Origin: Phormidium tenue FACHB-1052
GTDB lineage: Bacteria > Cyanobacteriota > Cyanobacteriia > Phormidesmidales > Phormidesmidaceae
Direction: 5' to 3'
Assembly: GCF_014696675.1 (NCBI RefSeq)
Contig: NZ_JACJQN010000007.1
Location: forward strand, 62,001-126,000
Length of the DNA stretch: 64,000 nt
The notes under the pieces are model-generated. The model did not search any database. It was not told the origin of the DNA and was given only the letters and a program-made list of their open reading frames with translations. Each line of letters starts with the position of its first letter. Position 1 is the stretch's first letter. Positions 1-64,000 of this stretch are shown piece after piece. Made by a program: the position numbers and the translations under genes.

Positions 1-419
1 AGGGATTTTTCAATAGCGCAGAATTGACAAGCCGTAGCTGGGTCACGGTAGCGCATACAGGTCTGCTGCACGGTGGTGGCCAGCACATCGCGCCCGTGGA
101 GCAGGGCAATCTTCGAGTAAGGAATACCATCGGCGGTGGTCAGACCGTAGAATTTGGGGGCATTGGGCACGTCGATGGGGGTGATGGCTTCTCCCGAGGC
201 CTCTATGTGCAAGGGGCTGGCGGCGGTAGCCCTGAGGGTGTAGGGAGAGTGGGCGGCGCTATCGGTGTAAACGGGCACCATGACAGTTGTGCCGTCGATG
301 GTGATAGCGCGGTGGTCAGAGGGGCCTGCTCCACCTCGCCGCCCCGCTGCCCCAGGGGTAGATTCCACCAGCCGCAGCCCGTGGGTTTGTAACTCTGTAA
401 TCAACCGCTGCTTGTTCAT
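1..419 (-). CDS. Radical SAM protein of the nitrilase (Nit1C) cluster, MSMEG_0568-like, cut by window start
   Basis: The reading frame opens at ATG 419 and runs off the window edge, so only the first 139 residues are visible. Seen directly: cysteines at residues 121, 131 and 134 (CX9CX2C, DNA about 18-59), a spacing that could bind a radical-SAM 4Fe-4S cluster although the common form is CX3CX2C. The family call rests on this motif and on position: it follows the nitrilase (100-nt gap) and the Sll0783-like gene on the same strand, the order known in Nit1C clusters such as Synechocystis sll0783-sll0785. In that cluster the radical SAM enzyme has no assigned substrate. Several in-frame non-ATG starts lie upstream, so the N-terminus is not certain. 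Confidence 0.8.
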   Translation of the reverse strand, partial: MNKQRLITELQTHGLRLVESTPGAAGRRGGAGPSDHRAITIDGTTVMVPVYTDSAAHSPYTLRATAASPLHIEASGEAITPIDVPNAPKFYGLTTADGIPYSKIALLHGRDVLATTVQQTCMRYRDPATACQFCAIEKS

Positions 420-519
420 GGCCTGATGTTCAATACCCAATAAAAATCTGCGTCGATCAGTGCCGCTAAAGACTGGTTAGCGAGCACATTCAAACCTATT
501 GAGCTGCGAAAGTTTTGAC

Positions 520-1569
520 CTATGAGGCTGGCAGACCAAGGCTGTTGGGGGGTAGGCCAACGGCTGCTTCGTCTACCAATACTGGGGCAGTCTGAGAAGC
601 TCCGTTCATGCCGGAGGAAACCTGGGCCGCCGCCTGAGCAGGCGTTTCTACCACCGACCAGGGTTCAGCATTCAACCGCAGGCGCAGCAGGTCGGGGCGG
701 GCGTAATGGCCCACCGAGTCCATCATGCGCTTGCGCTTGGTAATTAGGGAGAAGTCGAGATCGGCGATCGCCAACCCCTCCCCCTCACTAATCGGCTCCG
801 TCAAGGGCACTCCCTCAGGGCTAATAATGGCGGTGTAGCAGCCCCCCGACAGCACCCGCTGCATCCCCTCATCAGCAGTAATCTGCTGCTTTTGCTCTGG
901 CGTGAGCCAGCCGGTGGCGTTAACCACAAAGCAGCCCGACTCTAGAGCATGGTGGCGCATGGTGACCTCCATCTGGTCGCCAAAAATTTGGCCCACCATC
1001 GACCCCGGAAACTGACCGCAGTGAATTTGCTCGTTCTGGGTCATCAGCGCGTAGCGAGCGAGGGGATTGTAGTGCTCCCAGCAGGCCAGCGCCCCGACGC
1101 GCCCCACCACCGTTTCTACCACCCGCAGCCCAGCCCCATCTCCCTGCCCCCACACCATGCGTTCATGGTAAGTGGGGGTAATTTTGCGCCGCTTCAGCAC
1201 CAAGGTACCGTCAGCATCAAAGATTAGCTGGGTGTTATAAATCGAGCCGGCCTCCCGCTCGTTTACCCCCAGCACCACCACCATGCCGTAAGATCGGGCC
1301 GCTCGACCCACCGCATCGGTCACCGGCCCCGGCACTACCACGGCCTCTTCGTACAGCCGCATGTGCTCTTTACCCATCAGCACCGGCGGCTGCACAAATG
1401 AGAAATAGGGATAGTAAGGGATAAAGGTTTCTGGAAAGACGATGAGCTTCACCCCGGCCTGGGCGGCCTGGGCGATCGTCTCCAGCACCTTTTCGGTGGT
1501 ACCGTCGCAGCTAAACAGCACAGGGCTGATCTGCGCAGCAGCGGCTCGAATGGTTTTGGTGTAATCCAT
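520..1569 (-). CDS. Nitrilase, Nit1/Sll0784 family
   Basis: A 349-residue carbon-nitrogen hydrolase expected to convert nitriles to carboxylate and ammonia in the cytoplasm. The catalytic triad is visible: Glu47 in VFPETF, Lys129 in [11 protein letters not shown] and Cys163 in [10 protein letters not shown], with the CWE signature typical of true nitrilases. Length fits the family. It lies 62 nt after the Sll0783-like gene and 100 nt before the radical SAM gene, all on the minus strand, so co-transcription is likely. Clusters of this composition (Nit1C) have been linked to nitrogen-starvation responses in Synechocystis and to growth on cyanide in Pseudomonas fluorescens; the natural substrate here is unknown. 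No strong Shine-Dalgarno sequence precedes ATG 1569. Confidence 0.93.
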
Positions 1570-1631
1570 AGGATTCGGTGGTGGGAGGAGGAGTGGGAGG
1601 CAGTGCCTACCCGAAGCAGGCTAACGAGTCT

Positions 1632-2114
1632 CTACATAGTCCAGGTGTCGAGAATGAAGGCCCCTTCTTTGCGGTGCATGAGCACGAGGTCGAGCACGTC
1701 GAGGGGATTGATGGGGCGAATGCCGGGGATAAGAGAGGGCTCGCCGTGGCCGTAGAGGGCTTGAAGGGCAAAGCGGCAGGCGTAGACCTTCCCGCCCAGT
1801 TCCATTACCTTGACGATCTGGTTGTTCATCGCCATGTGGCCAGGGAAAGCTTCATCGCCTAGCTTGGGGAAGCCACGCTGCACGCCCAGGGTGACGCCAG
1901 GGCCGTAGAGCAGTACCGAGGTGTCAAATCCCTTGCGAATCAGGCGAGTGGCCTGAAGCAAGTTCACCAGGCCAATGGATCCTTCAAAGGCCACCGTGTG
2001 GAAGGTGATCAGGGCTTTTTCGCCGGGATCGGCCTGCACATCGGGAAATACTTTCTCTTCGTAATCAACCAAAAAATCCCCAGCCTGGTGGGCTGGCAAA
2101 GTTACTTCAGGCAT
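1632..2114 (-). CDS. Sll0783/MSMEG_0572 family nitrogen-starvation response protein
   Basis: A 160-residue protein starting [15 protein letters not shown] chose ATG 2114 because AAGGAA sits 8 nt upstream; an in-frame extension to 2210 lacks such support and is low-complexity. The sequence suggests a DsrE-like alpha/beta fold (segments such as [13 protein letters not shown] and [16 protein letters not shown]). The Synechocystis homologue Sll0783 is known as strongly induced on nitrogen starvation and needed for polyhydroxybutyrate accumulation; its biochemical role is unknown. It is the first gene of the minus-strand part of the nitrilase cluster. The NtcA box at 2397-2410 is about 280 nt upstream and is best placed for the divergent gene, so direct control of this gene is only possible. 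Confidence 0.85.
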
Positions 2115-2483
2115 AGATTCAGTTCCTTGCAAAGTGGCTGGCAGCGCGGCATGTCTGGCTGCATGTCTCAGCACCTTACGGGCGATCGCAAGCGCCTCCC
2201 GTATCAGCAACTACAAACTTTGGCGGTCTGACCTAATCAACAGGGGCGCAGGTACAAATCGTTAGTTCGGGGTTCCAGTCACAGGGATACCCCTATCACT
2301 TTCGATAGGTAGGCTGGTCAAATTTACGCTGGACGAGGGTAGGACAGAGCGATCGCCCCTACCCTCCCTGCCACTAGCGCTAGATCAAGACTTTCGGTAG
2401 CCGGGGTTACAAGCATCCCCTGAGCAACGGCCTAGGGTACGAAAAAGAACCTCGCTCATCCCACACTTTTCAGGACGTACGGT
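2115..2483. promoter_or_regulatory. Divergent intergenic region of the nitrilase cluster
   Basis: This 369-nt spacer separates the minus-strand Sll0783-like gene from the plus-strand flavin oxidoreductase. It holds the NtcA-type promoter listed separately and no convincing coding sequence. A second weak half-match to an NtcA site (GTA near 2252 followed by TAG instead of TAC) was noted but not counted. Confidence 0.6.
2397..2438 (+). promoter_or_regulatory. NtcA-activated promoter
   Basis: GTA (2397-2399), eight bases, then TAC (2408-2410) gives an exact GTAN8TAC NtcA box. After 22 nt comes TAGGGT (2433-2438), an exact TAN3T -10 element. This box, spacing and -10 form the canonical class II NtcA-activated promoter, with the box centred about 41 nt before the expected start of transcription. 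It drives the plus strand and ends 46 nt before ATG 2484 of the flavin oxidoreductase. Sequence match is direct; function is inferred. Confidence 0.75.
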
Positions 2484-3764
2484 ATGACCATGCACTACGG
2501 CGTAATTGTGATCGGCGGCGGCCAGGCAGGGCTGTCAATGAGCTACTGCCTCAGTCGCCTGGGCATTGACCACATCATTTTTGAGCAACACCAGGTCGCC
2601 CACTCCTGGCGCACCAAACGGTGGGATTCGTTCTGCCTAGTCACTCCCAATTGGCAGTGCCAGCTACCCGGCTTTCCCTACCCCGGCGAAGACCCTGAGG
2701 GTTTTATGGGGCGCGATGCGATCGTGGAGTATATCGAGCGCTACGCCAACCACTTTGACCTACCGCTCAAAACCGGAGTCAAGGTAGAACGGGTGCGCCA
2801 GCCCAAGGGCGGAGGTTTTGAGGTGATCACTAATCAGGGCATCTTCACCGCTGATCAGGTCGTGGTGGCCACGGGCGGCTACCACACCCCCAAAATTCCC
2901 CGGTTGGCCGAGCGTCTGGCCCCCGACCTTGTGCAACTGCACTCGGCAGAATATCGCAACCCTGAGTCGTTGCCCGAGGGAGCGGTACTGGTAGTGGGCA
3001 CCGGGCAGTCGGGCTGTCAGATTGCCGAAGACTTGCATCTGGCGGGTCGGAAGGTGCATCTATGCGTGGGGGGTGCGCCGCGATCGCCCCGCCGCTACCG
3101 AGGCAAAGACGTAGTGGAATGGCTCGACCAGATGGGCTACTACGACCTGGCGATCGACGACCACCCCCAAAAAGACACCGTGCGCCACAAGACTAACCAT
3201 TACGTCACTGGGCGCGGCGGCGGGCGCGAAATCGACCTGCGCCACTTTGCCTTACAGGGCATGGGGCTGCATGGGCGACTCACAGATATTCAGGGCACCC
3301 AGCTCACCTTCAGCGACGACCTGAAGGCAAATCTCGACCAAGCTGACGCCGTTGCCGAAAGCATCAAGCGCACCATCGACACCTACCTTGAGAAAAATGG
3401 CATTGACGCGCCCATCGACCCGCCCTACCAGCCCGTGTGGGAGCCGGAGATCGTGGATACTGGCATCGACTATCGCGCCGCCAATATCACCTCGGTGATT
3501 TGGTGCATCGGCTACGGTCTCGACTTTCGCTGGGTCGAGCTACCCGTGTTTGACGGTCAGGGCTATCCCGGCCACCGCCGAGGAGTTACTACCGTGCCGG
3601 GGCTATATTTCCTTGGCCTGCCGTGGCTCTACACCTGGGGCTCTGCTCGGTTCTCCGGCATTGCCCGCGACGCTGAGTATTTGGCAGAGCAGGTTGCTGC
3701 TCGATCTGGAGTCAGCTCTCTCCGATCGCTACAGACCGTCAACGAAGTAGCAATGGGTTCATAG
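2484..3764 (+). CDS. Flavin-dependent oxidoreductase of the nitrilase cluster (MSMEG_0569-like)
   Basis: A 426-residue FAD/NADPH-binding monooxygenase-like enzyme. Two Rossmann motifs are visible: VIGGGQAGLS near residue 10 for FAD and VVGTGQSGCQIAE near residue 170 for NADPH, plus an ATGGYHTPKIPR segment typical of flavin monooxygenases. ATG 2484 has AGGA 8 nt upstream; ATG 2490 is an alternative. It is transcribed away from the nitrilase genes from the NtcA-type promoter at 2397-2438. Homologues accompany the nitrilase in Nit1C clusters (slr0801-like in Synechocystis). A role in oxidising an organic nitrogen compound to feed the nitrilase is inference. Confidence 0.88.
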   Translation: MTMHYGVIVIGGGQAGLSMSYCLSRLGIDHIIFEQHQVAHSWRTKRWDSFCLVTPNWQCQLPGFPYPGEDPEGFMGRDAIVEYIERYANHFDLPLKTGVKVERVRQPKGGGFEVITNQGIFTADQVVVATGGYHTPKIPRLAERLAPDLVQLHSAEYRNPESLPEGAVLVVGTGQSGCQIAEDLHLAGRKVHLCVGGAPRSPRRYRGKDVVEWLDQMGYYDLAIDDHPQKDTVRHKTNHYVTGRGGGREIDLRHFALQGMGLHGRLTDIQGTQLTFSDDLKANLDQADAVAESIKRTIDTYLEKNGIDAPIDPPYQPVWEPEIVDTGIDYRAANITSVIWCIGYGLDFRWVELPVFDGQGYPGHRRGVTTVPGLYFLGLPWLYTWGSARFSGIARDAEYLAEQVAARSGVSSLRSLQTVNEVAMGS

Positions 3765-3841
3765 ACAATCTCTGAGATATTGCATGGCTGAGCGTTTAGC
3801 GTTCGTGGCAAGAATACTCCTCTTTCAGCCACACTTCAGCA

Positions 3842-4168
3842 CTAGGCGTGCTGCGAGCTTCGTGCTTGAGGATTTCGGTTTTCGAGCCACCGTTGCAGCG
3901 AGGTTTGACTTTCTCCCGAAGGTTGCCCCAACAAAATATTCTTCAAGCTAATGTCTTCATCAAGTTCTGGCCAGTGGATGCCTGCTTGACTGCCGGTTAA
4001 TTGCCAGTTGTCACGTTCTGCCGAGGTGCCATGGAGCAGTCGAGGATACCAGGCCAGCGGTACAGCGATAACGCGCCCATCCGATAGATCAACTGTGAGC
4101 AGGTCGGCAGAGATAGAAACCTGCTGAATTTCAGGAATGTTGAGGATTTCAACCATTGAAGAAGTCAT
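3842..4168 (-). CDS. DUF2442 domain protein
   Basis: A 108-residue protein with the DUF2442 signature: a strand-rich core reading LTVDLSDGRVIAVPLAWYPRLLH followed by GIHWPELDEDISLKNILLG (quoted in two pieces). Start at ATG 4168 has GGAAG 6 nt upstream and overlaps the 3' end of the DUF4160 gene by 20 nt, so the pair is translationally linked. DUF2442/DUF4160 neighbours recur in bacteria and have been suggested to form toxin-antitoxin-like modules; which partner does what is not known. The C-terminal 35 residues are polar and poorly conserved. Confidence 0.85.
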   Translation of the reverse strand: MTSSMVEILNIPEIQQVSISADLLTVDLSDGRVIAVPLAWYPRLLHGTSAERDNWQLTGSQAGIHWPELDEDISLKNILLGQPSGESQTSLQRWLENRNPQARSSQHA

Positions 4169-4385
4169 GCCAAGCTTCCAATAACTGCTGCTGATTGTCC
4201 TCGGTCAACGCTTGAAGGCGGTTTATCTCGTTAGACGAAAACCCCTTATTGAACTGAAGCCTTACTGGAGTCAGCCAAAACTTGGCCTCACTACTGTCGC
4301 GCTCGATATGAACGTGGGCTGGCTCATCGCGATCGCCCGCATAACAGAAGAAGCGGTAGGGGCCAACGCGAAGTAACGTGGGCAT
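4149..4385 (-). CDS. DUF4160 domain protein
   Basis: A 78-residue protein starting MPTLLRVGPYRFF, with the family hallmark EPAHVHIERD and a central AKFWLTPVRL segment. A TTG start at 4415 is possible, but the family begins at the MPT methionine, so 4385 was chosen. It precedes and overlaps DUF2442 by 20 nt. Upstream TACAAT (minus strand, about 4414-4419) may be a -10 element. Function is unknown; the small size, basic character and paired arrangement resemble a type II toxin-antitoxin module, which is inference. Confidence 0.85.
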   Translation of the reverse strand: MPTLLRVGPYRFFCYAGDRDEPAHVHIERDSSEAKFWLTPVRLQFNKGFSSNEINRLQALTEDNQQQLLEAWHDFFNG

Positions 4386-4443
4386 CGTGGCTATATACAC
4401 TCCCAAACACTTCAATTGTATGCTTGCATCGCCTGAAGCTTGA

Positions 4444-5256
4444 TCAAGACTGCCCTAGTTCCTTAGACCGCAGGTAGGCCGATCGCACCGCTTCGATCAG
4501 GGCCGATCGCAGCCCGCCCGCCTCTAGGGCCGCAATGCCCGCAATGGTGGTACCGCCGGGGCTGGTAACGCGGTCTTTGAGCACGGCGGGGTGAAGATCG
4601 CCCTGGTGCAGCAACTCACCGGTGCCGCGTACGGTGGCGATCGCCAGCTCTAGCGCGATCGCTCTCGGCAGCCCCACCGCCACACCACCATCGGCCAGGG
4701 CCTCCACCACTAAGGCGATATAGCCTGGCCCAGAACCTGAAAGCGCCGTGACCGCATCCATCTGCGATTCGGGCACCTCGACTACGGTACCGACGCTGGC
4801 AAAGATGGCGCAAGCCTGTTCTCGCTGGGCAGTGCTCACCGCCTCTCCTGCCGCCAGGGCCGTCACCCCAGCCCCTACCGTAGCGGGCGTATTGGGCATG
4901 GCTCGCACCACTGCCCAGCCCAAGAATTCCTGTTCTAGCCGGGCCAGCGTCACGCCGGCCAAAATCGACAGCAGCAGCGGTGGCTTCTCTCGCTCTGGGA
5001 ACCTGAGATTTTCGGCTACAGCCTCCAGCATTTGGGGCTTAATCGCCAGCAAGACTGTCTCAGCGGCATCGATTACAGCTTGATTCTCTGCGGTAGTCTG
5101 CACGCCGTAGGTATGGTGCAAAATCTCTCGCCGCGCTGCCTGGGGGTCACTCACGATCACCGCTTCAGGAACAAAAACCCCTTGATCAAGAAGGCGGGTG
5201 ATGAGAGCTTCTCCCATCATCCCGCCGCCGATAACCCCAAATGTTGCCTCAGGCAT
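4444..5256 (-). CDS. proC: Pyrroline-5-carboxylate reductase
   Basis: A 270-residue enzyme that reduces pyrroline-5-carboxylate to proline with NAD(P)H, the last step of proline synthesis. The N-terminal Rossmann motif GVIGGGMMGEAL and the C-terminal signature (DRVTSPGGTTIAGIAALE) are present. ATG 5256 is preferred because GAGG lies 6 nt upstream; GTG 5268 and ATG 5262 are also in frame. It is the last gene of the pipX-pipY-sepF-proC arrangement found in many cyanobacteria, 119 nt after sepF. proB, the first proline-pathway gene, is in this window at 41928-43076. Confidence 0.95.
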   Translation of the reverse strand: MPEATFGVIGGGMMGEALITRLLDQGVFVPEAVIVSDPQAARREILHHTYGVQTTAENQAVIDAAETVLLAIKPQMLEAVAENLRFPEREKPPLLLSILAGVTLARLEQEFLGWAVVRAMPNTPATVGAGVTALAAGEAVSTAQREQACAIFASVGTVVEVPESQMDAVTALSGSGPGYIALVVEALADGGVAVGLPRAIALELAIATVRGTGELLHQGDLHPAVLKDRVTSPGGTTIAGIAALEAGGLRSALIEAVRSAYLRSKELGQS

Positions 5257-5375
5257 AACCATCCTCACCGACGACTCGATCAGTTGCGATCGCTAGTGAA
5301 GACAATAACCTAAGGTAGCCCCCGGTACTAGACCGGGAGCGGTGATAGTCACGTGTTGATCAAGCGTGGATAACG

Positions 5376-5978
5376 CTAGGCCATGCGAGCAATAGACTCG
5401 GAACCCCAAGCGGGAGCGGGGGGCATTTGGCCGGGCATGGGCATACCCTGGGGCTGACCCATGAAGACTTCTTCTTCGTACTCGGTGGGAGTGCTCACCT
5501 GTACGCAGTTGGGCGTAAACAGGAAGATGCTTTCGCCGATGCGCTCTTGGTGCCCGTCAATGGCGTAGGTGCCGCCCGCCACAAAGTCAACAGCACGCTG
5601 AGCCTGGTCGGGATCCATAATGGTGAGGTTCAGGACGACCGACTTGCGCTCGCGCAGCGCCTGAATGGCCTGGGGCATTTCTTCAAAGGAGCGGGGTTCC
5701 ATCACCACCACTTCGGAGGTGCCGTTCATGGCACCGGGCATACCAATTACGTTGCTGGCCATCGGGGTCATTCCTGCATCAGTGGGCATCATTCGTTCGC
5801 GACGGGGGCGGCTCCGGCGAATTTCTTCGGGCTGGGGCGGCTGCACTATCGGCTGGGTGTTTTCTTCTTGGTAGAGGTTCTGGTACTCCTCTCCATCCAT
5901 TTCTTCGTATTCGTAGTCGTAATCTGCTGGGTCGTTAAGGCCAACGAAGTCCCGCAGTTTAGAAAACATATTGCTCAC
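5376..5978 (-). CDS. sepF: Cell division protein SepF
   Basis: A 200-residue FtsZ-associated division protein (YlmF/Cdv2). Visible parts: an N-terminal amphipathic membrane-targeting segment ([11 protein letters not shown]), an acidic and Pro/Arg-rich linker (residues about 18-90), the conserved SepF core (residues about 93-170, including [18 protein letters not shown] and [13 protein letters not shown]), and a Met/Pro-rich tail. GTG 5978 has GGAG 8 nt upstream; ATG 5969 is the alternative. SepF polymerises and tethers FtsZ filaments to the membrane in bacteria lacking FtsA. It sits between pipY and proC in the same orientation. Confidence 0.95.
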
Positions 5979-6510
5979 AACTTACACTCCACGATGACTA
6001 TCACTCTGGTAGACCAACCCCGTGGCCGTTGACCAATAGGGGGCATCATGCTCCGGTTATCCGAGGGCCATGATAGCGCCAATTTTCCATTTGCAACGGC
6101 TGTTGTGAAAATTAATGGGGCTAGCCTGGGGTTTTTGGGGTAGTCAGCCCCTCTAGGAGGGCTGCTGACCGACTAAACCTAGTCTCAAAAACTCAGTGGA
6201 TAGAACAACACCGTGGGGTGACGCTTCTCTCTGAGCTAGGCAGGCTTAGGGTTTGAGTTAATATCCTGTACTCAGAATATTGAGTCAACAGTATACACGA
6301 AACCCAAAAAAGGAAGAGTCAATTCACAATTAGTTAAAGTTTTTCTAATCGTGTTTTGGTTTTGCGTCAGAACGTGATTTTCTGACTGGAAGAATAACAG
6401 GCGCTCAAGGCGGTCAGCGATCGCCCCAACCCATTGCCCCACCGCTATCTCTGCCGCTGATTCGAGTTGACAACCGAGGGCAAAAATGACTGCATCCCTC
6501 CCTAACGGAG
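5979..6510. other. Intergenic region between pipY and sepF
   Basis: This 532-nt stretch has no convincing gene on either strand. It contains an imperfect hairpin at about 6143-6169 (GTCAGC...GCTGAC arms) without a following T-run, so it is not a clear terminator, and an AT-rich part (6240-6370) that probably carries the minus-strand sepF promoter. A reading frame through 6414-6683 is antisense to the pipY end and was not accepted. Confidence 0.5.
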
Positions 6511-7197
6511 TCAGGTAGACGACGGTCGAGCGCCAAACAGAATGGTACCGAGGCGCACCATGGTAGCTCCACAGGCGATCGCCGCGCCATAGTCCCCTGA
6601 CATGCCCATAGAAAGCTGGTCAATGTGCAATCGCTTAAAGCTGGTTTTGTTGATGGTATCAGCCAGGGATTTGGCCCCCGCAAACACCTCGCGCACCGTA
6701 TCTGGGCTAGACCCTTGAGGAGGAATGGTCATTAGGCCGCAAATTTGAAGGTGCGCTAGCTGGTCGAACTGGGGCAACAGATCAGGCAATTCAGCCGCTT
6801 CAAGGCCAGCCTTGGGCGGGTCGGGTACCAGTTTAACCTGGAGACAACAGTGGGGCACTTTCCCGAGTTCTTGAGCCGCTTGGTCGAGGCGTTCGGCCAG
6901 CTTTAAGCTGTCCACCGAGTGAATCCAGTCGAAGTGCTCGACGGCTTTGCGGGCTTTGTTGGTTTGCAGGTGGCCGATCAGGTGCCAGGTGATGTCGGGC
7001 AGGTCGCTGAGGTCGGCTTGTTTAGCGATCGCCTCCTGCACCCGGCTTTCGCCAAAATGGCGGATCCCTTTGTCGTAGGCAGAGCGGATGGTTGCTACCG
7101 GCAAAAACTTGGTCACCGCAATCAGGGTTACCGTGGGGGGAATGCTTTGGCGAATCCGCTCAAATTGCTCAGGCAGGGCACCGGGGGCAGCGGTCAT
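6511..7197 (-). CDS. pipY: PLP homeostasis protein YggS/PipY
   Basis: A 228-residue single-domain PLP-binding protein of the YggS/PROSC family. The PLP lysine is in LIAVTKF near residue 30, followed by the family segment GIRHFGESRVQEA, and the phosphate-binding C-terminal part MGMSGDYGAAIACGATMVRLGT (quoted as two adjoining pieces). Its ATG overlaps the pipX stop by 4 nt (7194-7197), the classic coupled pipX-pipY arrangement. PipY works in vitamin B6 and amino/keto-acid balance and genetically interacts with PipX in Synechococcus. Confidence 0.95.
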   Translation of the reverse strand: MTAAPGALPEQFERIRQSIPPTVTLIAVTKFLPVATIRSAYDKGIRHFGESRVQEAIAKQADLSDLPDITWHLIGHLQTNKARKAVEHFDWIHSVDSLKLAERLDQAAQELGKVPHCCLQVKLVPDPPKAGLEAAELPDLLPQFDQLAHLQICGLMTIPPQGSSPDTVREVFAGAKSLADTINKTSFKRLHIDQLSMGMSGDYGAAIACGATMVRLGTILFGARPSST

Positions 7198-7466
7198 TGA
7201 AAGGTTTGCTTATAGGTGTGCTGGAGGCGATCGAAGTCGGCCTGCTGGCCTGCCCGCCGCAAAATCCGTAGGCGACTTTCGAGCATCATGCGAGCGTTGC
7301 TCCGGCCCAGGGGTTGAAACACTAGCCCCTCTGTGGGGGAATTGGTGACCAAAAAAAACAGCCGCTGGGCATATAGCGTGGCATACAGCTCTTGACCGTC
7401 GTCTACTATACACACTCTAAAGAGCAGGCCAAAATTGGGGTGATTTAGATAGGTTTCTGTGCTCAT
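7194..7466 (-). CDS. pipX: PipX, PII-interacting coactivator of NtcA
   Basis: A 90-residue protein matching PipX throughout: N-terminal YLNHPNFGLLFRVC, the Tudor-like core ELYATLYAQRLFFLVT and the two C-terminal helices ending YKQTF. PipX binds NtcA as a coactivator when 2-oxoglutarate is high and is sequestered by PII when nitrogen is plentiful. It overlaps pipY by 4 nt. The presence of an NtcA-type promoter at 2397 in the same window ties it to the local nitrogen genes. Length is typical. Confidence 0.97.
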   Translation of the reverse strand: MSTETYLNHPNFGLLFRVCIVDDGQELYATLYAQRLFFLVTNSPTEGLVFQPLGRSNARMMLESRLRILRRAGQQADFDRLQHTYKQTFQ

Positions 7467-7527
7467 TCAGGTATGAGAGAAGCTCTTCCTTACGGCAGGA
7501 TGATGGTCATGTCTGTTCAATTCGCCA

Positions 7528-7567
7528 CATGCATTCTAGAACCTGGCGTGCTGTCTGCATGCATTCT
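7528..7567 (-). repeat. Direct repeat upstream of pipX
   Basis: CATGCATTCT occurs at 7528-7537 and again at 7558-7567, exactly 30 nt apart, 60-100 nt before the pipX start on the minus strand. The spacing equals about three helix turns, which could suit a dimeric regulator, but no known motif was recognised. Confidence 0.35.
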
Positions 7568-7603
7568 CAAACAGATCGCCCTGAGTTGCGGGGAATAGCG
7601 GAA

Positions 7604-9061
7604 TTAACCCAACCCCAGCGCCAGCAGTTGTGCCCTGGCTTTTTGCAGGGATTCTTGCCACTCTTTAGCCGGATCGCTGTCGGCTACAATGCCAGCCCCG
7701 ACCTGACCCCACACGGTAGATGCGGTCATTAAGCTATCAGTATGCCCAACCAACAGCGTGCGAATCAGAATGTTGAGATCGAGGTGGCCACGGCGATCGA
7801 GATAGCCACAGGATCCGTAGAACAAGCTGCGGCGCACGGGTTCTAGATCTTCGATAATTTCCATGCAGCGCACCTTCGGGCAGCCGGTGATGGTACCACC
7901 AGGAAAAGTAGCCTGGATCAGGTCAATAGCAGTGTATTGATGCCCTCCCCCAAAACGGCGATCGCGCCCCAGCTCACCCACTACATTACTGACTAGGTGC
8001 ATCACATGGCTGTAGTACTCCACGGTCAGCAGCTCATTGACCTGCACGGTGCCCCACCGACACACCCGGCCCAGATCGTTGCGTTCCAGATCGACCAGCA
8101 TGATGTGCTCAGCCCGCTCTTTGGGGTTGCTGAGCAAGGTTTTGGCCAGCTCTGCATCCTGTTCTGGCGTTGATCCCCGAGGACGGGTACCGGCAATGGG
8201 TCGAGTCTGGGCAATGCCATCCTGTAATTTCACCAGTCGTTCTGGTGAACAGCTAATGACATCGCCCCAGGGAGTGCGCCAGTAGCAGGCAAAGGGCGAC
8301 GGGTTGATCTGGTGCAGCTGGCGGTACAGCGCCCAGCTATGGGTTGTAGTAACCGTCGAGAAGCGCAGAGAAAGATTGACCTGAAATACATCCCCCGCCT
8401 GAATATGCTGTTTGGCTTGCACAACGGCCCGCTGGTACTCTGCCGCCGTCATGCTTAGCGTTACAGCGCGGGGATCGCCCGTCACTAGGGCGATTGGGGC
8501 CTCTTGCTCCGCCGGTAGACTGAGCTGTTTCCCCAGATCATCCAGCGCGTCTTGGGAAGGTGCAAACAGCCACAGCCGCTGCGCCTGATGGTCGAGGACA
8601 GCGAAGGTTGCAGGCTTGTACCAGAGCGCCACGGGAAAGGGTAAGGGATCGGTATTTGATGTGGGCAGCCGCTCGATTTCCCACGCCAGATCGTAGCCCA
8701 ACCAACCCAACCAGCCCCCGGTAAATGGCAGCGTTTGCTCAGCGATCGCGGCTTCGTCGCCAACTAGCTGGAGCTGTCCTCCCTCAGCTAACCGTTCGCT
8801 CAGCGTAGATAAAACACTTCCCACCGCTGGAGTCCACACCTGGGAAAGCGATCCGATGGGGCTAGGTGGCCCAGCACAGATGGAGTAGCGACTGTGCTGA
8901 GCGTGGGGCTGGGCAGCAACCGGTAAAGGATAGGGGCTCTCTAACAGAGCCACCAGGGTTGAGGGGCTGGGGGGCTGCCGCAACAGATCGCCGTAGAGGG
9001 CCTCGAAGATGTCGCTGCCGGTGCGGTGATTGAGGGGCTGCGATCGCACCCACCAGTTCAA
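7604..9061 (-). CDS. Anthranilate synthase component I family protein (TrpE/PabB-like)
   Basis: A chorismate-utilising enzyme of 485 residues. Seen: LLESP near the N-terminus, FQVNLSLRF, CSPERLVKLQDG, PIAGTRPRG, and the C-terminal GGTITGCPKVRCMEIIEDLE. The Ala in PIAGT is the form seen in anthranilate synthase, whereas aminodeoxychorismate synthase usually has Lys there, so TrpE-like chemistry is favoured, but the gene is annotated as PabB in many relatives. I chose TTG 9061: GGAGG lies 6 nt upstream and the codon overlaps the stop of the cbiQ-like gene. GTG 9049 is the alternative. It lies between the cbiQ-like gene and pipX. Confidence 0.82.
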   Translation of the reverse strand: MNWWVRSQPLNHRTGSDIFEALYGDLLRQPPSPSTLVALLESPYPLPVAAQPHAQHSRYSICAGPPSPIGSLSQVWTPAVGSVLSTLSERLAEGGQLQLVGDEAAIAEQTLPFTGGWLGWLGYDLAWEIERLPTSNTDPLPFPVALWYKPATFAVLDHQAQRLWLFAPSQDALDDLGKQLSLPAEQEAPIALVTGDPRAVTLSMTAAEYQRAVVQAKQHIQAGDVFQVNLSLRFSTVTTTHSWALYRQLHQINPSPFACYWRTPWGDVISCSPERLVKLQDGIAQTRPIAGTRPRGSTPEQDAELAKTLLSNPKERAEHIMLVDLERNDLGRVCRWGTVQVNELLTVEYYSHVMHLVSNVVGELGRDRRFGGGHQYTAIDLIQATFPGGTITGCPKVRCMEIIEDLEPVRRSLFYGSCGYLDRRGHLDLNILIRTLLVGHTDSLMTASTVWGQVGAGIVADSDPAKEWQESLQKARAQLLALGLG

Positions 9062-9972
9062 ATCTCGCCTCCCCAAACCCACCGCGCCCACCAAAACACG
9101 ATTAATAGCCCCAGAGCAAACCAGTCCCACGACCGCAGCACCATCTGATACCAGCGCACCCGGTGCTCATTGGGGCCGGTGAAACCGCGCACCTCCATGG
9201 CTGCCGCGATCTGCTCGGCCCGCAGCAGCAGATTTTGCAGCAGGCGCTCCATCACCGATAGCCACACTTGGGCTGAGCCGCGAAAGCCCAGTTTCTTCCA
9301 GTTGATGGCGCGGGTCTGCACCGATCGCACCAAATTCTGCACCTCCTCCAGCACCAGGGGAATAAACCGCAGGGAGAGCGTCACCGTCAGGGCAATCTCG
9401 GTCACCGGCAAGCGAAACCACCGCAGCGGAGCCATTAGTGCCTCTAGGGCCACGGTAATTTCTTCGGGCGCGGTGGTGAGCAGGTACAGATTGGTGCCGT
9501 AGATCAGCGTGAACAGCAGGGTGCCAATGCGAATGCCCAGATCGAGCGATCGCCGCGTTACCTTAACTGGCCCCCAGTCAAACACCACATAGCGATACGC
9601 TGTGGGCTGCGGCAGCTCCGGCAGTACCTCCGGCGGATTCTCTAGGGTAATCATATCGGCTGGGGTGGGCAGCCGGGGCGTCTGCGCCACTTGCAGCCCA
9701 TCGGGCATAACAAAAGTCAGCAGCATCACAAAGCCGCTCAGCACCACCAGCCAGCCCATCTGCTGTCGCCACACCCGCAGCGGAATCAGCGCCACTAGAG
9801 TCAGCAGCACCAGCAGCGCCACCAGCCCAAACCGCCAGTAGGCATTCGCCAAAATGGGCGTCACCAAAATGCTCATCAGCCAGGCCATCTTGACCCTGGG
9901 ATCAAGCCGGTGCAGCCAGGTTACTGGCTGCTCTAGATAAAGGCCAATGGGAAGAGAGCGAAGTAGATCCAT
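9058..9972 (-). CDS. CbiQ/EcfT-type energy-coupling transporter membrane protein
   Basis: A 304-residue membrane protein with at least five hydrophobic segments (for example residues 30-75, 88-108, 150-168, and the C-terminal WFALGLLIVFWWARW). The two coupling motifs of the EcfT family appear as SVQTRAINW and AAMEVRGFTG. EcfT proteins join substrate-binding S components to a pair of ABC ATPases for vitamin or metal uptake. No S component or ATPase is adjacent, so the substrate cannot be inferred. It lies 149 nt downstream of der and is translationally coupled to the next gene. A 4-nt stop/start overlap is at 9058-9061. Confidence 0.85.
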   Translation of the reverse strand: MDLLRSLPIGLYLEQPVTWLHRLDPRVKMAWLMSILVTPILANAYWRFGLVALLVLLTLVALIPLRVWRQQMGWLVVLSGFVMLLTFVMPDGLQVAQTPRLPTPADMITLENPPEVLPELPQPTAYRYVVFDWGPVKVTRRSLDLGIRIGTLLFTLIYGTNLYLLTTAPEEITVALEALMAPLRWFRLPVTEIALTVTLSLRFIPLVLEEVQNLVRSVQTRAINWKKLGFRGSAQVWLSVMERLLQNLLLRAEQIAAAMEVRGFTGPNEHRVRWYQMVLRSWDWFALGLLIVFWWARWVWGGEI

Positions 9973-10121
9973 GGAGTTGTGGGTTGGTTGCTGACTACCT
10001 TGACCGATTTCGGCTTTTGGATTTGCGATTTTGAGCTATAGCTATCTCGACAGAGAAAGCTTGCAGACTCAAGTCGCAAGGATTTTAACCAACACGCCTA
10101 ACTAATCCTAAATCCAAAATT

Positions 10122-11486
10122 TCACTTCACCTTTGTCGCTCGGTTGGGGTTGTTGCGCTCCAGGTCGCGCATGGCCTTGCCTCGCCAGAAGATGCGAATC
10201 GGTGTGCCCTCAAAGCCCAGATTTTCGCGGAACTGCCGCTCCACATAGCGACGGTAGTTGTCCTTCAGCAGGTGGGGATCATTGACAAACAGCGTGAAGG
10301 ACGGTGGCCGCACGGTGACTTGAGTGCCGTAGTAGATGCGGCCTTGGCGACCCTGGCGGGTGGTGGGTGGCGTGTGCCACTTGACTGCATCTTCCAGCAC
10401 TTCGTTGACGACTGAGGTGCTGACCCGACGACGGTGCTGCTCGACCGCCTGATCGACCAGCTCTAGAATTTTGGGCACCCGCTGGCCGGTTTTAGCGCTA
10501 ACAAAAATGCGCTTGGCCCAATCGAGAAAGTTGAGTCGAGCAGAAATTTGGTGGTCGAAGTCGTAGATGGTGTGGCTGTCTTTTTCCACCGCATCCCACT
10601 TGTTGACGACGATGATGCAGGCGCGGCCATCTTCTTCGATGCGGCCCGCCAGCTTTTGGTCTTGCTCGGTCACACCGTCGAGGGCATCGATCACCAGCAG
10701 CACCACATCGGCACGGCGAATGGCTTTAAAGGCGCGGTTGATGCCAAAGAATTCTGGCCCGTACTCCACGCTTTTTTTCTTGCGAATGCCAGCGGTGTCA
10801 ATCAGGCGATAGATCTTGTCGCCGTGCTGCACCTGCATGTCGATCGCATCCCGAGTCGTCCCAGAAATCGGACTGACTATGGCGCGGGTTTCGCCCACAA
10901 AGGCATTCAGCAGGCTCGATTTACCCACGTTGGGCCGCCCGACAATGGCGACTTTGACTTCTTCTTCGGCGGCTTCTTCAACGGTTTCGGGCAGGAACTC
11001 TACTAAAGCATCGAGCAGTTCCCCCGTGCCGTTGCCGTGGATGCCGGAGACGGCGTAGGGCTCACCCAACCCCAGCTCCCAAAACTCAGCCGCCTGCACT
11101 AGCCCGTAATCCAGCGATTCGCACTTGTTGACTGCTAGCAGCACCGGCACCGACTGCTGCCTGAGCCAGGAGGCGATTTCACGGTCTGACTCGGTGGGGC
11201 CAATTTTGCCATCAACCACAAATACCGCCGCGCTGGCTTCAGTAAGAGCTAGCTGGGCCTGTTCGCGAATGTAGGGCAAAAATTCGGTGTCGTCGTCAAA
11301 GACTAGGCCGCCGGTATCGACGACTAGGTAGTCGCGATCGCGCCAAAAGGCGGGCTGGTAGGTGCGATCGCGTGTCACCCCCGGCTGGTCGTAGACAATG
11401 GCGTCTTGAGCCCCGGCCAGGCGGTTCACCAAAGTAGATTTGCCCACATTTGGGCGTCCGATAACCGCAACAACAGGCAGTGGCAT
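10122..11486 (-). CDS. der: Ribosome-assembly GTPase Der (EngA)
   Basis: A 454-residue protein with two tandem GTPase domains: first P-loop [12 protein letters not shown] (residues 10-21) and second [12 protein letters not shown] (about residue 182), each followed by DTAG/DTGG switch motifs and NKCE/NKWD base-recognition motifs. A KH-like C-terminal domain follows from about residue 350. Der acts in maturation of the 50S ribosomal subunit. It heads the minus-strand block der, cbiQ-like, trpE/pabB-like, pipX, pipY, sepF, proC. ATG 11486 gives the family length. Confidence 0.97.
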
Positions 11487-11841
11487 AGCTTGGGCCTTTT
11501 AGGCAGATGAATGGTTCAGCAGACCTGGAAGCCACACATTGCTAGACGCCCAGATCATCAATGGGAAAATCTTCCCAATCTTTCCATTGTAGTCAAGAGA
11601 TCACGGTCTGGGAAAGTTAGGTGATTAAAGGATGACCTATAGAAGGCAACTGAGACTAAGGCTGTAATGCGATCGCGGCGATTGTCAGCTGACGGTCGTA
11701 GCACGTGAGATAGCTATCCCGCGATTAGCGCTAGACCAAAAGGTAGGCAATGCTCACCCTAGAGCAAGCTCTTTTACCAGAAAGCTGTCAGTTGTTTTCT
11801 CGGTTTGAGGGTGGGCAATGCCCACCCTACCTGGAGGTTTT
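11487..11841. other. Intergenic region between der and the CSP41-like gene
   Basis: This 355-nt region has no supported gene. It contains two copies of a hairpin-forming GGTGGGCAATGCCCACC-like element (listed separately) and an AT-rich part near 11590-11650 that could hold the der promoter on the minus strand. Confidence 0.5.
11741..11828. repeat. Two copies of a short palindromic repeat
   Basis: At 11808-11828 AGGGTGGGC and GCCCACCCT form a perfect 9-bp stem around a 3-nt loop. At 11741-11760 lies a diverged copy (AGGTAGGCAATGCTCACCCT) whose stem has two mismatches. Palindromes of this type are dispersed in many filamentous cyanobacterial genomes, typically between genes. The perfect copy ends 13 nt after the stop of the CSP41-like gene and could also act in transcript ending. 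Confidence 0.6.
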
Positions 11842-12771
11842 TTAGGCCGCTAAAATTTTGTCATCAAGGGCAAAATCGATCGCGGCTTTGTCGGCGCCAG
11901 AAGCAAGATAGTCGTTCTGGAACGAATCTTTTAGGCCCGCAACCAAGTCGTAAGTGGGTGCCCAGCCCAGTTCTGCCTGGGCCTTGTCGATCGCGGTAAA
12001 GAAGTGCTGCACCCGCATCGGGAAAGCCTTCGCCTTGCCAAAATCAAAAGCCTTGGGGTCGTAGTGAACAATCTTGAGGCTATCAGGATCCTTACCAGCT
12101 GCTGTTGCGCAGGCGCGAGCTAGGCCGTCGAAGGTGACGGCTTTTTCGCCGGAGATATTGTAGATTTGGCCGATCGCCGTCTCGTTCCCCAGCACCGCTG
12201 CCATAGCGGCCGCCAGGTCTTGCACATGGCCCAGCTGGGTGAGGTGCATGCCGTTGCCGGGGATGGGAATGGGGCGATCGCGCACCACCCGATCAAAGAA
12301 CCAGGCTTCTAGCGGGTTGTAGTTCTGCGGGCCATAAATGTAGACCGGGCGCACCGAGGTAAACGGCACCCCCTGGGCTTGCAGGTAGGCTTCGGTTTCA
12401 AACTTGCCCTTGTGGCGGCTCTTCGGATCCACTGCATCGCCTTCGATGTGGGGCATTTGGTCAGATTTAAGATATACCCCGGCGGAGCTGACGTAGACAA
12501 AGTGTTGGAGCTTGTCGCCAAACAGCTCAACCAGCGGCTGGGTATCGCTCAGCTCGCGCCCGTTGTTGTCGAAAATGGCGTCGAAGGTTTCGCCCGCGAG
12601 CTGGTTGAGGCTGTTGGGGTCGGTGCGATCGCCCACAATGGTCGGCACCCCCTCTACGGGCGCGGGATGGTTGCCTCGGTTAAACAGCACCACCTCGTGG
12701 CCCTGCTCAATCAATAGTTTGGTTAGATACACCCCAATAAACCGGGTGCCACCGATGACCAGTACACGCAT
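11842..12771 (-). CDS. CSP41b-like NAD-dependent epimerase/dehydratase family protein
   Basis: A 309-residue atypical short-chain dehydrogenase. The N-terminal nucleotide motif is MRVLVIGGTRFIG, followed by VLFNRGNHP and a YVSSAGVY segment; YLQAQGVPFTSVRPVYIYGPQNY occupies the usual Tyr/Lys region (split here at SVRP). Overall it resembles chloroplast stem-loop-binding protein CSP41b, which binds RNA and ribosomes in plants. ATG 12771 is chosen because GGAGAGG lies just upstream and the family starts here; an extension to 12822 is unlikely. A cyanobacterial role in RNA stability is inference. Confidence 0.85.
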   Translation of the reverse strand: MRVLVIGGTRFIGVYLTKLLIEQGHEVVLFNRGNHPAPVEGVPTIVGDRTDPNSLNQLAGETFDAIFDNNGRELSDTQPLVELFGDKLQHFVYVSSAGVYLKSDQMPHIEGDAVDPKSRHKGKFETEAYLQAQGVPFTSVRPVYIYGPQNYNPLEAWFFDRVVRDRPIPIPGNGMHLTQLGHVQDLAAAMAAVLGNETAIGQIYNISGEKAVTFDGLARACATAAGKDPDSLKIVHYDPKAFDFGKAKAFPMRVQHFFTAIDKAQAELGWAPTYDLVAGLKDSFQNDYLASGADKAAIDFALDDKILAA

Positions 12772-13026
12772 TGCCCTCTCCTTCCTGCTAACCAGCCGCC
12801 TAGAACATGCTGAAAGCAACATGCTGGAAGACGCACTGAACTTAATGTATGTATATTAAGCTGCGCCGATCCCCCAAATTCTGTCGAAGAATCAAGGGAT
12901 TTAGGTTCAAAGCCGTTAAGCAAACCAGTAGATAACGGCCTAGATCTTACGCTAGGGGGGGAACCCGCCTAAAATGTTATGAGTTGAGCACCGGCCTTGA
13001 CACCCTAAGCGCGAGATTGTCTCTAC

Positions 13027-14139
13027 ATGCGAGAGCTGGACAACGCCTATAGAATTTTGGAGCTAGAGCCCGGTGCCTCGATCGAGGATGTCAACCAGGC
13101 GTATAAAGATCTAGTGTTCGTCTGGCACCCCGATCGCATTCCCCAAGACAACGAGCGCCTCTATCAAAAAGCCCAAGACAAGATCAAAGCGCTGAACCAC
13201 GCCCGAGATTTGCTGCGATCGCACAACCGCAATAGTCGCAGCAGCTCCAGCTCGGCCAGCAGTCGCTACGGTACCGCCAGCAGCAGCTATCGTCCCTCGA
13301 CAGCCAGCAACTACGGCACCAGCGACTATCGCTCTGCTTACAGCAATGGCTACAATAACAACGGCTACGGTAGCGCCAAGTCTCAAGATGCCGACAGCGA
13401 AGAACAGCGATCGAGCTCCCACAATCGTTACTATCGCTACCAGCGCAACACCTACGGCGGCAGTTACTACGGGGCCAGCCAGAGCGACGGCAACCCATCC
13501 TCAGGCTCTAGCACGTCCAGCAGCGGTTCCTCTTCCTCAAGCTCTAGCACCAGCCAGTCGCAAACCTACCGTGAGCGGCGCGATGCCGCAGCAGGGGTAG
13601 GGGGCGATAAGGCTGCCAGCGCCAAGGGCAGTTCGAGTAGCCAGAGTCAGGCCAGTACCAACGGCAAAACACCTAGCTCCCCCCCCAGCAGCCAGGCCAG
13701 CTCCAAACCTCCTAGCGATTCTTACAACAGCTACAACGCCCACACTCGTAGCGGAGCCGCGCGATCGCGCCAGAGCCCCGACCTCAGCGGCACCGACATG
13801 AGCGGAGCCAACCTACGCGAAAAAGACTTCGGGGGACGGAACCTCAGCGAGGCCAACCTCAGTGGGGCCGACCTCAGCGACGCCTTTTTGCACAAGGTTA
13901 ATCTCAACCGCGCCAACCTCAGCAAGGCCAAACTGTTTCGCGCCAACCTGCTCCAGGCCGACCTCAGCCACGCCAACCTGCGCGAAGCCGACCTGATCGG
14001 GGCCGACTTCAGCGGGGCTGACCTCAGCGGGGCTGACCTCAGCGGCGCAAAGGTAGCCGTGGGGGGCCGCACCATGGTGAAGCTCACCGGGGCCATTCTC
14101 ACTGGGGCAATTATGCCCGATGGATCCATTCACGATTAA
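13027..14139 (+). CDS. J-domain protein with Ser-rich linker and C-terminal pentapeptide repeats
   Basis: A 370-residue three-part protein. Residues 5-65 form a J domain with the HPD motif at 34-36, which stimulates DnaK-type chaperones. Residues about 68-255 are a low-complexity linker rich in Ser, Tyr, Gly, Asn and Gln. Residues about 255-350 contain consecutive A(N/D)LxxA(D/N)L pentapeptides such as SGANL, SGADL, SDAFL, NRANL, SKAKL and SGADL, predicting a right-handed quadrilateral helix. There is no zinc finger or DnaJ C-terminal domain, so it is a class C J protein. It stands alone, divergent from the CSP41-like gene. Confidence 0.88.
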   Translation: MRELDNAYRILELEPGASIEDVNQAYKDLVFVWHPDRIPQDNERLYQKAQDKIKALNHARDLLRSHNRNSRSSSSSASSRYGTASSSYRPSTASNYGTSDYRSAYSNGYNNNGYGSAKSQDADSEEQRSSSHNRYYRYQRNTYGGSYYGASQSDGNPSSGSSTSSSGSSSSSSSTSQSQTYRERRDAAAGVGGDKAASAKGSSSSQSQASTNGKTPSSPPSSQASSKPPSDSYNSYNAHTRSGAARSRQSPDLSGTDMSGANLREKDFGGRNLSEANLSGADLSDAFLHKVNLNRANLSKAKLFRANLLQADLSHANLREADLIGADFSGADLSGADLSGAKVAVGGRTMVKLTGAILTGAIMPDGSIHD

Positions 14140-14160
14140 TTTGTGATGGGTTGAAATAAC

Positions 14161-14197
14161 GGTTCAAGGTTCGAGACGCTGCCTAAAACCTTGAACC
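14161..14197. terminator. Hairpin between convergent genes
   Basis: GGTTCAAGGTT (14161-14171) and AACCTTGAACC (14187-14197) form a perfect 11-bp stem around a 15-nt loop. It lies between the ends of the J-domain gene (+) and the hydrolase gene (-). There is no T-run on either side, so a factor-independent terminator is not certain; a bidirectional RNA 3'-end structure is the likeliest role. Confidence 0.55.
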
Positions 14198-14223
14198 CTA
14201 CACCTGATAACCCTTCTCTCCAG

Positions 14224-15060
14224 TCACCCTCCCAAGTAATCGGTCACGCTTTGATTAAACGCCTCTGGCTCTACCAGGTGGGGCCAGTGGTTGCCGGGGA
14301 TGGCCTGTATTTGCAGGTTGGGCAGGTGGGTACGGTAGGGTTTGAGCTGCCAAGCCGTGCGATTGAGCCCGGCTTGGGGCAGCAGCAGTAGGGTCGGCAC
14401 CGTCAGATTTGTGGTTAGGCCAGCCCGATGGAGCGTGTCGTGAAACACGCCGTTGCGGGCGGCGATCGCAAACTTGCTCCCCCAGCGGCCATCGGGCTTC
14501 TGCTCCATACCAGCTTGAAATACGGCGGCTTGCAGCGGACTCCAGCCCCGGTACTGCTTCAGGGTGCGGGCAACAGATTCTGCCGCCCCATAGCTCTCAA
14601 ACGGCCCCATCACCTTCAAAAAGGGCAGGGTGCGATAGAACAGCGGCAACGTAGGTTGCAACCAGCTCGGCAACTGATTCACAAAAAACGGATCCACCAA
14701 TACCAAACGGCGAACGCGCTGGGGTTGCCGCTTGGCCCACAGCAAGGCCAGTTTGGCGGCCCACGAATGGGCCACAACGGTGATTCGATCAGCGTGACAG
14801 GCGATCGCCAGCGCTTCTAAATCGTCAACCAGTTCAAGCGCATCATAAGCGGCGACATCGTCAGGCTTGCCGCTGTCGCCATGACCGCGCAGGTCAGGGG
14901 CCAGACAGCGATAGCGCGGCCCCAAGCTTTCGGCCAGGCTCTGCCACACCAACCCGTGGTCGGCTAGCCCGTGGAACAGCATCAGTGGTTCTCCGTCTCC
15001 CCACTGTTGGTAGGCTAGAGGCACGGACGCGCTAGATAATGTGTGGCGAGAAAACGACAT
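14224..15060 (-). CDS. Alpha/beta hydrolase
   Basis: A 278-residue alpha/beta-hydrolase-fold enzyme. Seen: oxyanion-hole segment MLFHGLADHGLVW, CLAPDLRGHGDSGKP, the nucleophile elbow VVAHSWAAKLALLWA (Ser in HSW), and a terminal His in IPGNHWPHLVEP. Substrate is not predictable. ATG 15060 was chosen since homologues begin near MSFSRHTL; a GTG at 15105 would add 15 residues. It is 92 nt downstream of queA on the same strand. Confidence 0.88.
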   Translation of the reverse strand: MSFSRHTLSSASVPLAYQQWGDGEPLMLFHGLADHGLVWQSLAESLGPRYRCLAPDLRGHGDSGKPDDVAAYDALELVDDLEALAIACHADRITVVAHSWAAKLALLWAKRQPQRVRRLVLVDPFFVNQLPSWLQPTLPLFYRTLPFLKVMGPFESYGAAESVARTLKQYRGWSPLQAAVFQAGMEQKPDGRWGSKFAIAARNGVFHDTLHRAGLTTNLTVPTLLLLPQAGLNRTAWQLKPYRTHLPNLQIQAIPGNHWPHLVEPEAFNQSVTDYLGG

Positions 15061-15152
15061 CGTTTGATCAGCTTTTGCCAAAGAACAGGCAGGGTTGACA
15101 CCCAAGTAGAGTACCGGAGCGCGATCGCCCGACCACCAGCCTCATCAATCCC

Positions 15153-16286
15153 CTACCGCTCAATGTTTTCACCTTGGACGGCCTCAGGCAAAATTAGCAT
15201 GGCGTCGCCAAAGGAATAGAAGCGGTAGTCGTGCTGAATAGCGGTTTCATACAGCCCCAGCAATCGCTCTCGGCCAATCAACGCGCTCACCAGCATCAGC
15301 AGACTAGAGCCCGGCAGGTGAAAGTTGGTGATCAACCCATCGATCGCTCGGTACTCGTAGCCGGGGTAAATAAACAGGTTGACCTTGCCCTGGTAGGGTT
15401 GTAGCTCGCCGCCCTGGGCAGCCCCTTCTAGAGCCCGCACCACCGTTGTACCGACAGCAATCACCCGTCTTCCGCGAGCCCTGGTGGCGTTGATCTGCGC
15501 CACGGTTTCCGCCGAGACATCGATCCACTCACCGTGCATTTTGTGGTCGAGAATGTTTTCGGCCTCCACCGGGCGAAAGGTGCCCACACCGACGTGGAGG
15601 GTGATGTGCGATCGCCCTATCCCCTTCTCTTCTAACCGCTCAAACAGCTCAGGCGTAAAGTGCAGTCCCGCCGTCGGAGCCGCCACCGCCCCAGGAGTCT
15701 CAGCATAGACCGTCTGGTATTGCTCAGCAGAAGCCGCCGTGTCGGTAATGTAGGGCGGCAGGGGGACTTCCCCCAGGCGCTCAAACAGGGCCAAGAGGGA
15801 CTCACTGCCCTGGGGCGCAAACTTCAGCAGGCGACCGTTGGTCTCAGGGTCGGTGGCGAGCACCTGGGCCACCAGGTCAGGCTGGTTGGGATTGGGGCCA
15901 AAATGCACCGTCGCCCCTGGCTTGAGGCGGCGACCCGGACGCACCAGAGCCAGCCACTGATTGTCCCCCCGATCCTCCAGCAAAAACACTTCGACCTGAG
16001 CACCACTGGGTTTATACCCAGGTAGCCGGGCCGGGATCACCCGGGTGTCGTTGAGAACGAGCAAGTCACCCGGGTGCAGCAGGGCAGGCAGGTCGCGGAA
16101 GTGATAGTGGCCGTGAGTAGTGGGGCCATCGACCACCAGCAAACGCGATGAATCCCTTGGCGTGACTGGGGTTTGGGCAATTTTTTCTGACGGAAGAGAA
16201 TATTGGTAGGCTGCCAGGGAATACTCATCGGAAGGGAGCTGAGCCCTTGAATCCGTCTCTGGGGCAAGTTGTGAACTATCGCGCAT
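15153..16286 (-). CDS. queA: S-adenosylmethionine:tRNA ribosyltransferase-isomerase
   Basis: A 377-residue enzyme that transfers and isomerises the ribosyl group of SAM onto 7-aminomethyl-deazaguanine in tRNA, making epoxyqueuosine. Family motifs are visible: [69 protein letters not shown] and [16 protein letters not shown]. The first 25 residues are a nonconserved extension, so a later start is possible. Confidence 0.96.
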
Positions 16287-16402
16287 CGTCTAGCAGGTTG
16301 GGTGGATACACCCAGGTGGAGTAGGGGGACTTAACCCTAACAACCTCAGGGCTGATCCCAGACAATAAGGACATAAGAACTCTAGCACCTGCCTAAAGGT
16401 CA

Positions 16403-16795
16403 ATGATGGAATACACCTACTATCTCGCCAATGCCAGTTTGACCCTCCGTGTGGTCGAACACCTGCTGGGCACCCCGAGATTGCCCCTAGAATTTATGAC
16501 GGTGATTCATCAGATCGACGGATGGGTCATTCGGGTCAAAATGAACGACAACATTGGCGTTCCCGATGCCGAAGATTTTCGCGCTTACATGAACGAGCTG
16601 GGCGTAGCCTACGACCCCGGCATTCGCGTACGCATGGCGCTGTGGGGCCTGGAAACCGGGCAATCGCCCATCGATGTGATGCGCCGCTACCAGGTGGCGA
16701 TCGTCTCCCACGGCAAGCCCGATCGCGAAGAGATTGAAGCCTTCCGCCGTCAGTTTGTGATGGGCCTGGGCTACTGCCCCGAAACCCTAGCCTGA
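16403..16795 (+). CDS. Conserved hypothetical protein
   Basis: A 130-residue soluble protein that I cannot assign to a family. It has no signal peptide or membrane segment. Codon use (GC-rich third positions, a HIP1 site) resembles that of neighbouring genes, which supports it being real. ATG 16403 and ATG 16406 are adjacent; the first was kept. It is divergent from queA with a 116-nt spacer and faces the next minus-strand gene. Confidence 0.7.
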   Translation: MMEYTYYLANASLTLRVVEHLLGTPRLPLEFMTVIHQIDGWVIRVKMNDNIGVPDAEDFRAYMNELGVAYDPGIRVRMALWGLETGQSPIDVMRRYQVAIVSHGKPDREEIEAFRRQFVMGLGYCPETLA

Positions 16796-16888
16796 GCGGC
16801 TTTGCGGGGCATCCTTACCGATGGCTCTGCTGATATCAAGACATGTCCCTATGGGGTGGGGTAACCTGCCCCAATTTTTTTGCCCTTC

Positions 16889-17473
16889 TTATTTTTTGAC
16901 CCATAGGGCCAGCCCACCGCTGCGCCCCCGAGCAGCCACATAGCCTTCCTCAGTCAAAAAGAACGAGAAAAACGGCAGCTTAGCCACCGAAGTAGCCGCA
17001 AAATCGCCTGCTTTAGCGGCTTTGCTGCGTAGAGGTAGATTAACCAGCGTCAAATCACCCACCAGCACCTGAAGACGCACAAAATCGAAGGCCAGCAGGT
17101 TTTTCTTCGGCAAAAACTTGGCTGGCCCCGTGAACCGCAGTTTAGCTGGTCCCACCTGGAGCTGGTTTTGAATGGTTAGCTGGTCATGGTCGTCTCGGTT
17201 GAAGCGAATGGTCGCGATCGCAATCCCCGGCATGTAAAACCCACTGCCCTGGGGTTTCCCAGCTTTGTAGGCGGGCTTTTTAGGGGCCGTGAACCGCAGC
17301 CGCCAGGTACCCAACAGCGCCTCTGGGGTAAACTGCCGCCGTTCGGCCTTGGTTTGCCGCTCGGCCTCTAGCAGGGCCGCTGTCACCTGCGGAGCACTGG
17401 GGTTTGCCCCGGAGGCAGCGGCCTCTAAAACCTGGGGCGTAGGTAGAGCGGTGGCGCTATTGGTGACGGTCAT
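16889..17473 (-). CDS. Hypothetical protein, possibly PAP/fibrillin-like
   Basis: A 194-residue protein. The core LLGTWRLRFTAPKK, then GIAIATIRF, LQVGPAKLRFTGPAKF and FSFFLTEEGYVAARG resembles the beta-rich lipocalin-like pattern of plastid-lipid-associated (fibrillin) proteins, but the match is by eye and weak. ATG 17473 has GGAG 5 nt upstream and is preferred to 17533. A lipid- or carotenoid-binding role at thylakoids would be inference. Confidence 0.6.
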   Translation of the reverse strand: MTVTNSATALPTPQVLEAAASGANPSAPQVTAALLEAERQTKAERRQFTPEALLGTWRLRFTAPKKPAYKAGKPQGSGFYMPGIAIATIRFNRDDHDQLTIQNQLQVGPAKLRFTGPAKFLPKKNLLAFDFVRLQVLVGDLTLVNLPLRSKAAKAGDFAATSVAKLPFFSFFLTEEGYVAARGRSGGLALWVKK

Positions 17474-17700
17474 GGGGGCTCCAGAAAACAGGTAGGGCGA
17501 TGCAGGATGAACGGGTCTTGCCATGCTGAGCAAGATTTGACCCGGCGATCGGTTGCAGTCTGACTCAATTCATTATGACAACGCCTGCGGGTGGACTGGG
17601 CGATGGCAGAGCCTCCCCTGGGGGAATCGCCCCCAGTCCCGGTCTTTGGCCCTGGCTCTGGCATAATAAGAGCCTATTCACTACTGCCCGGTGCGCTGCT

Positions 17701-18594
17701 ATGGCTACCACTCCGCGATTGCCCCTGCTGCGCAACCCAGCCGCCAAACCAGCGGCCAATGTGTCGATGGTGCTGATGGGGGTAGGCTTGGCCATCACCC
17801 TGGCGTTTATTTTGATTGCCCTGCTAGCGCCGCTGATGCAGAGCTGGGGCTGGCTGCTTGACCCCACCACCGCCCTGCAAAATCCTACCCATGAGCCTCC
17901 CGGCAGCAACCACTGGTTTGGCACCACGCGGCAGGGCTACGACGTGTTTTCGCGCACGCTGTTTGGCACTCGCGCCGCCTGGCAGGTGGTGCTGCTGGCC
18001 ACGCTGCTCAGCGTAGCGATCGGGGTGCCCCTGGGTATGCTCAGCGGCTACCTGGGTGGCTGGCTCGATCGCGCCCTGCTGTTCTTTATGGATACGATCT
18101 ACACCCTGCCGGGGCTGCTGCTCTCGGTCACCCTGGCTTTTGTGGTGGGTCGGGGGGTGGTCAATGCGGCGATCGCCCTCAGTATTGCCTACATTCCCCA
18201 GTATTACCGGGTGGTGCGCAACCACACCGTCAGCGTCAAGACCGAGCTGTTTATCGAAGCCGCTCAGGCGATGGGGGCCTCGACCTGGACGGTGCTGACC
18301 CGCTACCTGTTTCTCAACGTGATTCAAAGCGTGCCGGTGCTGTTTACCCTCAACGCCGCCGACGCCATTTTGGTGCTGGGTGGCCTGGGCTTTTTAGGGC
18401 TGGGTCTGCCCGAACAGATACCCGAGTGGGGGGCCGACATTCGCCAGGCCCTCGATGCGCTGCCCACGGGCATCTGGTGGACGGCGCTATTTCCGGGGCT
18501 GGCCCTGACCCTGATGGTGACGGGGCTGTCTCTCGTAGGTGAGGGGCTGAACGAATTTATGAACCCCCTGCTGCGCCGCGAAAACTGGCGGTAG
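17701..18594 (+). CDS. Peptide/nickel-type ABC transporter permease (DppC/OppC-like)
   Basis: A 297-residue inner-membrane permease with about six transmembrane segments. The N-terminal OppC-type sequence HWFGTTRQGYDVFSRTLFGTR and the coupling-helix motif EAAQAMGASTWTVLTRYLF are clear. It would import di- or oligopeptides or nickel with partner permease, ATPases and binding protein, none of which is adjacent. I used ATG 17701; the frame is open from 17575 but the extension is low-complexity and not family-like. A possible -10 (CATAAT, about 17663) lies upstream. Confidence 0.88.
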   Translation: MATTPRLPLLRNPAAKPAANVSMVLMGVGLAITLAFILIALLAPLMQSWGWLLDPTTALQNPTHEPPGSNHWFGTTRQGYDVFSRTLFGTRAAWQVVLLATLLSVAIGVPLGMLSGYLGGWLDRALLFFMDTIYTLPGLLLSVTLAFVVGRGVVNAAIALSIAYIPQYYRVVRNHTVSVKTELFIEAAQAMGASTWTVLTRYLFLNVIQSVPVLFTLNAADAILVLGGLGFLGLGLPEQIPEWGADIRQALDALPTGIWWTALFPGLALTLMVTGLSLVGEGLNEFMNPLLRRENWR

Positions 18595-18688
18595 GGCAGC
18601 CCGATTACGTCCTAGCCCAGCAGGCCCAGCAGGATGTTTTTTGAGTCGGGATACTTTTGACTGGCAAAACCTATAGTGAGGAGATGGT

Positions 18689-19321
18689 ATGGCAGTAAGC
18701 ATGAACCCCTTGAGACCGCTGGCGATTGGGCTGGCAACAACGGCGGCGATCGCCTATGGCTTCACCCCAACAGCCCTAGCCCAGGGGTCTAGAATCGTCG
18801 TTCAAGACCTGCAAGAAAACCAGAGTCTCATTCGCCAGTGCCGACGGCTCAACCAAACCGTCGAGGTTTTTGACAACACCAGGCTGGGGCCGATCGCCAA
18901 CCGCCTGGGTACTCTGCCAGCCGGTACTCAGGTACTTTTAACTGGGGTTGTAGCCGAAGGCCGGGCTCAAATCTTTTTAGGGAATAACTTCAACGGTTTG
19001 TCGTCTGTACAGCCTATGGGCTGGATCAGCGCCTCGGTTTTATCGCCCTGCAGCGACAGGCCACCATCGACGGCACGGGCCTGTTTTCGGGCCAATGTGC
19101 GGCTTTCGGTAAGGGCTACGCCTGCCACAAACGCCAGTATTATTGCTGACTACAATGCCGGAGATACCATTTACGCCTCTCGCAATCCACCCTGGCGGCA
19201 GAACTCCGGCGATGGCCGCGCTTGGCTAGAAGTCACCATCTTTGATGGCAGCACTGGCTGGGTGACCGAAACCAGCTCCTACGGACAAGTTATAGACATC
19301 AGCGCAGTTCCCTGCCCCTAG
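18689..19321 (+). CDS. Exported SH3-like domain protein
   Basis: A 210-residue secreted or periplasmic protein. Residues 1-32 are a signal peptide ending TALAQG. A first beta-rich repeat (about residues 50-125) ends with GWISASVLSPC, and a second (about 133-205) is a bacterial SH3 domain with NVRLSVRATPATNASII and WLEVTIFDGSTGWV. SH3b domains often bind peptidoglycan. GAGGAG 6 nt before ATG 18689 supports that start. Its 3' end overlaps the convergent RarD gene by 23 nt. Confidence 0.8.
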   Translation: MAVSMNPLRPLAIGLATTAAIAYGFTPTALAQGSRIVVQDLQENQSLIRQCRRLNQTVEVFDNTRLGPIANRLGTLPAGTQVLLTGVVAEGRAQIFLGNNFNGLSSVQPMGWISASVLSPCSDRPPSTARACFRANVRLSVRATPATNASIIADYNAGDTIYASRNPPWRQNSGDGRAWLEVTIFDGSTGWVTETSSYGQVIDISAVPCP

Positions 19322-20219
19322 CCCGCAGCGCCGTGACGGAATACAGCAGCAGAGCTGTCCAAATACAGGCAAAGGTGACCACGTGAACTGGGGTGAAGGG
19401 CTCGCCATACACAAACACCCCCAGCAGCAGCGATAGCGACGGAGCGAGATACTGAAAGAAGCCGAGGGTTGCTAAGGTCAGCCGTTTGGCCGCTTTGTTG
19501 AACCACAGCAGCGGCATCGACGTCGCCACCCCAGCCCCAATAAATAGCAGAGTGATTGGCAGGCTTTCCCCAAAGTGCCCCTGCCCGTTGGCCGCGAGCC
19601 AGCTTACAAACAGCAGCACTAAAGGGGTAATCAGTAGGGTTTCGACCGCCAGGCCCACTAGCGGCCCCACTGCCACCACTTTGCGCAACAGGCCGTAAAA
19701 CGCGAAGGAAATTGCCAGGGCCAAAGCAATCCACGGCACGGTGCCCAATTGCCAGATGAAGTAGCCCACCCCCACTACCGCCAGCGCTACGGCTACCTGC
19801 TGCCCCCGATACAGGCGCTCTTTGAGAAAGATAAATCCCAGCAGCACGGTCACCAGCGGGTTGATGTAGTAGCCCAGGCTGGCTTCGACGACGCGATCGC
19901 TGTTCACTCCATAGATATACAGCCCCCAGTTAAAGGTCAGCAGACTGGCGGTGAGCAGCAGCACCAGCACTTTGCGGGGCGATCGCAGTAGCGTTTGCAA
20001 ATCTCCCAGCCGCCGCTGCACCAGCAAGATACCGACTAAAAACACCGCCGACCAGATCATGCGGTGGCTGAGCACCTCCACGGCAGAAGCGACGCCCAAT
20101 AGCTTCCAATAGATAGGCAGCAGCCCCCAGGTGCTGTAGGCCAGCAGGGCATAAACCGCCCCAGCCCTGGCATCGGAGCGATCGCCGGGGGCCGCCGATG
20201 CAGATTTAGGTAAGGTCAA
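19299..20219 (-). CDS. rarD: EamA/RarD family transporter
   Basis: A 306-residue inner-membrane protein with about ten transmembrane segments in two EamA halves, beginning AGAVYALLAYSTWGLLPIYWK and continuing with the RarD hallmark SHRMIWSAVF and LGYYINPLVTVLLGF. RarD proteins belong to the drug/metabolite transporter superfamily; the substrate is unknown despite the historic chloramphenicol-sensitivity label. The last 23 nt overlap the end of the SH3 gene on the other strand. Confidence 0.9.
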   Translation of the reverse strand: MTLPKSASAAPGDRSDARAGAVYALLAYSTWGLLPIYWKLLGVASAVEVLSHRMIWSAVFLVGILLVQRRLGDLQTLLRSPRKVLVLLLTASLLTFNWGLYIYGVNSDRVVEASLGYYINPLVTVLLGFIFLKERLYRGQQVAVALAVVGVGYFIWQLGTVPWIALALAISFAFYGLLRKVVAVGPLVGLAVETLLITPLVLLFVSWLAANGQGHFGESLPITLLFIGAGVATSMPLLWFNKAAKRLTLATLGFFQYLAPSLSLLLGVFVYGEPFTPVHVVTFACIWTALLLYSVTALRARGRELR

Positions 20220-20255
20220 AGAACAAATCGCCGCTCAAACCACACATTCTAACGG

Positions 20256-21758
20256 TCAGGGCCGCCGGTGGTGAATGGGTAGCCGCACCACCATCGTCGT
20301 CCCTTCGCCAGGCTGGCTGCGAGCTACTACAGTGCCGCCGCAGTACAACAACAGCTGCCGCACAATCGACAGCCCTAGACCTGCCCCCTCGGTTTCGGCA
20401 GGTGGCAAGTTGCGGCCCCGATAGAATTGCTCAAAAATGTGGGGCAAATCGCTAGCCGAAATGCCGGTGCCGGTATCGCGCACTTCGATCTCGGCGTAGT
20501 CTGCGGTGCTCGTCGCCGTCACCCAGACCTGGCCGCCGCTGGGGGTATATTTCAGACTGTTGTTTAGCAGGTGAATCATCACCTGTCGCAGCCAGCTGTC
20601 GGGGCAGAGCACCGGCGGCAACTGGCTGGGGATGGTGTAGGCCAGCATAACGCCCTTTTCTGCGGCCAGGGGCTGGTAGGTGCTGACCACCGGAGGCACG
20701 GTTTCTGACAAATTTAGCGGGTCGAGCTGAGCCTGGCTAACGCTGGTCTCCATCTGCAGCAGGTTGAGTACGCCGCTAATCAGCGCACTCTGGCGATCGC
20801 ACTCATGGCTGATCATCTCCATATACCGCTGCCGCTGGGGGGGCTTGAGGTGGGGCGAATCAAGCAGAGTCAGAGCAGTTTTGATGGTGGTGAGGGGAGT
20901 GCGCAGCTCCTGGCCCACCGTATTGAGAAAGTCATCCTTAAGGCGCAGCGTGTTGATCAACACCTCATTTTGGGATGACAGACTCGACATGTTTAGCGCC
21001 TGACGGCGGTAGGTCGAGGCCGACTGGCGCAGGTGTTCCTGGCGCGTGAGCTGCCAGTTGAGCCAGCGATCGACCAGAGTCAGGTAAGCCGGGGTGAGTG
21101 ACGGAGTGGGCCTTAGCTGGGGCCACTGCTGAATCAGGGTAGCCAGATCGAGCCCGACAGCGGCGGTGCCCAGGCCTTGATCAATCTGGCGGCGAATGGC
21201 GCTGACCACTGTCGCCACCAGGTCGGGGTTGATGGAACAGCACACCGATAGATACGATGATCGCGCCGCTGTTGCTTCTTCTAGGGGCGGTGAGGCCTCG
21301 TCGTCATCCTCGGGGTCGCGTCGGCCCTCGGGGGTTCGCTGACTCTGCCCTGGGGGAGTAGCCGACAGGGGCTGCAGCCGATGGGCAATCAGCATGGCCG
21401 CAAAGGACTCAGATTGCACCACCACAAAGTAGTCGCCGCGCCAGGTGTGGCTATCGGGCAAGGGCACCACCACCTCGTTGCCCAGGTTGGGCGACTCTGC
21501 GTCAGGGCGAGCAAACCGCAGCACCCGATGGGGCAGCAGCAGCCCTTGACTGTAGCGCAGCACATCCTCATTCCAGGGGTCGCCCACCGGCAGCTTGACT
21601 AGCAGGTGGGCCTGAATGTCGTGGGCTTCAAGGAACTCTACCGTTGACTGTAGAATCGCCTTAAACCCCTTGGGTTTTACCTGGACATAGTCTGGGGCTG
21701 CCGCACTGAGCTGTAGAAGCCGGTGCAGCGACACCTCTTGTTCTTGGTAAGACTGCAT
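20256..21758 (-). CDS. Sensor histidine kinase with intact ATPase but Gln at the phospho-acceptor site
   Basis: A soluble kinase of 500 residues. The N-terminal sensory region (about residues 15-235) resembles a DICT-type domain (inference). A dimerisation helix pair follows. The H-box reads TVGQELRTPLT: the His is replaced by Gln283 (codon CAG at 20910-20912). The catalytic domain is complete: N-box LLNNSLKYTP, G1 DTGTGI, F-box FEQFYRG and G2 GAGLGLSI. It can probably bind ATP but cannot autophosphorylate normally. ATG 21758 has GGAG upstream; an extension to 21818 would add a hydrophobic stretch. No response regulator is adjacent. A second kinase with the opposite defect is at 29088-30665. 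Confidence 0.85.
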   Translation of the reverse strand: MQSYQEQEVSLHRLLQLSAAAPDYVQVKPKGFKAILQSTVEFLEAHDIQAHLLVKLPVGDPWNEDVLRYSQGLLLPHRVLRFARPDAESPNLGNEVVVPLPDSHTWRGDYFVVVQSESFAAMLIAHRLQPLSATPPGQSQRTPEGRRDPEDDDEASPPLEEATAARSSYLSVCCSINPDLVATVVSAIRRQIDQGLGTAAVGLDLATLIQQWPQLRPTPSLTPAYLTLVDRWLNWQLTRQEHLRQSASTYRRQALNMSSLSSQNEVLINTLRLKDDFLNTVGQELRTPLTTIKTALTLLDSPHLKPPQRQRYMEMISHECDRQSALISGVLNLLQMETSVSQAQLDPLNLSETVPPVVSTYQPLAAEKGVMLAYTIPSQLPPVLCPDSWLRQVMIHLLNNSLKYTPSGGQVWVTATSTADYAEIEVRDTGTGISASDLPHIFEQFYRGRNLPPAETEGAGLGLSIVRQLLLYCGGTVVARSQPGEGTTMVVRLPIHHRRP

Positions 21759-21902
21759 AGTGCTCCAACGGGCCGGGGCCAGGCTAGCGCCTACCCAAAA
21801 CAAGATCAGCACTAACACCTATTAGGGTATCTTTAACCACTGAAAATGGCCGCGAGAATGTTGCGTGTATTCACATAACGCCGCCATTTCAGGGCAAAAA
21901 TG

Positions 21903-23408
21903 TTAGCTCATATACCGTTTTTCGAGAAAATAGCGCGCCTGTTCGCGGTCGTCAAAGTGAATTTTTTCGGTGCCAAGAATCTGGTAGTCTTCGTGGCCCT
22001 TGCCCGCGATGAGAATGCCATCCCCCGGCTGGGCCAGGTTAATGGCGGACTGAATGGCGGTGGCGCGATCGCCCACCACCTGATCACTCCCTAGCTCTGC
22101 CGGAATGCCCGCCACCACATCCCGCAAAATCTGCTCAGGGTCTTCGGTGCGGGGGTTGTCGGAGGTGACGACCACCACATCGGCCAGCTCGTAGGCAATA
22201 CGGCCCATCTGGGGGCGCTTGGTGCGATCGCGATCGCCGCCGCAGCCAAACACGCAGATCAACCGCCCCGGCACAAAAGGCCGCGCCGCCTGAAGGGAAT
22301 TCTTTAGGCTATCTGGCGTGTGGGCGTAGTCCACAATCACGCTGATGTCTTGGGCCTCAGAAATCTTCACCTGCTCCATGCGCCCCGGCACGCCGCCAAA
22401 GCCCGGCAGGGCCGCTGCGATCGTGTCTAGAGCCACGCCTAGGTGCAGGGCTGCCCCCACCGCCGCCAGCAAATTCTCCAGGTTAAACTGCCCTACCAGC
22501 GGTGAGCTAAAGGGCACGGTGCCCACTGGGGTCTTCAGGGTTCCGGTGACGCCGTTTGCCTGGTAGGTGAGATCTCCGGTGTACAAGTCGGCGGCGGGAT
22601 TTTGGGTGCTGTAGGTCCAAACGCGATCGCAGGGCAACTGGGAGACGAGGCGATCGCCGTAGGGTGTATCGATATTCACCACCGCACGACCCGCCAAATA
22701 CCCCTCGCTAAACAGCAGCGCCTTGGCCTGGAAGTAGTCCTCCATATCGCGGTGGTAGTCGAGATGATCCTGGGTCAGGTTAGTGAACACTGCCACCTCA
22801 AAGGGGCAGCCCCAAACTCGCTTTTGAGCCAGGGCGTGGGAGCTGACCTCCAGCACGGCGTAGCGACAGCCTGCATCCCTTGCCGTGGCCAACTCAGCCT
22901 GAAGCTCGACCGCAAAGGGTGTGGTGTAGAGAGCGGTTTTCTGATGCCCGGGCCAGCGGGTGTAGAGCGTTCCCAGCAGCGCGGTGGGCTGCTCCGCCGC
23001 ATTCAACAAATGCTCGATCAGGTGGGTGGTTGTCGTTTTGCCGTTGGTGCCCGTGACCCCTACCAGCCCCATCTGTCGGGCCGGGTAGTTGTAGAACCGC
23101 GCGGCCACTTCGGCACAGGCCACTGACATATCGGTCATGGGCACTACGCAAGCATCGTCCTCTGCGGGACGAGTCTGCAAAGCCTGGGCAGACACCAGCG
23201 CCGCCGCTGCGCCAGATTCCATAGCATTGGGCCAAAATTCACCGCCATCGACCCGCGTGCCCGGCATGCCAATGAACACATCCCCCGGCTGGCAGGCGTG
23301 GGAATTGGTGCACAGACCCTTGATGTCAGGATCGTTCCCTTCCGCCAGTGTGAATTCGGCGTCGATCAATCCAGCGGGCAGGCCCTCAAGCAGTTGGCGC
23401 AGCTTCAT
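21903..23408 (-). CDS. murE: UDP-MurNAc-tripeptide synthetase MurE
   Basis: A 501-residue Mur ligase that adds meso-diaminopimelate to UDP-MurNAc-Ala-Glu in peptidoglycan synthesis. The ATP loop TGTNGKTTT is at residues 119-127, and DNPR at 417-420 is the signature for diaminopimelate rather than lysine. LTQDHLDYHRDMEDYFQAK supplies the carbamylated-Lys region. It lies 31 nt downstream of the glutaredoxin-like gene. Length is typical. Confidence 0.97.
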   Translation of the reverse strand: MKLRQLLEGLPAGLIDAEFTLAEGNDPDIKGLCTNSHACQPGDVFIGMPGTRVDGGEFWPNAMESGAAAALVSAQALQTRPAEDDACVVPMTDMSVACAEVAARFYNYPARQMGLVGVTGTNGKTTTTHLIEHLLNAAEQPTALLGTLYTRWPGHQKTALYTTPFAVELQAELATARDAGCRYAVLEVSSHALAQKRVWGCPFEVAVFTNLTQDHLDYHRDMEDYFQAKALLFSEGYLAGRAVVNIDTPYGDRLVSQLPCDRVWTYSTQNPAADLYTGDLTYQANGVTGTLKTPVGTVPFSSPLVGQFNLENLLAAVGAALHLGVALDTIAAALPGFGGVPGRMEQVKISEAQDISVIVDYAHTPDSLKNSLQAARPFVPGRLICVFGCGGDRDRTKRPQMGRIAYELADVVVVTSDNPRTEDPEQILRDVVAGIPAELGSDQVVGDRATAIQSAINLAQPGDGILIAGKGHEDYQILGTEKIHFDDREQARYFLEKRYMS

Positions 23409-23439
23409 GTCAGCAACTCCTCACATCATTGAAGTTGCC

Positions 23440-23754
23440 CTATTCTGCCTTACTCTGGCCCATATAAGTCTGTATCAATTGCTCCACCTTGGCCTGGGGT
23501 GCCCGAGGCGACAGGCGCGGCAAAGGAATTTCTTGGCTACCCGATTCTCCCTGGATCACCTGGCACAGCACCGGAATCTCGTACTGGTAGCGCTGAAACC
23601 AGTCGTCGCGAGTGGTGATGTCGCGCACCTCTAGCTCAAAGGCTAGGTGGGCGGCGGCCACGAGTTTTTCTTCGAGCCCTTCGCACAGGTGGCAACCGGG
23701 CTTGCTGTAGAGCACAAATTTGGTCACGGGGTCAGTCACGGGAAGGACGCTCAC
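23440..23754 (-). CDS. Glutaredoxin-like protein
   Basis: A 104-residue thioredoxin-fold protein with an N-terminal redox motif CHLC in VLYSKPGCHLCEGLEEKL. The rest (VRDITTRDDWFQRYQYEIPVL) matches the DUF836/glutaredoxin-like family, including the cis-Pro loop. Electron donor and target are unknown. Its start overlaps the stop of the AraC gene by 4 nt and it is followed closely by murE, so the three are probably co-transcribed. Confidence 0.88.
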   Translation of the reverse strand: MSVLPVTDPVTKFVLYSKPGCHLCEGLEEKLVAAAHLAFELEVRDITTRDDWFQRYQYEIPVLCQVIQGESGSQEIPLPRLSPRAPQAKVEQLIQTYMGQSKAE

Positions 23755-24665
23755 TGCACGATCGCTCGGTAGGTGCTGGGGGTGGTGCCGGTGGTCTGGC
23801 GAAACTGTTTGCTCAGGTGGCTATGGCTGTTAAACCCGCACAGCAGGGCGATTTCTACAATAGAGTGGTTGGTTTGTTTCAACAACTGCTTGGCCCGCTC
23901 GACCCGCTGTTGCAGCACGTATTGGTGGGGGGCCACCCCCATCGCCTGTTTAAACTGATGACTGAAATGGAAGGGGCTGACACCGGCGATCGCCGCCAAA
24001 TCCGCCAATTTCAGGTCAGCATCCAGGGCGTTGTGAATGTGGTCTAACACGGGCAAAAGCTGACGTTGGGGGAGTCCCCCAGGGTGAATTTGTAATTGCG
24101 GCCTGGTCACGGCGTACTGCCGCAGCAGATGCACCGCCAGCAGGTTGGTCAACGACTCGACGTAGAGCCTGCCGCCGGGGTTGGCCTGGTTAAGTTCGTC
24201 GAGCAGCATCAGGGCGATCGCCTCTAGCCGTCCATCCCGCAGGCGAAACTCGGGAATGAGTTCGATGCGATCGGGGTTCAGCCCCAGAGCTTCTTGCGCG
24301 ACGGTGGCCACAAAGCCAGAGTCAACCCGCAGCTCGACGTAGTGGTCGTCGTCATCCCAGCGGGCAAAAAACGCGGTCTGGGCCGGAGTAATGGAAATAT
24401 CGCCTTTGCCGTAGAGACTGCTGTGGGTTTTGCCGTCTTTAATCTGCAAAAACCGCACCGGACGCGCCGCCAGCGAGAGGCAAATTGTATGTTCCGATTT
24501 TGAGGCAATTCGGCACTCCCCCGGCGGATGCTGAAATTGCCCCACCTGAAGATGCTCCCAGGCCAAGTCTTGACTCGACAGAGTGGGTAGGCAGGTAAAC
24601 TCAGCGCTATCCATCCCTAGGCGGTTTTGCAAACCCTTGGCATGCCTGGTTTTAGCTGCATTCAT
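23751..24665 (-). CDS. AraC family transcriptional regulator
   Basis: A 304-residue regulator with an N-terminal beta-rich effector domain (to about residue 190) and a C-terminal double helix-turn-helix (LKLADLAAIAGVSPFHFSHQFKQ and the signature ALLCGFNSHSHLSKQFRQTTGTTPSTYR, shown in part). ATG 24665 has GGAG 9 nt upstream; ATG 24680 is also possible. It heads a unit with the glutaredoxin-like gene and murE. The neighbouring divergent gene at 24784 is a Uma2 nuclease-like protein. The effector is not predictable. Confidence 0.9.
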   Translation of the reverse strand: MNAAKTRHAKGLQNRLGMDSAEFTCLPTLSSQDLAWEHLQVGQFQHPPGECRIASKSEHTICLSLAARPVRFLQIKDGKTHSSLYGKGDISITPAQTAFFARWDDDDHYVELRVDSGFVATVAQEALGLNPDRIELIPEFRLRDGRLEAIALMLLDELNQANPGGRLYVESLTNLLAVHLLRQYAVTRPQLQIHPGGLPQRQLLPVLDHIHNALDADLKLADLAAIAGVSPFHFSHQFKQAMGVAPHQYVLQQRVERAKQLLKQTNHSIVEIALLCGFNSHSHLSKQFRQTTGTTPSTYRAIVQ

Positions 24666-24783
24666 AGCTAAATTCTCCATCGGAGATAGCTTACGCCAGG
24701 CCCGGCTGCCCAGCCCCTCAAGTCTATCTGGCAGAATGGAACAATAGGCGAGTTTTCACTCTCAATAGCGGCAGAGAAAAGCG

Positions 24784-25341
24784 ATGACCCCCCACGTTGC
24801 GATCGCAAAATGGACCCTTGAGGACTACCACCAAATGATTGCGGCGGGCATTCTCAGCGATCGCCGGGTGGAGCTTTTGAACGGAGAGATCATTGAAATG
24901 CCCCCCGAAGGAGAACCCCACGCCTACTACAGCCGCACCAGCGCGAAATATCTAGAGCAATTGCTGGGCGATCGGGCTGAGGTGCTGCAAGGCAAACCAA
25001 TTACGATCCCAACCACCCAGTCAGAACCTGAGCCTGACATCGCTGTGGTACAGCCCTTGGGTCGGGAGTACCTCAGACACCATCCCTACCCAGAAAACGT
25101 CTTTTGGCTAATTGAGTTTTCTAACACCAGTTTGAGAAAAGATTCAGACCCCAAGGCCAATGCCTACGCTGCCGCAGGGATTCTTGAATATTGGATCGTC
25201 AACCTCCAGACAATGGGGTTAATTGTCATGCGTGACCCGGTTGAGGGCACCTATCGATCGCAAGCCACGCTAACGGAAGGCACTATTTCTCCCCCCACAT
25301 TTCCTGATATCTCCCTATCTGTGAAGCGATTGCTGGACTAG
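24784..25341 (+). CDS. Uma2 family endonuclease-like protein
   Basis: A 185-residue PD-(D/E)XK-fold protein of the Uma2/DUF820 family, which is highly amplified in cyanobacteria. Seen: YHQMIAAGILSDRRVELLNGEIIEM, PEPDIAVVQP as the Asp-containing core strand and VFWLIEFSNTSLRKD as the E-x-K strand equivalent (E then K). Function of the family is unresolved; a nuclease role is based on fold. It stands alone, divergent from the AraC gene. Confidence 0.92.
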   Translation: MTPHVAIAKWTLEDYHQMIAAGILSDRRVELLNGEIIEMPPEGEPHAYYSRTSAKYLEQLLGDRAEVLQGKPITIPTTQSEPEPDIAVVQPLGREYLRHHPYPENVFWLIEFSNTSLRKDSDPKANAYAAAGILEYWIVNLQTMGLIVMRDPVEGTYRSQATLTEGTISPPTFPDISLSVKRLLD

Positions 25342-25440
25342 CGGCTAGCTCACCGCAAGATTTTGACAGCCCCCCAAGAATCAAATAGCGCCCAACCAGT
25401 AAGGTTTCCTAGGCTAAACGGGTACTGACCTGGAGGCCCT

Positions 25441-26073
25441 ATGGCACACCTTTTACATATTGACTCAAGCCCGCGAGGGGAAAGATCGCACTCCCGTCGC
25501 ATGACCCGCGAATTTGTCGAAGCCTGGAAACAGACCCATCCCGCCGACACCGTCACTTACCGCGATGTTGGTCGCCAGCCCGTGCCCCATGTGGATGAGC
25601 CCTGGATTGTTGCCGCCTATACCCCGGAGGAGCAGCGCACGCCGGAACTGCAAGAGGCTCTGAAGGTGAGCGATCGCCTGATCGACGAACTGATCGCCGC
25701 CGATGTTGTAGTCGTGGGGTGCCCCATGTACAACTTCAGTGTCCCCAGCACCTTCAAAGCCTACATTGATCAAATTGTGCGCACTGGCCGCACCTTCGCC
25801 ATTGATCCCGAAGATACCGAAGACCCCTACAAACCACTGCTCCACAGCAAAAAAATGTTCGTCATCACCGCCCGAGGCGCGTCAGGCTTTGGCCCCGGCG
25901 ATCGATACGGCCACATGAACCACCAAGACCCTTACTTGCGGGTAGCCTTCGGCTTCATCGGCATCACCGATATCACTTTCGTGCATGTAGAAAACGACGA
26001 GCACAGCAGCGAAAGCCTGGCTACCTCCATTGCCGCAGCCCGCAAGCAGATTATGGATCTAGCAGCAGCATAG
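25441..26073 (+). CDS. azoR: FMN-dependent NADH-azoreductase
   Basis: A 210-residue flavodoxin-like quinone/azo reductase. It opens with LHIDSSPRGERSHSR, an FMN phosphate-binding loop, followed by VVGCPMYNFSVPSTFKAYID and a C-terminal GFIGITDITFVHVE segment, all characteristic of AzoR. It reduces quinones and azo compounds with NADH. GGAGG lies just before ATG 25441. It begins a plus-strand run of small detoxification-type genes extending to 28984. Confidence 0.92.
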   Translation: MAHLLHIDSSPRGERSHSRRMTREFVEAWKQTHPADTVTYRDVGRQPVPHVDEPWIVAAYTPEEQRTPELQEALKVSDRLIDELIAADVVVVGCPMYNFSVPSTFKAYIDQIVRTGRTFAIDPEDTEDPYKPLLHSKKMFVITARGASGFGPGDRYGHMNHQDPYLRVAFGFIGITDITFVHVENDEHSSESLATSIAAARKQIMDLAAA

Positions 26074-26160
26074 GCAAGAAAATTTTGAGTGTTTAGTTTT
26101 GAATTTTGAATTGAGATCCCCAACTCAGCACTTAAAACGCTCCCCTCTCTCCCCCTCCCC

Positions 26161-26637
26161 ATGACTCCCGACTCCTGGCTCTTTCCCCTCAAACTCTGCA
26201 CCGCCCTTGGCTGCGGATTGGTTGCAGGCGTCTTCTTCGCCTTTTCTACCTTTGTGATGCAAGCCTTGGGCCAGCAACCGCCCGCCCAGGGCATTGCCAC
26301 TATGCAGTCGATCAACATCACCGTGATCAATCCCTGGTTTATGGGCGTGCTGTTTGGCACAGCGGCAGGCTGTCTCGCCCTCGTCGTTGCTTCGCTCATC
26401 AAGGGGCTACCCAGCGCTAAGTATCTGCTCATTGGCAGCCTGCTCTACCTGCTCGGCACTATTCTTGTCACCATCGCCTTTAATGTGCCGCTCAACGATG
26501 CGCTGGCGACGGTAAATCCAGACAGTGCCGAGGGCGCGACCCTCTGGGCCAAATACCTGACTAACTGGACGCTGTGGAACCACGTTCGCACCGCAGCCGC
26601 TCTCGGGGCCGCTGCCTGCCTAACTCTGTCGCTCTAG
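26161..26637 (+). CDS. DUF1772 (anthrone oxygenase-like) membrane protein
   Basis: A 158-residue membrane protein with four predicted helices (about residues 8-30, 55-77, 84-104 and 138-156). The central FNVPLNDALATVNPDSAEG segment is the DUF1772 signature, where the Asn-Asp and surrounding residues are conserved. Some family members catalyse cofactor-free oxygenation of anthrones in polyketide pathways; nothing here indicates such a pathway. It starts 87 nt after azoR. Confidence 0.85.
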   Translation: MTPDSWLFPLKLCTALGCGLVAGVFFAFSTFVMQALGQQPPAQGIATMQSINITVINPWFMGVLFGTAAGCLALVVASLIKGLPSAKYLLIGSLLYLLGTILVTIAFNVPLNDALATVNPDSAEGATLWAKYLTNWTLWNHVRTAAALGAAACLTLSL

Positions 26638-26780
26638 CGAATTGCCAGCGCCCATAACACTCGATCATGGCCATAGCTCTGGTCTCAGCAATGGCCAGCG
26701 GTGATCAATCACGACCTTGGCATTCAATTCATAGGTCTTATAGCACTGACAGCCCTAGCCGTCTTCAACCCTGCGTGAGC

Positions 26781-26809
26781 TAGACAAGTACCCAGGTACT
26801 ATGTACAGT
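26781..26809 (+). promoter_or_regulatory. LexA-box promoter upstream of the beta-lactamase
   Basis: AGTACCCAGGTACT at 26787-26800 is a perfect fit to the cyanobacterial LexA box RGTACNNNDGTWCB and a perfect 6-bp inverted repeat. It occupies the 17-nt spacer between TAGACA (26781-26786, -35-like) and TACAGT (26804-26809, -10-like). A repressor bound there would block polymerase. Transcription would start about 37 nt before the GTG start codon. The motif is seen; LexA control is inferred. Confidence 0.65.
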
Positions 26810-26852
26810 TGACTCCGTCCATCAATTTTGCCCTAATCAGGAGATCAATCTT

Positions 26853-27713
26853 GTGGATCGTGCCTATCCGTGGTTCTTGGGGTTAGCCGTCAGCAGCTTG
26901 GTGGCTCTCTCGACATCGCCTGCCGTTGCTCAACCCAGCGCAGCGCCGATCGCACCGCCAGTCGCCCAGCAATCTACCGATGTAGAAGCCCAATTTGCCC
27001 AGCACTTTCAAGCCCTAGGGGTAGAAGGGTCGATCATCATTCACGATGTGAATCAGAACGTGACCTATGAGCACAATCGCGATCGCAACCGCCAAGCCTT
27101 TCTGCCCGCCTCCACCTTCAAAATTCTCAACTCGCTAATTGCGCTTGAAACTGGAGTAATCGCCAACGATCTGGCTATCTTGACCTGGGATGGCGTTGAG
27201 CGCATGGTGCCCGCCTGGAATCGAGATCAAAACATGCGAACAGCGTTTAACCTATCCGCCGTCTGGTTTTACCAGGTGCTATCGCGGCGGGTGGGGCACG
27301 ATCGCATGCAGCAGTGGGTCAGCGAGGCAGGCTACGGCAACCAAACCATTGGTGGCCCTGATGCGATCGACAGTTTCTGGCTAGAGGGCGATCTGCGGAT
27401 TACGCCCCAGCAGCAAATCGAGTTCTTGCAGCGTCTGCACCGCAACGAACTGCCATTTTCTGAGCAGACCATAGCTACGGTCAAAGACATTATGATCACC
27501 GAGCGCACCCCTGACTACACGCTGCGGGCCAAGACCGGCTGGGCTGGCTTGGGCGAGGCCGATCAACCCCAAATTGGCTGGTATGTCGGCTATCTAGAGC
27601 AGGGGGAAAACGTCTACTTGTTTGCCACCAACATCGACATGCGCAGTGATGCCGATGCCCCAGTCCGCCTTGAGCTAACGCGTCGCTGCTTTGAGACCCT
27701 AAATCTTTTGTAG
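26853..27713 (+). CDS. Class D (OXA-type) beta-lactamase
   Basis: A 286-residue serine beta-lactamase. Residues 1-27 form a signal peptide ending AVAQ. Active-site motifs are complete: S87-T-F-K90, S135-A-V137, Y161-G-N163 and K227-T-G229. The start is GTG 26853, supported by AGGAG 7-9 nt upstream. It hydrolyses or binds beta-lactams in the periplasm; the natural role could also be in peptidoglycan metabolism or signalling. A LexA-type promoter lies directly upstream and a DHFR-like gene follows 46 nt later. Confidence 0.95.
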   Translation: MDRAYPWFLGLAVSSLVALSTSPAVAQPSAAPIAPPVAQQSTDVEAQFAQHFQALGVEGSIIIHDVNQNVTYEHNRDRNRQAFLPASTFKILNSLIALETGVIANDLAILTWDGVERMVPAWNRDQNMRTAFNLSAVWFYQVLSRRVGHDRMQQWVSEAGYGNQTIGGPDAIDSFWLEGDLRITPQQQIEFLQRLHRNELPFSEQTIATVKDIMITERTPDYTLRAKTGWAGLGEADQPQIGWYVGYLEQGENVYLFATNIDMRSDADAPVRLELTRRCFETLNLL

Positions 27714-27759
27714 CCGTCCCTAAATCCTGACTCAACACCATGAGGGAGCACAATCTACC

Positions 27760-28338
27760 ATGGCCACCATTTATTACACAGCGACTAGCTTAGATGGCTT
27801 TATCGCCGACCCAAACAATTCTCTCGACTGGTTGTTTCAGTTTGGCGAATTAGAGCCGAATACGTTTGATGCCTTTTTGGAGGGAGTAGGGGCGATCGCC
27901 ATGGGCTCCACCACTTACCAGTGGATCTACGACCACGATTTTTCTGCTGAGGCTGACAACCCCCAGCCCTGGCCCTACAAAGTACCAGCCTGGGTCTTCA
28001 CCTCGCGCCAGCTGCCGACGATTGAGCATGCCGATGTTCGCTTTGTCAGTGGCGACGTCCAGCCCTTTCACCAGGAGATGGCGATCGCGGCTGGCGACAA
28101 AAACGTGTGGATCGTCGGTGGCGGCGATCTGGCCGGTCAGTTCTACGACGCTGGGCTGCTGAATGAAATTGTGGTGCAAATTGCCTCGGTCACCCTCGGC
28201 GGCGGTGCTCCCCTGTTTCCGCTGCGGGTCGATCCGCCCTTGAAGCTGCTGTCAGCCAAAACCTACGGCCAAAACTTTGTGGAATTGCACTACCAGGTTC
28301 CAGCTCAAAAAAGACCAGGTAATTTCACGGTTGCCTAA
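27760..28338 (+). CDS. Dihydrofolate reductase family protein (RibD C-terminal-like)
   Basis: A 192-residue NADPH-dependent reductase-fold protein. It begins IYYTATSLDGFIADPNNSLDWL and has AMGSTTYQWI, VFTSRQLPTI, VWIVGGGDLAGQFYDAGLLNE (cofactor-binding GGG) and a conserved C-terminal strand. This YyaP/YwjB-like family shares the fold with DHFR and the riboflavin reductase RibD; physiological substrates are mostly unknown. GGGAG precedes ATG 27760 and the gene follows the beta-lactamase by 46 nt, so the two are likely co-transcribed. Confidence 0.9.
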   Translation: MATIYYTATSLDGFIADPNNSLDWLFQFGELEPNTFDAFLEGVGAIAMGSTTYQWIYDHDFSAEADNPQPWPYKVPAWVFTSRQLPTIEHADVRFVSGDVQPFHQEMAIAAGDKNVWIVGGGDLAGQFYDAGLLNEIVVQIASVTLGGGAPLFPLRVDPPLKLLSAKTYGQNFVELHYQVPAQKRPGNFTVA

Positions 28339-28368
28339 CTTGACACCGTTGCAGATTTCTATCGTGTC

Positions 28369-28397
28369 TTGGCAAAAGAGTACGCAAAACCTATAGT
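28369..28397 (+). promoter_or_regulatory. Sigma70-type promoter for the acetyltransferase gene
   Basis: TTGGCA (28369-28374), a 17-nt spacer and TATAGT (28392-28397) form a good group 1 sigma promoter 41 nt before ATG 28439. The 15-mer covering the -10 region (28384-28398) is identical to that upstream of the SH3 gene (18664-18678). Confidence 0.6.
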
Positions 28398-28438
28398 GGT
28401 CAGGCGGCTAGCCAACATTGAATCAGCAGGTGACAACC

Positions 28439-28984
28439 ATGCCTGAGTCAAGCACCATTACCCTGCGGCCCGCTACCTTGAGCGACCTAGGCCTACTGCG
28501 CCACTGGGATGAACAACCTCAGGTGATCGCCGCCGACCCCAACGACGACTGGGGCTGGGAGGTAGAGCTAGCCCGCACCCCCACCTGGCGCGAGCAGCTC
28601 ATGGCTGAACTCAACGGTCGCCCCATCGGCTTCATTCAAATTATTGATCCTGCCCAGGAAGACAGCCACTACTGGGGCGACGTACCGGCCAATTTGCGGG
28701 CGATCGACATTTGGATTGGCGAACCCACCGAGTTAGGCAAAGGCTATGGCACCACCATGATGCGGCTGGCCCTGGCTCGCTGTTTTGAGAATCCATTGGT
28801 GACAGCGGTGCTGATTGACCCGCTGACTAGCAACACCCGCGCCCACCGATTCTATGAGCGCCTCGGGTTCAAATTTGTAGAGCACCGCCGCTTTGGCGAC
28901 GATGACTGCTCGGTCTATCGCCTAGACCGGGCTGATTGGGCCGACGCAACACCAAATCTGGACATAGCCATTGCCGATGGTTAA
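28439..28984 (+). CDS. GNAT acetyltransferase, AAC(6')-Ib-like
   Basis: A 181-residue acetyl-CoA-dependent N-acetyltransferase. The sequence follows the aminoglycoside 6'-acetyltransferase pattern: GRPIGFIQI, then RAIDIWIGEPTELGKGYGT with the acetyl-CoA loop, then IDPLTSNTRAHRFYERLGF. AGGTGA upstream supports ATG 28439 over a TTG at 28418. Relatives also include siderophore-type acetyltransferases, so aminoglycoside activity is not proven. It follows the beta-lactamase and DHFR-like genes but has its own promoter. Confidence 0.88.
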   Translation: MPESSTITLRPATLSDLGLLRHWDEQPQVIAADPNDDWGWEVELARTPTWREQLMAELNGRPIGFIQIIDPAQEDSHYWGDVPANLRAIDIWIGEPTELGKGYGTTMMRLALARCFENPLVTAVLIDPLTSNTRAHRFYERLGFKFVEHRRFGDDDCSVYRLDRADWADATPNLDIAIADG

Positions 28985-29087
28985 GCAACGCGTCATCCCA
29001 GCTATAGCTCGCGGTGGGATTGCTCTTAACTCTCTAAAAGCCCTCCCTAGAGAGTCTCTGAAGTTCACAGCGGTCACCATGAGCGGC

Positions 29088-30665
29088 TTACAGCGTTTTA
29101 GTCTCTAGGGGTAAAAATACCGTCAGCACTTCGCCAGCCTGGGGACGATGCCGCACGATCAGCTTGCCGCCTAAGGCTTGAAACAGATTCTTGGTGGCGT
29201 TGAGGTTAAGGCTGAGGCCCCCGGTTTCGGGCTGAAACATAAGCAACTGCCCCAGAGCCTTGAAGGGCGACGAGAAGGGATCAGGCTTGGGCTGGTCATC
29301 ACAGCCCGTGGGGGGCAGCGACTGAAACTGAAGCTTAAGCTGGTGCCCAGCCAGGGTGACCGCTAGCTCGATGTGGCTGTAAGGAGGCAAGCTGTGGGTA
29401 AAGCGGTCGATCAGCCCGGTCAGCACCTGGGTCAGCATAGCTGGGTCACTATTTACCATGGGCAGACAGGGGGGTACGTTCACCGTCAGGCTGAGGTTGC
29501 GGCGACTGGCCTGCTGCTGCCAGCGAGGAATGGCATCGTCAAATAGCTGGTTGAGGGAGATCGCCGACAGGGGCGATCGCGGTCTGGCCGTCCGATCGGT
29601 CTCTAGCTCTACAGCTCGAAAAATCAGGCTAAAGCGATCGATCTGCTGGGTGCATTCGCGATCGATCAGCCGCAGCCGCTTACCCACTTCATCGCTGATA
29701 TCTTTGCGCTTGAGCAGCGATCGCGTCAGCGTGCGAATTGTCGTCAAGGGCGTACGAATTTCGTGGGCCATTGCCTTGAGCAGCTCAGTATCGGGGCTGC
29801 CCTCCTCGGCGGGTTCAGGGGTTGCCTCAGCAGCACTGCCGAATACAGATTGAAAGTGAGGGGGCGAGTCAGTCTGAAAGGCCGCCACACTAGGGCGAGC
29901 GGGCAGGGCTAAGGTCGGCATAGCCACAGCCGATCCATGCCCCTCAGCCTCGACTGACCCAGGGGGCAGATGGCGCAGTTGGGCCATGAGCAAATGGCTG
30001 TAGCGAGTCACCAGGCGATAGTCGGGCTCAACGGGAGGAAACTGATCGATCAGGCGATCGAGGGCCTGCACCAGGGGGGGACGGGTAGCCACAACGCGAT
30101 CGCGCAAACGCTGCCAGCCCTGCTGCACCACCTCAGGAGCAAAGGAAAACTGAAACTGGGGTAGTCCCTGAGCATCATAGCCCAGCACCAACAGCAGGCT
30201 GATGCGCCGGGTCAGCAGCAGACAAAACCGTTCTCCCACTAGTGGGTCACTGCTGGTTAGAGGCACCATCTGCAAATCACAGGCGGGAGCTGTGGCCGAT
30301 CCTTTCCCCTGACCTGGCAGCAGAGGGCGGGTTACGGCCAGAATCTGCTCTAGCTGTTCGGGCACCAAAAGCCAGTGAGCCAACCGCCGCCCCATAAGGC
30401 GATCGGGCAACACTGGAAATGGCCCCGACAACACCCCGCCCATCAGCGGCAGCGGCCCATCCGCCTCCGCTAGGACAGAGTCTGGAGGAAGTTCGAGTAG
30501 TAGCCTAATCAGGGCTGTAAGACCACTTAACCACTCTTGCTCAGCCTGAATGTGAGCCTGGGGCGTACTAGCACCAGGCCGCCAATGAACTTCCTCTAGC
30601 CGGGGGCCAGACGAAACCTGCTGCTCACTGAGCAATGGACTAAGGGGTAGAAACTGCTGCACCAA
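29088..30665 (-). CDS. Sensor histidine kinase with intact His but degenerate ATPase domain
   Basis: A 525-residue soluble kinase-like protein. The N-terminal region (about 1-240) shows the same layout as the kinase at 20256 (a hydrophobic FCLLLTRRISLLLVLG strand followed by helices), suggesting a DICT-like sensor. The H-box AMAHEIRTPLTTIRTL has His301. The ATPase region is degenerate: the N-box position reads VLTGLIDRFTHS, no DxGxG G1 motif is found, and the G2 region reads GGLSLNLNATKNL. Phosphorylation in trans is a natural hypothesis. No response regulator is adjacent. Confidence 0.82.
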   Translation of the reverse strand: MVQQFLPLSPLLSEQQVSSGPRLEEVHWRPGASTPQAHIQAEQEWLSGLTALIRLLLELPPDSVLAEADGPLPLMGGVLSGPFPVLPDRLMGRRLAHWLLVPEQLEQILAVTRPLLPGQGKGSATAPACDLQMVPLTSSDPLVGERFCLLLTRRISLLLVLGYDAQGLPQFQFSFAPEVVQQGWQRLRDRVVATRPPLVQALDRLIDQFPPVEPDYRLVTRYSHLLMAQLRHLPPGSVEAEGHGSAVAMPTLALPARPSVAAFQTDSPPHFQSVFGSAAEATPEPAEEGSPDTELLKAMAHEIRTPLTTIRTLTRSLLKRKDISDEVGKRLRLIDRECTQQIDRFSLIFRAVELETDRTARPRSPLSAISLNQLFDDAIPRWQQQASRRNLSLTVNVPPCLPMVNSDPAMLTQVLTGLIDRFTHSLPPYSHIELAVTLAGHQLKLQFQSLPPTGCDDQPKPDPFSSPFKALGQLLMFQPETGGLSLNLNATKNLFQALGGKLIVRHRPQAGEVLTVFLPLETKTL

Positions 30666-30813
30666 GGCGTCACCTGTCTCTGCGATCGGCCAACTACGGC
30701 ACTTAAGCCGCAGTCAGCAGGTTGCCCACTCCAGACAACCCACCGTCTATTACGAGACTACGCCCTTAATCACAATTGAGGTATGGGTAGAACCGAACGG
30801 AAACCCGGCCAAT

Positions 30814-31170
30814 CTATCCGAACCAGCTCGACGGAATGGGATCAGCCTCAACCCGCTCGGTGCTAGGGCGACGCTGGGAAACTTCGGGCCGTCCCAGCAA
30901 AGCCTCAATTCCTTGGTGAATCAGCTGATTGATCTGATTGTGCTGCTCAGAGGAGTAGCAATGCCCCGTCGGTGCCATATCACAGGCCGTACTGCTGTCC
31001 ATCGCGACATACACCACCGGCAGCCGAGCGAGAACGTAGGCCGTCAGTTTCTGCCGCAGTTCAGGCACTGCAAAAACCTGGCGGTATTCGTAGAGCGGAT
31101 AGGCCGCCAGAATAGCGTCAATCTTATCCGTTACGATCGGTAAAGTTAGGTTGACAATGGTTTGAGGCAT
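30814..31170 (-). CDS. ComFB-like late competence/second-messenger protein
   Basis: A 118-residue protein of the ComFB family: VNLTLPIVTDKIDAILA, then VPELRQKLTAYVLARLPVVYV and a C-terminal helix. Cyanobacterial ComFB-type proteins have been reported as cyclic-di-nucleotide receptors affecting cell size or motility/competence; which applies here is unknown. It lies 148 nt upstream of the kinase at 29088-30665 on the same strand. Two or three Cys/His residues (ACDMAPTGHC) in the middle may bind metal. Confidence 0.85.
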   Translation of the reverse strand: MPQTIVNLTLPIVTDKIDAILAAYPLYEYRQVFAVPELRQKLTAYVLARLPVVYVAMDSSTACDMAPTGHCYSSEQHNQINQLIHQGIEALLGRPEVSQRRPSTERVEADPIPSSWFG

Positions 31171-31612
31171 TTGAATTAAACTCCAGGGGTATTAGGCGGC
31201 AAGATTAGGGGTTAGGTACTTCACTCACAGACTGGGGATCAGTCTAAACAAGCTAAAAAGAGCCTGGGAGCAAGATTAAAGGTTGAAAACTAGTTCACCG
31301 GATAGACCAGCTCAGCCTAGAAATTAACTTGAAGCGACGGCTAGAGCCGGTTAATAGAAATGTTCTAAAGCTTTGAAGTGAAGCACCTCCTAACTGACCT
31401 TAGATATTCCCTATATATGTGTGCCGATGGCGATCCCCTTACCTAAGTTTTAGAAAAAAATCATTTTTCTCTTTCGAACGATTATAAAAACTACGTAAAC
31501 TGACTCGTTTCTCAATCGTTGTTGTTTTTAGCAGGAGTGTTATTCTCCTAGCTATTACAATGCGTGTCTATTGATCAAATCTCGACCCAATCAACAAAGA
31601 ATGTGGTAGACA
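31171..31612. other. AT-rich divergent intergenic region
   Basis: This 442-nt region lies between comFB (-) and the gene at 31613 (+). It is clearly more AT-rich than its surroundings, particularly at 31390-31560, and probably contains promoters in both directions. I see no supported coding sequence, RNA gene or recognisable operator. Confidence 0.5.
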
Positions 31613-32284
31613 GTGGCACTGCGGCAAATTGTTTTACTGATCTGTGGCGGCATACACCCGCCTAGCTTCACGGGGCAGATTTTGGCTACGATCGCCAGAG
31701 AAAAGGCCCTAAGCCAACACAGCCAGATTGTCTATGCGCCCCGCGCCCCGCTGGGCGTGCTTTCACCGTTTGCCCTGCGCCAAGCTCTTGAGGCCAGGGC
31801 TGAGTTGAGCGAAGAGCTAACAAGAGCGTCACGCTTTGCAACTCCTGAAGGAAATGACCTAGACCACACTGGCTCTACAGGTGCACCGCCAGCACTTGTG
31901 ATTTGGGCCTTTAGCGCAGGCTGTGTCGGGGCCGCTGCCCTGGCTACTCACTGGCACCGTTACCAAGGGCCAGTACTGGCCCTCTTGATGGTGGATGGCT
32001 GGGGAGTTCCCCGCGACCCCGAGGTGCCAACCTATCGGCTCAGCCACGATCGCACCACCCACCACACCTCTCGCTGTTTGGGATCGGGAGATATCGATTT
32101 TTACGCAGACCCAGCCGTGCCCCATCTCCACCTGTGGCAACAGCCTCAGTCGGTAGAGGGTTGGGCCACAGCACCAGGGAAAGCTAGGGAACGCCTGACT
32201 GCCACCGATTTTCTTTGCCTGCGATCGCGCCAGGCCATCGACCGCTACACCGCCGGTTCACGGTTGAATATCAACGCCCCATAA
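31613..32284 (+). CDS. Conserved hypothetical protein, hydrolase-like
   Basis: A 223-residue protein. The opening strand IVLLICGGIHPPSF, followed by VIWAFSAGCVGAAALA (a G-x-S-x-G-like FSAGC elbow) and LALLMVDGWGVP resembles an alpha/beta-hydrolase half, but motifs are incomplete, so function is not assigned. The start is GTG 31613: the ATG at 31601 runs straight into a stop. It precedes ilvB by 186 nt. Confidence 0.65.
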   Translation: MALRQIVLLICGGIHPPSFTGQILATIAREKALSQHSQIVYAPRAPLGVLSPFALRQALEARAELSEELTRASRFATPEGNDLDHTGSTGAPPALVIWAFSAGCVGAAALATHWHRYQGPVLALLMVDGWGVPRDPEVPTYRLSHDRTTHHTSRCLGSGDIDFYADPAVPHLHLWQQPQSVEGWATAPGKARERLTATDFLCLRSRQAIDRYTAGSRLNINAP

Positions 32285-32469
32285 CCAGGCGGCCCAAAGT
32301 ATGCCCTGTGGCAACAATGACCCTAGCCTCTGCTGCTAATATGAGAGGAAATGTTCTTCATTTAACAGCATTTAGCACCACGATTCCTGTAAAGCAGCGG
32401 CGGTGAGCCTGTTCACTGCCCGTGTGGCCTGAGGGAGAAAATGTTCTGACTTTATTTTCTTCTTAACTA

Positions 32470-34359
32470 ATGCAATCTAGCCCTAGCCCAACTCAAGCAC
32501 CCGCCGCTATGACAACTCCCATTGCCGCTCCTAACAGTGTTCTTGTGCGCCGCGCCTCTGGCGCTTTTGCCCTGATCGATAGTCTCAGACGGCACGGGGT
32601 AGAACATATTTTTGGCTATCCGGGTGGGGCTATTTTGCCAATCTATGACGAGCTATACCGCGCCGAAGCCGCCGGGGGGATCAGTCATATCTTAGTGCGC
32701 CATGAGCAGGGCGGAGCCCATGCCGCTGATGGCTATGCCCGCGCCACGGGGAAAGTGGGCGTTTGCTTTGGCACCTCTGGCCCTGGAGCCACCAACCTGG
32801 TGACCGGCATTGCCACCGCCCAAATGGACTCCATTCCCATGGTGGTGATTACGGGTCAGGTGCCCAGCCATGCGATCGGCAGCGACGCCTTCCAAGAGAC
32901 CGACATCTTCGGTATCACGCTGCCCTTGGTCAAGCATTCCTACGTCGCTCGTACCCCTGAGCAGATTCCGCGCATGGTGGCGGAGGCTTTTTACATTGCT
33001 CAGACCGGTCGCCCTGGCCCGGTGCTGATCGACATTCCCAAAGATATCGGTCTAGCAGAATTCGACTACGTGCCTGTGGAGCCCGGCAAGGTGAGTCTGC
33101 CCGGTTACAAACCTACCGTCAAGGGCAACCCCCGCCAGGTCAATCCGGCTCTGCGCCTGCTGCGCCAGAGTGAGCGCCCCCTGCTCTATGTGGGTGGCGG
33201 TGCCATTACCGCTGGTGCCCATGCCGAAATTCGCCGACTGGCAGAATATTTTCAAATTCCCGTGACCACCACGCTGATGGGTAAAGGGTCTTTTGATGAG
33301 CATCACCCCCTAGCTCTCGGCATGCTCGGCATGCATGGCACTGCCTACGCCAACTTTGCCGTCAGCGAATGTGATCTGCTGATTGCCGTTGGCGCTCGCT
33401 TTGACGATCGCGTTACCGGCAAGCTAGACGAGTTTGCCTCTCGCGCCCAGGTCATCCATATCGATATTGACCCAGCTGAGGTGGGCAAAAATCGCGCTCC
33501 CCAGGTGCCCATCGTGGGCGATGTGAAGCACGTACTGACCACTATGCTCAGCCGCCTAGAGGAAGAGAATCAGCTGCCGCCCCCCAACCAAACGGCGGCC
33601 TGGCGCGATCGCATCGATCGCTGGAAGCGCGATTATCCCCTGGTGGTGCCCACCTATCCCGACGAGCTGTCGCCCCAGGAAGTGATCCACGAGCTGGCCA
33701 TTCAGGCTCCCCACGCCTACTTCACCACCGATGTGGGTCAGCACCAGATGTGGTCAGCTCAGTTCCTCAAGAATGGCCCCCGCCAGTGGGTATCCAGCGC
33801 AGGGCTAGGCACCATGGGTTTCGGCATGCCCGCAGCCCTAGGGGTGCAGGTGGCGCTGCCCAACGAAACGGTGATCTGCATCAGCGGCGACGCCAGCTTT
33901 CAGATGAACCTGCAAGAGCTAGGCACCCTGGCTCAGTACAACATTCCCGTCAAGACGGTGATTGTGAACAACGGCTGGCAGGGCATGGTGCGTCAGTGGC
34001 AGCAAGCCTTCCACGGCGAGCGTTACTCCTCTTCTAATATGGAAGTGGGGATGCCCAACTTTGAGGTGCTGGCTCAGGCCTATGGCATCAAGGGCATGGT
34101 GGTGCGCGATCGCGACCAGCTCACCCCAACCGTGGCGGCAATGCTGGCCCACGACGGCCCCGTCCTGCTCGACGTGCGCGTGCGCCGCAACGAAAATTGC
34201 TACCCCATGGTGGCCCCTGGTAAAGGCAATCACCAAATGATCGGTCTGCCCGAGGTGCATGGCACTGGCAGCAGTACAGGTCTGACCCCCTGCGTGAGCT
34301 GTGGGCACCAAAATATCTCAACCAGCAATTTCTGCTCAGAGTGCGGTACAAAGCTGTAG
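32470..34359 (+). CDS. ilvB: Acetolactate synthase large subunit with C-terminal zinc ribbon
   Basis: A 629-residue TPP- and FAD-dependent enzyme of branched-chain amino-acid synthesis, forming acetolactate or acetohydroxybutyrate. Motifs: catalytic Glu in [35 protein letters not shown]-region [13 protein letters not shown] and the TPP motif GDASFQMN through [14 protein letters not shown]. The last 22 residues add a zinc ribbon with Cys608, Cys611, Cys622 and Cys625 (CxxCG...CxxCG). No small subunit (ilvN) is adjacent. ATG 32470 was kept; ATG at residue 14 is an alternative. The spacer upstream has AAATGTTCT at 32349 and 32439. Confidence 0.95.
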
Positions 34360-34534
34360 ACGCATAAAAACGTCATTTATTGCTGTAGAACGGTTCAAGA
34401 TTTAAGGAATTGATCCTACTTTTTGGCCCTTAAACTTCAGACTTTAAATGCCGCGTTCATTTTGCCGGTTGATAGCTCAATTTTTTCAGAATGCAGTATC
34501 CTGACTTCAGTTTCATTACTGGTGTGGGTCATCT

Positions 34535-35062
34535 ATGTCTGCTGCGCTGAAATCCTATGTGCCCCGTCCGGTGCCGTCTCGGTCTACGGCAGCGACAGCA
34601 CATGCCCAAGGCTACGCCACGCAACCAGCAGAAACCAGGCCAGAAATTTCTGCGCCAGTGGTGCTGCCCCAGGCTCCAGGCTTAGACTCTTCTAGCCCCG
34701 TGGTGCGGCGACTGGCCCAGCTACACCTGGTGTCGTCAGCGCTGGCCACATCGCTGGTAGCGCTGACCTTGTTGAGCTATGGCACGTCGGTTTATATCAA
34801 TCGCCAGCTCAACCAGGCCAGTCAGCAGCTCAATCGCTTGCAGCGCAACGAGCAGCAGCTCACCACCGCCAATGAGGTGCTTAAAAACCATCTAGCCCAG
34901 CAGGTAGAAGGGAGTGAAATGGGGTTTCAGCCACCTCAGCCAGGCAGCGTCATCTTTCTCAAGCCAGCGCAGCAGGCTGCGGTGGCAATGCCGGTTCCCG
35001 CATCAACATCGCTCTTGGGACGATTAGCACTACCCAAGGTAGATGTCCCTTTAGGTTATTAG
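34535..35062 (+). CDS. Candidate FtsL-like division protein
   Basis: A 175-residue bitopic membrane protein. It has a 60-residue cytoplasmic Pro/Ala-rich part, one transmembrane helix (about 63-87), a Gln/Leu-rich coiled coil (about 88-122), then EMGFQPPQPGSVIFL. The last segment resembles the LGM..P.PGQVIYL pattern at the FtsL coiled-coil end. It lies 33 nt upstream of ftsI, the usual position of ftsL. I have seen no clear homologue by name, so the assignment rests on topology, motif and synteny. No family name is given with certainty. Confidence 0.65.
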   Translation: MSAALKSYVPRPVPSRSTAATAHAQGYATQPAETRPEISAPVVLPQAPGLDSSSPVVRRLAQLHLVSSALATSLVALTLLSYGTSVYINRQLNQASQQLNRLQRNEQQLTTANEVLKNHLAQQVEGSEMGFQPPQPGSVIFLKPAQQAAVAMPVPASTSLLGRLALPKVDVPLGY

Positions 35063-35095
35063 ACCCTAGCCTCACCGTTTACCTGCGTTGCACCC

Positions 35096-36961
35096 ATGGC
35101 TAGCTCTACCTACTCTACCCGTCGCCGCCGTCGCCGCAAACAGCCTCGCCTACCGGCAGTGGTTCCCTTCAACCCATCAGCCAACCGGGTCAGAATACTT
35201 CTGGTGTGGGGTTTGCTGGTGCTGTCGCTGGTCGCGATCGCGGGGCGGTTAGCCTGGCTACAGCTAGCCCAGGGCGACAGCCTATCGAGTTTGGCACAGC
35301 AGCAGCGGCTCACCTCGCCCGTGCAGCGGCAGGTGCGGCACTCCATTGTCGATCGCCAGGGCAACGTGATTGCCGTCGATCGCGTGGTCTATACGCTCTA
35401 TGCCCATCCTCAGCTCTTTGATCTATCAATTCCAGAGATGGCAGCGACCCTCAGCCCGCTGCTAGAAAGCCCAAAATCTAGTCTAATTGGCCAGTTTAGC
35501 CAGCAGCCGACCGGCATTCGGCTAGCCGACGGGCTACCCGAAGCGACGGTCGATCGCCTGCGTGCCCTACGTCTCAACGGTCTCGAACTACATCCCCAGC
35601 AGCAGCGCTTTTATCCTCAGCAGCAGCTATTTGCCCCCATTGTCGGCTTTGTCAATTTTGACGGGCAGCCCCAGGCAGGCTTAGAAATTGCCTATCAAGA
35701 CCAGCTGGCGCTCACCCCAGTCGAAGCGGTCTCTCCCGCTGAGACAGAAACTCCTTTAGACACCTATGGGCCACCAGCGCCTGGTGCCAGCGCAGAGACT
35801 GCTACTCGCCCCGATCAGCTTGATGCTGATATAGCTACTGAAAGTGACGCCGCTGGATTGGAGCCACCAGACAGCACCGCCAGCCTGCGCCTCACCCTCG
35901 ACAGTCGACTGCAACGGACTGCCCAGCAGGAGCTACAGGCGGTGGTCGATCGCCACAACGCCAAACGCGGCACCGTTATGGTGATGGAGGCCCAAACTGG
36001 TGAAATGCTGGCTCTGGCCAGTGTGCCTACCTACGACCCCAACCAGTATTTCAAAACCGACCCCGAAGCCCTCAAGACTTGGGCTGTAAGCGATCTCTAC
36101 GAACCCGGCTCCACCTTTAAACCAATTAACATTGCGATCGCCCTAGAAGCTGGACTCATCAGACCCGACGAAGTCGTCAACGACAGCGGCCAAATGCAGT
36201 TTGGCGAATGGAAGATCAGAAACCACGACTACGCCACCGCTGGCGGTCGGGGGCCGATCTCCATCACCGACGTGCTGAAGTATTCCAGCAACGTAGGCAT
36301 GGTACGCATCATGCAGAAAATGCCCGCCGCCGACTACTTTAGCTGGCTTCAGCGCCTCAGCCTCGATCGCCCCACCGGCATCGATTTACCCGCAGAAGCC
36401 ACCGCTCAGCTAAAAGACCGTGAGCAATTTGTTCGCAGCCGAGTCGAGTCCGCTACTACGGCCTTTGGCCAGGGCTTTTCGCTGTCACCGATTAAGATGG
36501 TGCAACTGCTGGGCACCTTGGCCAATGGTGGCAAGCTGGTCACTCCCCACGTGGTCAGCGGGATGGTTGCCGCCGATGGCAACGAGGTGTGGGCTCCAGA
36601 CCGTGCCCAGCCTAAGACGGTCTTTTCGCCCCAGACTACCCAGCAGGTGCTCACCATGATGGAGGCCGTCGTCAGCGAGGGCACTGGCGATGCGGCTAAG
36701 CTGTCCGGCTACCGCATTGGGGGCAAAACCGGGACAGCCCAAAAGGCCACCGCGTCGGGAGGCTATGGCCGAGGCCGAATCACCAGCTTTGTGGGCATTC
36801 TACCCATTGATGCACCCAAATATGTAGTGCTAGCTGTGATCGACGAACCCCAAGGAGATGACGCCTACGGCTCAACGGTCGCCGCTCCCCTGGTAAAAAA
36901 GGTGATCGAAGCCCTGGTAGTGCTTGAAGGGTTACCCCCGAGTGCCGCCGCTACCCCTTAG
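35096..36961 (+). CDS. ftsI: Penicillin-binding protein transpeptidase (FtsI/PBP3-like)
   Basis: A 621-residue class B PBP that cross-links septal peptidoglycan. The N-terminus is strongly basic (RRRRRR) followed by one membrane helix (about 33-53). The PBP dimer domain spans about 75-200 and the transpeptidase domain from about 265, with S339-T-F-K342, S397-S-N399 and K544-T-G546. Between the domains (about 205-262) there is an acidic Pro/Thr/Ala-rich insertion not usual in FtsI. It follows the candidate ftsL by 33 nt. Confidence 0.93.
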   Translation: MASSTYSTRRRRRRKQPRLPAVVPFNPSANRVRILLVWGLLVLSLVAIAGRLAWLQLAQGDSLSSLAQQQRLTSPVQRQVRHSIVDRQGNVIAVDRVVYTLYAHPQLFDLSIPEMAATLSPLLESPKSSLIGQFSQQPTGIRLADGLPEATVDRLRALRLNGLELHPQQQRFYPQQQLFAPIVGFVNFDGQPQAGLEIAYQDQLALTPVEAVSPAETETPLDTYGPPAPGASAETATRPDQLDADIATESDAAGLEPPDSTASLRLTLDSRLQRTAQQELQAVVDRHNAKRGTVMVMEAQTGEMLALASVPTYDPNQYFKTDPEALKTWAVSDLYEPGSTFKPINIAIALEAGLIRPDEVVNDSGQMQFGEWKIRNHDYATAGGRGPISITDVLKYSSNVGMVRIMQKMPAADYFSWLQRLSLDRPTGIDLPAEATAQLKDREQFVRSRVESATTAFGQGFSLSPIKMVQLLGTLANGGKLVTPHVVSGMVAADGNEVWAPDRAQPKTVFSPQTTQQVLTMMEAVVSEGTGDAAKLSGYRIGGKTGTAQKATASGGYGRGRITSFVGILPIDAPKYVVLAVIDEPQGDDAYGSTVAAPLVKKVIEALVVLEGLPPSAAATP

Positions 36962-36971
36962 CGGGCGATCG

Positions 36972-37943
36972 CTAAAAGGGAGCCTCTGACACTGTGCCGC
37001 CGAGGTTTTCAACAATCAATCGCGTATTAGCGGCCATCATCTTGAGATAGCTATCCCCATCACTGCCAAGAGCACCAATCGAGTCAGAGTAGAGGGCTTG
37101 GGGTGCCAGAGCCACCCCAGATTCGTTAGCCACGGTCGTAATCAGCTGGGGATTAATAGTGGTTTCGGCAAAAATGGCGGGTACTCCCAACCCCTGAATG
37201 GAGGCGACTAGCTGCTGCACGGTGCGGGCACTGGGTTGCTCCTCAGTGCTTAGACCAATTAGGGTGCCCACCACGGTGAGTCCGTAGGCGCTGGCATAGT
37301 ACTGAAAAGCATCGTGGGTGGTGACCAACTGCCGCTGCGTTGGGGGAATGGTAGCCGTTTGGATCTCAATCCAACCGTGAAGCTGCTCCAGTTCGGCAAT
37401 GTAGGCCGCGGCGTTAGCGGTAAACAAGTCGGCCTGGTCGGGGGCTAGCTCAATCAGCTGATCTCGAATCGTTTCGACCATGGGCACCGCATTGCTCACA
37501 TCACCCCACACATGGGGATCGGGTACAGTGGTTGTGCCTTTTTGCAGATCTAGGGGCGGCACCACCTCACCGACAGCTACCCGCTGGGCGTCTACTCCCG
37601 CCGCATTGAGCAGCCGCACCAGATTGGGTTCTAGGTTGTAGCCGTTGTAGAAAATTAGGTCGGCGTCTTCAAAGGCAATGGTGTCAGCGGGCACAGGCTC
37701 ATAGACATGGGGGTCGGTGCCGGGCTGCAAAATGCTGGTCAGCGCAACATGATCGCCACCTACTTCCGCTACCCAGTCGGCAATGACAGTACTGGTAGCC
37801 ACCACGGCAGGACGTGAGTCATCGGCCTCACCGGGCACAAGTTCTGACTGTTGAGCAGAGTCACAGCCTACTAATCCCAGTCCTAGGAGTAATACCGCTG
37901 CGGCGGTTTTTCCATACCGTGGATATAGATTCATGCACTGCAT
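36972..37943 (-). CDS. mntC: Manganese ABC transporter solute-binding lipoprotein
   Basis: A 323-residue cluster A-I metal-binding protein. The lipobox LVGC ends at Cys27. Metal ligands in family positions are His79 (GTDPHVYEP), His144 (PDPHVWGDV), Glu260 (AIFAETTINP) and Asp287 (LYSDSIG); His-His-Glu-Asp is the manganese/iron type, whereas zinc-type ZnuA has a third His and usually a His-rich loop, absent here. ATG 37934 is an alternative start. It is divergent from mntA and mntB, unlike the colinear Synechocystis operon. Confidence 0.88.
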   Translation of the reverse strand: MQCMNLYPRYGKTAAAVLLLGLGLVGCDSAQQSELVPGEADDSRPAVVATSTVIADWVAEVGGDHVALTSILQPGTDPHVYEPVPADTIAFEDADLIFYNGYNLEPNLVRLLNAAGVDAQRVAVGEVVPPLDLQKGTTTVPDPHVWGDVSNAVPMVETIRDQLIELAPDQADLFTANAAAYIAELEQLHGWIEIQTATIPPTQRQLVTTHDAFQYYASAYGLTVVGTLIGLSTEEQPSARTVQQLVASIQGLGVPAIFAETTINPQLITTVANESGVALAPQALYSDSIGALGSDGDSYLKMMAANTRLIVENLGGTVSEAPF

Positions 37944-37951
37944 AGACCGCT

Positions 37952-38006
37952 TTTCATAATCATTTCATTTTTACGATACAATACATTTCATAATCATTTC
38001 ATTTTT
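37952..38006. promoter_or_regulatory. Tandem 21-bp operator-like repeat between mntC and mntA
   Basis: The 21-nt unit TTTCATAATCATTTCATTTTT is found exactly at 37952-37972 and 37986-38006, a 34-nt period, in the 101-nt divergent spacer. Its core CATAATCATTTCA partly matches the inverted repeat of a Zur/Fur-type box. It probably binds the metal regulator controlling both transcription units. The regulator identity is inferred only. Confidence 0.7.
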
Positions 38007-38044
38007 CAATTTTACCTTCTCCTCCCCGCGCTAGAGAGACTTGT

Positions 38045-38785
38045 ATGGCTCCTGCTCCTCACATCACTATCGACCACCTGAGCGTCAATTACCGTGACGT
38101 GCAGGCCCTGCGCAATATCAACCTCACCCTGCGCCCCGGCAAGCTAGTGGGGGTTTTTGGCCCCAACGGTGCGGGCAAAAGTACGCTGATTAAAGCCATG
38201 TTAGGCCTGATGCCCTTGGTCACCGGACGCGTCACCTACGGCGACGATGCCCTGGCTCACCAGCTAGCTCGGGTGGCCTACGTGCCCCAGCGATCGCAGA
38301 TTGACTGGACTTTTCCTGCCACGGTTTGGGATGTGGTGATGATGGGCCGGGTGCAAAAAACCGGTTGGTTTAACCGGTTTTCGACCGCTAGCCGCCAAAT
38401 CGCCAAAGAGGCCCTAGAACGGGTGGGCATGGCTGACTTTCGCGATCGCCCCATTGGTGCTCTCTCTGGCGGGCAGCAGCAGCGGGTGTTTTTAGCTCGC
38501 GCCCTGGCCCAGGAAGCCGACATTTTTTGCTTTGACGAGCCCTTTGTCGGGGTCGATCAAAAAACTGAGGATGTGATCTACACAATTTTCCGCGAGCTGG
38601 CCGCAGCGGGCAAAATCGTTCTGGTGGTCAACCACGACCTGGGCGAGTCGATTATGAACTTTGACCAGCTCATCCTCCTCAATAAAGAATTGATTGCCAC
38701 TGGCCCCCGCGACTGGGTGCTCACCCGCGAAAACATGACCCGCGCCTATGGCGGCCACGTAGGCTTCTTTGGCCATGTCGCCTGA
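38045..38785 (+). CDS. mntA: Manganese ABC transporter ATP-binding protein
   Basis: A 246-residue ABC ATPase. Walker A is GPNGAGKST (about residue 40), Q-loop in YVPQRSQIDWTFP (characteristic of Mn/Zn-uptake ATPases), signature LSGGQQQRVFLARAL and Walker B DIFCFDEPFVGVD. It powers uptake with the permease encoded next (11-nt overlap) and the divergent mntC. The spacer holds the 21-bp tandem repeat. Confidence 0.93.
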   Translation: MAPAPHITIDHLSVNYRDVQALRNINLTLRPGKLVGVFGPNGAGKSTLIKAMLGLMPLVTGRVTYGDDALAHQLARVAYVPQRSQIDWTFPATVWDVVMMGRVQKTGWFNRFSTASRQIAKEALERVGMADFRDRPIGALSGGQQQRVFLARALAQEADIFCFDEPFVGVDQKTEDVIYTIFRELAAAGKIVLVVNHDLGESIMNFDQLILLNKELIATGPRDWVLTRENMTRAYGGHVGFFGHVA

Positions 38786-39680
38786 TCTGGCACTGCTGAA
38801 CGGGCTGACTGAGCCATTGCAGTACGCCTTTATGCAGCGATCCCTAGCGGTGGCGATCATGGTGGGGATCATTTGCTCGGTGGTGGGTAGCTACCTGATG
38901 GTGCAGCGCTTGGCACTGCTGGGCGATGCCATTAGCCACTCAGTGCTGCCGGGGCTGGCGATCGCATTCCTGCTGGGCGTCAACATTTTTATCGGTGCCT
39001 TCATTGCGGGAGTGCTCAGCACCGTGATCATTGGCTGGATTCACACGCGATCGCCCATTAAAGAAGATGCCGCCATGGGCATTGTCTTCTCGGCCTTTTT
39101 TGCCCTGGGCATCACGCTAATCACTGTTATCCAAAAAGACAACAAGATCGACCTCAACCATTTTCTCTTTGGCAACATTCTGGGCGTCACGGCTGGAGAA
39201 GTGCGCGATACGGCGATTATTGCTGCCTTAGTACTCCTGATCGTGGTTGCGCTCTACAAAGAGCTGCTGTTCTATAGCTTTGACCCCCTTGGCGCTAAGG
39301 CCGGTGGTCTACCCACGGGGCTGCTCCACGCCGGGCTGATGGTGTTGATTGCCCTCACCGTAGTGGCCAGCATGAAGGTGGTGGGAGTGATTCTGGTGCT
39401 GTCGCTGCTGATTGCGCCTGGGGCCACGGCCTACCTGCTGGTTCCTCGTCTGCACCAGGTTATGCTGCTGGGCGCGGGGGTAGGGGTGTTTGCGAGCGTC
39501 AGCGGCATGTACTTGAGCTATTACCTCAACCTGCCCTCCGGCCCGGCCATTGTAATGGTGGTATCGACCCTGTTTGCCCTGGCGTTTTTGTTTAGCCCCC
39601 GCTATGGAGTACTGATGAGTCGTGGACGATGGCCTTTTAGGGCCAGTCGCCAACCATCACAGTCACGGGAAAAGCTATAG
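38775..39680 (+). CDS. mntB: Manganese ABC transporter permease
   Basis: A 301-residue ABC-3 family membrane protein with eight or nine helices. Family motifs are GDAISHSVLPGLAIAF and IVVALYKELLFYSFDP. It starts at ATG 38775, inside the end of the ATPase gene (11-nt overlap). It ends immediately before the stop of the convergent HetZ-related gene, with no nucleotide between them. Confidence 0.92.
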   Translation: MSPDLALLNGLTEPLQYAFMQRSLAVAIMVGIICSVVGSYLMVQRLALLGDAISHSVLPGLAIAFLLGVNIFIGAFIAGVLSTVIIGWIHTRSPIKEDAAMGIVFSAFFALGITLITVIQKDNKIDLNHFLFGNILGVTAGEVRDTAIIAALVLLIVVALYKELLFYSFDPLGAKAGGLPTGLLHAGLMVLIALTVVASMKVVGVILVLSLLIAPGATAYLLVPRLHQVMLLGAGVGVFASVSGMYLSYYLNLPSGPAIVMVVSTLFALAFLFSPRYGVLMSRGRWPFRASRQPSQSREKL

Positions 39681-40817
39681 CTACCCCTCTGACTGGGTAC
39701 GCAACTCCTGGGCCCGTAGGTAAAGCTGCACCCACTGAGCTTGAATTTGCCTGCTCTTTAGCCCTAGACGGCGGGCTAAGTCGTCGGAGGAATGTTCTGC
39801 CTTGTAGGCTGTCAAGATCGCCTGTTCTTCCGGTGAGAGATCTTGCCAGAAGCCCTCCCACTGCGCCGGGGTGAGACCAAAGTTATGCTCTTGCAGTGAG
39901 GTTTTTAGCCAGCCCAGCACCATGGCTGGCTGTTCTCTCAGGGCAAAAATTCGAATTGCGTGGTAACTAATTTTTTCGCGCAGGCGATAGACCTGCTGCA
40001 CGGGCATGCCCAGCACCTGGGCAATTTGATCTTGGGAAAGACCGTTGAGGTGCAGCTCTAGCCATCGAGCCGCCGTGTCGTCAAGGTTGCGGCTGAGGTA
40101 GTTAACAAAGGAGTTTTTGACCTGCTGGCGCATACTCTGCTGCTCCAGTTCGGTTTGCTCGTCCTGGTACTGGTTCCAGGCTTCTACGTCGAGCAGGCTG
40201 AGCGAGTCTTCGCTGTCGTTGGGGGCAATTTCGTCAGAGACCAGGCGAATTAGTTCTCCCGTGGGCACCTGGGTCATGCCGCCTTTTTGGCTGCGGCGCA
40301 GATAGTTGACGAAGCGATAGATGATTAAGGGCTGGTTGCGAATGGGGCGCAAGCAATATTCTTCGAGGCTGGCCAGCATCAGCAGATTGCGCAGTCGTGA
40401 GTTTTGGGTGCAGGTCGAGATCCACTTGAGCTGCTGGGCTAGGTGGCGATCGCTGCGCATCATCTCTTGAATCACTTCCTGGATCACATCGACCACGGTG
40501 CGGCGGCGATCGCGGCTGAGGGAAATCCAGGTCTTAATCTTGTTGCGAATCAACAACAGACTGCTGAGCCGCTTGATTAGCCGCTGATAGCCTTGCTCTG
40601 GGCTCACGTCCCAATAGCGCTGCTGCAAAATGCGGTAACGATACTCAATGGCTCGACGGGCGATCGCGAGATCAGCCTCAGCCAGAGTCGCCAACCGCTC
40701 TGGCGATTCTCCTAGCAGCCAGCTAACAACGCTTTGGCAAACCGACTGGGGCTGATTGGGAAAGTCCTCCCGCAAACGGGATAACCAAACCTCGGCTATA
40801 TTGTCTGCCGCGACCAT
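39681..40817 (-). CDS. HetZ-related regulator
   Basis: A 378-residue protein resembling the HetZ-related family found widely in cyanobacteria, including those without heterocysts. It is largely helical. Helix-turn-helix-like segments appear at about 270-295 (LNGLSQDQIAQVLGMPVQQVYRLREK) and near the C-terminus (LARRLGLKSRQIQAQWV), which suggests DNA binding. In heterocystous species HetZ acts early in differentiation; here it may be a general developmental regulator. It stands alone, facing a 430-nt spacer upstream. Confidence 0.7.
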   Translation of the reverse strand: MVAADNIAEVWLSRLREDFPNQPQSVCQSVVSWLLGESPERLATLAEADLAIARRAIEYRYRILQQRYWDVSPEQGYQRLIKRLSSLLLIRNKIKTWISLSRDRRRTVVDVIQEVIQEMMRSDRHLAQQLKWISTCTQNSRLRNLLMLASLEEYCLRPIRNQPLIIYRFVNYLRRSQKGGMTQVPTGELIRLVSDEIAPNDSEDSLSLLDVEAWNQYQDEQTELEQQSMRQQVKNSFVNYLSRNLDDTAARWLELHLNGLSQDQIAQVLGMPVQQVYRLREKISYHAIRIFALREQPAMVLGWLKTSLQEHNFGLTPAQWEGFWQDLSPEEQAILTAYKAEHSSDDLARRLGLKSRQIQAQWVQLYLRAQELRTQSEG

Positions 40818-41247
40818 GCAATCAATCCTTTTCGGGTGTGCCCAAGCTGGCTGTAGGCTTTATCTTAATATCTGTTCTCTTCAGACTCACGATTTAGAAC
40901 GTGTTTTTTAGCCTGCGCAGACTGCGCTCGCTATCACCGAGTCAAAAGCTTTACACAAAATTTATGTTTGGTGCCGCTCTGGCAAGATCTTGCGAAGGGT
41001 ATTCTCTACCGTCAGATTTGCCTTGCCCAAATTGATAGTGTGCACGTGGGCCTATATGTACTTACACGGTAACTGTCCTGTGACAAAGGTCACATTAATT
41101 ACCCCATAGTTCCATTACGATTGCGGTTAAGGCAGTATTCACGTCAAAAAAAGCACAATCTTAGCTAGCTTTTAAGTGTATCTGCGTACAGGCTGGTATA
41201 AATTATTTAAGCTTCTCAACACACGCATACCGTCAACAGGGTCTACC
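40818..41247. promoter_or_regulatory. Long promoter region upstream of the sugar transferase
   Basis: This 430-nt region between the HetZ-related gene (-) and sugar transferase (+) holds no gene. It contains a perfect CRP-type site (41079-41094), a TATTCA hexamer at 41136-41141 and an AT-rich TATAAAT at 41197-41203, giving two possible -10 elements. Confidence 0.6.
41079..41094 (+). promoter_or_regulatory. CRP (SyCRP1-type) binding site
   Basis: TGTGACAAAGGTCACA matches the TGTGAN6TCACA consensus exactly. If TATTCA at 41136 is the -10 element, the site is centred about 61 nt before transcription start, the classic class I activator position. cAMP receptor protein control of the downstream polysaccharide gene is inferred. 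Confidence 0.65.
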
Positions 41248-41916
41248 ATGCTATCCCTCCATTCAGATAGCTCTGGAAGTGTTTCTCCAGAGACTTCTAT
41301 ATCTATTATTCACCCATCCGCCCGGTGCCTAATCAAGCGTTCCATCGACATTTTGGGTGCCCTGGTAGGACTGGCCATACTGGTTTTAGTAGCGCTGCCA
41401 GTGGCCCTAGCCATCAGGCTAGACAGCCCTGGCCCGATTTTTTATGCTCAAACCCGTTACGGCCTCAAGGGCAAACCTTTCACCATCTGGAAGTTTCGTT
41501 CCATGGTGGCCAATGCTGATGCCCTCAAGCAAACCGTATCAAACCAAGCCCAGGGGCTGATCTTCAAAAACGAAAACGACCCTCGCATTACCCGAATCGG
41601 ACGTGTTTTGCGAAAAACGAGCCTGGACGAGTTTCCACAGTTTTGGAACGTGCTCAAAGGCGATATGAGCCTGGTGGGCACTCGCCCCCCCACTGCAGAT
41701 GAGGTCTCTCGCTACAGCCCTCACCACTGGCGGCGACTCGACGTTAAGCCGGGCATCACCGGACAGTGGCAAGTCAGCGGCCGCTCAGCCATCAAAGACT
41801 TTGAAGAAATTGTGCACCTAGATTTGCAGTACCAGGCGATCTGGTCGCCCTGGTACGATCTTCAAGTCATTTTCAAGACCGTCACCGTGCTACTCGATCG
41901 CAGAGGTGCCTACTAA
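41248..41916 (+). CDS. Polyprenyl-phosphate sugar-1-phosphate transferase
   Basis: A 222-residue membrane enzyme of the bacterial sugar-transferase family that starts exopolysaccharide or O-antigen assembly by loading a sugar phosphate on undecaprenyl phosphate. One membrane helix (about 37-58, LGALVGLAILVLVALPVALAI) precedes DSPGPIFYAQTRYG, FTIWKFRSM, TRIGRVLRKTSLDEFPQFWNVLKGDMSLVGTRPP (shown in part) and KPGITGQWQVSGRS. ATG 41248 follows CAGGGT; an upstream GTG 41176 adds 24 residues. It stands alone, with no adjacent glycosyltransferases. Confidence 0.92.
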   Translation: MLSLHSDSSGSVSPETSISIIHPSARCLIKRSIDILGALVGLAILVLVALPVALAIRLDSPGPIFYAQTRYGLKGKPFTIWKFRSMVANADALKQTVSNQAQGLIFKNENDPRITRIGRVLRKTSLDEFPQFWNVLKGDMSLVGTRPPTADEVSRYSPHHWRRLDVKPGITGQWQVSGRSAIKDFEEIVHLDLQYQAIWSPWYDLQVIFKTVTVLLDRRGAY

Positions 41917-41927
41917 AATCACTAGCC

Positions 41928-43076
41928 CTACAGATCACTGCCGTCCTCGGCCTCAGCATCGGTGGCGATCACCAGGTTATCGCGATGGATCACCGTATCG
42001 GCTCCAGCGTAACCCAGGATAGCTGGAATATCTTCTGACCGCCGACCCAGAATTTGGCTCAGGTCTGGGGCGCTATAGTTAATGATGCCTCTAGCAATAT
42101 CTTCGCCGCTGGCAGCACAGACCAAGACGGCATCCTGGGCTTCAAAGTCTCCCTCTAAACGGGTGATGCCGGCAGCTAAGAGCGACTTTCCCCCCTGCAA
42201 AATCGCCTGGGTTGCCCCCTGATCTAAGTAAAGGCGGCCTGCGGGCGCAAGACCAGCGGCAATCCAGCGCTTGCGAGCACGGCTGGGGCGGGGTGACGGA
42301 GCAAATTGTGTGCCTATCGGCTCTCCCGCGATCGCCTTAATCACATTCTGGGGCTGACGACCATCGGTAATGACGGTGCGCACCCCTGCCGTAGTCGCGA
42401 TTTGGGCAGCTTCTAGCTTAGTTAGCATACCGCCTGTGCCCCAGGCCGATCCCTGGCCTCCCGCTACTGCTTTGAGCGCCTGAATGTCTGCCAACCGATC
42501 GATCGCAATAATCGGTTGCGCCTCAGGGTTAGAGCGGGGATCCGCAGAATATAGGCGATCGACATCGGTGAGTAGAAACAGCCATTGAGCACCAATTAAG
42601 CTGGCGACCAAAGCCGAGAGAGTGTCATTGTCGCCAAACTTGAGTTCTTCCACGGCAACGGTGTCGTTCTCGTTGACGATGGGAATTATGCCCATCGCCA
42701 ACAGTTGACGAAAGGTGCGGTAGCTGTTGACATAGCGCGATCGCTGGGCCAGATCGCTGCGGGTCAGCAATACCTGAGCAATAGGCTGATTTAGAGCCGA
42801 AAACAGGTCATCGTAGATGCGCATCAGACGTCCTTGCCCCACTGCGGCTACGGCCTGCTTCATCGCCAGAGTTTTGGGGCGCTCAGCGAGGTTGAGGCGA
42901 CGGCAGCCAATGCCCACGGCCCCTGAGGATACTAAAACAACCTGGTGCCCCTGCTGACGCAAAGTGCAGAGGGTTTCGACCAGGCCAGCCAGGGTAGAGA
43001 GGGCAAACTGACCCGGGCTCGTGCCAGTCAGGCTGGAGGTACCGATTTTGACCACTAGGGTTTGAACTGAGCTCAC
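41928..43076 (-). CDS. proB: Glutamate 5-kinase
   Basis: A 382-residue enzyme that phosphorylates glutamate for proline synthesis, acting before ProA and ProC. The amino-acid kinase domain has [13 protein letters not shown] at the start, [32 protein letters not shown] and [15 protein letters not shown]-terminal PUA domain (from about 275) has [13 protein letters not shown]. The terminator-like hairpin in its leader is listed separately. It is the last gene of the minus-strand run starting at 47489. Confidence 0.95.
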
Positions 43077-43414
43077 GGGCGGGCAGTGTCAGTAGAGATA
43101 GCCCTGGCAGTATAACAATCGACCTAGACGTAGAGCATAGTAGTGTTGGCCAAAGAGTGGCCTGGATGGACATTGGAGCCCGCCAAAAACTTTGGGTGCC
43201 AACCCGAAAGCCGACACCCAAAAATGGCTTATTAAATTTAAGAGCCTATATAAAACCGGCCCCTGTTTATGTAGTACTACTATGGCAGCCGCCCTAAAGT
43301 TTCAACTTAACTCTAATGTTTTCTTTATATTTAGCCCTGCAAAGTTTCTCGCCTAAAAGATTGCGCTGCGTAAACGTTTTCCACCGATGTAAACCAGTGT
43401 TTGAGCCACTAGTC
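43077..43414 (-). other. proB leader region with hairpin
   Basis: The 338-nt spacer between yqeG and proB has no gene. It carries the hairpin at 43191-43222 and an AT-rich 43230-43350 segment with several TATA-like stretches on both strands that could include the proB promoter. Confidence 0.5.
43187..43222 (-). terminator. Terminator-like hairpin before proB
   Basis: On the minus strand TTTGGGTG, a 16-nt loop and CACCCAAA (plus-strand 43215-43222 and 43191-43198) form a perfect 8-bp stem, followed by GTTTTTGG (plus 43184-43190). This could end the yqeG transcript or act as an attenuator in the proB leader. Confidence 0.55.
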
Positions 43415-43924
43415 TTAAAACGTAACTCCAAAATACTGGGAGATCATCACCTCAAGCGTCCGTAGGGGTGAGGTGCGTGCCACCTGGTTAAGCCCTGGCA
43501 TAGGGTTGACCAAAATGGTAAACAAACCCACTCGGTTACCCGCTAAAACATCGGTGAACAGGCGATCGCCAACCATTGCCACCTGATCCACGGGAAGATC
43601 CATAGCCGCCAAGGCCAGCTTTAGCTTGCGTCCTGAGGGCTTGCCGGCACTAGTTAGGTAAGGCACATCAAACAGCGCGGCAATACGACTGATGCGGTGG
43701 GCGTTGACGTTATTGCTCACAAGCCACACCGTTGCAATGGCCTTCATCTGATGCATCCAGTGGGCTAGGTCAGGGTTAGTTTCCGCCTGACGCAGAGGCA
43801 CTAGAGTATCGTCCACATCCAGAATTAGCCCCTTCAGGTTGTGCTGAGCTAGCAGCTCAGGGGAAATTGCTAAGACGTTGCCATCCAGCACTAAATCGGG
43901 TTGCAGTAGGCGAGAAAACGACAT
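43415..43924 (-). CDS. YqeG family HAD phosphatase
   Basis: A 169-residue class IIIA HAD hydrolase. Motif I is DVDDTLVPLR (nucleophile Asp), motif II the S of VSNN and motif III K with VGDRLFTDVLAGNRVG. Members include bacterial phosphatidylglycerophosphate phosphatase-like proteins. Start MSFSRLLQPDLVL is typical. It lies between mltG and proB. Confidence 0.9.
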   Translation of the reverse strand: MSFSRLLQPDLVLDGNVLAISPELLAQHNLKGLILDVDDTLVPLRQAETNPDLAHWMHQMKAIATVWLVSNNVNAHRISRIAALFDVPYLTSAGKPSGRKLKLALAAMDLPVDQVAMVGDRLFTDVLAGNRVGLFTILVNPMPGLNQVARTSPLRTLEVMISQYFGVTF

Positions 43925-44058
43925 AAAAAAACCATAGTCCCAAACGTAGCATAGTCTAGATCGACAGCCTAAAGCTGCCTAAAAAGACAGCCGCAACTTC
44001 GTGCCAGCGGTTGAAGCACGGCGATCGCCCAGAGGACTCTGACACAAACGAACTGGGG

Positions 44059-45120
44059 CTAGTTGTCGATGGTGGCGCGAATTGCGTCGCGGGCAGCTTC
44101 GTGCTCGGCTAACGTGCGGCTAAACACATGGGTACCGTCGTAGCGAGCCACAAAAAATAGATAAGCGGTAGACTCGGGGGCTAGGGTCGCTTCTAAGCTG
44201 GCTTTGCCTGCACTGGCGATCGGTGTCGGTGGTAATCCTGGGTTGATGTAGGTGTTGTAGGGGGACGGGGTGCCCACTTGAGTCCAGGTGAGGGGCTGCT
44301 CGGGTGTCTGCACAATGCCCAACCCATACTCGACCGTGGGATCGGCCCCTAGAGGCATGTTCTGCTTGAGCCGGTTGGTAAAGACTCCAGCAATGGTGCC
44401 GCGCTCATCGGCAATCACGGCTTCTTTCTCAACGATGCTGGCTAGGGTTGCCCACTCCAAAAGCGTGAGGTCGGTCGTTGCCTGTTGGTAGACTGGTAGC
44501 GCTGCCGTCTCAAAACGACTCAGCATCGCCTTGACCACCGCCTCTGGGGTAACCCCTTCAGCCGGAAGCTGATAGGTATCAGGGAATAAAAAGCCCTCGA
44601 CGTGGGGAAGGCCATCGGGCAACCAAGGGTACGCATCTTTCGACACTTGCTCAGTAGCCGCTAAAAAGGCATCAGCAGAAAAGAACCCCTCTTCCTGAAA
44701 GTAGGTTGCCATTTGGCGGCGGTTCCAGCCCTCAGGAACCGTAAACGAGGTTTGCACTACTTGACCATTGCGAATCACCTCAGCGATCGCAGTCATCGAG
44801 TCAGTTGGGTTTAGAGCGTAGGTGCCCGCCTGAAACCCGCCCGCGGCGTTTTGCCAGGTTTGCCAGCGTGACCACAGCTTCCAGGCCAAGGCTGAGCGAA
44901 TCAGACCAGCCGCTTCTAGATCTTGGCCGATCTGCTGACCTGGAGTGCCCGGCGGAATTTGAATTTGCACCGTTTGAGGCGCAGTTTCGGCAGCGGTTTC
45001 GCTGACCGGTTGATTAGCCCAGCTCCACCAGGCCCAGCCCTGCCAAGCTGCCACCCCCGCAGCCACAGGCACCAACAGCCCTAAAAAACTCCACCGAACC
45101 CAGCGTGAACCTTTAGCCAT
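44059..45120 (-). CDS. mltG: Endolytic transglycosylase MltG
   Basis: A 353-residue inner-membrane YceG-like enzyme that cleaves nascent peptidoglycan glycan strands. One N-terminal membrane helix (about residues 11-33) precedes a LysM-like subdomain and the catalytic domain with ASIVEKEAVIADERGTIAGVFTNRLKQ (catalytic Glu in VEKE) and the PLGADPTVEYGLG segment. It is 36 nt after the DUF3727 gene. Confidence 0.95.
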   Translation of the reverse strand: MAKGSRWVRWSFLGLLVPVAAGVAAWQGWAWWSWANQPVSETAAETAPQTVQIQIPPGTPGQQIGQDLEAAGLIRSALAWKLWSRWQTWQNAAGGFQAGTYALNPTDSMTAIAEVIRNGQVVQTSFTVPEGWNRRQMATYFQEEGFFSADAFLAATEQVSKDAYPWLPDGLPHVEGFLFPDTYQLPAEGVTPEAVVKAMLSRFETAALPVYQQATTDLTLLEWATLASIVEKEAVIADERGTIAGVFTNRLKQNMPLGADPTVEYGLGIVQTPEQPLTWTQVGTPSPYNTYINPGLPPTPIASAGKASLEATLAPESTAYLFFVARYDGTHVFSRTLAEHEAARDAIRATIDN

Positions 45121-45155
45121 GATTGCACTATCGATAATCGCCGTTACGGACGTCT

Positions 45156-45719
45156 CTAATCTAATAGATCAAACAGTTTTTCCTCTAGACCACCGCGAAT
45201 GGTTTGAAATTCTTCTGGGGTCACTACTTCTAGCGAGCCATCGCTGGTGCGGTGAGCAAAAATCAGCAGTGGGTCGAGGGGCGTACACAGCGTATATTCT
45301 TCATCGTCGTAGAAGCAGGTTGCCAAAATCTGAAATTCTTCAGTGACGGGGTTACCGGCGTCATCAAGGTCGTCTAGCTCCAGGGTCAGGCAGTTGTCTT
45401 CCTCAGCCTCAGGAACCTCTCCCGAGGCCGTCAGGGTAATGGCCGTACGCTGAAGGGTCAAATTTTGTTCGGCCAGCACGGCCTTGGCGGTAAGAAAGAC
45501 TTGATCGATTTCCTCTTCTTCCACATCCATTAAGACGTCGTCGTCGTTATCGTCTTGCTGCCAAACAAAAATTTCGATGGGGGCATCGATGGGCAGCAGC
45601 AGCAGGTATTCGCGATCGTTGAGCTGAAAGCTCTGCTCTACCTGACAGGGCAAAAACCGCCCGGCATCGTCGGTGAGAACTACGGCTGACTCGTCAATGG
45701 GTTGGGTGTTATCCGCCAT
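45156..45719 (-). CDS. DUF3727 domain protein
   Basis: A 187-residue acidic protein with two similar halves: an N-terminal part (VLTDDAGRFLPCQVEQSFQLNDREYLLL) and a C-terminal part (ILATCFYDDEEYTLCTPLDPLLIF), typical of the DUF1292/DUF3727 type in cyanobacteria and plants. Function unknown. ATG 45719 was chosen because the preceding 21 residues are not conserved and GAGAAGAG lies about 10 nt upstream. It sits in the conserved order ruvX, DUF3727, mltG, yqeG, proB. Confidence 0.85.
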   Translation of the reverse strand: MADNTQPIDESAVVLTDDAGRFLPCQVEQSFQLNDREYLLLLPIDAPIEIFVWQQDDNDDDVLMDVEEEEIDQVFLTAKAVLAEQNLTLQRTAITLTASGEVPEAEEDNCLTLELDDLDDAGNPVTEEFQILATCFYDDEEYTLCTPLDPLLIFAHRTSDGSLEVVTPEEFQTIRGGLEEKLFDLLD

Positions 45720-45822
45720 GGAGGCTACTCTTCTCTCGGTAACCGGGCGCAGTGGGTCAACACCGCAGCCCAGTATGAACACTGAACAGTGTTATCAGAA
45801 TATCCCATTCGGTCACGTCTGA

Positions 45823-46248
45823 TTATGATGAGCGCCGTTCATCTAGCCAGCGCTGCAAGATGATGGCAGCCGCTTTACGGTCAATTAGGGCTTTTTCCTG
45901 AGCTACAGAATGACCGGCGGCACGCATTAGATGTTCAGCCTCTACAGAACTCAGACGCTCGTCGACATAGACCACGGGCAGCGCCAGGGCCTGACTGAGG
46001 CCCTCGGCCACCTTCCGCACTTGACGAGCCTGAAAACCCTCTTCCCCATCCATAGTGAGGGGCAAACCCACCACCAACACCTGGGCCTGTCGAGCGGTGA
46101 CAAAGTGCTGCAAATCGGCCACTAGGTCTTGAAACGATCGCCGCTGTAGCGTCGTCAGACCCGTGGCAATCAGACCCGTGCCATCGCAGCCCGCGACCCC
46201 AATGCGCCGCCGACCAATATCTAATCCCAGGGCTGAAACCAGCACCAT
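45823..46248 (-). CDS. ruvX: Holliday junction resolvase-like RuvX
   Basis: A 141-residue RNase H-fold nuclease (YqgF/RuvX). Motifs: ALGLDIGRRRIGVAG (Asp), LVVGLPLTMDGEEG (the GLP region) and YVDERLSSVEAE with the catalytic Asp/Glu, then DRKAAAIILQRWLD. It processes rRNA or Holliday junctions. It starts 15 nt after the GNAT gene stop. Confidence 0.95.
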   Translation of the reverse strand: MVLVSALGLDIGRRRIGVAGCDGTGLIATGLTTLQRRSFQDLVADLQHFVTARQAQVLVVGLPLTMDGEEGFQARQVRKVAEGLSQALALPVVYVDERLSSVEAEHLMRAAGHSVAQEKALIDRKAAAIILQRWLDERRSS

Positions 46249-46262
46249 AGCCTTGCAGAACC

Positions 46263-47489
46263 TCAGCGATCGCCTTCAGCAGGCCCATCGGCATCAGCAT
46301 CAGGCTTTTGCCCTAGCACCGCCTGCCAACGTTCTGCCGACCAGGTCATGCGCCCCGGCACCGGCTTGCCCACAGGCTGTAGCCCCGTTAACACGTCCGA
46401 TAGCTGTAGCCCCTCTAGGGAAAGATGGCGAGCTTCACGCACTTTGTGCCACACCGATCGCGACATCAACAGCGCGTGGGACTCAGGCGTTGCTTGAATT
46501 TGGGTAAAGCACTCCTCCCGCTCGGGTTGGTAGTCGAGGGAGGTCAGCCGTAGGGACTGAGCTGGGAAGGGCTGCAAAATTTTGGCCATCTGTGTCATCA
46601 GCTCGGGGTAGAGCCAGGTGTAGGCCGGGTGCACCGTTAAACCCGCCTCGTGGGGCTGCTGCCCATCGCGGGAAATAGCCAGCTTAAATTGGCCGATCGC
46701 CGCTTTGCGCTGCTGCTCAAATACGTAGGCGCTGACGGTTTCTACCTGGTTGACCAGGCGATCGGCGGTGGCAGAAACACTGCCCAACAGCCCGGTCTTA
46801 AAGTCTTGGATTTGGTGATCAAACACCTGACGCACCAGCGGCGGCATCGAAGCTGTGTCTAGCTGGTACAAAAGCTGCGAGTCGGCGTTGCTAATCGGCA
46901 GCAGATTCGGTAAGTCGGCCTCACGCTGAGCCAGGGCTTCGATCTGCTCAGCCGCCATTTTCCAATAGGTCATCTGGGCGAGCGGCTGAAACCCGTTGAA
47001 GCGATAGAGCGCCAGGGCTGAGGTGTGGTTGACATCCACTTCGAGCATCCAGGTTCTAGCTTCCCAAAGCACCTCAAAGCAGTGGCGCAGTAGCCTTGAA
47101 CCAACATCCATATAACCCGAGGCCGCCACATACCCAGAGGTTGCCGTATCGGCTAAAGCGCGACGGTTGATGACCACCTGCTCCACTCGCCACGTGCTGC
47201 GAGTTTGATTGAACGGCGACACCTGAATAAACCCCACCAGACATTTTTGGCGCTCGGCTACGAAGGTGGTCTGATTTTGCTGCTGCACAGAGCGAGGCAG
47301 CCAGCTTAATACTTTAAGGGGGCCATACCAGCGGCGCTGGTAATCGAGCCATGTCACGATGGCTTCAGCAGCGTCAAGATCACCGCCAGCTTCCAGATCC
47401 TCTGGCTGCCACTGCTTTAGGTCGTCCAAATCGCGATATTGCAGCGGCCTTACTGTTAGGGTAGGGCCAGGGGTCGTCATAGGTGCCAT
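46263..47489 (-). CDS. GNAT family acetyltransferase with C-terminal extension
   Basis: A 408-residue protein. The N-terminal half (about 1-185) is a GNAT domain with the acetyl-CoA site region WMLEVDVNHTSALALYRFNGFQPL. The C-terminal half (about 190-400) is a second conserved region of unknown function, possibly a second degenerate GNAT fold. The first methionine (47489) is kept; residue 4 is an alternative. It precedes ruvX by 15 nt. Confidence 0.8.
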   Translation of the reverse strand: MAPMTTPGPTLTVRPLQYRDLDDLKQWQPEDLEAGGDLDAAEAIVTWLDYQRRWYGPLKVLSWLPRSVQQQNQTTFVAERQKCLVGFIQVSPFNQTRSTWRVEQVVINRRALADTATSGYVAASGYMDVGSRLLRHCFEVLWEARTWMLEVDVNHTSALALYRFNGFQPLAQMTYWKMAAEQIEALAQREADLPNLLPISNADSQLLYQLDTASMPPLVRQVFDHQIQDFKTGLLGSVSATADRLVNQVETVSAYVFEQQRKAAIGQFKLAISRDGQQPHEAGLTVHPAYTWLYPELMTQMAKILQPFPAQSLRLTSLDYQPEREECFTQIQATPESHALLMSRSVWHKVREARHLSLEGLQLSDVLTGLQPVGKPVPGRMTWSAERWQAVLGQKPDADADGPAEGDR

Positions 47490-47770
47490 AGGATCTCAAA
47501 GATCTGACCTGTATGCCGTCATCCTAGCCGATTTTCCTGATTTCCACACCGCCCCTGGGCAAGGCGAGAGCCGCGTTGGCAAACTGTTAAGCAGGTATAG
47601 CTTCTGTTGTAGACAAACGAATTCAGCGTGGGCGAGGCTGAAAAATTCACCATTTACAAAACTTATGATTTAAGCGACGATTGCAACTATGGCTGTTGCT
47701 CAGCCCTCATTTATGAAGAACGGTTAGAGGTCGAGCTACACAGCCCGACCAGCGGTATCTAGGAATTACC

Positions 47771-48691
47771 ATGAGAAATCTTTTAGCCATCGAGCGGTTT
47801 TGCCTATACGGTCACATTGTTGCCATGGCCTTTGGCTTGGCCGGGCTGCTGTGGGTGGTGCCTCACCCTGGCATCCTAGAATACTTGCCGGCAGGGCCCA
47901 CCCTCTTCCGGTGGAGCATGGCTGGCGGCGGCGTTAGCTACATTTTGCTGGGAACGGTGGCAGTGGCCCTGTACGCCTATCGCACTCTAGGACTGGGGAG
48001 CTTGATTACGTTTGCGATCGCAGCCGTCGGCGTTTCGCTCACAAGTGAGCTGCTAGGCACTAGCACTGGTTTTCCCTTCGGCCACTACAGCTATCTCAAC
48101 GGGCTAGGCTACAAAGTAGCTGGTCTCGTGCCTTTTACCATTCCGCTGTCGTGGTTTTATTTGGGACTGGCGTCGTTTTTGCTAGCTCGCAGCGGTTTGG
48201 CCGCTGGGGGCGGTGCTGGCCGCTACAACTGGGCGCGATCGCTGGCTGCCATATTTCTAGGATCTGTTCTTCTCACCTCCTGGGATTTTGTGCTCGATCC
48301 AGCCATGAGCCAGACCGCTTTACCCTTCTGGTACTGGCACGAACCCGGCGCATTCTTTGGTATGCCCTACCAAAACTTTGCAGGTTGGCTCGGTACTGGA
48401 GTCGTCTTTATCGGCTTAGCCCTGGGTCTCTGGAAAACCTTCAAATTCTCGCCTGAGCTAGACCAGGGGCAGCTCACCCTACCCCTAGTTGTGTATCTGT
48501 CCAACTTTGGCTTCGCCCTGGTGATGAGCTTGGCCGCTGGCTTCTACGTCCCCATTGCTTTGGGAATTTTGACCGGAGCCCTGCCTGCGGTGCTCTGTTG
48601 GCGAGCCACTGCCCAAGAAGATTTGTCACAGGTCTTCGTTGAACCCACCCCGGTCATTGAAGCTCCGATAGCAGCGACTAAGAGTTCTTGA
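47771..48691 (+). CDS. cruF: Carotenoid 1',2'-hydratase CruF
   Basis: A 306-residue integral membrane protein with about eight helices of the CruF/DUF422 family. It hydrates the psi end of gamma-carotene-type carotenoids on the way to myxol glycosides. Segments GTSTGFPFGHYSYLNGLG, WDFVLDPAMSQ and FFGMPYQNFAGWLGTG are conserved. It is followed 154 nt later by cruG; between them are two hairpins. Confidence 0.92.
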   Translation: MRNLLAIERFCLYGHIVAMAFGLAGLLWVVPHPGILEYLPAGPTLFRWSMAGGGVSYILLGTVAVALYAYRTLGLGSLITFAIAAVGVSLTSELLGTSTGFPFGHYSYLNGLGYKVAGLVPFTIPLSWFYLGLASFLLARSGLAAGGGAGRYNWARSLAAIFLGSVLLTSWDFVLDPAMSQTALPFWYWHEPGAFFGMPYQNFAGWLGTGVVFIGLALGLWKTFKFSPELDQGQLTLPLVVYLSNFGFALVMSLAAGFYVPIALGILTGALPAVLCWRATAQEDLSQVFVEPTPVIEAPIAATKSS

Positions 48692-48701
48692 GTAGCGCAT
48701 T

Positions 48702-48768
48702 CTAATCTCTGCCTAGTTTTTGGAGATTAGCCCCTTGGCCTCGGATAGTATCCACTATCCGAGGCCAA
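48702..48768 (+). terminator. Two tandem hairpins between cruF and cruG
   Basis: Hairpin 1 pairs CTAATCTC (48702-48709) with GAGATTAG (48723-48730). Hairpin 2 pairs TTGGCCTCGGATAGT (48735-48749) with its exact 15-nt complement (48754-48768) around a 4-nt loop. Neither has a strong T-run. They could limit read-through from cruF into cruG or stabilise transcripts. Confidence 0.65.
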
Positions 48769-48844
48769 ATATTCTGAAATTGAGCTGTGTAAATCTACAG
48801 TCAGCAGGCTCAATCGTTTTAACGTCCGTTTTTGAGGTACTCCC

Positions 48845-50062
48845 TTGCTCACTGATGCGGCCACCCTATTTCCCTGGCCAAGTTTTGTAGCGGTCGTGCT
48901 GCTGGCAATGCAGTTGCCGATGGTGGCGGTGCTGCTGTCGCGGTTGATGCAGGGTCCCTTTCGCAAGCCGCCCCTGGCCCCAGCAGCCCCCAACCTCGAC
49001 CTGCTGGGTACGGTTTCGGTGGTGGTGCCGACGCTCAACGAAGCGGATCGCATCCGCCCCTGCCTGGAGGGTCTGACTCGTCAGGGCTACGAAGTGCGGG
49101 AAATTTTAGTCGTCGATAGCCGGTCTACCGACGGCACCCAGTCGGTAGTCAGTGCTTACCAGGCTCACGACCCACGGTTGCGCCTGCTAGAGGATGACCC
49201 CTTGCCCCAGGGCTGGGTGGGGCGTCCCTGGGCACTAGACTACGGCTTTCGCCAGACCTCAACCGCTAGCACATGGGTGTTGGGCATCGATGCCGATACC
49301 CAGCCTCAGCCTGGCCTAGTGGCGGCTTTAGCTAAAGCCATGAATAGCGAGGGCTATGACCTGGTGTCCCTTGCGCCTCGGTTCATTCTCAAGCACCCCG
49401 GCGAATTTTGGCTACAGCCCGCTTTGCTGATGACGCTGGTGTACCGGTTTGGCCCGGCGGGCAGCCCCAGTGGCTCGTCGCAGCGGGTGATGGCCAACGG
49501 CCAGTGCTTTATGGTGCGGCGATCGCTGCTCGAAAAACTCGACGGCTACCAGGCCGCCGCCACCTCTTTTTGTGACGATGTCACTCTGGCTCGCCACGCC
49601 GCCACCCAGGGGGCCAAGGTGGGCTTCTGGGATGGCACTCGCCTGCTGAAAGTGCGCATGTACGAGGGCATGGCCGAAACCTGGCGCGAGTGGGGCCGCT
49701 CCCTCGACCTCAAAGATGCCGCTCCAGCCGCGCAGATCTGGTGGGATTGGGCATTTCTTGCCCTGGTGCAGGGGTTGCCCTGGGTGCTCGTACCGGGGCT
49801 AGGGGCGCTTCAGCACTTTGCGCCCACCTGGTGGTCGCTGGCGCTCAAGATCTTGCTTGGCGTGAATACGGGCTTGCTATTGATGCGATTGGGTATGCAG
49901 GCGGCGGTGGCAACAGCCTACGACCTCAAAGGGGCACCAGGAGCCTGGGCTTTCTGGCTGTCGCCCCTGGCCGACTTGACAGCAGTAGCGCGCATCGGTC
50001 TCTCTTCTCTGCGGCGGCCTACCCAATGGCGGGGGCGGCAGTATCCACCTAGCGAATCCTAA
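48845..50062 (+). CDS. cruG: Carotenoid 2-O-glycosyltransferase CruG
   Basis: A 405-residue family 2 glycosyltransferase that adds sugar to the 2' hydroxyl of the carotenoid made by CruF. An N-terminal membrane helix (about 10-32) precedes VVVPTLNEADRIRPCLEGL, the metal-site DAD region (LGIDADTQPQP) and C-terminal helices (from about 285). The start is TTG 48845 since no suitable ATG lies nearby; the true start is uncertain by about 20 residues. Its end overlaps the CYTH gene by 4 nt. Confidence 0.9.
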   Translation: MLTDAATLFPWPSFVAVVLLAMQLPMVAVLLSRLMQGPFRKPPLAPAAPNLDLLGTVSVVVPTLNEADRIRPCLEGLTRQGYEVREILVVDSRSTDGTQSVVSAYQAHDPRLRLLEDDPLPQGWVGRPWALDYGFRQTSTASTWVLGIDADTQPQPGLVAALAKAMNSEGYDLVSLAPRFILKHPGEFWLQPALLMTLVYRFGPAGSPSGSSQRVMANGQCFMVRRSLLEKLDGYQAAATSFCDDVTLARHAATQGAKVGFWDGTRLLKVRMYEGMAETWREWGRSLDLKDAAPAAQIWWDWAFLALVQGLPWVLVPGLGALQHFAPTWWSLALKILLGVNTGLLLMRLGMQAAVATAYDLKGAPGAWAFWLSPLADLTAVARIGLSSLRRPTQWRGRQYPPSES

Positions 50063-50529
50063 ACATTCCAGCTCCTAAAGGGATAGCGGGCTAGGTTGGA
50101 GTTGTGATAACGAGGGTCATAACTCACCTCTGCCCCGACCCAGGCGGGCAGGCTGATGACTTGGTCGGCACTGGTAAGCTCGACCTCTGCCACAATTAAT
50201 CCCTGGTTTTCGCCTAAAAACTCGTCTATTTCCCACACCACCTCCCCTAGCGGAAGGCGATAGCGCGTTTTTTCGATTAAGGGAGGCTGACAGAGGGTTG
50301 CCAATATGGTCTGAGCATCGGCAACGGGAATGGGATACTCAAATTCAGGGCGCACTAGGCCCACCGCTGGGCCTTTGAGGGTGAGGTAGGCGCGATCGCC
50401 CACTCGCCGCACCCGCACAGTCCGCGCGTCCTGGGTGGGAATGTAGCCCTGGCAGATCAATTCGCCCTGGGCAGCCTGACGCCAGTCGTCGCCCACCACC
50501 AAAAATTTGCGCTCAATTTCCTGTCCCAT
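50059..50529 (-). CDS. CYTH domain protein (triphosphate tunnel metalloenzyme)
   Basis: A 156-residue protein with the CYTH EIERKFLV signature at the N-terminus and alternating charged beta strands (RVRRVGDRAYLTLKGPAVG, LPLGEVVWEIDEFLGENQGL, and VAEVEL). Family members hydrolyse inorganic triphosphate or polyphosphate. Convergent with cruG (4-nt overlap). Confidence 0.93.
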   Translation of the reverse strand: MGQEIERKFLVVGDDWRQAAQGELICQGYIPTQDARTVRVRRVGDRAYLTLKGPAVGLVRPEFEYPIPVADAQTILATLCQPPLIEKTRYRLPLGEVVWEIDEFLGENQGLIVAEVELTSADQVISLPAWVGAEVSYDPRYHNSNLARYPFRSWNV

Positions 50530-50621
50530 TGGCTTACGCTATGGAGCTACCTTCGCAGCCTAGCCTAACCTGCTCTGGCCGCAGAAATTTGGTTACAGCC
50601 GTGCATAGGTGCTCCACACCC

Positions 50622-51593
50622 CTAAGAAATTCGCCGCAGCACGTAGCTAGTCAGGTCTTGGAGAGCCTGGCGAGCAGCGGAAGGGGGCAGATGCTCCAGA
50701 CAAGCTGCCGCTAGGCGGGCATGGGTGGCGGCGAGTTCGCGCGATCGCACAATACCGCTGCTCTGATGCACTAAGTTAATCGCCTGGTCAAAGTCATCGG
50801 TCTCAGAAAACTCCCGCTCAATCAGAGTCGTGAGAAAGGGATGCTCAGCCATGGCGTAGAGCACAGGAGCTGTCAAATTGCCGCTCCTGAGGTCAGAGCA
50901 GGCAGGCTTACCCAACACCTCATCAGAACTGGTGAAGTCGAGAATGTCGTCAACGATCTGAAAAGCCAGACCCAAATGCCGACCGTAGTCGTAGAGCTGC
51001 TCGATCACGGTTTCCGACATGTTGCTCAGCACCCCTGCCGCCTTGGCGCTGTTGGCCATCAGCGATGCAGTTTTGAAATAGCTCTTGTCTAGATAGGCAT
51101 CAATCGAGAAGCTGGTATCAAAGCGGTTCAAACCCTGCTGGATCTCGCCCTCGGCCAGATCCATAATTACCTGGGAGAGCAGCTTGACCACCCGCAGGTT
51201 GTCGAGATTAGCCAGATACCATGACGCCTGGGCAAACAAAAAATCACCGGCCAGCACCGCAATGCGGTTGCCAAAGCTGCTGTGCACGGTGGGCACTCCA
51301 CGCCGCACGCTGGCTTCATCGACCACATCGTCATGCACTAGGCTAGCCGTGTGGATCATTTCGGTGATCTCGGCCAGGCGGCGGTGCTTGGGAGTGATCT
51401 CTTGCCCTGGCAGGGTGGCCTTAGACAGCAGCAGCACGATGGCTGGACGCACCCGCTTGCCCCCAGCGCCAAACAGGTGTTCGGCCGCCGCCGACAAAAT
51501 GGGATGCCGTGACCCAACTAACCCCTTGAGATTTTGGGTCATCAGGTCAAGGTCGGACTCAACCGGCGCGAAAAGAGAAGTTACTGAAGTCAT
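50622..51593 (-). CDS. Polyprenyl (solanesyl-type) diphosphate synthase
   Basis: A 323-residue trans-prenyltransferase making the long isoprenoid tail of plastoquinone. First Asp-rich motif is LVHDDVVDEASVRRG and the second QIVDDILDF. The GGKRVRPAIVLLLSKA segment is the substrate-binding region. ATG 51593 is chosen over a TTG at 51605. Length fits the solanesyl/nonaprenyl type. sds is the usual name, but product length cannot be read from sequence alone. Confidence 0.92.
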   Translation of the reverse strand: MTSVTSLFAPVESDLDLMTQNLKGLVGSRHPILSAAAEHLFGAGGKRVRPAIVLLLSKATLPGQEITPKHRRLAEITEMIHTASLVHDDVVDEASVRRGVPTVHSSFGNRIAVLAGDFLFAQASWYLANLDNLRVVKLLSQVIMDLAEGEIQQGLNRFDTSFSIDAYLDKSYFKTASLMANSAKAAGVLSNMSETVIEQLYDYGRHLGLAFQIVDDILDFTSSDEVLGKPACSDLRSGNLTAPVLYAMAEHPFLTTLIEREFSETDDFDQAINLVHQSSGIVRSRELAATHARLAAACLEHLPPSAARQALQDLTSYVLRRIS

Positions 51594-52098
51594 AGACCCC
51601 GGCAAGAGCGCTAAAGTTACGAATTTTTACATATTCTATCGTCATTCTAAGACAACCCCAGGAGGAGTATTGGTAAAAGCTCAGCCTTTTTTGTTGTCTA
51701 CCAGACTATGACCGCAGCTTAGTGAGCTGTTGACACTAGTGCTAAACCCGCCGACAGACCTGGGTTACACCCTTAAAGCCGGTACCGCAGCGATGGCTAA
51801 ATGGCCCAAACCAATTGGCAAAATCAGCCCAAAATTTAAGCGATTTTACACCTCATATTTCTCACCCGACCGCAAAATACCGTGATAGGATTAATTTAAG
51901 AATTTCTCAAGAAACAAGCAAAGCCCGCAAGCTTTTTGTCTGACTTTGTCTTGTTCACTTAATTGAGTCGATCGCGGTGCTAAGTGGGTTTCTCACTGGT
52001 TTCCTAGGCGCTCGGTCGTTTTTACTAGCTTCTACGGGCGTGCCAGCGCCCAAAATTGTTGGCGAGCAAAGTTCCTTCTGCGCAGAAGGATCTGGTTT
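51594..52098. other. Intergenic region before the small membrane ORF
   Basis: This region of about 500 nt has no supported long gene. TTGACA at 51730-51735 has no clear -10 at the right spacing, and TAGGAT at 51886-51891 no clear -35. AT-rich stretches at 51830-51960 may hold promoters. Confidence 0.45.
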
Positions 52099-52299
52099 TT
52101 GGTAGCACCTGCTGCTGCCTTTGGCCATATCTATGCTCGTCAGACATTGATGGTCTTCTTCTATCTGCTGCTGCCGACTATGACCTATTCTGCCTCTCTA
52201 ATCGTTATTCCTCTGCTAGCGATCGCCTATCTACTCCTGATCTACGCCATGCTCGTGCTCGCCCAGCGCTTGAGCATCCGGCGTCGCTCCCAGGGTTAG
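52099..52299 (+). CDS. Small hydrophobic membrane ORF
   Basis: A possible 66-residue protein from TTG 52099, or 49 residues from ATG 52150, with two hydrophobic stretches (VFFYLLLPTMTYSASLIVI and LLAIAYLLLIYAMLVLA) and a basic tail RLSIRRRSQG. No good Shine-Dalgarno sequence was seen. Its last 4 nt overlap the convergent murI. It could equally be chance; I do not recognise it. Confidence 0.4.
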   Translation: MVAPAAAFGHIYARQTLMVFFYLLLPTMTYSASLIVIPLLAIAYLLLIYAMLVLAQRLSIRRRSQG

Positions 52300-53141
52300 C
52301 CCTTGGGGTTAGCCACCAGTTCTGGCAGACGAACCTGGCGCACGGTGGGCTGGTGGCCCAACCATTGCACCGCCAAGCGCTTAAACTCAGGAGCCGAGCC
52401 ACTCACGTAAAACTCTGTCGACCAAGCAGGGGTACTGCTGCGCAACCCTAGGGCATCAAGCTCTTTGGCAGCCGCTGCCACCATAGAAATCGCTGGATCA
52501 ACGTACTGCATGGTGGCAGGCAAAATTGGCTTCAACACTGGAGCCAGGTGAGGATAGTGAGTACAGCCGTACACCAGGGTATCAATGTTGGCGGCAATTA
52601 GCGGTTGCAGATAGGTAGCGGCAACCCGCTGAGCCTGGACATCTTTAATTTGATTTTGCTCGACAATGGGCACAAAGTTGGGACAGCCGACCTCCCACAC
52701 CTGACAGGTCGGGTTGATCTCTTGAATGGCATGGGTATAAGCGCGGCTGGTGACCGTAGCCTGGGTAGCAATCACACCGATGCGACGCCCCTGCAAAGCT
52801 GCCGCTTGAGCCCCTGGCCGAATTAGCCCCAGCACCGGAAAGGGAAACTCACCCTGCACCGGATCAAGGGCCAAGGCTGAGCTAGTGTTACAGGCCATGA
52901 TTACCATCTTCACCCCCTGCTCAGCCATCCAGGTCAAGATTTGGCGCACAAAGTAGAGAATTTCTTCGGGCGATCGCGAGCCGTAGGGCAGTCGCGCCGT
53001 ATCGCCAAAATACAGGACTGACTCGTTGGGCAACTGGCGATAGATTTCTCTTAGCACGGTGAGGCCACCTACACCGCTGTCGAAGATGCCAATAGGAGCC
53101 GGGCGCGTAGCCAGCAGGCGATGGTCTAACCCGTTGTTCAT
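52296..53141 (-). CDS. murI: Glutamate racemase
   Basis: A 281-residue enzyme supplying D-glutamate for peptidoglycan. The two catalytic Cys lie in MACNTSSALAL and YGCTHYPHL, and the N-terminus has GIFDSGVGGLTVLREI. It is divergent from the sigma factor leader. Start ATG 53141 gives the family length with a short N-terminal extension. Confidence 0.96.
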   Translation of the reverse strand: MNNGLDHRLLATRPAPIGIFDSGVGGLTVLREIYRQLPNESVLYFGDTARLPYGSRSPEEILYFVRQILTWMAEQGVKMVIMACNTSSALALDPVQGEFPFPVLGLIRPGAQAAALQGRRIGVIATQATVTSRAYTHAIQEINPTCQVWEVGCPNFVPIVEQNQIKDVQAQRVAATYLQPLIAANIDTLVYGCTHYPHLAPVLKPILPATMQYVDPAISMVAAAAKELDALGLRSSTPAWSTEFYVSGSAPEFKRLAVQWLGHQPTVRQVRLPELVANPKG

Positions 53142-53389
53142 GGGTGCTTATGCTTAGGGATGAAAAATAATCTCACTGAGTCTACCGGTTTTTGAGCAGT
53201 CGCTAACAGGTTGTGTGCCAGTGCCGGGAGATCAGGTTGAGGGAGTTGCCAGGTTGTAGTATGCTGCCAGACCTGCCATAGAGTTGCCATACCGCCGACA
53301 CACCCTTGCTACACAGTTTCAGTAACCTGGGGCTTGAAAAGTTGCGATCTACTCCTACAGCTAGTTACTTCAGCAGGTTCGGTTTTCTC

Positions 53390-53627
53390 AGGAGGGAAAC
53401 CCCCATGCCTCAAGGCCTCGATCGTTGAAAATGAAGATGTTCTTAAAAGCATCAACCTCAAGCCCAGTTCGGAACTGAAACATCTGATGCAGACCGCTCT
53501 GCCGCAGTTGGCTAACCTAACTCCTTCGGGAAACAAAGTGACCCCTACCCCCGTCAAACGCATAACTACACCTGTAGCACTTTACGCAACCAGAAAGTTG
53601 TTATATTCTGGAGGAGTAAACTCGTAA
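53390..53627 (+). pseudogene. Possible small gene with a frame break
   Basis: AGGAGG at 53390-53395 precedes ATG 53405 at a normal distance, but this frame stops after MPQGLDR. A +1 shift at CGT-TGA would continue as ENEDVLKSINLKPSSELK and reach the stop at 53625, with 46 further codons from ATG 53487 (MQTALPQLANLTPSGN...). Codon third positions are less GC-rich than in neighbours. It may be a real small protein with programmed or accidental frameshift, a sequencing error, or noncoding leader RNA. I do not recognise the peptide. Confidence 0.35.
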
Positions 53628-53886
53628 TGGCTTCGAGTTTTGTTGAGAACTCTAGCCATCTGTGTCAGCCTTAGGCTTTGCAACGTTGATCAACCGCAGC
53701 TTCAGCAGATACAAGTCTGGACAGCCGTTAGATTGGTGACTCTGTATTGCAAGTGATTAACTTAGTCCTGATCTTTAAGGATCAAGGATGAAAATTGCAG
53801 AACCGCATCTTGTTAGAGCAGCAAGGATGCGTGTCGAGGCAGAACTCGAGTTTGATTGCTCTCAGTTCAGTATTGGAGCCGATATA

Positions 53887-53935
53887 AGGCCGAGAAGCTC
53901 GCTATCTCTCCGTGATTCGGCCTAGGCATTTTTGA
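53887..53935 (+). terminator. Terminator-like hairpin in the sigma leader
   Basis: AGGCCGA (53887-53893) pairs with TCGGCCT (53917-53923), with an inner GAGA/TCTC pairing; TTTTT follows at 53930, and a longer T-run at about 53945. It would end a short upstream RNA about 80 nt before the sigma factor start codon. It may instead be an attenuator of the sigma gene. Confidence 0.55.
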
Positions 53936-54016
53936 AAGGTGATCGTTTTTTTATCAGTTTTTGGGTTTCAGCATTCAGCGTTTGCCGCATCGTCAGTGGA
54001 GGACAAAGGTTAATTC

Positions 54017-55000
54017 ATGGCTAAAACAAAGACCCGTACGTTAAAAAGCAAGCCCCTCTACAGTGCTGACGCTGTACGAACCTACCTCCATGAGATTGGC
54101 CGAGTACCGCTGCTCACCCACGAAGAGGAGATTATCTTCGGTAAGCAGGTGCAGGCCTATATGGCGCTGCTCGAGCAAAAAGAAGGTCTGACTGAGACAT
54201 TGGGCCATGAACCCAGTTCAAACGAGTGGGCCGAAGCCGCTGGTTTAGACGAAGCTCAGCTTAACCATACGGTGCGTCAAGGCGAGCGAGCCAAGCGCAA
54301 AATGATTGAGGCGAATCTGCGTCTGGTGGTGGCGATCGCCAAGAAATACCAGAAGCGCAACCTAGAATTTCTAGACCTCATTCAAGAGGGCACCCTGGGC
54401 CTGGAGCGCGGTGTTGAGAAGTTTGACCCCACTAAGGGCTACAAATTCTCAACCTATGCCTACTGGTGGATCCGCCAAGCTATTACCCGGGCGATCGCGC
54501 AGCAGGCGCGCACCATTCGCCTGCCCATTCACATCACCGAGAAACTCAACAAGATCAAGCGAGTGCAGCGCGAGCTGTCTCAGCAGCTAGGCCGCAGCCC
54601 CAACGCCAACGAAATTGGTGAGGCGCTAGAGCTAGAGCCCAAGCAAATTCGTGAGTTTTTGGTGCTGGCGCGGCAGCCCATTTCGTTGGATGTGCGCATT
54701 GGCGACAACCAGGATACGGAGCTGCAAGAGCTGCTGGAAGACGACGGCATTTCGCCTGAAACCTTCACTGCTCAGGAGTCGCTGAAGCAGGACATTCGCA
54801 ATCTACTGTCTGAGCTCACCCCTCAACAGAAAGAGGTGATCACTCTGCGCTACGGTCTTGAGGATGGCAACGAGCTGTCGCTGGCCAAGGTTGGCAACCG
54901 TATGAACATCAGCCGCGAGCGGGTGCGTCAGCTAGAGCAACAGGCTCTCAAACACCTGCGCCGCCGCAAATCCACCATGCACGGTTACATTGCCAGCTAG
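54017..55000 (+). CDS. Group 2 RNA polymerase sigma factor (RpoD family)
   Basis: A 327-residue sigma70-type factor without the long N-terminal region 1.1 of the primary sigma, so a group 2 member (SigB/C/D/E type) is likely. Region 1.2 [24 protein letters not shown], region 2 [26 protein letters not shown] with [15 protein letters not shown], and region 4.2 [20 protein letters not shown] are present. It directs alternative promoter use under stress or in the dark in cyanobacteria. A strong terminator follows 20 nt after the stop. Its leader is unusually long. Confidence 0.93.
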
Positions 55001-55020
55001 GTGATTGCGCCGACTGCTTA

Positions 55021-55065
55021 CCGCCCCTTGCTCAGGACAGGCTGTCCTAGCAAGGGGCGGTTTTT
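55021..55065 (+). terminator. Strong intrinsic terminator after the sigma factor
   Basis: CCGCCCCTTG (55021-55030) pairs with CAAGGGGCGG (55051-55060), with near-perfect continued pairing inside (CTCAGGACAG against GCTGTCCTAG), followed by TTTTT at 55061-55065. Confidence 0.92.
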
Positions 55066-55169
55066 GCTCTATACAATTTGGCTGCTCACTGTAGAACCAA
55101 GCTACGCCATAGGTAGCGCTATTGGGGTACGAGCGCTTAATTTCGCCACCTCTAAAGGGATTAGGCGGA

Positions 55170-55445
55170 CTAAAACTCGCCAGTGACGCGCTTCTCAAAC
55201 TCTTGCCGCACGTCCTCAGCAATTTCGAGCGCTTTGGGATAAACGTCAGCATGAGATTCCTTGAGCCAGGCGAGCAGGCGACTGAACTGGGCGTTGCGCA
55301 ATTCTAAATCGGCCTGAAAAATAGAAGCAGTAGCCATGTGCTGGGCATAGCTAGGGGGATGGCCCTGCTTAACAAACTGGGCTGTCAAGGCCACAAGGGC
55401 TTCTTTGCGAACATCGGGCTGGCTAGAGGCCATCGGAAAGTCCAT
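55170..55445 (-). CDS. Hypothetical protein
   Basis: A 91-residue helical, acidic/basic mixed protein with no signal peptide. Start ATG 55445 is preferred; 55451 is two codons upstream. It lies downstream of the sigma factor on the opposite strand, with the terminator between. I do not recognise a family, though its composition and codon use look real. Confidence 0.6.
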   Translation of the reverse strand: MDFPMASSQPDVRKEALVALTAQFVKQGHPPSYAQHMATASIFQADLELRNAQFSRLLAWLKESHADVYPKALEIAEDVRQEFEKRVTGEF

Positions 55446-55947
55446 GTGCAATCTCTCCTTGGGTACAAAAGCCCGCAGCCGTCAGTCAAGTCTGTGACTC
55501 GAGCAATAGGCTTAGGGTGCCCATCCTTCAGCCACTACCCTGATATGCAAGAAAATGTAACTCGGCAATCCAGCACTTAACGACAGCGGCTATGCCCTTT
55601 TGCTAGCGGCGTTTGAAAAGGATTGAGTTTTAAAACGCTACAGCTAACTATCAATTGTCTCCAGTTTGGCAGGATCTGCGTTAGACCCTAGGGGTGGTTA
55701 TTTTTTTGGGAAGTCCTGATTTCTTGACGACTTTAGAAGTTACGTAACTTTACAAAGATGACGCGGTTCGTTGACAGAGTTGAAGCAAATCAGAAGTTTC
55801 TTAAGCCAGACTGGATCTGACCTTTAGCATGCAAAGAGACATGGCTGATGGTTTTTTAGCCCTGGTAGTTAATTCGCACGTTCCAGGTGCATATCCTCAC
55901 GAGGCTGAGGTTTGCATCTTTCGCAACATCTCCCTAGGAGAGTAGCC
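55446..55947 (+). promoter_or_regulatory. coxBAC upstream region
   Basis: This 502-nt region before coxB has no other supported gene. It contains the HLR1-like site and TTGACA at 55771-55776, possibly a -35 element. Confidence 0.5.
55739..55756 (+). promoter_or_regulatory. HLR1-like (RpaB) site upstream of coxB
   Basis: GTTACGTA, two bases, TTTACAAA (55739-55746 and 55749-55756) matches the HLR1 consensus of two (G/T)TTACA(T/A)(T/A) repeats two bases apart at 15 of 16 defined positions. It overlaps the palindrome AAGTTACGTAACTT (55737-55750). It lies about 15 nt upstream of TTGACA (55771). RpaB control is inferred. Confidence 0.55.
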
Positions 55948-56946
55948 ATGAAACAAATTCCCGCCCCCTTTTGGACGCTGGTTCTCGGTATCGTTGTCAC
56001 CCTGGTCAGTCTTTGGGTGGGGCAAAACCACAATCTACTGCCGGTGCAGGCGTCTGAGCAGGCCCCATTGGTGGATGACCTGTTCAACGTCATGATGACT
56101 ATCGGCACAGCCCTGTTCATTGTGGTGCAGGGAGCGATCGTCTATTCACTAATTCGCTTTCGCCAGCCCAAGGGCGATGATACCGACGGCCTGCCCATTG
56201 AGGGTAACCTGCCCCTAGAGGCATTTTGGACCGCCATTCCCGCTGTGATTGTGGTGGGCTTGGGCCTGTACAGCGTTGTGGTCTTTCAGGAAATGGGCGG
56301 CTTTTCGCCCGGTGGCCACCACGGTCACGGGGCTATGGTAGCTATGGCACCACAGCAATCGGTGATTGATGTAGCGCCCCTGCTACTAGCCCAGGGCGTT
56401 GACGATGACACCGTCTTTGGCAAAACCCAGGTCTATGGCTTTGGGGCCAGCCCCTTGGGAGCCATGAACTCGCCAGACGTGACGGTAAACGTTACCGGCA
56501 TGCAGTATGCCTGGATCTTTACCTACCCTGGCACAGGCATTGTTGATGGTGAATTGCACATACCCGTGGGTCAGGATGTGCAGCTATTGATCGAAGCTAA
56601 GGACGTGATTCACTCCTTTTGGGTACCGCAATTTCGCCTGAAGCAAGATGCTCTGCCTGGCGAACCGGCTGAGCTACGCTTTGTGGCCACCCGCGAGGGC
56701 ACCTATCCCGTGGTCTGTGCCGAACTTTGCGGCGCGTATCACGGCGGCATGCGCACCCAGGTTATCGTGCAGTCTGCAGAAGATTACGCCGACTGGGTAG
56801 CCAGCCGGGTAGCTGAAGCGACGCCTACCACCACTGTGGCTCAACCCAGCGAGAATGCCACTGATGCCGAGTACTTGGCGGGAATTGCCCCCGATCTCGC
56901 GAGATCTCCGGTTCAAATTGCTCAAACCGGTTTAACGAATCATTAA
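55948..56946 (+). CDS. ctaC: Cytochrome c oxidase subunit II
   Basis: A 332-residue membrane-anchored subunit (coxB) that accepts electrons from cytochrome c6 or plastocyanin. Two membrane helices at the N-terminus (about 8-26 and 45-70) precede a periplasmic cupredoxin domain with the CuA ligands: His in VIHSFWVPQF and the set CAELCGAYHGGM. No haem domain follows. The start is ATG 55948, with AGGAGA about 9 nt upstream. It heads the coxBAC operon. Confidence 0.95.
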   Translation: MKQIPAPFWTLVLGIVVTLVSLWVGQNHNLLPVQASEQAPLVDDLFNVMMTIGTALFIVVQGAIVYSLIRFRQPKGDDTDGLPIEGNLPLEAFWTAIPAVIVVGLGLYSVVVFQEMGGFSPGGHHGHGAMVAMAPQQSVIDVAPLLLAQGVDDDTVFGKTQVYGFGASPLGAMNSPDVTVNVTGMQYAWIFTYPGTGIVDGELHIPVGQDVQLLIEAKDVIHSFWVPQFRLKQDALPGEPAELRFVATREGTYPVVCAELCGAYHGGMRTQVIVQSAEDYADWVASRVAEATPTTTVAQPSENATDAEYLAGIAPDLARSPVQIAQTGLTNH

Positions 56947-57067
56947 CGCTAATCTCGTCGGGTTCATGCAAAACGGTCTAGGACTGGGTCAGGGTTAATT
57001 TGTAAGTTGACAGCCACCTTAGCCGCCGTGCCCCGCAGTTTTTATAGCCTTCATTAGCAAACGATCT

Positions 57068-58744
57068 ATGGCTCAAGCAGATATTTCGATCAAACCCACG
57101 GAGCTCCAGGGTGGCCACGGCCATCCGGACAAGTGGAAGTGGTACGACTACTTCACCTTTAACGTTGATCACAAGGTGATTGGCATTCAGTACCTGGTGA
57201 CATCGTTTTTGTTTTACCTGGTGGGCGGCTTTATGGCAGTGCTGATGCGCACTGAGCTAGCCACCCCCAACTCTGACTTTCTGAGCCCCGAACTCTACAA
57301 CGCCTTTTTGACTAACCACGGCACCATCATGATCTTTTTGTGGATCGTGCCGGCGGCGATCGGGGGGTTTGGCAACTTCCTGATTCCGCTGATGATTGGG
57401 GCGCGGGACATGGCGTTCCCTAAGCTCAATGCCCTGGCTTTTTGGCTTAACCCACCTGCGGGTGCGGTACTGGCCGCCAGCTTTTTCTTGGGCGGTGGTG
57501 CCCAGTCGGGGTGGACTTCGTATCCGCCTCTGAGCGAGATTACCGCCAACCTGCCCCAGACTCTGTGGTGCGTGGCCTTGATTATGGTGGGTACCTCATC
57601 CATTTTGGGGTCGGTGAACTTTCTGGTTACGATCTGGAAGATGCGGGTGCCCAGTATGGCCTGGGATCAGATGCCGCTGTTTTGCTGGGCCATGGTGGCC
57701 ACATCTGTTTTGGCGCTGTTTGCAACGCCGGTACTAGCGGCAGCCATGGTGCTGCTGCTGTTTGACATCAACTTTGGCACCTCGTTCTTTAAGCCCGATG
57801 CGGGCGGCAACGTGGTGGTGTATCAGCACCTGTTCTGGTTTTACTCGCACCCGGCGGTGTATCTGATGATTTTGCCGATTTTCGGCATTATGTCGGAGGT
57901 GATTCCGGTGCATGCTCGCAAGCCGATTTTTGGCTATAAGGCGATCGCCTACTCGTCGCTCACCATTTGCCTGGTGGGGCTGTTTGTGTGGGTACACCAC
58001 ATGTTCACCAGCGGCACCGCCCCCTGGATGCGGATTTTCTTCACTATCTCAACGCTGATTGTGGCGGTGCCGACGGGGATCAAAATCTTTAGCTGGGTGG
58101 CGACGCTGTGGGGCGGCAAGATTCGCTATACGACCGCCATGCTGTTTGCGGTGGGCCTGCTGTCGATGTTTGTGTTTGGCGGCCTCAGCGGCGTCACTCT
58201 GGGTGCAGCGCCCTTTGACATTCACGTGCACGATACTTACTACGTGGTGGGCCACTTTCACTACGTGCTGTACGGCGGCTCGGTGTTTGGCATCTACTCG
58301 GGGATCTACCACTGGTTCCCTAAAATTACCGGGCGCATGCTGAATGAGCCCCTGGGCAAGGTGCACTTTGTGCTGACGTTCATCGGCACCATTCTCACCT
58401 TTACCCCCATGCACAACCTGGGTATGCAGGGCATGCCTCGGCGGGTGGCGATGTATGACCCGCAGTTTGCTGGCCTGAACCAGCTGGTGACGGTAGGAGC
58501 CTACATTCTGGCGGTGTCGGTGATTCCTTTCTACTTCAATGTGATTTGGAGCTGGATGAAGGGTAAGGAGGCTGGCCCTAACCCCTGGAATGCGATGACG
58601 ATGGAGTGGACTACCGACTCGCCGCCGATTATCGAAAACTGGGAGGTGCTGCCGGTGCTTACCCACGGGCCCTACGCCTACGGTATGGAGCAAGCCGACA
58701 AGGTTGGCCCAGCGGGTGAGCCTTTGCCAACACCGCGATCGTAG
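57068..58744 (+). CDS. ctaD: Cytochrome c oxidase subunit I (A2 type)
   Basis: A 558-residue catalytic subunit with twelve helices. Haem and CuB ligand regions are present (FLTNHGTIMIF, YSHPAVYLMILP, HHMFTSG and VGHFHYVLYGG). The YSHPAVY form, in place of the Glu-bearing GHPEVY, places it in the A2 subclass with a modified D channel. It reduces O2 to water and pumps protons. It lies 121 nt after ctaC and 48 nt before ctaE. Confidence 0.97.
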   Translation: MAQADISIKPTELQGGHGHPDKWKWYDYFTFNVDHKVIGIQYLVTSFLFYLVGGFMAVLMRTELATPNSDFLSPELYNAFLTNHGTIMIFLWIVPAAIGGFGNFLIPLMIGARDMAFPKLNALAFWLNPPAGAVLAASFFLGGGAQSGWTSYPPLSEITANLPQTLWCVALIMVGTSSILGSVNFLVTIWKMRVPSMAWDQMPLFCWAMVATSVLALFATPVLAAAMVLLLFDINFGTSFFKPDAGGNVVVYQHLFWFYSHPAVYLMILPIFGIMSEVIPVHARKPIFGYKAIAYSSLTICLVGLFVWVHHMFTSGTAPWMRIFFTISTLIVAVPTGIKIFSWVATLWGGKIRYTTAMLFAVGLLSMFVFGGLSGVTLGAAPFDIHVHDTYYVVGHFHYVLYGGSVFGIYSGIYHWFPKITGRMLNEPLGKVHFVLTFIGTILTFTPMHNLGMQGMPRRVAMYDPQFAGLNQLVTVGAYILAVSVIPFYFNVIWSWMKGKEAGPNPWNAMTMEWTTDSPPIIENWEVLPVLTHGPYAYGMEQADKVGPAGEPLPTPRS

Positions 58745-58792
58745 CGATCGCATCCCCCCATCTACTCCCTGCCCTTTACCCCGGATAACCTT

Positions 58793-59404
58793 ATGCAAGG
58801 CGCAATTGATTCTACCCCCGTGGTCACTGGCCACGAGGTGGCGGCCCACGAAGAGCACCAGGATTTGCGGGTGCTGGGCCTGATTACCTTCTTGGCCTCA
58901 GAATTTTTGATGTTTGCGGGCTTTTTCGCCGTCTTTCTCGTCTTTCGCGGCAGCCATGTGCAGTGGCCACCGGAGGAAACCGAGGTTGAGCTACTGCTAC
59001 CGGCGGTGAACACCCTCATTCTGGTGTCGAGCAGCTGGGTGATTAACCTGGGTACCAAGGCGATCAAGAAGAACGACCTGGCGGGCATGCGCAAGTGGTT
59101 TGGCATTACCGCTGCCATGGGCGCAGTATTTTTGGTTGGCCAGGTGTATGAGTATATGAACCTGGGCTACGGTCTCAAAACCAACCTGTTTAGCAACTGC
59201 TTTTATCTGACAACGGGCTTTCACGGAGCCCACGTGTTTATTGGGCTGGTGCTGATTTTGGGGGTGCTGTGGCGATCGCGCCGCGCCAACCACTACACCG
59301 ACATCACCCATACTGGCCCTGAGATGGCCGAAATCTACTGGCACTTTGTGGACGTCGTGTGGATTGTGCTGTTTAGCTTGATCTACCTGCTGACGCTGAT
59401 TTAG
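58793..59404 (+). CDS. ctaE: Cytochrome c oxidase subunit III
   Basis: A 203-residue membrane subunit with five helices, shorter than seven-helix mitochondrial forms, as is common in cyanobacteria. TGFHGAHVFIGLVLI and IYWHFVDVVWIVLFSLIYLL are family hallmarks. It completes the operon and is followed by a terminator. Confidence 0.96.
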   Translation: MQGAIDSTPVVTGHEVAAHEEHQDLRVLGLITFLASEFLMFAGFFAVFLVFRGSHVQWPPEETEVELLLPAVNTLILVSSSWVINLGTKAIKKNDLAGMRKWFGITAAMGAVFLVGQVYEYMNLGYGLKTNLFSNCFYLTTGFHGAHVFIGLVLILGVLWRSRRANHYTDITHTGPEMAEIYWHFVDVVWIVLFSLIYLLTLI

Positions 59405-59421
59405 GCTCATTGGCTCACAAC

Positions 59422-59459
59422 AAAGAACCCCGTTTTCTTGAGAAACCGGGGTTCTTTTT
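59422..59459 (+). terminator. Intrinsic terminator after the cox operon
   Basis: AAAGAACCCCG (59422-59432) pairs with CGGGGTTCTTT (59446-59456, allowing a small loop extension), followed by TTT. It closes the cox operon before the convergent acetamidase-like gene. Confidence 0.88.
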
Positions 59460-59496
59460 GCGCTATGCCCTACCGTTTGGGTTGCTTAGGCGATCG

Positions 59497-60666
59497 CTAC
59501 TTCTCTAGCGCGGTGAAGCGGTCTTTGGGAATCACGCCGTGGATGCCTTTGACGATATCCACCACCTGAGACACCTCAAAGTCAATATCGGCACTGGCGT
59601 AGAGCAGCGCGTCAGCTTTGGTGAGACCATACTTCTCGTTCACAATGCGCAGGTATTCGCGCACCGACTTCTTCATGGCTTCGTTGAGGTCAACGTCGAG
59701 GCCTACAGCAATCCAAGAATCTGCGGTTTCGCCCATGGGAGCGGGCAGCTCCATATCTTTGTGCAGTACCAGCTCAAAGGTCGGCAACAGAGAACATTCG
59801 ATCGCCGTCAACGCCACTTCGCCATTGCCCTGGGCACAGTGCGGGTCGCCCGAGTAAAACAGCGCTCCCGGCACCTGCACCGGCAGGTAGAGGCTGCTGC
59901 CTCGACCCAGGTGCTTGATATCGACGTTGCCACCGTAGAGGCCAGGGGGTACGGAGTTAGCCGCGTCTTCTACCGCCGCCGGTACTACACCCATCAGACC
60001 CATGAACGGTTTGAGGGGAATTTCGAGATCGGGTAGCCCGTTAGAAGGTTTAAAGATACCAATTTCTCGCTCAGCGTCGATGGGAATGATTTTGGTGTAG
60101 ATCGGCGCTTCGTTCTCGGGATATTCGCCGGGCAAAGCGCCCTTGCCGTGGCGGTTTGAGATCACGCCGTAGGGTGCCCGATACTCAATATCGACGGTTC
60201 TGATTTCCAACACGTCGCCAGGTTCTGCCCCTTCGACGTAGATCGGCCCAGTAATCACGTGGGGGCCTGGCCCAGATTTGGGCACGGCACCCTTAATGGT
60301 GATCTGATCGGGCAAAATGTCTTCTTCTTTGATGCCACCGCCGGTGAGAAACGCAACGGTATCCCCCTGGTCGGGGACGATGCCCTCGTGGGAGACGGTT
60401 TCCATACGGATGCGATCGCCCGATTTGACCGTGAGAATCGGCTCGCTGTCGGGCTTGAACAGTTCGCCCCAGATCACATTGCCGGGGACTGACTTGACCT
60501 CATAGGTTTCATACTGGGCGGCGGCGGGCGAGAACCACGACGACCAAACCGTCGCCACTAGCAGACAAACCCCTACTCCACTCACAACCTGTAACAGCCG
60601 TTTAGACGCTTTCAGGAGCGGCTGGCGCTTAATTCGCTTCAACAATTTCATTGCGTAACTGACCAT
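59497..60666 (-). CDS. Exported acetamidase/formamidase family protein
   Basis: A 389-residue protein of the FmdA/AmdA family that hydrolyses small amides to acid and ammonia. The core starts at YETYEVKSVPGNVIWGE and includes GDPHCAQGNGEVALTAIEC, the conserved family segment. Residues 1-50 form a basic N-terminus and a hydrophobic signal/anchor (VVSGVGVCLLVATVWSSWFSPAAAQ), so it is probably periplasmic, unlike cytosolic relatives. ATG 60666 is kept; ATG 60651 is an alternative. It faces the cox operon. Substrate is not known. Confidence 0.88.
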   Translation of the reverse strand: MVSYAMKLLKRIKRQPLLKASKRLLQVVSGVGVCLLVATVWSSWFSPAAAQYETYEVKSVPGNVIWGELFKPDSEPILTVKSGDRIRMETVSHEGIVPDQGDTVAFLTGGGIKEEDILPDQITIKGAVPKSGPGPHVITGPIYVEGAEPGDVLEIRTVDIEYRAPYGVISNRHGKGALPGEYPENEAPIYTKIIPIDAEREIGIFKPSNGLPDLEIPLKPFMGLMGVVPAAVEDAANSVPPGLYGGNVDIKHLGRGSSLYLPVQVPGALFYSGDPHCAQGNGEVALTAIECSLLPTFELVLHKDMELPAPMGETADSWIAVGLDVDLNEAMKKSVREYLRIVNEKYGLTKADALLYASADIDFEVSQVVDIVKGIHGVIPKDRFTALEK

Positions 60667-60949
60667 AAATGCCTAATTGACCAGATCCAGTGAACAGGCT
60701 TCTAGGCACCGCCGTTGTAATCTTTACTACCTAAACTGCAGCAAAAAGCACCTTTAACCCCACCTTTGCAGTCAAGACAGGAAAAACAGCCGTTTTTGCG
60801 GAGTGCACTTCTACAAACGCTCAGCACTCAATCAGAACGCTGGGGCTGAGAGGCGATCGCTTTGACCGTGAACATTAACCAGCACAAGCTTTAGGGCCTC
60901 CTCTGCCCCCTGTACCTGAAACCCTAGCTACGGCGAAGTGTCTGGAGCA

Positions 60950-63073
60950 CTAAATTCCCAGCCGACCCTTCAGTACCTCGTAGAGCACGCGAGACAGTTC
61001 GCGGCGCTGGAGATTCTGGCGATCGATGGGGGTGCGGCCAAAGGCCTTGTCGTAGACCTCGGGCATGGCTCGCTTGACCAAAAACGAGAGCTGTTCGCGG
61101 GTGATGGGAGCATCGGGGGCAAAGCGGTCTTTGCCGACTCCGGCGATCATGCCATGGGCGTAGAGGGTTTCGATGGGCATGTAGGCCCAGTGTTTACCGG
61201 GAAGCACGTCCTTAAACGTCGGCCCCGAGGTGGACGGGTCAGGCAGGGTTGTAGGCAGCTTGAGCACGTTGACCAGAGCTGTGGCTACCACCGCTCGGTT
61301 AACCGGGGCATGGGGTCTGAAGCGGAGATGCCTGGGGTCTTCGCTGCGGATAATGCCTGCCGCCGCCAGCACCTGAATGGCCTCAAAGTCGGCGTCATCG
61401 TGGCTGATGTCGTTGAACCAAAAGATAGGAATGCCGCTGCGAGCCATGAAGCCCTGGATCTTGCGAATGTGTCGTTCTTCGGTGGCTAACACTCTGGGAT
61501 CCAGCCCTGTCCACACAGCAAATACTGCTAGGAAGCCGCTGGCTTCGCCGATCGCCCACTCCATCGGGTGCATGCGGTAGGCAGCGTTGGTAATGTGGGT
61601 GGTGCCCAGGCTCTTGGCCGACAGCACCAGGCCATCGGTATCCCGAGGCACTAGAGAGCCTAGGGGCAGGCTAAAGGGCAAGGCCACCACATCTTTGCCC
61701 CGAGGGCTGACGTGGCCCTTGGCGTCGTTGCCGTGCAGATCCATGTAGTGGTATTGGCCAATGCCTACCGAATCGTCGAAGCACCGCGCCCGCGCCTGGT
61801 CAGGGAAAAAGGTTTCAGCTACATCCTCATGGCGAACGGTGGTGAGGGCAATGCCGCGTCGGGCTTCGCGAATGTAGGGTTCGAGGGCAATGCCGTCGTT
61901 GGTCCAGGTGAGGTCGCCCCGGGGTTTGAGGTCGGCAGCGCCGTGGGTTTGCAGGTAGTGAACGTAGGCCCGCGCCCGCTGCCGCGCCCGCTGGATATGC
62001 AGCTGCCGCTCTTCGCGACTCACGCCCACCAGCCGCCCAGGACGGTAGTCGTTGCCGCAGCAAAAAGCGCGATCGGGCTCGCTAGAGGTGCCCCAGTTGA
62101 GTACGGCAACATCGCCGGGGACGACCTTTTTCTCATTGGTTTGCGACCTGAGCAGCCTGCGATAGCGAAAGATGCCAAAGTCGCTAAAGAAGCCCCACTT
62201 TTGCCACTGATCGGGCTTAGCTTTAGTCCAAAAGTTGCTGGTAAATTCTTTGAGGCCAATCCAGCCCTCGGTTTCAAACCCGTCGGGCTTGCCGATGGGC
62301 ACCCCCTTACCCCGCGCCGTGTGCTCGACCACCACATCGAAGGTGATCGACTGCTGGCATTGAGGCCGGGCATCTTCGGGCAAAATGGCCTCGCCGGTCT
62401 CATGGCGGGCCTCCTGACCCACGCGGGAGGGGATGTTGCCGACCTCCAGCAGATCCCCCAGGTCGGTGGCTTCGACGGTGACTTTGGCATTGACGGTGAA
62501 GGTGTGGCCCGCCTGGGTGTCGCGGCAGACAACGGCCTGCACGCGCGATCGCCCGTTCACCGTCTGCATCACCACCTGCACTGGCTCCGCAAACGGAATC
62601 AGGGTGAGGCGACCATCGCGCAGATAGGGCAGCAGCGCCTCGTTCATGGCTGTCGCGGCCACCACTGGAGTGGTTGCCAGCGGGCTCACCCAGCCGCCAC
62701 CGGGGTTGGCTACCTTTTGACCACCCACCGGTTGCAGCTCACGCTGGCGATCGCGAAAGGCCCGCTGCGCTTTAGAAATCGCAAATTCTTCGCCATCGAC
62801 CGTGTAGAGCGTCGCCTTGGCCTGGAGCAGGTCACCGTCGTCGGAGGCGGGCAGCGCCTGGGCGGTAAATTGTCCCCCCACCACTTTGTGGGGCTGCACC
62901 AGGCACACATCTAGATTGAGCCTTAAAGCGGTCAGCGTCGTGGTGTAGGCCGCCGTCGATCCACCGACCACGAGAATCGAGCAGGTCAGCGCTGCCCCGC
63001 TGGCTGGGCGAGTAAAAGCCCCCTCCGAAAAAACGCCATTTCGCTGGGTGATCGGGTTAGAGGCATTGGCCAT
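60950..63073 (-). CDS. FAD-dependent oxidoreductase fused to S-layer homology repeats
   Basis: A 707-residue protein with a FAD-binding oxidoreductase domain (about 25-540) and a C-terminal part (about 560-690) with two SLH repeats. The FAD domain has SILVVGGSTAAYTTTLTALRL, a GGxTAA-type Rossmann motif, and GTTHITNAAYRMHPMEWAIGEASG near the end, as in PF12831 proteins. The SLH repeats read FEAIQVLAAAGII...FRPHAPVNRA and FKDVLPGKHWAYMPIETLYAHGMIAGV...FAPDAPITRE. No signal peptide is evident, which is odd for SLH proteins. Substrate is unknown. Confidence 0.85.
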   Translation of the reverse strand: MANASNPITQRNGVFSEGAFTRPASGAALTCSILVVGGSTAAYTTTLTALRLNLDVCLVQPHKVVGGQFTAQALPASDDGDLLQAKATLYTVDGEEFAISKAQRAFRDRQRELQPVGGQKVANPGGGWVSPLATTPVVAATAMNEALLPYLRDGRLTLIPFAEPVQVVMQTVNGRSRVQAVVCRDTQAGHTFTVNAKVTVEATDLGDLLEVGNIPSRVGQEARHETGEAILPEDARPQCQQSITFDVVVEHTARGKGVPIGKPDGFETEGWIGLKEFTSNFWTKAKPDQWQKWGFFSDFGIFRYRRLLRSQTNEKKVVPGDVAVLNWGTSSEPDRAFCCGNDYRPGRLVGVSREERQLHIQRARQRARAYVHYLQTHGAADLKPRGDLTWTNDGIALEPYIREARRGIALTTVRHEDVAETFFPDQARARCFDDSVGIGQYHYMDLHGNDAKGHVSPRGKDVVALPFSLPLGSLVPRDTDGLVLSAKSLGTTHITNAAYRMHPMEWAIGEASGFLAVFAVWTGLDPRVLATEERHIRKIQGFMARSGIPIFWFNDISHDDADFEAIQVLAAAGIIRSEDPRHLRFRPHAPVNRAVVATALVNVLKLPTTLPDPSTSGPTFKDVLPGKHWAYMPIETLYAHGMIAGVGKDRFAPDAPITREQLSFLVKRAMPEVYDKAFGRTPIDRQNLQRRELSRVLYEVLKGRLGI

Positions 63074-63357
63074 AGTGAGGGTAAGACTTTAGATTGCAAC
63101 GATTTTAGGCTAGGCGACCCGTGGTGCGCTAGAGCTGCCCACGGGCGACACGAAGATTTATGGCACGAATATTTTGTTGATAGAGCGTCAGTCAAAAGTA
63201 AGAGACAGGGTAGCTTCAATCTGTAACTAAATTGCTAAATCAGATCTACCCGCTGAGCGAGGTCTTGCTGCCCCTGCTGGCCCTATAACAAGACAAGCAC
63301 CAACACTTTACTCTTTACTAATTACTGGTGAGTGTGACTTTTCTCAGGAGACTTTTC

Positions 63358-63759
63358 ATGACTGTTAATGCGATCGCGTCAAAACTTCAGCGCCTTCTGT
63401 GCGTTGGCCTCGCTACGCTGGTAATTGGCTCTGGCCTGTTGTTTGGCTTTAGTACCCCCGCCACCGCCCTGGGTAACGAAGCTGGAGATATTGTGCAAGG
63501 GCGGGCTGAGCGTGAACTTGACCGCATTACTAAGGACGGCGACACCGTCAATCAGGTCAAGCTCCGACTTCAAGAGGGTCTGGGTGGTGTGCCCGCTGAT
63601 GTAGACAAAGGCACCGATCGCGGCCTCAGCGATCGTGAGATCAACCGGGCCAAGCAGGGTCTTGATCGCAGCCAAAACGCTGTTGAAGATGCTGGCAACG
63701 CCGCTAAAGACTCCGCTGAGGGCGTTGTCGATTCTGTCAAAGGTTTCTTTAACCGGTAG
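63358..63759 (+). CDS. Exported hypothetical protein
   Basis: A 133-residue protein starting MTVNAIASKLQRLL with a signal peptide cleaved near STPATALG. The mature part is hydrophilic, charged and probably helical (ENEAGD..., RAERELDRITKDG, DREINRAKQGLDRSQNAVEDAGNAAK). AGGAGA lies about 9 nt upstream of ATG 63358. Similar small exported proteins occur in cyanobacteria, but I cannot name a family. Confidence 0.7.
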   Translation: MTVNAIASKLQRLLCVGLATLVIGSGLLFGFSTPATALGNEAGDIVQGRAERELDRITKDGDTVNQVKLRLQEGLGGVPADVDKGTDRGLSDREINRAKQGLDRSQNAVEDAGNAAKDSAEGVVDSVKGFFNR

Positions 63760-64000
63760 GGCAGTTGCCTCGGCAAAATTGCTTTTAATTTTTCGTAATT
63801 GCTCAACTACCCCCTCCTCCCTGGAATCCCTTATTTGGTGTGCTTTTTAGATGATTGTCAATAAGCCATCTTATAGAGAATTTGAACGTAAAAATGCCTG
63901 AAACCCTCATTCTTTCGTTGAATCGCCTCTAACTAGGTGGATTTGCCCAGTCCCTGAATCCCTTGCCATTAATAGGTTTCAGATTTGTCTACCTAGTTGA
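63760..64000. other. Window end, AT-rich noncoding
   Basis: No gene supported. AACTAGGTGGA (63931-63941) and TCTACCTAGTT (63988-63998) form an imperfect inverted repeat, and CTGAAACC (63898-63905) pairs with GGTTTCAG (63975-63982). They may be terminator or element-end structures; the window stops before this can be settled. Confidence 0.4.

Follow-up and report, generated by a model that had tools for sequence, protein, structure and literature searches.

A divergent promoter region with two NtcA promoters and a second conserved site suggests two-input control of Nit1C genes in cyanobacteria

The Nit1C cluster and its neighborhood

The window analyzed here, a stretch of 64,000 nucleotides from Phormidium tenue FACHB-1052, begins inside a Nit1C gene cluster. 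The Nit1C gene set is present, with the nitrilase, the Sll0783-type gene (nitG), and the flavoprotein gene (nitH) above their NCBIfam cut-offs and the radical SAM gene (nitD) matched in part. The whole ORF of the latter spans 13332-14441 in locus L039, and more ORFs lie beyond the window. The genes that concern us are the following:

1..440, minus strand: start of nitD, a MSMEG_0568-family radical SAM gene (partial TIGR04043 match, below cut-off at the window edge)
520..1569, minus strand: nitC, a Nit6803-family nitrilase (TIGR04048, 586 bits; cut-off 503)
1632..2114, minus strand: nitG, a MSMEG_0572/Sll0783-family nitrogen starvation response protein (TIGR04044, 286 bits; cut-off 110)
2484..3764, plus strand: nitH of Nit1C, a MSMEG_0569-family flavin-dependent oxidoreductase of 426 aa with its ATG at 2484 (TIGR04046, 682 bits; cut-off 498)
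7194..7466, minus strand: PipX (NF045912, PF12058), not counted within the switch discussed below
12808-13326 of locus L039: GNAT-like ORF, named by eye and position only
11809-12801 of locus L039: AIR synthase-like ORF, likewise named by eye and position only

The cluster is followed at 4444-7466 by proC, a SepF-like gene, pipY, and pipX. Between the flavoprotein gene and proC, a DUF2442/DUF4160 gene pair occupies 3842-4415; only some near relatives (L041, L042, and L043 in part) have it. Elsewhere, the genome of this strain encodes one ntcA gene above cut-off.

NtcA acts together with 2-oxoglutarate and PipX, and the first-pass annotation had cited a nearby pipX gene when tying the cluster to NtcA. 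The gene does lie about 5 kb away (ca. 4.8 kb from the NtcA box described below), yet we give this nearness no weight and reject it as evidence. All 27 genomes with a Sll0783-type gene above cut-off contain pipX, but outside the genome of the window the two are on different contigs or over 280 kb apart in all 26 cases. Similarly, proC/sepF adjoin the flavoprotein gene in 7 named loci that all belong to one group. Because pipX is distant in the 26 other genomes, its position here reads as local synteny of this one group.

Two back-to-back promoters of the NtcA class II type

The available text of the source defines NtcA class II promoters by a GTAN8TAC box, a TAN3T -10 element, the spacing between them, and the lack of a -35 element (PMC3898017). 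Two such patterns occupy the 369-bp intergenic region between the flavoprotein and Sll0783-type genes, on opposite strands:

2397..2410, plus strand: NtcA box of the flavoprotein promoter, GTAGCCGGGGTTAC, of the form GTAN8TAC and conserved in relatives
2433..2438, plus strand: -10 element TAGGGT of the flavoprotein promoter, 22 nt after the box
2201..2214, minus strand: second NtcA box, that of the Sll0783-side promoter, GTAGTTGCTGATAC, oriented toward nitG and nitC and likewise conserved in relatives
2173..2178, minus strand: -10 element TAAGGT of the Sll0783-side promoter, 22 nt after the second box

Both show the exact box and a TAN3T -10 element at a distance of 22 nt without a -35 element; on the flavoprotein side, no -35-like hexamer (at most 2/6 matches to TTGACA) was found 15-19 nt before the -10 element. 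By the class II rule (box centered at -41.5), transcription of the flavoprotein gene would start near 2445 and transcription on the Sll0783 side near 2166. The earlier description of an exact box and -10 element ahead of the flavin oxidoreductase gene is thus borne out. It had overlooked that the nitrilase and the Sll0783-type gene are served by an NtcA promoter of their own, as well as a second type of conserved site at 2227-2244, 2292-2309, and 2367-2384.

Taken alone, the box before the flavoprotein gene is not above chance because GTAN8TAC occurs 4 times in the window versus a shuffle mean of 4.96 and because the full pattern (box, 22 nt, TAN3T) has 18 matches in the 5.82-Mb genome versus 16 for the reversed pattern. 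It rises above chance through the second full match in the same gap together with conservation in other cyanobacteria.

Conservation of the NtcA promoters

Conservation was assessed in the 80 named loci whose Sll0783-type proteins are closest, 50 of them cyanobacterial, by scanning 450 bp upstream. A class II pattern precedes the Sll0783-type gene in 32/50 cyanobacterial versus 0/27 non-cyanobacterial loci (the latter, scanned on the nitG side, include L109, which is titled only as an uncultured bacterium) and the flavoprotein gene in 28/37 cyanobacterial loci. A search for the same box before homologous genes in related genomes, as proposed at first pass, therefore finds it to recur widely: without picocyanobacteria, the pattern is present at 32/45 nitG and 28/32 flavoprotein genes and at both in 22/32 named loci. 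Five named picocyanobacterial loci, none with a class II match, were left out of these 45.

Among 18 representatives of upstream-sequence clusters, which are crude since the clustering threshold of 0.62 is close to shuffled identity (0.58-0.60) so that unrelated loci were merged, the GTA/TAC pair was found in 8 (nitG) and 13 (flavoprotein), while 63 other palindromic trimers averaged 0.03 with a maximum of 1. In the same 18, only a spacing of 22-23 nt stands out. In relatives, the core of the flavoprotein-side box is kept and its N8 varies. NtcA control of the cluster is therefore likely, as judged from these promoter sequences. The proposed tie of Nit1C to nitrogen limitation stands to the extent that an NtcA class II promoter is well supported by cyanobacterial conservation; the box that it had been built on faces the flavoprotein gene only.

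A full class II match before nitG is absent in 13/45 non-picocyanobacterial loci. In four of these (L056-L059), the gene directly upstream in the same orientation is the flavoprotein gene, which carries an NtcA promoter of its own, and read-through from there may therefore serve nitG.

Three further loci (L072, L076, and L094) come from metagenome-assembled genomes titled Hydrocarboniphaga, Alphaproteobacteria, and Tatlockia that hold cyanobacterium-like Sll0783-type genes, and these were excluded from both groups. L094 is likely a mis-binned cyanobacterial contig because it carries an NtcA class II promoter before this gene.

A second conserved site upstream of the NtcA boxes

Alignment of the divergent gaps brought out a palindrome midway between the two genes (site I), and a related, weaker copy (site II) precedes each NtcA box:

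2292..2309, no strand assigned: site I, palindrome CCTATCACTTTCGATAGG, common to both promoters, at a distance from its start of 105 bp to the flavoprotein box and 95 bp to the second box
2367..2384, plus strand: site II of the flavoprotein side, CCTGCCACTAGCGCTAGA, whose start lies 30 bp ahead of the box at 2397..2410
2227..2244, minus strand: site II of the Sll0783 side, CCTGTTGATTAGGTCAGA, whose start lies 30 bp ahead of the box at 2201..2214

In general form, the palindrome is CCTRYC-N6-GRYAGG, with some loci reading CCTGTC-N6-GACAGG at site I; it lies about 94 bp ahead of the NtcA box, and the weaker copy precedes the box by exactly 30 bp. The general form ranks first among 1024 degenerate palindromes at -97..-91 and -32..-28 (75 promoter instances). 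Across the 73 distinct promoters examined, site I is found with at most two mismatches at -95..-92 in 35/41 nitG promoters, and site II is found at -30 in 30/73, 54/73, or 66/73 promoters when two, three, or four mismatches are allowed. The reduced motif CCTN12AGR lies at -30 in 52/73 promoters (nitG 30/41, flavoprotein 22/32); the offsets of site I are its next most frequent positions, and all remaining offsets have 5 occurrences or fewer. Offsets of site I near -116, -105, -94, -83, and -71 look stepped, though the vector length has a broad maximum at 11-12 instead of 10.5, so that helical phasing is suggestive only.

These sites are largely specific to the cluster. The palindrome with at most one mismatch occurs within 650 bp of nitG in 31/45 non-picocyanobacterial versus 3/27 non-cyanobacterial loci. 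In this genome, the sole match of CCTATCN6GATAGG is site I of the window, and among the 18 class II matches site II accompanies only the two window promoters. Over 15 genomes, the same strict palindrome is found at 7 places (5 at the cluster, 2 elsewhere), and the longer CCTATCGN4CGATAGG has matches in 2/386 genomes, both at the cluster. A composite of site II, NtcA box, and -10 element has 16 matches (8 at 22 nt, 8 at 23 nt) in 60 genomes, i.e., the 15 non-picocyanobacterial genomes with a Sll0783-type gene above cut-off and 45 others. Fifteen of these precede nitG or the flavoprotein gene, and reversed-pattern controls gave 0 and 1 matches; the gene behind the sixteenth (L172), recognized by eye, is presumably glutamine synthetase. 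TetR-like and other operators were considered for the palindrome and set aside. A partner regulator whose gene accompanies the cluster probably binds this conserved site.

A GAF-LuxR protein that travels with the cluster

The best candidate for this partner is a GAF- and GerE-domain (LuxR-type) protein, ca. 480 aa long, that recurs as a cluster neighbor in 9/45 named loci. With at most 4 candidates scored per genome, it was found at E <1e-70 in 14 of 386 genomes of the phylum, and the next matches are GAF-only proteins at 1e-33 or worse. It is present in 14/15 non-picocyanobacterial genomes with a Sll0783-type gene above cut-off and was found in 0/12 picocyanobacterial genomes with this gene and 0/359 genomes without it above cut-off (Fisher's test for co-occurrence, with kinship ignored, 1.4e-18). 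Seven families (f3, f6, f12, f14, f15, f19, f26) each include some genomes that carry both the regulator and the Sll0783-type gene and others that lack the two.

In this genome, the gene is an intact ORF of 481 aa on contig C12 (about 401642-403087), unlinked to the cluster. In G215 it adjoins the flavoprotein gene apart from nitG, and both of these genes keep the composite promoter. G058 and G121 (L013, L022) have the GAF-LuxR gene and lack a good palindrome, and in G159 the Sll0783-type gene has an in-frame TGA and the regulator is absent.

The helix-turn-helix (HTH) was found in 14/14 genome hits, and the GerE domain matches PF00196 with 64.7 bits. The Pfam scan, which returned GAF and GerE, found neither an autoinducer-binding nor a receiver family. 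A structure model from a single sequence had a pLDDT of 33, and one from six sequences reached 73.9 with a pTM of 0.42. In the latter, the GAF domain best matches 3trc (Z 16.0, 157 aligned, 3.1 Å), an ATPase-like middle part matches 3zxo (Z 14.4, 111 aligned, 2.1 Å), and the GerE HTH matches 1fse (Z 13.8, 65 aligned, 1.2 Å); the top Foldseek matches are mostly phytochromes with low TM. A receiver-like stretch is our own reading of the alignment and model, and none of the structural matches listed covers it. This stretch is missing from the shorter proteins of L055 and of five of the 14 genome hits (L149-L153).

The regulator gene itself may be under NtcA control in some species, as suggested by its upstream sequences. 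The 160 bp ahead of the GAF-LuxR gene contain a strict GTAN8TAC in 10/20 loci (19 distinct sequences), and a box that deviates from the core at no more than one position is followed after 22-23 nt by CTCAAT in 7/20 promoters (L140, L142, L143, L141, L065, L070, L146). No NtcA box was found before the gene in this genome. GAF-only genes gave 0/10 with such a box, an unfair control because the stretch upstream of them is probably coding.

Picocyanobacteria

Neither input is universal because 17 picocyanobacterial loci lack the class II pattern on either side (0/17) and 12 whole genomes of this group lack GAF-LuxR. Relaxed rescans brought up no shared site, with a match in 1/17 loci for at most one core mismatch (L026) and in 2/17 for GTN10AC (L024, L026), and NtcA control was rejected for these 17 loci. 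Picocyanobacteria thus have no NtcA boxes, no palindrome, and no GAF-LuxR gene. The gaps between their flavoprotein and Sll0783-type genes (L023-L034, L077, L078, L098, L112, L113) have two different conserved stretches in common, roughly TGTAGCGAAAAGCACTA and GGTTGCATTAGACACA, which perhaps reflect another control.

Relation to known systems

The Synechocystis sll0783-ssl1464 operon (Nit1C), which holds the same gene families as the cluster in the window, is induced by nitrogen starvation and repressed by ammonium, and the available text describes neither an NtcA site nor a second regulator for it (PMC3901256, PMC10094980). Synechocystis 6803 lies outside our locus sample. The link of the cluster to nitrogen starvation is therefore already known and not new; what is new here is the palindrome upstream of the NtcA box with its weaker copy at -30. 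In other cyanobacteria, Nit1C has been linked to cyanide and low-nitrogen waters, as far as the available text goes (PMC9716671, PMC10119275).

Canonical NtcA class II promoters (glnA, nirA, urtA, ntcB) resemble those of the window in box, -10 form, spacing, and lack of a -35 element. Unlike them, the promoters of the window form a divergent pair that shares a palindrome, and each of the two is preceded by a second conserved site at 30 bp from its box. Pairing of a global with a specific regulator is known from the nir operon, where NtcA acts with the pathway-specific, LysR-type co-activator NtcB; the pairing is alike, but NtcB binds other sites and the partner here would be of the GAF-LuxR type.

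A Pseudomonas nit1C cluster encodes the sigma-54-dependent regulator NitA, according to the available text (PMC10138600). NitA is likewise a dedicated regulator of the same enzyme genes, though its protein class is unrelated to GAF-LuxR. Pseudomonas is not known to have NtcA.

The lux box ACCTGTAGGATCGTACAGGT, with the core CCTGTA-N6-TACAGG in the available text (PMC4444344), has the same length, spacing, outer CCT/AGG, and CCTGTN8ACAGG shape as site I, and both regulators have a GerE-type HTH. In contrast to LuxR, an autoinducer-binding domain was not found in GAF-LuxR, which has a GAF sensor instead, and we regard the resemblance as a likeness of shape, not proof. The literature covered, which leaves out most subscription journals, yielded no paper on sll0783 together with LuxR, and mentions of LuxR in the available text on nit1C concern other matters.

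A proposed two-input promoter and its alternatives

Taken together, we consider it quite probable that the gap is a divergent two-input promoter at which NtcA and a dedicated GAF-LuxR co-regulator control the Nit1C genes. The complete layout is also found at locus L050, from the laboratory filamentous strain Nodosilinea nodulosa PCC 7104. Under nitrogen limitation, NtcA would bind both GTAN8TAC boxes of the 369-bp region and, in the class II mode that does without a -35 element, drive transcription rightward into the flavoprotein gene and leftward into the Sll0783-type gene and the nitrilase. The second regulator, most likely the protein composed of GAF, degenerate histidine-kinase ATPase, receiver-like, and LuxR-type HTH parts, would bind site I in the middle of the gap and, just before each NtcA box, site II, centered near -70. 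There it would help or gate NtcA, such that the genes come on only when nitrogen shortage coincides with a second signal, perhaps a cyanide, nitrile, or redox cue. The binding of both proteins, the ligand of the second, and a contact between sites I and II are predictions from sequence, and the position of the sites would favor activation as the sign of the second regulator.

That the box before the flavoprotein gene is a mere chance match seems very improbable to us. Its pattern does occur at background level in genome and window, but the core is kept while the N8 changes in relatives, a second promoter shares the gap, and site II is fixed at -30 on both sides. Conserved class II promoters would equally be expected if NtcA controlled the genes alone, with the palindromes belonging to some other general DNA-binding protein and GAF-LuxR acting elsewhere. 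Co-occurrence and neighborhood are indeed no proof of binding, and good palindromes are lacking in G058 and G121 despite the presence of the regulator. However, a general protein should have many sites, whereas the strict palindromes are nearly confined to the cluster (2/386 genomes; 5 of 7 places) and the presence of GAF-LuxR tracks the cluster, so that we find this explanation unlikely.

Somewhat less unlikely, though still not favored, is that the second regulator acts as a repressor released by nitrile or cyanide instead of a co-activator. Two sites at roughly constant distance could hold a repression loop, and Nit1C is cyanide-induced in Pseudomonas according to the available text (PMC10119275, PMC9716671). 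Against this, 12 bp separate the end of site II from the NtcA box downstream of it, and both the box and the -10 element are left free. Such a location upstream of the box is usual for activators.

Co-activation by NtcA and GAF-LuxR can be drawn out into a fuller picture that we put forward tentatively, as possible rather than probable. Most non-picocyanobacterial Nit1C clusters would then have an AND-type promoter combining NtcA with a dedicated one-component regulator, i.e., a collapsed sensor kinase/response regulator with GAF, dead ATPase-like, receiver-like, and LuxR HTH parts. This protein would sense cyanide, nitrile, or a related redox signal, use two sites about six turns apart, and in some of the species be controlled by NtcA itself, forming a coherent feed-forward loop.

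Significance

In cyanobacteria, the cluster may serve cyanide or nitrile use, PHB, or redox balance, and our analysis provides a testable regulator and a testable site for it. If true, two-input control would explain a possibly incomplete induction of Nit1C by nitrogen starvation on its own, and the inducing signal would become approachable through a purifiable GAF protein. The NtcA network would also gain a partner of a new class.
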